Source of the DNA: a bacterium
GTDB taxonomy: Bacteria > NPL-UPA2 > JAGMAN01
DNA length: 12,144 nucleotides
NCBI GenBank assembly: GCA_023130215.1
Contig: JAGMAN010000051.1
Span: forward strand, 1-12,144
Reading direction: 5' to 3'
Part shown: one piece after another, positions 1-12,144 of the stretch
Layout: each line of letters opens with the position of its first letter
Position numbering within the stretch: position 1 is the stretch's first letter
Translations under genes and position numbers: made by a program
Notes under the pieces: model-generated
What the model saw: the letters and a program-made list of their open reading frames with translations, nothing else
The model's database searches: none
What the model was told of the DNA's origin: nothing

Positions 1-506
1 TCCATCCTGGGCAGTTCAGAGAGAGCTTTCAGGCCAAAGTGTTCTAAGAATTCATCGGTTGTTCCATAGATGAGGGGACGACCGGGAACCATCTTCCTTC
101 CCATCACCCGAATTAATCTCTTCTCTAACAAGCTGTGTAAGACTCCGGCTATGTCCACTCCTCTAACAAATTCTATCTCCGCTCTGATAACGGGCTGTTT
201 ATAAGCAATGATGGACAGGGTCTCCAGGGACGCGGCAGTGAGTCTCTCCCTGTGGCGCACCTTATAGAACTTCTTAAGCCAGGGACCAAACTGAGGTTGA
301 GTGGACATCCGGAATCCGCCTGCTACCTCAACGATCCGGAAACTTCTCCTCTGATTTCCATACTCATCTTGCAAATTCTTAATCAAGCTCTGAATGCTCT
401 TACCGTCTATGCCTTCCAAAACCTCCTTTATCTCCTCCAGTGAGATGGGCTTGTCGGCGGTAAAGAGCAGAGCCTCAATTATACCTCTTGCAGTCTGAAG
501 TTCCAT
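1..506 (-). CDS. scpB: Segregation and condensation protein ScpB (3' end beyond window)
   Basis: ScpB is the winged-helix partner of the SMC-ScpA kleisin complex, which organises and segregates the chromosome. The first 168 codons are visible, read from an ATG at 506; the C-terminal part lies outside the window. The N-terminal half (residues 1-80) has the first winged-helix pattern. Residues about 89-116 carry the family hallmark: a SLETLSIIAYKQP stretch, then RAEIEFVRGV, in the second winged helix. The PGRPLIYGTT segment near 141-150 is the usual ScpB wing. The start codon sits 1 nt after the scpA stop (TGATATG) with no clear Shine-Dalgarno, so translational coupling to scpA is likely. This is the last visible gene of the M50-trpS-scpA-scpB operon. 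The identification is firm; only completeness is unknown. Confidence 0.95.
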   Translation of the reverse strand, partial: MELQTARGIIEALLFTADKPISLEEIKEVLEGIDGKSIQSLIKNLQDEYGNQRRSFRIVEVAGGFRMSTQPQFGPWLKKFYKVRHRERLTAASLETLSIIAYKQPVIRAEIEFVRGVDIAGVLHSLLEKRLIRVMGRKMVPGRPLIYGTTDEFLEHFGLKALSELPRM

Positions 507-507
507 A

Positions 508-1227
508 TCACTGATTACCCGCTTTATATACTCTTATTTCCCCAAATCTGCGTGCCTGGCGAATCTTTATCTCCTTCAGCCTTATGAGTTCCAATAGGGC
601 CAGGAAGGTAACCACCATCTCCACCTTGCTTATCAGTCCGACGAAGAATTTAGTAAAATTCAAGGAGACTTTCACCCTCAACATATCCATGATTTCCCTT
701 ATCTTCTCCTTGACAGTGGTCTCCTCATCCATAATCTCAGTGAACTCATCTCTTGCACCGACCGTCTTTAAGACATTAGAGAAGGCAGAGATCAGATCAA
801 AGAGGTTCGCCTCCAGCAAGAATCCTTCTTTCTGAGATAGCTCTGCCATCTCATCCCCGCCCCGGGTGAAGATCTCCTCCTGCTCAATCTCTCTGATCTC
901 CAGCTTCTCAGCCGATTCTTTGAATTTCCGGTATTCAATTAGCTGTTTTACCAGTTCAGCTCCTGGGTCCTCCTCTAATTCCTCCTCTTCTAACTCTTCT
1001 TCGGGAAGGAGCATGCGTGATTTGATGTGCATAAGAGTGGCAGCCATGACTAAAAATTCTCCGGCTACATCCAGATTGAGCATCTTCATCATCCGAATAT
1101 ATTCCAAATACTGTTCGGTAATTCTGGCAATCGGAATATGATGAATATCCAGCTCTTCTTTCTTGATGAGATAGAGCAATAGGTCCAGTGGTCCTTCAAA
1201 GATTTCCAGTTGCACCTTATAGCTCAT
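508..1227 (-). CDS. scpA: Segregation and condensation protein ScpA (kleisin)
   Basis: ScpA is the bacterial kleisin that bridges the heads of the SMC dimer and binds ScpB, working in chromosome condensation on the nucleoid. The 239-residue protein has the family's usual length. It starts with the typical kleisin N-terminus (LEIFEGPLDLLLYLIKKEELDI at about 7-28), has the AATLMHIKSRMLLP helix at about 62-75, a strongly acidic linker (about 76-88, nearly all Glu/Leu), and the C-terminal winged-helix segment ending in VVTFLALLELIRLKEIKIRQ. The ATG overlaps the end of trpS by 11 nt and scpB begins 1 nt beyond its stop, so the three are one transcriptional unit. The N-terminal alignment to the family supports the start. 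Confidence 0.96.
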   Translation of the reverse strand: MSYKVQLEIFEGPLDLLLYLIKKEELDIHHIPIARITEQYLEYIRMMKMLNLDVAGEFLVMAATLMHIKSRMLLPEEELEEEELEEDPGAELVKQLIEYRKFKESAEKLEIREIEQEEIFTRGGDEMAELSQKEGFLLEANLFDLISAFSNVLKTVGARDEFTEIMDEETTVKEKIREIMDMLRVKVSLNFTKFFVGLISKVEMVVTFLALLELIRLKEIKIRQARRFGEIRVYKAGNQ

Positions 1228-2209
1228 TGGACATTCCCATGGCGGCCATAGCTTCTTTCAAAGTAGCAGAAGCAATCGCCTTAGCTCTTTTACTGCCCTC
1301 CTCTAAAATCTCATCTACTTTCTCCGGGTCATCCTTTATTCTGCTTCGATGTTCCTGTATCCCTTTTAGATAATTTATTAAGACTTGAGCTAACATTTCC
1401 TTACAATCAGTACAGCCAATCTTTGCAGTCCGGCAGTCTTCTGTCAGCTTAGAAATCTTCCCCTCGCTGAAGCATTTATGATAACTATAGACATTGCATA
1501 TCTCGGGATGCCCCGGGTCCCCTCTCTTGACGCGGGCGGGATCGGTAATCATCTGAAGAACCTTCTTGCGAATAGTATCCGGAGAATCAGTTAGGGCAAT
1601 ATAGTTCTGATAGCTCTTACTCATCTTCCGGTTGTCAGTGCCTAAAAGCTTGGGAATATGAGTTAAAATTGGCTGTGGCTCTAAGAAGACCGGACCATAA
1701 AGGTGATTGAATCGCCTGACAATCTCTCGAGCTAACTCTAAATGAGGAAGCTGGTCCTCGCCAACCGGAATTAGGGTAGCCTTATACAGAACAATGTCGG
1801 CTGTCTGCAAGATGGGATAACCCAAAAACCCATAAGTGGATAGGTCCTTACCCTTTAGCTCCTCTTTCTGCTCCTTATAAGTGGGGTTACGCTCCAGCCA
1901 GCCGAGTGGTGTTATCATGGAGAGCAGAAGATGCAACTCCGCATGCTCCGGCACCCTGGATTGGACGAAGATGGTGCATTTCTCTACATCCAGGCCAGCC
2001 GCTAACCAATCAATAACATTCTCCCTGATGTTGTGCCTGATCGGCTTCGGGTCGGCGTATTCAGAAGAGAGAGCATGTAGGTCGGCTACCATGAAAAGAC
2101 AATCGTGCTTATCCTGGAGCTGGACCCAGTTATTCAGAGCACCTAAGAGATTTCCTAAGTGCACCTCTCCTGTAGGCCGAAGACCGCTTAATACCCGTTG
2201 TTTGGCCAT
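1217..2209 (-). CDS. trpS: Tryptophanyl-tRNA synthetase, apparent iron-sulfur type
   Basis: Class Ic aminoacyl-tRNA synthetase charging tRNA(Trp) with tryptophan. The 330-residue protein shows the HIGH-equivalent P12-T-G-E-V-H-L-G-N20, the GEDQ motif (150-153) and KMSKS (195-199). Residues 238-269 contain Cys238, then Cys259, Cys266 and Cys269, i.e. C-x20-C-x6-C-x2-C, with an extra Cys246. From memory, Thermotoga maritima TrpRS binds a [4Fe-4S] cluster through a C-x22-C-x6-C-x2-C motif near the anticodon-binding region, with the same IGC-x-DCK local sequence, so I infer the same cluster here with a loop two residues shorter. The ATG overlaps the upstream protease stop by 1 nt (TAATG), preceded by a GGGGGGAGG purine tract that serves as ribosome binding site. 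The 3' end overlaps scpA. Confidence 0.96.
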   Translation of the reverse strand: MAKQRVLSGLRPTGEVHLGNLLGALNNWVQLQDKHDCLFMVADLHALSSEYADPKPIRHNIRENVIDWLAAGLDVEKCTIFVQSRVPEHAELHLLLSMITPLGWLERNPTYKEQKEELKGKDLSTYGFLGYPILQTADIVLYKATLIPVGEDQLPHLELAREIVRRFNHLYGPVFLEPQPILTHIPKLLGTDNRKMSKSYQNYIALTDSPDTIRKKVLQMITDPARVKRGDPGHPEICNVYSYHKCFSEGKISKLTEDCRTAKIGCTDCKEMLAQVLINYLKGIQEHRSRIKDDPEKVDEILEEGSKRAKAIASATLKEAMAAMGMSNEL

Positions 2210-2853
2210 TAGCCTCCCCCCAGCAGAAAAATGGACAAGTTGCTAGCCATAAACCAAACTATATTAAGGGCACCCATCATAAGCAAAGCAATCAAGATGA
2301 TGAAGCCAAATGGTCTTATCCGACTGAACATCTCTTCATATTTATCAGGCAGAAGGCCCTGCAAGATTCCCGACCCATCCAGGGGAGGCACCGGAATCAG
2401 GTTAAAGAAGGCCAGGATAAGATTCAGATGAACAGCCACAATTAAGAAATGGCGCACTGGCTCCCAAATAGCCCCCGGTAGATGGATGGCTTTTGAGACA
2501 AGAACAGCCATATGAAAGAGGAAAGCAAAGATAACTGCAGAAGCTACATTAGAAGCCGGTCCAGCTAATGATACCAGCATATAGTCACGCTTGATGTGAC
2601 GCAGATTGTAGGGATTCACTGGCACTGGTTTAGCCCATCCTATCAGAAATCCTCCTCCAGTGATAATAATGAGCAAAGGTATAAGTACCGTCCCAATGGG
2701 ATCAAGGTGAGCAATTGGATTTAAAGTGATTCTCCCTTGACTCCTGGCCGTTGGGTCGCCAAGCCTGTCAGCCATCCAGGCATGGCAGCACTCATGAAAA
2801 GCTATAGCCAGTAAAAAAGCCGGTATCCAGATAACAAGCTGCGATAGTCCCAT
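2209..2853 (-). CDS. M50 family site-2-protease-like membrane metalloprotease
   Basis: Intramembrane zinc metalloprotease of the small M50 (site-2 protease) group, 214 residues with about five or six hydrophobic segments. The catalytic HExxH is in the first membrane helix as H20-E-C-C-H24. The AGPASN motif (97-102) and the NLIPVPPLDGSGIL segment (151-164), whose Asp159 should be the third zinc ligand, are both present. LNPIAHLDPIGT (44-55) is also typical. There is no PDZ domain, so this is the short housekeeping-type paralogue rather than an RseP-like sigma-E protease; the substrate is not known. It has a clear ribosome site (AGGAG, about 5 nt before ATG) and overlaps trpS by 1 nt. Its position ahead of trpS-scpA-scpB is an arrangement I recall from several anaerobic bacterial lineages. 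The double Cys inside HExxH is slightly uncommon. Confidence 0.9.
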   Translation of the reverse strand: MGLSQLVIWIPAFLLAIAFHECCHAWMADRLGDPTARSQGRITLNPIAHLDPIGTVLIPLLIIITGGGFLIGWAKPVPVNPYNLRHIKRDYMLVSLAGPASNVASAVIFAFLFHMAVLVSKAIHLPGAIWEPVRHFLIVAVHLNLILAFFNLIPVPPLDGSGILQGLLPDKYEEMFSRIRPFGFIILIALLMMGALNIVWFMASNLSIFLLGGG

Positions 2854-2877
2854 TCTGCTCCTCTTCTCAATAAATCT

Positions 2878-3156
2878 TTAGGTGTTACCCTTTGCAGCCA
2901 TATCACGCTTCGCCTCAACGAAAGCAACTTCTTCTATCTCAATTCGCTCTTGAATAATGTGCATGAGCCACTTTTCAATGTCCGTTTCCCTGTGCAACCT
3001 GGCCAAGAAGGCTGCCCGTGCAGCAAGCTCTGCAGGGACAGACAAAGAAGTCAACTTTGTTTTGCGAATATGAATAGGTTCTTCCCATGCCGAATTGTCA
3101 TCGGCTTGTTCCACTACGATTTTGTCGATTTCCTTTTCAGAGAGTTTCTTTTTCAT
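2878..3156 (-). CDS. Orphan CopG/ribbon-helix-helix antitoxin-like protein
   Basis: A 92-residue soluble protein. The first 30 residues are charged and include a D-x-x-W-E segment. Residues about 33-75 (LTSLSVPAELAARAAFLARLH, then EKWLMHIIQERIEIEE) have the strand-helix-helix spacing of ribbon-helix-helix DNA-binding proteins, and the overall layout resembles CopG/BrnA-type antitoxins. No toxin gene is adjacent: upstream is a MITE-like element, and 24 nt downstream the M50 protease gene begins. There is no Shine-Dalgarno before its ATG (GCGTAAAATG), which is unusual here. It lies directly after an attC-like spacer, so it may be the terminal cassette of the accessory block. The family assignment comes from pattern only; it could be another small DNA-binding or scaffold protein. 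Confidence 0.6.
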   Translation of the reverse strand: MKKKLSEKEIDKIVVEQADDNSAWEEPIHIRKTKLTSLSVPAELAARAAFLARLHRETDIEKWLMHIIQERIEIEEVAFVEAKRDMAAKGNT

Positions 3157-3208
3157 TTTACGCTTCTAACGAGGCTGTAGAAAAACCCTATCTTTACAGA
3201 AATTGCAA

Positions 3209-3226
3209 AAGTTAAAAACTTAACTT
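3209..3226. repeat. Inverted repeat (7-bp stem, 4-nt loop) inside the MITE-like element
   Basis: AAGTTAA and TTAACTT face each other across a 4-nt AAAC loop. The stem sits inside the MITE-like element and adds to its hairpin content. It has no T-tract and is too AT-rich to be a convincing terminator. Confidence 0.5.
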
Positions 3227-3231
3227 GTTAT

Positions 3232-3249
3232 TTTGTAACATGTTACAAA
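3232..3249. repeat. Perfect 18-bp palindrome TTTGTAACATGTTACAAA
   Basis: Nine bases on each side of the centre between 3240 and 3241 are exactly complementary. It lies near the middle of the MITE-like element and about 75 nt upstream of the antitoxin-like start codon. It could be part of the element's fold or a dimeric-protein operator controlling the downstream gene. Nothing in the sequence decides between these. Confidence 0.6.
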
Positions 3250-3296
3250 TCTCAAATTTCGTCAATTTTCACATTTCTGACTTATTCTACAGCCTC

Positions 3297-3380
3297 AACG
3301 GCGAAGCTGAGGGACCATGGCACGAATCTTTGCTTGCCATTGCAAGCGAGTGACTGGTTCGCTCCAGTAATTTGTTATGC
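3297..3380 (-). other. attC-like recombination site 1, after hicA (interrupted by the MITE)
   Basis: Read on the minus strand, this spacer starts with GCATAAC (3374-3380, an R''-like RYYYAAC box with one deviation), overlapping the last base of the hicA stop codon. It contains a CTTGC-AATG-GCAAG hairpin plus other imperfect complementary stretches, and ends at GTT (3299-3297). There the 126-bp element interrupts it; after the element the sequence resumes as GTTAGAAGC, giving an R'-like GTTRRRY box with a deviating last base. About 85-90 nt of folded sequence between such boxes, placed right after a gene, is the layout of an integron attC site. Consensus deviations mean this needs a covariance-model test. 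Confidence 0.5.
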
Positions 3381-3556
3381 TAAATTTTCAATTTCTTAAT
3401 AATGTTCTTTGCGAGACTCTCTTTGATTTCTCTATGCCTCGGAATGGGCTGGCAAACTTTTGTGACGGGATTCTGATACCAATCATGTCTGCCTCCATGC
3501 CTGATGGGAAGACACCCCATCTTCTCAATCTGTTTTATCAGATCCCTTCGCTTCAT
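3380..3556 (-). CDS. hicA: HicA-family mRNA interferase toxin
   Basis: A 58-residue protein easily missed because of its size. HicA toxins are small double-stranded-RNA-binding-fold ribonucleases that cleave mRNA. The sequence begins MKRRDLIKQIEKMG, has the G21-G-R-H24-D-W-Y27 motif carrying the catalytic His, then a PIPRHREI motif (38-45) and a basic C-terminal helix: all the family landmarks at normal length. The ATG overlaps the hicB stop by 4 nt (ATGA), so translation is coupled and antitoxin is made first. The last base of its TAG stop is the first base of an attC-like site. The catalytic His is intact, so the toxin is probably active. The hicB-then-hicA order is less common than hicA-hicB. 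Confidence 0.9.
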   Translation of the reverse strand: MKRRDLIKQIEKMGCLPIRHGGRHDWYQNPVTKVCQPIPRHREIKESLAKNIIKKLKI

Positions 3557-3744
3557 GCTATCTCAAGCTCCGCAACATGATGAACAGAAGGAATATGACC
3601 ACTGGTGAGTTCTTTGTAAATATCGAGTAGATTTAGCTTCAATTCCTCCAGCGTTTCCCCTTGGGTCATATAGTCCGGAAACTCTTCGAGATAGCCTACA
3701 TACATATCATCCTCTTTGTAATAGACAAATTTCTCTTTTTCCAT
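3553..3744 (-). CDS. hicB: HicB-family antitoxin (short form)
   Basis: A 63-residue partner of the downstream HicA. It has the degenerate RNase-H-like HicB fold: KFVYYKEDDMYVGYLEEFPD, followed by the Q-G-E-T-LEEL-x-x-N-L-x-D-I-Y-K-E-L helix (about 28-46). HicB binds and blocks HicA. No C-terminal helix-turn-helix or ribbon-helix-helix domain follows the core, unlike longer HicB proteins, so DNA-binding autoregulation is not obvious. A very strong ribosome site (GGAGGAGGGAGG, 2 nt before ATG) should give high antitoxin output. An attC-like site lies 30 nt upstream, so hicB-hicA together form one cassette-sized unit. Toxin-antitoxin cassettes are well known as stabilisers of integron arrays. 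Confidence 0.88.
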   Translation of the reverse strand: MEKEKFVYYKEDDMYVGYLEEFPDYMTQGETLEELKLNLLDIYKELTSGHIPSVHHVAELEIA

Positions 3745-3773
3745 TGCCTCCCTCCTCCATATTATTTTTCAAA

Positions 3774-3873
3774 GCATAACGGCTGGACTGAGCGAAAGCT
3801 CAGCTCCGCCGAACGCTAGAACTCACCCGCCAAAAAGCGCAGCTTTTTGGTCAGGTGCAGTGGCTGGTTAGGC
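3774..3873 (-). other. attC-like recombination site 2 (100 nt)
   Basis: On the minus strand it runs from GCCTAAC (3873-3867, exact RYYYAAC) to GTTATGC (3780-3774, GTTRRRY with one deviation); the two boxes are complementary except at one position. Inside are two perfect hairpins: a 9-bp stem with a 3-nt loop (3830-3850) and a 6-bp stem closed by GAAA (3788-3803). It begins 13 nt after the stop of the 145-residue gene and ends 29 nt before hicB, as an attC would at the end of one cassette and the start of the next. Neither hairpin is followed by a T-run in the transcription direction, so it is not an intrinsic terminator. Confidence 0.55.
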
Positions 3874-3886
3874 GACCGTCTGCCAT

Positions 3887-4324
3887 TTACTTTAACCTGA
3901 GCCCGGGGTCTGCTAGCGAATAACTACCAACCTCTTTCCCTGACATATTATCGAAAATACGTACTGTATCGCCGTAATTACTACCATCGAAATAGTATGC
4001 ATATACAACACTGACGAACTTTTCTTTCGTTTCAAAATCCAAAGTATAAAATGCGGGTTTAACCCACAATCGCGGAAGCGAACCGGGCACTTCAACTTTT
4101 GCAAAAATACCTTGAGTGATGAGTTTTTCAATTAATTGTTTCCGCTGTTCCTGCATATCCGCGGACTTATCAACTTTAGCCAGAGCAGGTGACTGTTTTT
4201 TAATTTTTTGTGTATCCTTATCGGTGTCGACACTGCCAACAGCAAGGAAAACGAAAATAGCCAAAACAACAAAAGACAAAATATTCCTATTGAGAACGCT
4301 CGTATTATGGGTTTTACTAATCAT
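3887..4324 (-). CDS. Hypothetical membrane-anchored or secreted protein
   Basis: A 145-residue protein of unknown function. Residues 14-31 form one hydrophobic segment after a short polar N-terminus with Arg13, consistent with a signal-anchor or uncleaved signal peptide; there is no lipobox cysteine. A charged Lys/Gln-rich linker follows (32-70). The compact C-terminal domain (about 72-145) is rich in Phe/Tyr/Val, with a PGSLPRLWVKPAFY motif and an FVSVVYAYYFDGS strand pattern, suggesting a small beta-rich extracytoplasmic domain. The ribosome site is excellent (AAAGGAGGT, 7 nt before ATG) and overlaps the end of the upstream VanZ-like gene, so the two are cotranscribed. It ends just before attC-like site 2. 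I do not recognise the family. Confidence 0.75.
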   Translation of the reverse strand: MISKTHNTSVLNRNILSFVVLAIFVFLAVGSVDTDKDTQKIKKQSPALAKVDKSADMQEQRKQLIEKLITQGIFAKVEVPGSLPRLWVKPAFYTLDFETKEKFVSVVYAYYFDGSNYGDTVRIFDNMSGKEVGSYSLADPGLRLK

Positions 4325-4329
4325 TTGGA

Positions 4330-4785
4330 TTACCTCCTTTCTTTTTTCAATGTATACCTCTCAATTGGAATGATAATTCGAGCTATAATTACAGCTATCA
4401 CTATCGCGTTGATGTCCACAATATCAAATCTTCCCGGAACCCTGGGAGAATTCTGGAGTAACTCAGTCCCTATTGCAAGGATAGGAATCACCCAAAACCA
4501 TACATGCTTTAAATGTGATGATTCTCCATACCAGATGACTTTAATAAAAATCAGATAGCTCAAAACCCACAATGCAAATGGACCTGAGAGAATGAATACT
4601 CTTGGCAAACCACCGAACAAATTACTGAGATGAGTACGCAACAAAAAAATCCATTTACTCCAACCGACAAGTTCAAACCATTGGAACATAAGCAAAGAAT
4701 ACGGACGAGCCGTAATATATACCAGCGATCCAGCAACTAGGCAGCCAATTGCAACTATGCTGTATGTGAATTTTGCTTTATTCAT
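4330..4785 (-). CDS. VanZ-like integral membrane protein
   Basis: A 151-residue protein with about four hydrophobic segments (roughly 8-26, 42-58, 64-84, 93-107) plus a last one at 124-141. The C-terminal part, GTELLQ (106-111) followed by R-F-D-I-V-D-I-N-A (118-126), matches the ExxQ...R-x-D-x-x-D-x-x-x-N core of VanZ-like proteins. That family includes VanZ, which gives low-level teicoplanin tolerance, and many members of unknown role. Function here is unassigned. The start lies 4 nt after the attC-like palindrome at 4790-4808 with no strong ribosome site. Its stop is embedded in the ribosome site of the next gene 5 nt away, so the pair behaves as one two-gene unit. Confidence 0.72.
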   Translation of the reverse strand: MNKAKFTYSIVAIGCLVAGSLVYITARPYSLLMFQWFELVGWSKWIFLLRTHLSNLFGGLPRVFILSGPFALWVLSYLIFIKVIWYGESSHLKHVWFWVIPILAIGTELLQNSPRVPGRFDIVDINAIVIAVIIARIIIPIERYTLKKERR

Positions 4786-4789
4786 TTAC

Positions 4790-4808
4790 GCCTAACGCAT
4801 TGTTAGGC
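4790..4808 (-). other. Collapsed attC-like palindrome GCCTAACAATGCGTTAGGC
   Basis: Exact R''-type GCCTAAC and exact R'-type GTTAGGC boxes face each other across only 5 nt, in the gap between the zinc-ribbon gene and the VanZ-like gene. The flanks GCCTAACAA and GCGTTAGGC are what one sees at the two ends of many full attC sites, so this looks like an attC whose central stem has been deleted. It may no longer recombine, but it marks a cassette junction. A chance palindrome is possible; its location and agreement with both boxes argue against that. Confidence 0.5.
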
Positions 4809-4814
4809 AAATTA

Positions 4815-5135
4815 TTACCCATGGTGCCACCACGAAATGAACCTTACGCCAATGAACCAGATTAGACCAGCTATCAAACCCAACATACCAAATGCCCCGG
4901 CACCTGAGGATTCTCCAGAGAATCCCACAATCATGACAATAACACTACCAATGATGAGAAATGTTGATAATAGCTGTTGTAGTTTATACCTTTTTGACGT
5001 CTGTTCAATGGTTTGGGTTTTACCACCATGGGCCTGCGTTGTTCCACCTCCAGCAGTTGGGTAAGCACATTTGGGACAACTCTCCGCTCTATCCGAAACT
5101 TCAATACCGCATTCTGGACATTTGATTAATGCCAT
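4815..5135 (-). CDS. Zinc-ribbon domain membrane protein, function unknown
   Basis: A 106-residue protein with an N-terminal zinc ribbon: C6-P-E-C9 and C20-P-K-C23 (CxxC-x10-CxxC), a Gly/Thr/Gln linker (28-50), and two hydrophobic segments at about 57-72 and 80-98 forming a membrane hairpin, ending W-W-H-H-G. Small proteins with this zinc-ribbon plus two-helix design are widespread and mostly uncharacterised. The ribosome site is strong (AAGGAGGAG, 4 nt before ATG). A GTTAGGC box lies 22 nt upstream of the start and the collapsed attC-like palindrome a few nucleotides after the stop, so the gene sits as a single-gene cassette. No enzymatic motif is visible. Confidence 0.75.
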
Positions 5136-5157
5136 GGTTCTCCTCCTTTTTTTTCGT

Positions 5158-5164
5158 GCCTAAC
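5158..5164 (-). other. Isolated attC R'-like box GTTAGGC
   Basis: On the minus strand GTTAGGC occurs directly before the ribosome site of the zinc-ribbon gene, at the same relative place as the boxes at the other cassette junctions. No matching RYYYAAC box is found within normal attC distance upstream (5165-5320), so the site is either a half-site left by decay or chance. It marks the right-hand limit of the recognisable cassette-like block. Confidence 0.3.
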
Positions 5165-5639
5165 AATTAATATACGAAGTTCTCTTTTTCAGGTATTTTT
5201 GATATTTTCCCTGCTTTTGCCTAAATTATAAACCCGATATAAATTCTACCCACGAAAATCATATCTCTAGCAAAATCAATTAGTTACAGCTGACAAAAAC
5301 ATTTTTGTATCAAATGTAATATGCTGATTTAGTTCGCTTTTTATATGTAATAGCAGGTATTGCGCAGTTCATAAAATATTGGTTTTTGTGCATTAGAGTT
5401 TACCAATAACACTAATGAATAGATTGAGCTATATCTCAGGTCTCATATTGTATTGTTGTCCTAAACATTACCATTAAAAAATGAGTTTGTCAAGAGGTTG
5501 TTAGAGGCAACAAGCGATTTTTTCCTTTTTCTGAATGGCTTGTTAAATATAAAGAATGGGGAGCACTAATTGATTGGAAAAGCAAGCATCGTCGGATTCA
5601 ACACGAAAAATCTATTTGGAACGACAAACATAAAATTTA
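5165..5639. other. AT-rich intergenic stretch without a confident gene
   Basis: About 475 nt with no supported gene on either strand. It is clearly more AT-rich than the housekeeping genes around it. It holds an imperfect hairpin at 5391-5417, a TATAAT on the minus strand at 5230-5225 without a good -35, and from 5485 a start-less open frame described separately. No CRISPR repeat, tRNA or convincing riboswitch was seen. It lies at the junction between the cassette-like block and the CCA gene, so it may hold decayed accessory DNA and the promoter for the minus-strand small genes. Confidence 0.5.
5391..5417. repeat. Imperfect inverted repeat (9 of 10 paired, 7-nt loop)
   Basis: CATTAGAGTT pairs with AACACTAATG across TACCAAT, with a single A-A mismatch in the stem. 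It is not followed by a T-run on either strand, so it is not a standard terminator. It could be an operator or a remnant of a mobile sequence. Confidence 0.35.
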
Positions 5640-5682
5640 TCAAGCCTTTGAAGGCGTTTTTGATATATTCATCTTCACATAG
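5485..5682 (+). pseudogene. Possible truncated gene remnant (no start codon)
   Basis: An open frame of 65 codons following a TGA at 5482-5484 and ending at TAG 5680-5682. The first 52 codons or so, before it runs into the antisense of the CCA gene, look protein-like: RFFPFSEWLVKYKEWGAL, then charged IDWKSKHRRIQHEKSIWNDK, with three spaced Trp residues. No ATG, GTG or TTG is available in frame, so this would be the 3' end of a gene whose 5' part is lost. I do not recognise a family. A chance open frame in AT-rich DNA is possible. Confidence 0.25.
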
Positions 5683-6950
5683 TTCAGCTCATCCCGTTTA
5701 GTCTTGAGGGAGCCGTCCAGTTTGGCATAGAGGGCCTTCTTCAAGATTTTGGCAAACCGTGGGCCGGGCTTAAGGCCAAGTTCTTTCAGGTCATCTCCAG
5801 TTACCTTTAACTTTACTTGACGCAATTCTCTTAAGTAAAGAGAAACCCTCTCACTAACTATTCTGCTGGCCCTGGCCCTGGCCATAACCACTAACAAACT
5901 CTCAAGAGACAATTTCTCTAACTGGCAATAGATTTGGCTGGGGCTTAGCTTTTCTTTGCCAAGATGTCTCAGCTTCCTGGAGATTCCCTCTTTACTCCTA
6001 ATCACCTTCTCCTCATCTTTCCTGCTCAAATGGAACCTCTGGCAAGTAGCCCTTGCCTCTTTCACAGTTAATTTATGGAGAAGGGCAGAGAAGTAAATGA
6101 GCCACTGCGAGGGTTTCTCTTTCGGTAATGAGGACCTGAACCAATTTAAGACCTCCTTTAGGTTGCCAAGCAACTTTCTTAACTGCTTGTTAAATTTGAT
6201 TCTCGGATGAATAAATTTAAGTTCATGCAGTTCAGCCATCTTCTTTATCGCCCTCACGGGATTCTTTTCACTGAAGATTAAGACAAGCTCATCCCTCACT
6301 CTTTCAATGGTCAGTTCATCAAACATAGCTAAATCGGTCGCCTGCTTAATTAACTTCTTTGTCCATTCATCTATCTTAAACTGATAACGTTCGGAAAATC
6401 TCACTGCCCGGAAGATTCTGGTGGGGTCATCAATGAAACTTCCGTCGTGAAGGGCCCGAACCACTCCTTTCTTTAGGTCCCTTTCCCCACCGAAGGAATC
6501 TATCAGTTTCCCAAATTCCCCGGGATTGAGCTTGATGGCCATCGCGTTGATGGTGAAGTCGCGACGAAACTGGTCCTCTCTAATGGAACTTGCCTCAACT
6601 ATCGGTAGAGCAGCCGGGCGCTCATAATATTCCTGGCGGGCAGTAGCTACATCAACCTTAAATCCACCCCGCAGAGTAACTATAGCCGTTCCAAAACGAG
6701 TTATACCCTTTACCCTTCCCGATAAATGCTCTGCCAGCTTCTTTGCGAAGGCTATCCCATCTCCCTCCACGGTAATGTCAACATCCAGATTCTCTACTCC
6801 TAAGAAGAGATCCCTGACCACACCTCCCACTAAGTAGGCAGAGTAGTCCATCTCCTGAGCTACCTCCCCGGCAACACTGACAATCCGAAGAACTCTATGG
6901 GAGGTCTTCTCCTCTATTAACGCTTTAAGGTTTCTGCTCCTGGTTTTCAT
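5640..6950 (-). CDS. cca: CCA tRNA nucleotidyltransferase / poly(A)-polymerase family (class II)
   Basis: A class II nucleotidyltransferase adding CCA (or A) to tRNA 3' ends; cytoplasmic. The 436-residue protein has the Pol-beta-type head: GGVVRD (42-47), metal-binding D56-V-D58, the RRDFTINAMA motif (129-138), and DDPTRIFRAVRF (174-185). The ERVRDEL helix (216-222) belongs to the neck that reads the incoming nucleotide. The C-terminal tail has the VTGDDLKELGLKPGP-type element (384-398) followed by a basic helix, as in bacterial CCA-adding enzymes. There is no HD domain. Whether it adds the whole CCA or only the last A, as in species with split CC- and A-adding enzymes, cannot be decided here. 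It diverges from the hydrogenase operon; its ATG lies about 2 nt from the predicted transcription start, with no Shine-Dalgarno. Confidence 0.92.
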   Translation of the reverse strand: MKTRSRNLKALIEEKTSHRVLRIVSVAGEVAQEMDYSAYLVGGVVRDLFLGVENLDVDITVEGDGIAFAKKLAEHLSGRVKGITRFGTAIVTLRGGFKVDVATARQEYYERPAALPIVEASSIREDQFRRDFTINAMAIKLNPGEFGKLIDSFGGERDLKKGVVRALHDGSFIDDPTRIFRAVRFSERYQFKIDEWTKKLIKQATDLAMFDELTIERVRDELVLIFSEKNPVRAIKKMAELHELKFIHPRIKFNKQLRKLLGNLKEVLNWFRSSLPKEKPSQWLIYFSALLHKLTVKEARATCQRFHLSRKDEEKVIRSKEGISRKLRHLGKEKLSPSQIYCQLEKLSLESLLVVMARARASRIVSERVSLYLRELRQVKLKVTGDDLKELGLKPGPRFAKILKKALYAKLDGSLKTKRDELNYVKMNISKTPSKA

Positions 6951-6958
6951 TCAAGCAG

Positions 6959-6987
6959 ATTATATCAGATTCCCGTAGCCGATGCAA
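6959..6987 (-). promoter_or_regulatory. Extended -10 promoter of the CCA gene
   Basis: On the minus strand there is a perfect TATAAT (6964-6959) preceded by TGA, giving an extended -10, with TTGCAT (6987-6982) 17 nt upstream as a weak -35. A transcript starting about 7 nt after the -10 would begin near 6952, only two bases before the ATG at 6950, so the mRNA would be leaderless or nearly so. Confidence 0.65.
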
Positions 6988-7012
6988 AGAAATTCAATGT
7001 GTGGTTTTTTTC

Positions 7013-7040
7013 TTGACAAAAAAAAGAAGAATGGTAAAAT
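7013..7040 (+). promoter_or_regulatory. Sigma70-type promoter of the hydrogenase operon
   Basis: Consensus TTGACA (7013-7018), 16-nt A-rich spacer, TAAAAT (7035-7040, 5 of 6). Transcription would begin near 7047, leaving a leader of about 53 nt before the ATG at 7100. The -10 is inside a perfect 12-nt palindrome GTAAAATTTTAC (7034-7045), which could be an extra operator. It is the only good plus-strand promoter seen ahead of the operon. Confidence 0.7.
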
Positions 7041-7078
7041 TTTACGTGGATGGGGAACTTTTAATTTTTTTCCGCAGT

Positions 7079-7096
7079 TTGTGACAAATTTCACAA
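7079..7096. promoter_or_regulatory. Rex-type operator TTGTGACAAATTTCACAA
   Basis: An inverted repeat TTGTGA-N6-TCACAA ending 3 nt before the first start codon of the hydrogenase operon and about 32 nt after its predicted transcription start. It matches the Rex consensus TTGTGAA-N4-TTCACAA at all but one position. Rex is the NADH/NAD+-sensing repressor that controls fermentation and hydrogenase genes in many anaerobes, and a site downstream of the promoter suits repression. The inner TGTGA-N6-TCACA also fits CRP/FNR-family proteins, but those usually activate from upstream of the promoter. Confidence 0.7.
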
Positions 7097-7099
7097 GAT

Positions 7100-8200
7100 A
7101 TGCATTTTATCAAGTTTAAAGATTTCAATAATTTATTGAGAAAGCTACTCAAGGAGAATGCTATCTATGCTCCCGGACAAACGGGGGAGAATCTCTACTG
7201 GCAGAAGCTGAACTCCAATACCCCAAAGGGCACAAGTACCCAAAAGGGCACAAGTACCCCAATACCCTTACGGGCACAAGCGGGCACAGGTGGGCTGGAG
7301 AATATAGTATATGATCAAATTCGAGCTGCAGGCTCCATCAAGCCTTTCCTCTTCCACCCGAAAGAGACAGTGGCCAGTTATCCCACCGCTAAGACGAATA
7401 AGGAAACTCCTGAGAAAACTATTCTCATTGGTCCCAAGGCATGTGATCTCAAGGCGTTAGAAGTTCTGGACAATATTTTCCAAAAGGGAGATTTTAAGGA
7501 CCCATTCTACATAGCCAACCGGGAGAATACCACTGTTATAAGCAGCGACTGTTCCTCCCCTGCAGATTCCTGTTTCTGCTCTCTGGTCGACTTAAGTCCC
7601 TATCCTAAAACTGGATTTGACCTCAATCTCTCCAGGATTGCCGATGGATTTGTGGTGGAAGTTGGCTCCTCCCGGGGCCAAGAGTTAATAAGAGAGAGTG
7701 AAGCTTCTTTTCGGGAAGCATCCAGCCACATGGTAAAGGAACGGGATGATGTTAGAGGGGAAGTTCTGGCTCAGGTTAAGAAGCAGAACGAAGAGTATGA
7801 TGCAGGCAAGAGCTACCAGGAGATTCTCAAGAAGAATTTTGAAGTAGATGCCTGGAGGACGGAGGCTGAGAAGTGTGTGGAGTGTGCCGCCTGCGTTCAG
7901 GTCTGTCCTACCTGCTATTGCTTCCTGTTGTACGACCAAGCCTCAGGAGCAGAGCAAACTGCAGGCTATGAAAAGGTGCGGGTCTGGGATGCCTGCCAAT
8001 ATCCTAAGTTTTCTCAGGTGGCCGGAGGAGCCAATCCTCGCAAGAGAAGGGCTGAGAGACTTCGCCACCGCTATGCTCATAAATTTGATTACTTCTTAGA
8101 GAATTTTGATATAGTCGCTTGCACTGGATGTGGAAGGTGCATCCAGGCCTGTCCAGGCAAGATAGATATGAGGGAAGTGCTAAGTAAAATAGGGAAATGA
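7100..8200 (+). CDS. HydB-like 4Fe-4S dicluster subunit (hydrogenase/sulfite-reductase beta type)
   Basis: Iron-sulfur electron-transfer subunit related to the beta subunit of sulfhydrogenases (HydB) and AsrA of anaerobic sulfite reductase; cytoplasmic. The N-terminal half has the family's IGPKACDLKALEVLDNIF (110-127) and SSDCSSPADSCFC (138-150) segments. Two classical [4Fe-4S] motifs follow: C259-x2-C262-x2-C265-x3-C269 and C341-x2-C344-x2-C347-x3-C351. Its partner is the HydG-like protein immediately downstream (4-nt ATGA overlap). It should carry electrons between the flavin subunit and the hydrogenase core. Residues about 42-63 (KGTST repeats, then a Gly/Ala/Pro-rich run) are low complexity and encoded by tandem DNA repeats, probably an insertion absent from relatives. 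The ATG has no good Shine-Dalgarno, but residues 1-37 look like the family N-terminus. Confidence 0.88.
   Translation: MHFIKFKDFNNLLRKLLKENAIYAPGQTGENLYWQKLNSNTPKGTSTQKGTSTPIPLRAQAGTGGLENIVYDQIRAAGSIKPFLFHPKETVASYPTAKTNKETPEKTILIGPKACDLKALEVLDNIFQKGDFKDPFYIANRENTTVISSDCSSPADSCFCSLVDLSPYPKTGFDLNLSRIADGFVVEVGSSRGQELIRESEASFREASSHMVKERDDVRGEVLAQVKKQNEEYDAGKSYQEILKKNFEVDAWRTEAEKCVECAACVQVCPTCYCFLLYDQASGAEQTAGYEKVRVWDACQYPKFSQVAGGANPRKRRAERLRHRYAHKFDYFLENFDIVACTGCGRCIQACPGKIDMREVLSKIGK
7225..7290 (+). repeat. In-frame tandem repeat cluster (GGGCACAAGTACCC units)
   Basis: Two adjacent 18-nt copies (7225-7242 and 7243-7260) differ only at the last base; each encodes KGTST plus one residue. Two further degenerate GGGCACA copies follow at 7272 and 7282. 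The unit is a partial palindrome (GGGCAC against GTACCC). All copies stay in frame, adding a low-complexity loop to the HydB-like protein. This looks like an expanded small repeat inside a coding gene rather than protein under normal constraint. Confidence 0.75.
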
Positions 8201-9021
8201 AAAATCCTTATCTACCAGTTTCTGCAGAAATTTTAGAGGTAATTGAAGAGACTCCAAACATAAAGACCTTTGTTCTCAAGCCAAAAGAGGAGATTCCTTT
8301 CCGGACCGGTCAGTTTATGGAACTGACGGTGCCCGGGATAGGGGAAGCTCCATTTACTCCTTCCTCTTCACCCCAGGTTAAGGAAAAATTGGATTTCACC
8401 GTGATGAATGCGGGGAAAGTAACTTCTGCCCTTCACAAGGCAAAGCCCAGTGATAAGGTGGGGGTCAGGGGACCATATGGAGCAGGTTATCCCCTGGATG
8501 AGTTTAAGGGAAGAGAAGTCTTGATCGTAGGAGGGGGTGTGGGATTGGCACCACTCAGGTCTTTCTTCCTCACCCTCATAGAAGACATTAAGCTCTACCA
8601 AAAGATAACCTTCTGCTATGGGGCAAGAACCCCTTCTGATATTGTTTACAAGAACCTGGTTATGAAGGAGTGGCCAAAGTTAGACAAGAAAAAGGTAGCC
8701 CTCAGGCTAACGGTGGATGCGGGAGATAAAACCTGGAAAGGAAAGGTGGGACTGGTGACCACCACCCTGGATAACCTAAAGGTTGACATTGGTGGCAGCG
8801 TAGCAGTGGTATGCGGCCCACCCATAATGATGAAGTTTACCACTTTCAAGCTTATAGATTTAGGTTATAAACCAGAGCAGATTTATCTCTCCATGGAGAA
8901 GAATATGTCCTGCGGAATTGGGAAGTGCGGCCACTGCATGATGGGTAAATACTATGTTTGCAAAGACGGCCCGGTATTTACTTATGACAAGATAAAGGAC
9001 CTTCCAGCAGTTTGGGACTAA
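8197..9021 (+). CDS. HydG/PyrK-like FAD, NAD(P) and [2Fe-2S] oxidoreductase subunit
   Basis: Flavoprotein that exchanges electrons with NAD(H) or NADP(H), of the ferredoxin-NADP-reductase superfamily as in sulfhydrogenase gamma subunit HydG, AsrB and dihydroorotate dehydrogenase subunit PyrK. The 274-residue protein has a FAD-binding beta-barrel (1-100; TGQFMELTVP at 37-46, EAPFTPSSSP at 50-59), a Rossmann-like nucleotide-binding domain (VLIVGGGVGLAPLRS at 108-122; CGPPIMMKF at 206-214) and a C-terminal [2Fe-2S] motif C239-x4-C244-x2-C247-x7-C255. It overlaps the upstream HydB-like gene by 4 nt and abuts the ferredoxin gene, so the three are made together. The sequence does not decide NADH versus NADPH. 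Confidence 0.9.
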   Translation: MKNPYLPVSAEILEVIEETPNIKTFVLKPKEEIPFRTGQFMELTVPGIGEAPFTPSSSPQVKEKLDFTVMNAGKVTSALHKAKPSDKVGVRGPYGAGYPLDEFKGREVLIVGGGVGLAPLRSFFLTLIEDIKLYQKITFCYGARTPSDIVYKNLVMKEWPKLDKKKVALRLTVDAGDKTWKGKVGLVTTTLDNLKVDIGGSVAVVCGPPIMMKFTTFKLIDLGYKPEQIYLSMEKNMSCGIGKCGHCMMGKYYVCKDGPVFTYDKIKDLPAVWD

Positions 9022-9516
9022 ATGAAAAAGTTATTTATCGATTTAGAGGTATGTAGAAAGCATCCGGAGGTAGCTGTGCCGTGTAGCTATTTCTACCATC
9101 CGGACAATAAGGGAGTAATTTCTCTGCGAGAGTTGGCTGCTTTCGCTATCATCTGCCGTCAGTGTGATGAGGCCCCATGTGTTAAATCATGCCCTCAGGA
9201 TGCTTTAGAGAAGCAAGAAGATGGAACTCTGAAGCGATATAATATGCTCTGTATCTCCTGTAAATCCTGTGCCTATGCCTGTCCTTTTGGGACAATTATT
9301 CCTGAAGTTATCCCTTATGCAGTTTCCCAATGTGACTACTGCCTTGACCGGCTGGAAGGGCCGGAAGAACCTCTGTGCGTCCAACAGTGTCCGGTTGGAG
9401 GAATGGTTGACTACCGGGAAGTCGAAGAGGACCCAGAAAAAGATATTTATTTTGTGGGCGAGCATTTAGCCGTCCACGCCCGGCACTGGGAAAAAGTAGA
9501 AGCTGAGGTAAAGTAA
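9022..9516 (+). CDS. Polyferredoxin subunit with three [4Fe-4S] motifs (HycB/HydN-like)
   Basis: A 164-residue electron-transfer protein of the DmsB/HycB/HydN ferredoxin group, probably wiring the flavin module to the hydrogenase small subunit. Cysteine sets are C45-x2-C48-x4-C53-x3-C57, C77-x2-C80-x2-C83-x3-C87, and C104-x2-C107-x11-C119-x3-C123, giving three cubane clusters with ligands interleaved as in this family. Where four-cluster relatives have a first motif there are only C11 and C21, so that site is reduced or lost. No signal peptide is seen, so it acts on the cytoplasmic side. ATG follows the previous TAA directly (TAAATG); the next gene starts 1 nt after its stop. Confidence 0.88.
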   Translation: MKKLFIDLEVCRKHPEVAVPCSYFYHPDNKGVISLRELAAFAIICRQCDEAPCVKSCPQDALEKQEDGTLKRYNMLCISCKSCAYACPFGTIIPEVIPYAVSQCDYCLDRLEGPEEPLCVQQCPVGGMVDYREVEEDPEKDIYFVGEHLAVHARHWEKVEAEVK

Positions 9517-9517
9517 G

Positions 9518-10456
9518 ATGGAACTTTTGAAATCCATAGGTTATTTTGTTATTTTCCCCGGTTTTCTCTTCACGGCAGCGGTCGGACTCTTGGCCTCCTG
9601 GATAGATAGGAAAGTTACCGCCCGGGTGCACTGGCGAAAGGGGCCTCCCATCTTGCAGCCTTTATATGATATTGTAAAGTTGATGGGGAAAGAGACCATA
9701 GTGCCTCAAGGGAGCTCAAGACTAACTTTTCTACTCTCTCCCCTGTTTGGTCTGTCTGCAACTATTATCGTCTCTACTTTACTCTGGAGAACAATTATTT
9801 CTCCAAGTACGACTTTCCTGGGCGATTTAATAGTTGTTCTCTATCTTTTAACCATTCCCTCCTTAGCCGTAATAATGGGAGGGTTTGCCTCCCGCAATCC
9901 CCTTGCTTCTTTAGGAGCAAGCAGGGAAATGAAATTAATTTTAGCTTATGAACTTCCCTTTATCCTGGTTGCTCTTATCCCGGTAATTAAGGCGGGAACA
10001 ATTCGCATGGGGGAGATATTGAGTTATCAATTAAATCATGGAATTGTCATAGGTTCTCTCTCCGGAATAATTGGGTTTTTAGTTGCTATTCTCTGTATGC
10101 AGGCCAAGCTGGCATTGGTTCCCTTTGATATGGCGGAAGCGGAGACGGAGATAATGGGAGGGACCTATATTGAATATTCTGGAGCTCCCTTAGCGATTTA
10201 TAAGCTAACCCGGGCGATGATGCTTTTTGTTGTTCCAATGTTTCTGATTTGTATTTACTGTGGCGGGATTGATTTTGCCCATGGTTGGCTACACATTCTG
10301 CTTGGTGTTCTTAAATATGTGGGGTTGCTGGTAGTTATTATTCTTATCCGTAATACTGCCCCACGCGTGCGTATTGACCAGGCAATGAAATTCTTCTGGG
10401 GGCCAATGACCGGGCTGGCTGTATTAGGAATAGTCCTTGCTCTCTTGGGAATCTAA
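9518..10456 (+). CDS. NuoH/EchB/HycD-like membrane subunit of group 4 [NiFe] hydrogenase
   Basis: A 312-residue integral membrane protein with about eight hydrophobic helices. It anchors the hydrogenase core and forms the first part of the ion-translocation path, like NuoH of complex I. Family motifs: D-R-K-x-x-A-R-x-x-x-R-x-G-P (30-43) followed by LQPLYDIVKLMGKE (46-59) on the first cytoplasmic loop; LGASREMKLILAYELPF (132-148); and PFDMAEAETEIMGGTYIEYSG (about 203-223), with the conserved acidic residues kept. It starts 1 nt after the ferredoxin stop. An 83-nt AT-rich gap separates it from the NuoB-like gene, the longest break in the operon. No NuoL/M-type antiporter subunit is seen in the window. 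Confidence 0.92.
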   Translation: MELLKSIGYFVIFPGFLFTAAVGLLASWIDRKVTARVHWRKGPPILQPLYDIVKLMGKETIVPQGSSRLTFLLSPLFGLSATIIVSTLLWRTIISPSTTFLGDLIVVLYLLTIPSLAVIMGGFASRNPLASLGASREMKLILAYELPFILVALIPVIKAGTIRMGEILSYQLNHGIVIGSLSGIIGFLVAILCMQAKLALVPFDMAEAETEIMGGTYIEYSGAPLAIYKLTRAMMLFVVPMFLICIYCGGIDFAHGWLHILLGVLKYVGLLVVIILIRNTAPRVRIDQAMKFFWGPMTGLAVLGIVLALLGI

Positions 10457-10539
10457 TAGGAATTTAATTTAGGTGATTAGTGAATTAGGAAAAGAGAAGG
10501 AAAATCCAATTAATTAATTAGGTTAACCAGTCAACTAAA

Positions 10540-10962
10540 ATGAATTTAAAACTGAAGGCATTAACGAAATCTCCCTGGGTATTTCATATCTGCACCGGGT
10601 CCTGCAACAATTGTGATATTGAGATTTTAGATGCTTTAACTCCCAGGTTTGACATAGAAAGGTTCGGTATGGTCAAGGTTGGAAGCATCCGTCATGCTGA
10701 TGTTCTCCTGGTTACCGGAGCGGTTTCCAGAAAGGCAGGTCCGCGACTAAAAAGACTCTATGAACAGGCTCCCAAGCCCTGCTTCGTGGTAGCCATTGGT
10801 TCCTGCGCCCTCGGCCAGGGGATATTTAAGGGTAGCTATAATATGCCTGAGCCGGTTGACAAATATATTCCAGTGGATGCTTATATTCCCGGATGTCCAC
10901 CAAAACCGGAAGCAATGATTGCTGGCCTGGTCAAGTTGATAGAGAAATTAAGAGGAAAATAA
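10540..10962 (+). CDS. NuoB/EchC/HycG-like [NiFe] hydrogenase small subunit
   Basis: A 140-residue soluble subunit carrying the proximal [4Fe-4S] cluster next to the [NiFe] site. Expected ligands are C22 and C25 in the C18-T-G-S-C22-N-N-C25-D-I-E-I motif, C89 in A-I-G-S-C-A, and C119 in P-G-C-P-P-K-P-E. Separated cysteines (CxxC) followed by DIEI point to hydrogenase-type small subunits; complex I NuoB has adjacent cysteines. No long C-terminal ferredoxin extension is present, as in EchC. An in-frame TAG shortly upstream excludes an extended N-terminus. The ribosome site is weak, and the upstream spacer contains AATTAATTAATTAGG-like repeats. Confidence 0.92.
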   Translation: MNLKLKALTKSPWVFHICTGSCNNCDIEILDALTPRFDIERFGMVKVGSIRHADVLLVTGAVSRKAGPRLKRLYEQAPKPCFVVAIGSCALGQGIFKGSYNMPEPVDKYIPVDAYIPGCPPKPEAMIAGLVKLIEKLRGK

Positions 10963-11025
10963 TACTCCCACCCGGCTCCTTCTTCAAAGGGGCGGATTTT
11001 AAGGATGGGGTTAAAGGGAAGCAAT

Positions 11026-11469
11026 ATGATCAAAAAAAATGTGCTTAAAGAAATAAAAGATAAACTCTCGGAAAAGATTTTGAAAGTCTATGAGAAGTCT
11101 CCCCGGCGAATCTATATTGACCTAAAGCCTGAAGATATCCCCTCAGCCGCCAGCTTCATCTTTAAAGACCTAAAAGCAAGATTTGCCACTGCCTCAGGAG
11201 TAGATACCCGAAAACACATTGAGATTCTTTACCATTTCGCTTTCGATTCTCTGGGCAAGATAGTCAGCCTGCGCACACTTTTGGATAGAGAGAAACCGGA
11301 GATTGAATCCTTAACTTCCATTATTACTGGAACAGAGTGGATTGAGAGGGAGATTCACGAACTTTTAGGGGTTAATTTCCGGAATCATCCTAATCTGAAG
11401 AAGCTGCTTATGGCTGAAGACTATCCGCCGCAGGGTCAGTATCCTTTAAGGAGAGATTTCAGTGGCTAA
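11026..11469 (+). CDS. NuoC/EchD-like subunit (HycE N-terminal domain)
   Basis: The small 30-kDa-subunit-like protein that packs against the large catalytic subunit in group 4 hydrogenases and complex I. The start at 11026 gives 147 residues; a second in-frame ATG at 11005 would add seven, but it has AAGG touching the ATG, whereas 11026 has AAAGGGAAG at normal spacing. The family signature is at the C-terminus: G-T-E-W-I-E-R-E-I-H-E-L-L-G-V-N-F, then HPNLKKLLMAEDYPPQGQYPLRRDF. It is a separate gene here, whereas it is fused to the large subunit in HycE. It overlaps the large-subunit gene by 8 nt. Confidence 0.9.
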   Translation: MIKKNVLKEIKDKLSEKILKVYEKSPRRIYIDLKPEDIPSAASFIFKDLKARFATASGVDTRKHIEILYHFAFDSLGKIVSLRTLLDREKPEIESLTSIITGTEWIEREIHELLGVNFRNHPNLKKLLMAEDYPPQGQYPLRRDFSG

Positions 11470-12144
11470 GACGATTATTCCAATTGGGCCGTATCATCCA
11501 CTTCAGGAAGAGCCGGAGTTTTTCCGCCTGCATGTGGAGGGGGAGAGGGTAGTCGGTTTAGATATTGAGATTGGCTACAACCACCGGGCAATTGAGAAGT
11601 TAGCCGAATCAAAAACTTATGACCAGGTTCCTTTTCTTGTGGAAAGAATCTGTGGAATCTGTTCTACTTCCCATCCCATCGCTTGTGTCCAGGCAATAGA
11701 GGATGTGGGAGGGGTGGAGGTGCCGGAAAGAGCCCTTTATATCCGTTCCATTGTTGGAGAATTAGAAAGAATTCATTCCCATCTTCTATGGCTTGGACTG
11801 GCAGGACACTTCTTAGGTTATAATACCGTCTGGATGTGGGTCTGGAAGTATCGGGAGCCTGTCCTTGATCTTTTTGAAAAAATAAGCGGAAACCGCAATC
11901 ATTATGCCATGATGAAAGTGGGAGGAGTGAGAAGAGATATTGAAGACAACAACATCCCGGCCATTGAAAAAGCGGTGGATGATCTGGTCCCTGCCTTGGA
12001 CCTTTTTAAAGGAGCAGTAGTTGATGACCCGGTAATCCATGCCCGGACTAAAGGAATAGGCATTCTCACCAAGGAAGATATTCAGAACTATGGCGCTCTT
12101 GGTCCCACTGCCCGGGCTTCCGGGGTAGTCATTGATGTGCGCCG
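11462..12144 (+). CDS. Group 4 [NiFe] hydrogenase large subunit (NuoD/EchE-like), 3' end beyond window
   Basis: The catalytic subunit, 227 codons visible. The GTG start at 11462 is chosen because AAGGAG lies 8 nt upstream and the protein begins with the standard PIGPYHP motif (7-13). The first nickel-binding motif is intact: R62-I-C64-G-I-C67-S-T-S-H71. NuoD of complex I lacks these cysteines, so this is a true hydrogenase, converting 2H+ and H2. Further family segments are visible: RSIVGELERIHSHLL, a Trp-rich helix, and GGVRRDI. The C-terminal DPCxxC-type motif that completes the active site is outside the window, so activity and subgroup cannot be settled. It overlaps the NuoC-like gene by 8 nt, implying coupled translation. 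Confidence 0.92.
   Translation, partial: MAKTIIPIGPYHPLQEEPEFFRLHVEGERVVGLDIEIGYNHRAIEKLAESKTYDQVPFLVERICGICSTSHPIACVQAIEDVGGVEVPERALYIRSIVGELERIHSHLLWLGLAGHFLGYNTVWMWVWKYREPVLDLFEKISGNRNHYAMMKVGGVRRDIEDNNIPAIEKAVDDLVPALDLFKGAVVDDPVIHARTKGIGILTKEDIQNYGALGPTARASGVVIDVR

Follow-up and report, generated by a model that had tools for sequence, protein, structure and literature searches.

The interval 2870-5640 of the stretch of DNA analysed here (the window, 12,144 nucleotides in full) is very probably a CALIN, lying between a tRNA nucleotidyltransferase gene and the M50-trpS-scpAB operon, whose cassettes would have been joined by an integron integrase (IntI) and have since decayed. The window is contig C84 of draft genome G000, which comprises 1.01 Mb in 136 contigs and is about 90% complete. 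A CALIN is a cluster of attC sites with no integrase nearby (IntegronFinder 2.0, PMC9024848). Such a cluster had been proposed in a preliminary description of the letters alone, with an attC covariance search as the check. The search was carried out with two models, R1 and R2, and two clustered attC sites were found, at 3808-3873 (R1, E 1.2e-8 in the window) and at 3292-3380 (R2, E 2.8e-6; R1, E 0.44), while no integron integrase gene was present nearby. The CALIN-like reading thereby gained support, as R1 recovers an attC site, the gene order is not fixed among relatives and no intI was found in the assembled genome; neither of the outcomes named in the description as refuting was observed. 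The six small genes listed in the description are present. All of them are minus-strand ORFs situated between the genes for the M50 protease and the tRNA nucleotidyltransferase, and the boxes are where the description placed them, with the refinements given below. An Rfam scan of the window gave no match.

The covariance model R1 was built from 17 attC sites located beside intI in other phyla and contains no sequence from the host phylum. Its candidates were picked by box and fold criteria from 80 intI loci of many phyla, fetched with the IntI of genome G003. The stems of the training sites showed covariation far above both shuffled and shifted controls. In a positive control R1 gave 47 matches at 20 intI loci, many of which had not been used for training, and all except one were on the expected strand (46/47). 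Across the host phylum it found attC sites in seven of the nine genomes examined. These matches were used for the phylum model R2, with attC B in the training set and attC A left out, and R2 recorded 56 attC sites distributed over all nine genomes. Judged by R'' and R' boxes, by an imperfect stem with extra-helical bases at conserved positions and by covariation, the sites qualify as attC. Pair counts on the phylum sites show strong covariation, in an alignment which was itself fitted to the model. Many of the phylum sites are placed just after a same-strand stop codon and ahead of a same-strand gene.

Only one attC site within the window, attC B, was strong under R1. Its genome-wide E value was 9.7e-7, its DNA fold gave a z of -2.4, and under R2, to whose training set it belongs, it scored 66.3 bits. 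The extra-helical bases stand in ACT-G-CACCTG-A-CC... facing GGCGGGTGAGT. Copies 84-93% identical over about 50-59 bp were found at several loci in G000, G007, G008 and G004, where they recur behind unrelated genes. Neither attC B nor the MITE described below had a match when plasmids were searched. The structured spacer previously outlined at 3774-3873 contains a canonical attC, and its remaining part is an extra hairpin. The spacer at 3297-3380, attC A, is attC-like as proposed, with 30.2 bits under R2 and a weak 11.3 bits under R1; the splitting of its R' box by a MITE had been missed earlier. An 87% identical copy follows another gene at C88:4497-4556. The description of a collapsed spacer at 4790-4808 agrees with what we found, an R''-R' pair located 6 bp past one stop codon and 5 bp ahead of the next start. 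Fragments of the spacers repeat on contigs C85, C88, C135 and C60 of the same genome, mostly beside unrelated genes.

Table 1. Features of the cassette cluster and its flanks, in window coordinates.
Feature	Position	Strand	Basis and remarks
M50 protease gene	2209-2853		flank of the cluster on the M50-trpS-scpAB operon side
Final cluster gene, 92 aa	2878-3156	-	no Pfam or NCBIfam match; no attC behind it
MITE, 126 bp, TIR GAGGCTGTAGAAWAA	3171-3296		target duplication GTT at 3168-3170 and 3297-3299
attC A, divergent	3297-3380	-	R'' GCATAAC 3374-3380; R' remainder 3164-3170, split by the MITE
hicA-like toxin gene, 58 aa	3380-3556	-	Pfam HicA_toxin, 46.5 bits (cut-off 27)
hicB-like antitoxin gene, 63 aa	3553-3744	-	Pfam UPF0150, E 0.0025, below curated cut-off; overlaps hicA
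Extra hairpin ending in R'-type box GTTATGC	3774-3807	-	fold; homology of the hicBA unit with G003:C64 begins at the GTTATGC box
attC B, canonical	3808-3873	-	R'' GCCTAAC, R' GTTCGGC, two extra-helical bases; R1 47.4 bits
Cassette gene, 145 aa	3887-4324	-	ORF; no Pfam or NCBIfam match; stop 13 bp before attC B
Cassette gene, 151 aa, hydrophobic	4330-4785	-	ORF; family unassigned, no Pfam or NCBIfam match
Collapsed attC	4790-4808	-	R'' GCCTAAC, 5 nt, R' GTTAGGC; R1 19.5 bits, E 0.008; R2 16 bits, E 0.023
Cassette gene, 106 aa, zinc-ribbon protein with hydrophobic segments	4815-5135	-	Pfam Zn_Ribbon_1, E 6e-6
attI-like core, GAACTTCGTATATTAATTGTTA, 22 bp	5161-5182	-	GTTAGGC box 5158-5164; putative crossover G^TT
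Non-coding leader, about 470 bp	5183-5640	-	from tRNA nucleotidyltransferase gene to cassettes; no ORF of at least 40 aa on this strand
tRNA nucleotidyltransferase gene	5640-6950		NCBIfam A-adding/CCA family, below equivalog cut-offs

The cargo attributed to the cluster in the preliminary description was retained in part (Table 1). HicA is well above its cut-off, HicB is recognised weakly, and the orphan antitoxin, the last gene of the cluster, was over-called. The stop codon of this last gene adjoins sequence which is common to the region upstream of M50 in G006.

The box at 5158-5164, earlier described as lone, is present; it is the end of the 22-bp attI-like core that stands behind the leader. 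The exact 22-mer was found at G003:C140 and G005:C87, with one mismatch at G005:C86 and nearly identical at G007:C160, and more divergent copies occur at G007:C111, G004:C24, C135 and C88. The copies that were examined lie ahead of same-strand cassette-type genes in unrelated neighbourhoods, and intI was found beside none of the copies. Some of these loci share homologous upstream leaders, over 200-400 bp; the leader in the window is paralogous to that of G007:C111 (68% over about 268 bp) and partly to those of G005:C86 and G005:C87. No match to the core within four mismatches was obtained in 939 kb of intI loci from other phyla. The sequence preceding GTT in the core resembles AATAAAATGTTRRRY, the reported core of partial attI2 sites (PMC12901181). 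In IMG/VR the core was found once, on contig L238 (IMGVR_UViG_3300037047_000308), where positions 1130-5561 contain the core followed by genes and four attC matches, which share one strand; a ParB-like gene lies upstream, and the stretch read contained no intI. This contig is presumed to be a cassette array on a plasmid or phage. In viral contigs a shortened attI pattern gave nothing beyond chance matches, without attC, which suggests that the signal is carried by the full 22-bp core. Since the core precedes the first cassette gene, and identity with G007 stops at its box, the site at the end of the leader would be the attI of the cluster, at the head of the array with cassettes joining at GTT. 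Cassettes may be expressed from the leader. A promoter scan of 2800-5750 gave 8 matches against 7.7 expected by chance, so we propose no Pc promoter. At 5442-5497 the leader contains a block of 56 bp that is 82% identical to G000:C115:1830-1885(-), away from any cassette seen; it is possibly a shared promoter-like element.

Comparison with relatives showed that the six genes do not stand in a fixed order. In G006, of the same genus, only 203 bp separate the M50 and tRNA nucleotidyltransferase genes, and both the leader and the cassettes are missing. In G007:C160, also of the same genus, the leader is 97% identical over 504 bp (window 5157-5660) and ends ...ATTAATCGTTGGGC; beyond the GTT box the sequence differs from the window and a different first gene follows, of which the junction alone is visible, the contig ending just after. 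The hicBA unit was found in another family, in G003:C64 (L225), with 86% DNA identity over 408 aligned positions. This homology starts at CGTTATG, the R' box, and ends at GCATAA, the R'' box, while the neighbours differ. The empty site in G006, the GTT junction in G007 and the hicBA unit in G003 are thus units gained or lost with their ends at boxes, as gene cassettes are. The attC bodies of the two hicBA units (window 3380-3780 and G003:C64) are unlike each other, a difference that a simple exchange of cassettes leaves unexplained; it seems that a different attC came to stand behind the same gene unit.

The absence of an integrase gene, noted earlier for the window, extends to the whole assembled genome, where searches with TIGR02249 gave XerC, XerD and fragments. 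These tyrosine recombinases match IntI profiles and were rejected as intI. Among the genomes compared, only G003 exceeded the TIGR02249 cut-off of 265, with an intact IntI of 410 aa scoring 405.6 bits. An attC-like candidate beside this intI (L028:7571-7639) did not hold up under the models and was discarded. In G004:C13 (L035:6402-6596(-)), the last 65 residues of an intI, 89% identical to the IntI of G003, remain among attC sites, and here the decay of an integron is caught directly. Because loss is seen directly in this relative, intI loss is the simplest reading for the window cluster as well. The genome being about 90% complete in 136 contigs, an intI may also sit in the missing part. With no intI beside the leader, the locus is not a complete integron.

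A MITE similar to the one that splits attC A was found in an attC R' box in G007:C126 (L229). Further copies are located in L231 and, twice, in L236 (961-1101 and 3287-3435); on these two contigs the surrounding attC was recognised by visual inspection alone, since R1 and R2 gave no score for the split sites. All five complete copies are accompanied by the GTT duplication. Partial copies were observed at the end of G000:C60 and in L237. No autonomous parent element was found for this family. Another mobile element was seen in G000:C88 (L030), where 4085-4409(-) matches group II intron domains D1-D4 (RF02001, 120 bits, and RF01998). It begins directly downstream of an attC and is oriented as the cassettes are, unlike typical group IIC-attC introns.

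According to the reading we prefer, the cluster would open with the leader and its attI-like site, followed by cassettes on the minus strand, each consisting of a gene or gene pair with its attC. An integron integrase would have joined them at GTT, by recombination of attC with attI or of attC with attC, acting on the folded bottom strand of attC. With the integrase neither nearby nor in the assembled genome, the cluster may be frozen, or it may be mobilised by an integrase in trans. Later decay would account for the attC collapsed to its R boxes, for the one split by a GTT-duplicating MITE, and for the last gene, which would have lost its attC. On a wider scale we tentatively suggest, at somewhat less than an even chance, that the integron of this phylum is dispersed: the attI-like core and its leader, without intI, would have been copied to several loci and to a mobile element as separate entry points for cassettes, with the integrase acting in trans or lost.

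Three other explanations were weighed. Insertion of the cassettes at an attG-type secondary site, by an integrase whose gene lies elsewhere, with the core as a preferred secondary site and no degraded integron at all, is unlikely in our view, though far from negligible. It would fit the presence, in each genome, of several loci with unrelated surroundings and no intI beside them, and other integrases are documented to integrate at attG (Loot et al., 2024, as cited in PMC12690207 and PMC12444791). However, the core is 22 bp long, conserved across families and accompanied by a homologous leader of 200-400 bp, the empty site lacks the leader, and attG integration in E. coli, according to PMC12444791, was scattered over many loci and less site-specific.

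The spacers could also be a non-integron interspersed repeat with AAC and GTT ends, of REP or MITE type or terminators, standing between ordinary operon genes. Near-identical copies of attC B are indeed dispersed over the genome, and a true MITE occurs in the same region. Yet attC B was matched by a model trained only on attC sites beside intI, and many of the attC matches in the phylum stand shortly past a same-strand stop and before a same-strand gene. Moreover, the hicBA homology between families stops at the boxes, and four attC sites follow the core in L238; this explanation is already largely refuted and we hold it to be very improbable. That the cassette region came from another organism through an assembly or binning artefact is scarcely credible. 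The genome is a draft MAG, and repeats favour misassembly; nevertheless, in the independent same-genus genome G007 the leader and the tRNA nucleotidyltransferase gene are contiguous on C160 (92% over 1.5 kb), and the M50 side matches G006.

Integron cassettes whose junctions are backed by relatives are thus reported from a small, poorly known phylum, in which genes would be swapped by a route mainly known from clinical and marine bacteria. The occupied and the empty locus within one genus form a clean natural experiment on cassette clusters that outlive their integrase. Should the MITE family prove to insert at the crossover triplet of attC in several hosts, it would be a further integron parasite.

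Among known attC-targeting elements, those of the IS1111 type have subterminal repeats and make no target duplication, whereas the element in the window is bounded by terminal inverted repeats and has duplicated GTT at its target. Insertion elements of the IS1111-attC type that target attC were reportedly described by Tetu and Holmes in 2008. IS1111-attC elements and group IIC-attC introns (PMC7923331) share with our MITE the insertion of a mobile element in attC. Known CALINs resemble the window cluster in that two or more attC sites lie within a few kb, among small same-strand genes and with no integrase gene nearby; in contrast to them, the cluster described here starts with an attI-like leader which is conserved and found again at several loci of the same genome as well as in other families, and its host phylum is represented by only nine genomes in the collection searched. 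This repeated attI-like leader without an integrase is the unusual part. Lineage-typical attC sites after unrelated genes, with toxin-antitoxin and unknown cargo, are shared with the sedentary chromosomal integrons of Vibrio and Xanthomonas, but here there are very few cassettes per locus, many loci and no intI alongside. In Xanthomonas intI has been lost while cassettes remain, and CALINs outlasting intI are known (PMC12444791). Finally, attG insertions and single attC sites without integrase (Loot et al., 2024, as cited in PMC12690207 and PMC12444791) likewise place cassettes outside an integron at scattered loci, whereas entry here is at a core of 22 bp that is conserved and has a homologous leader.
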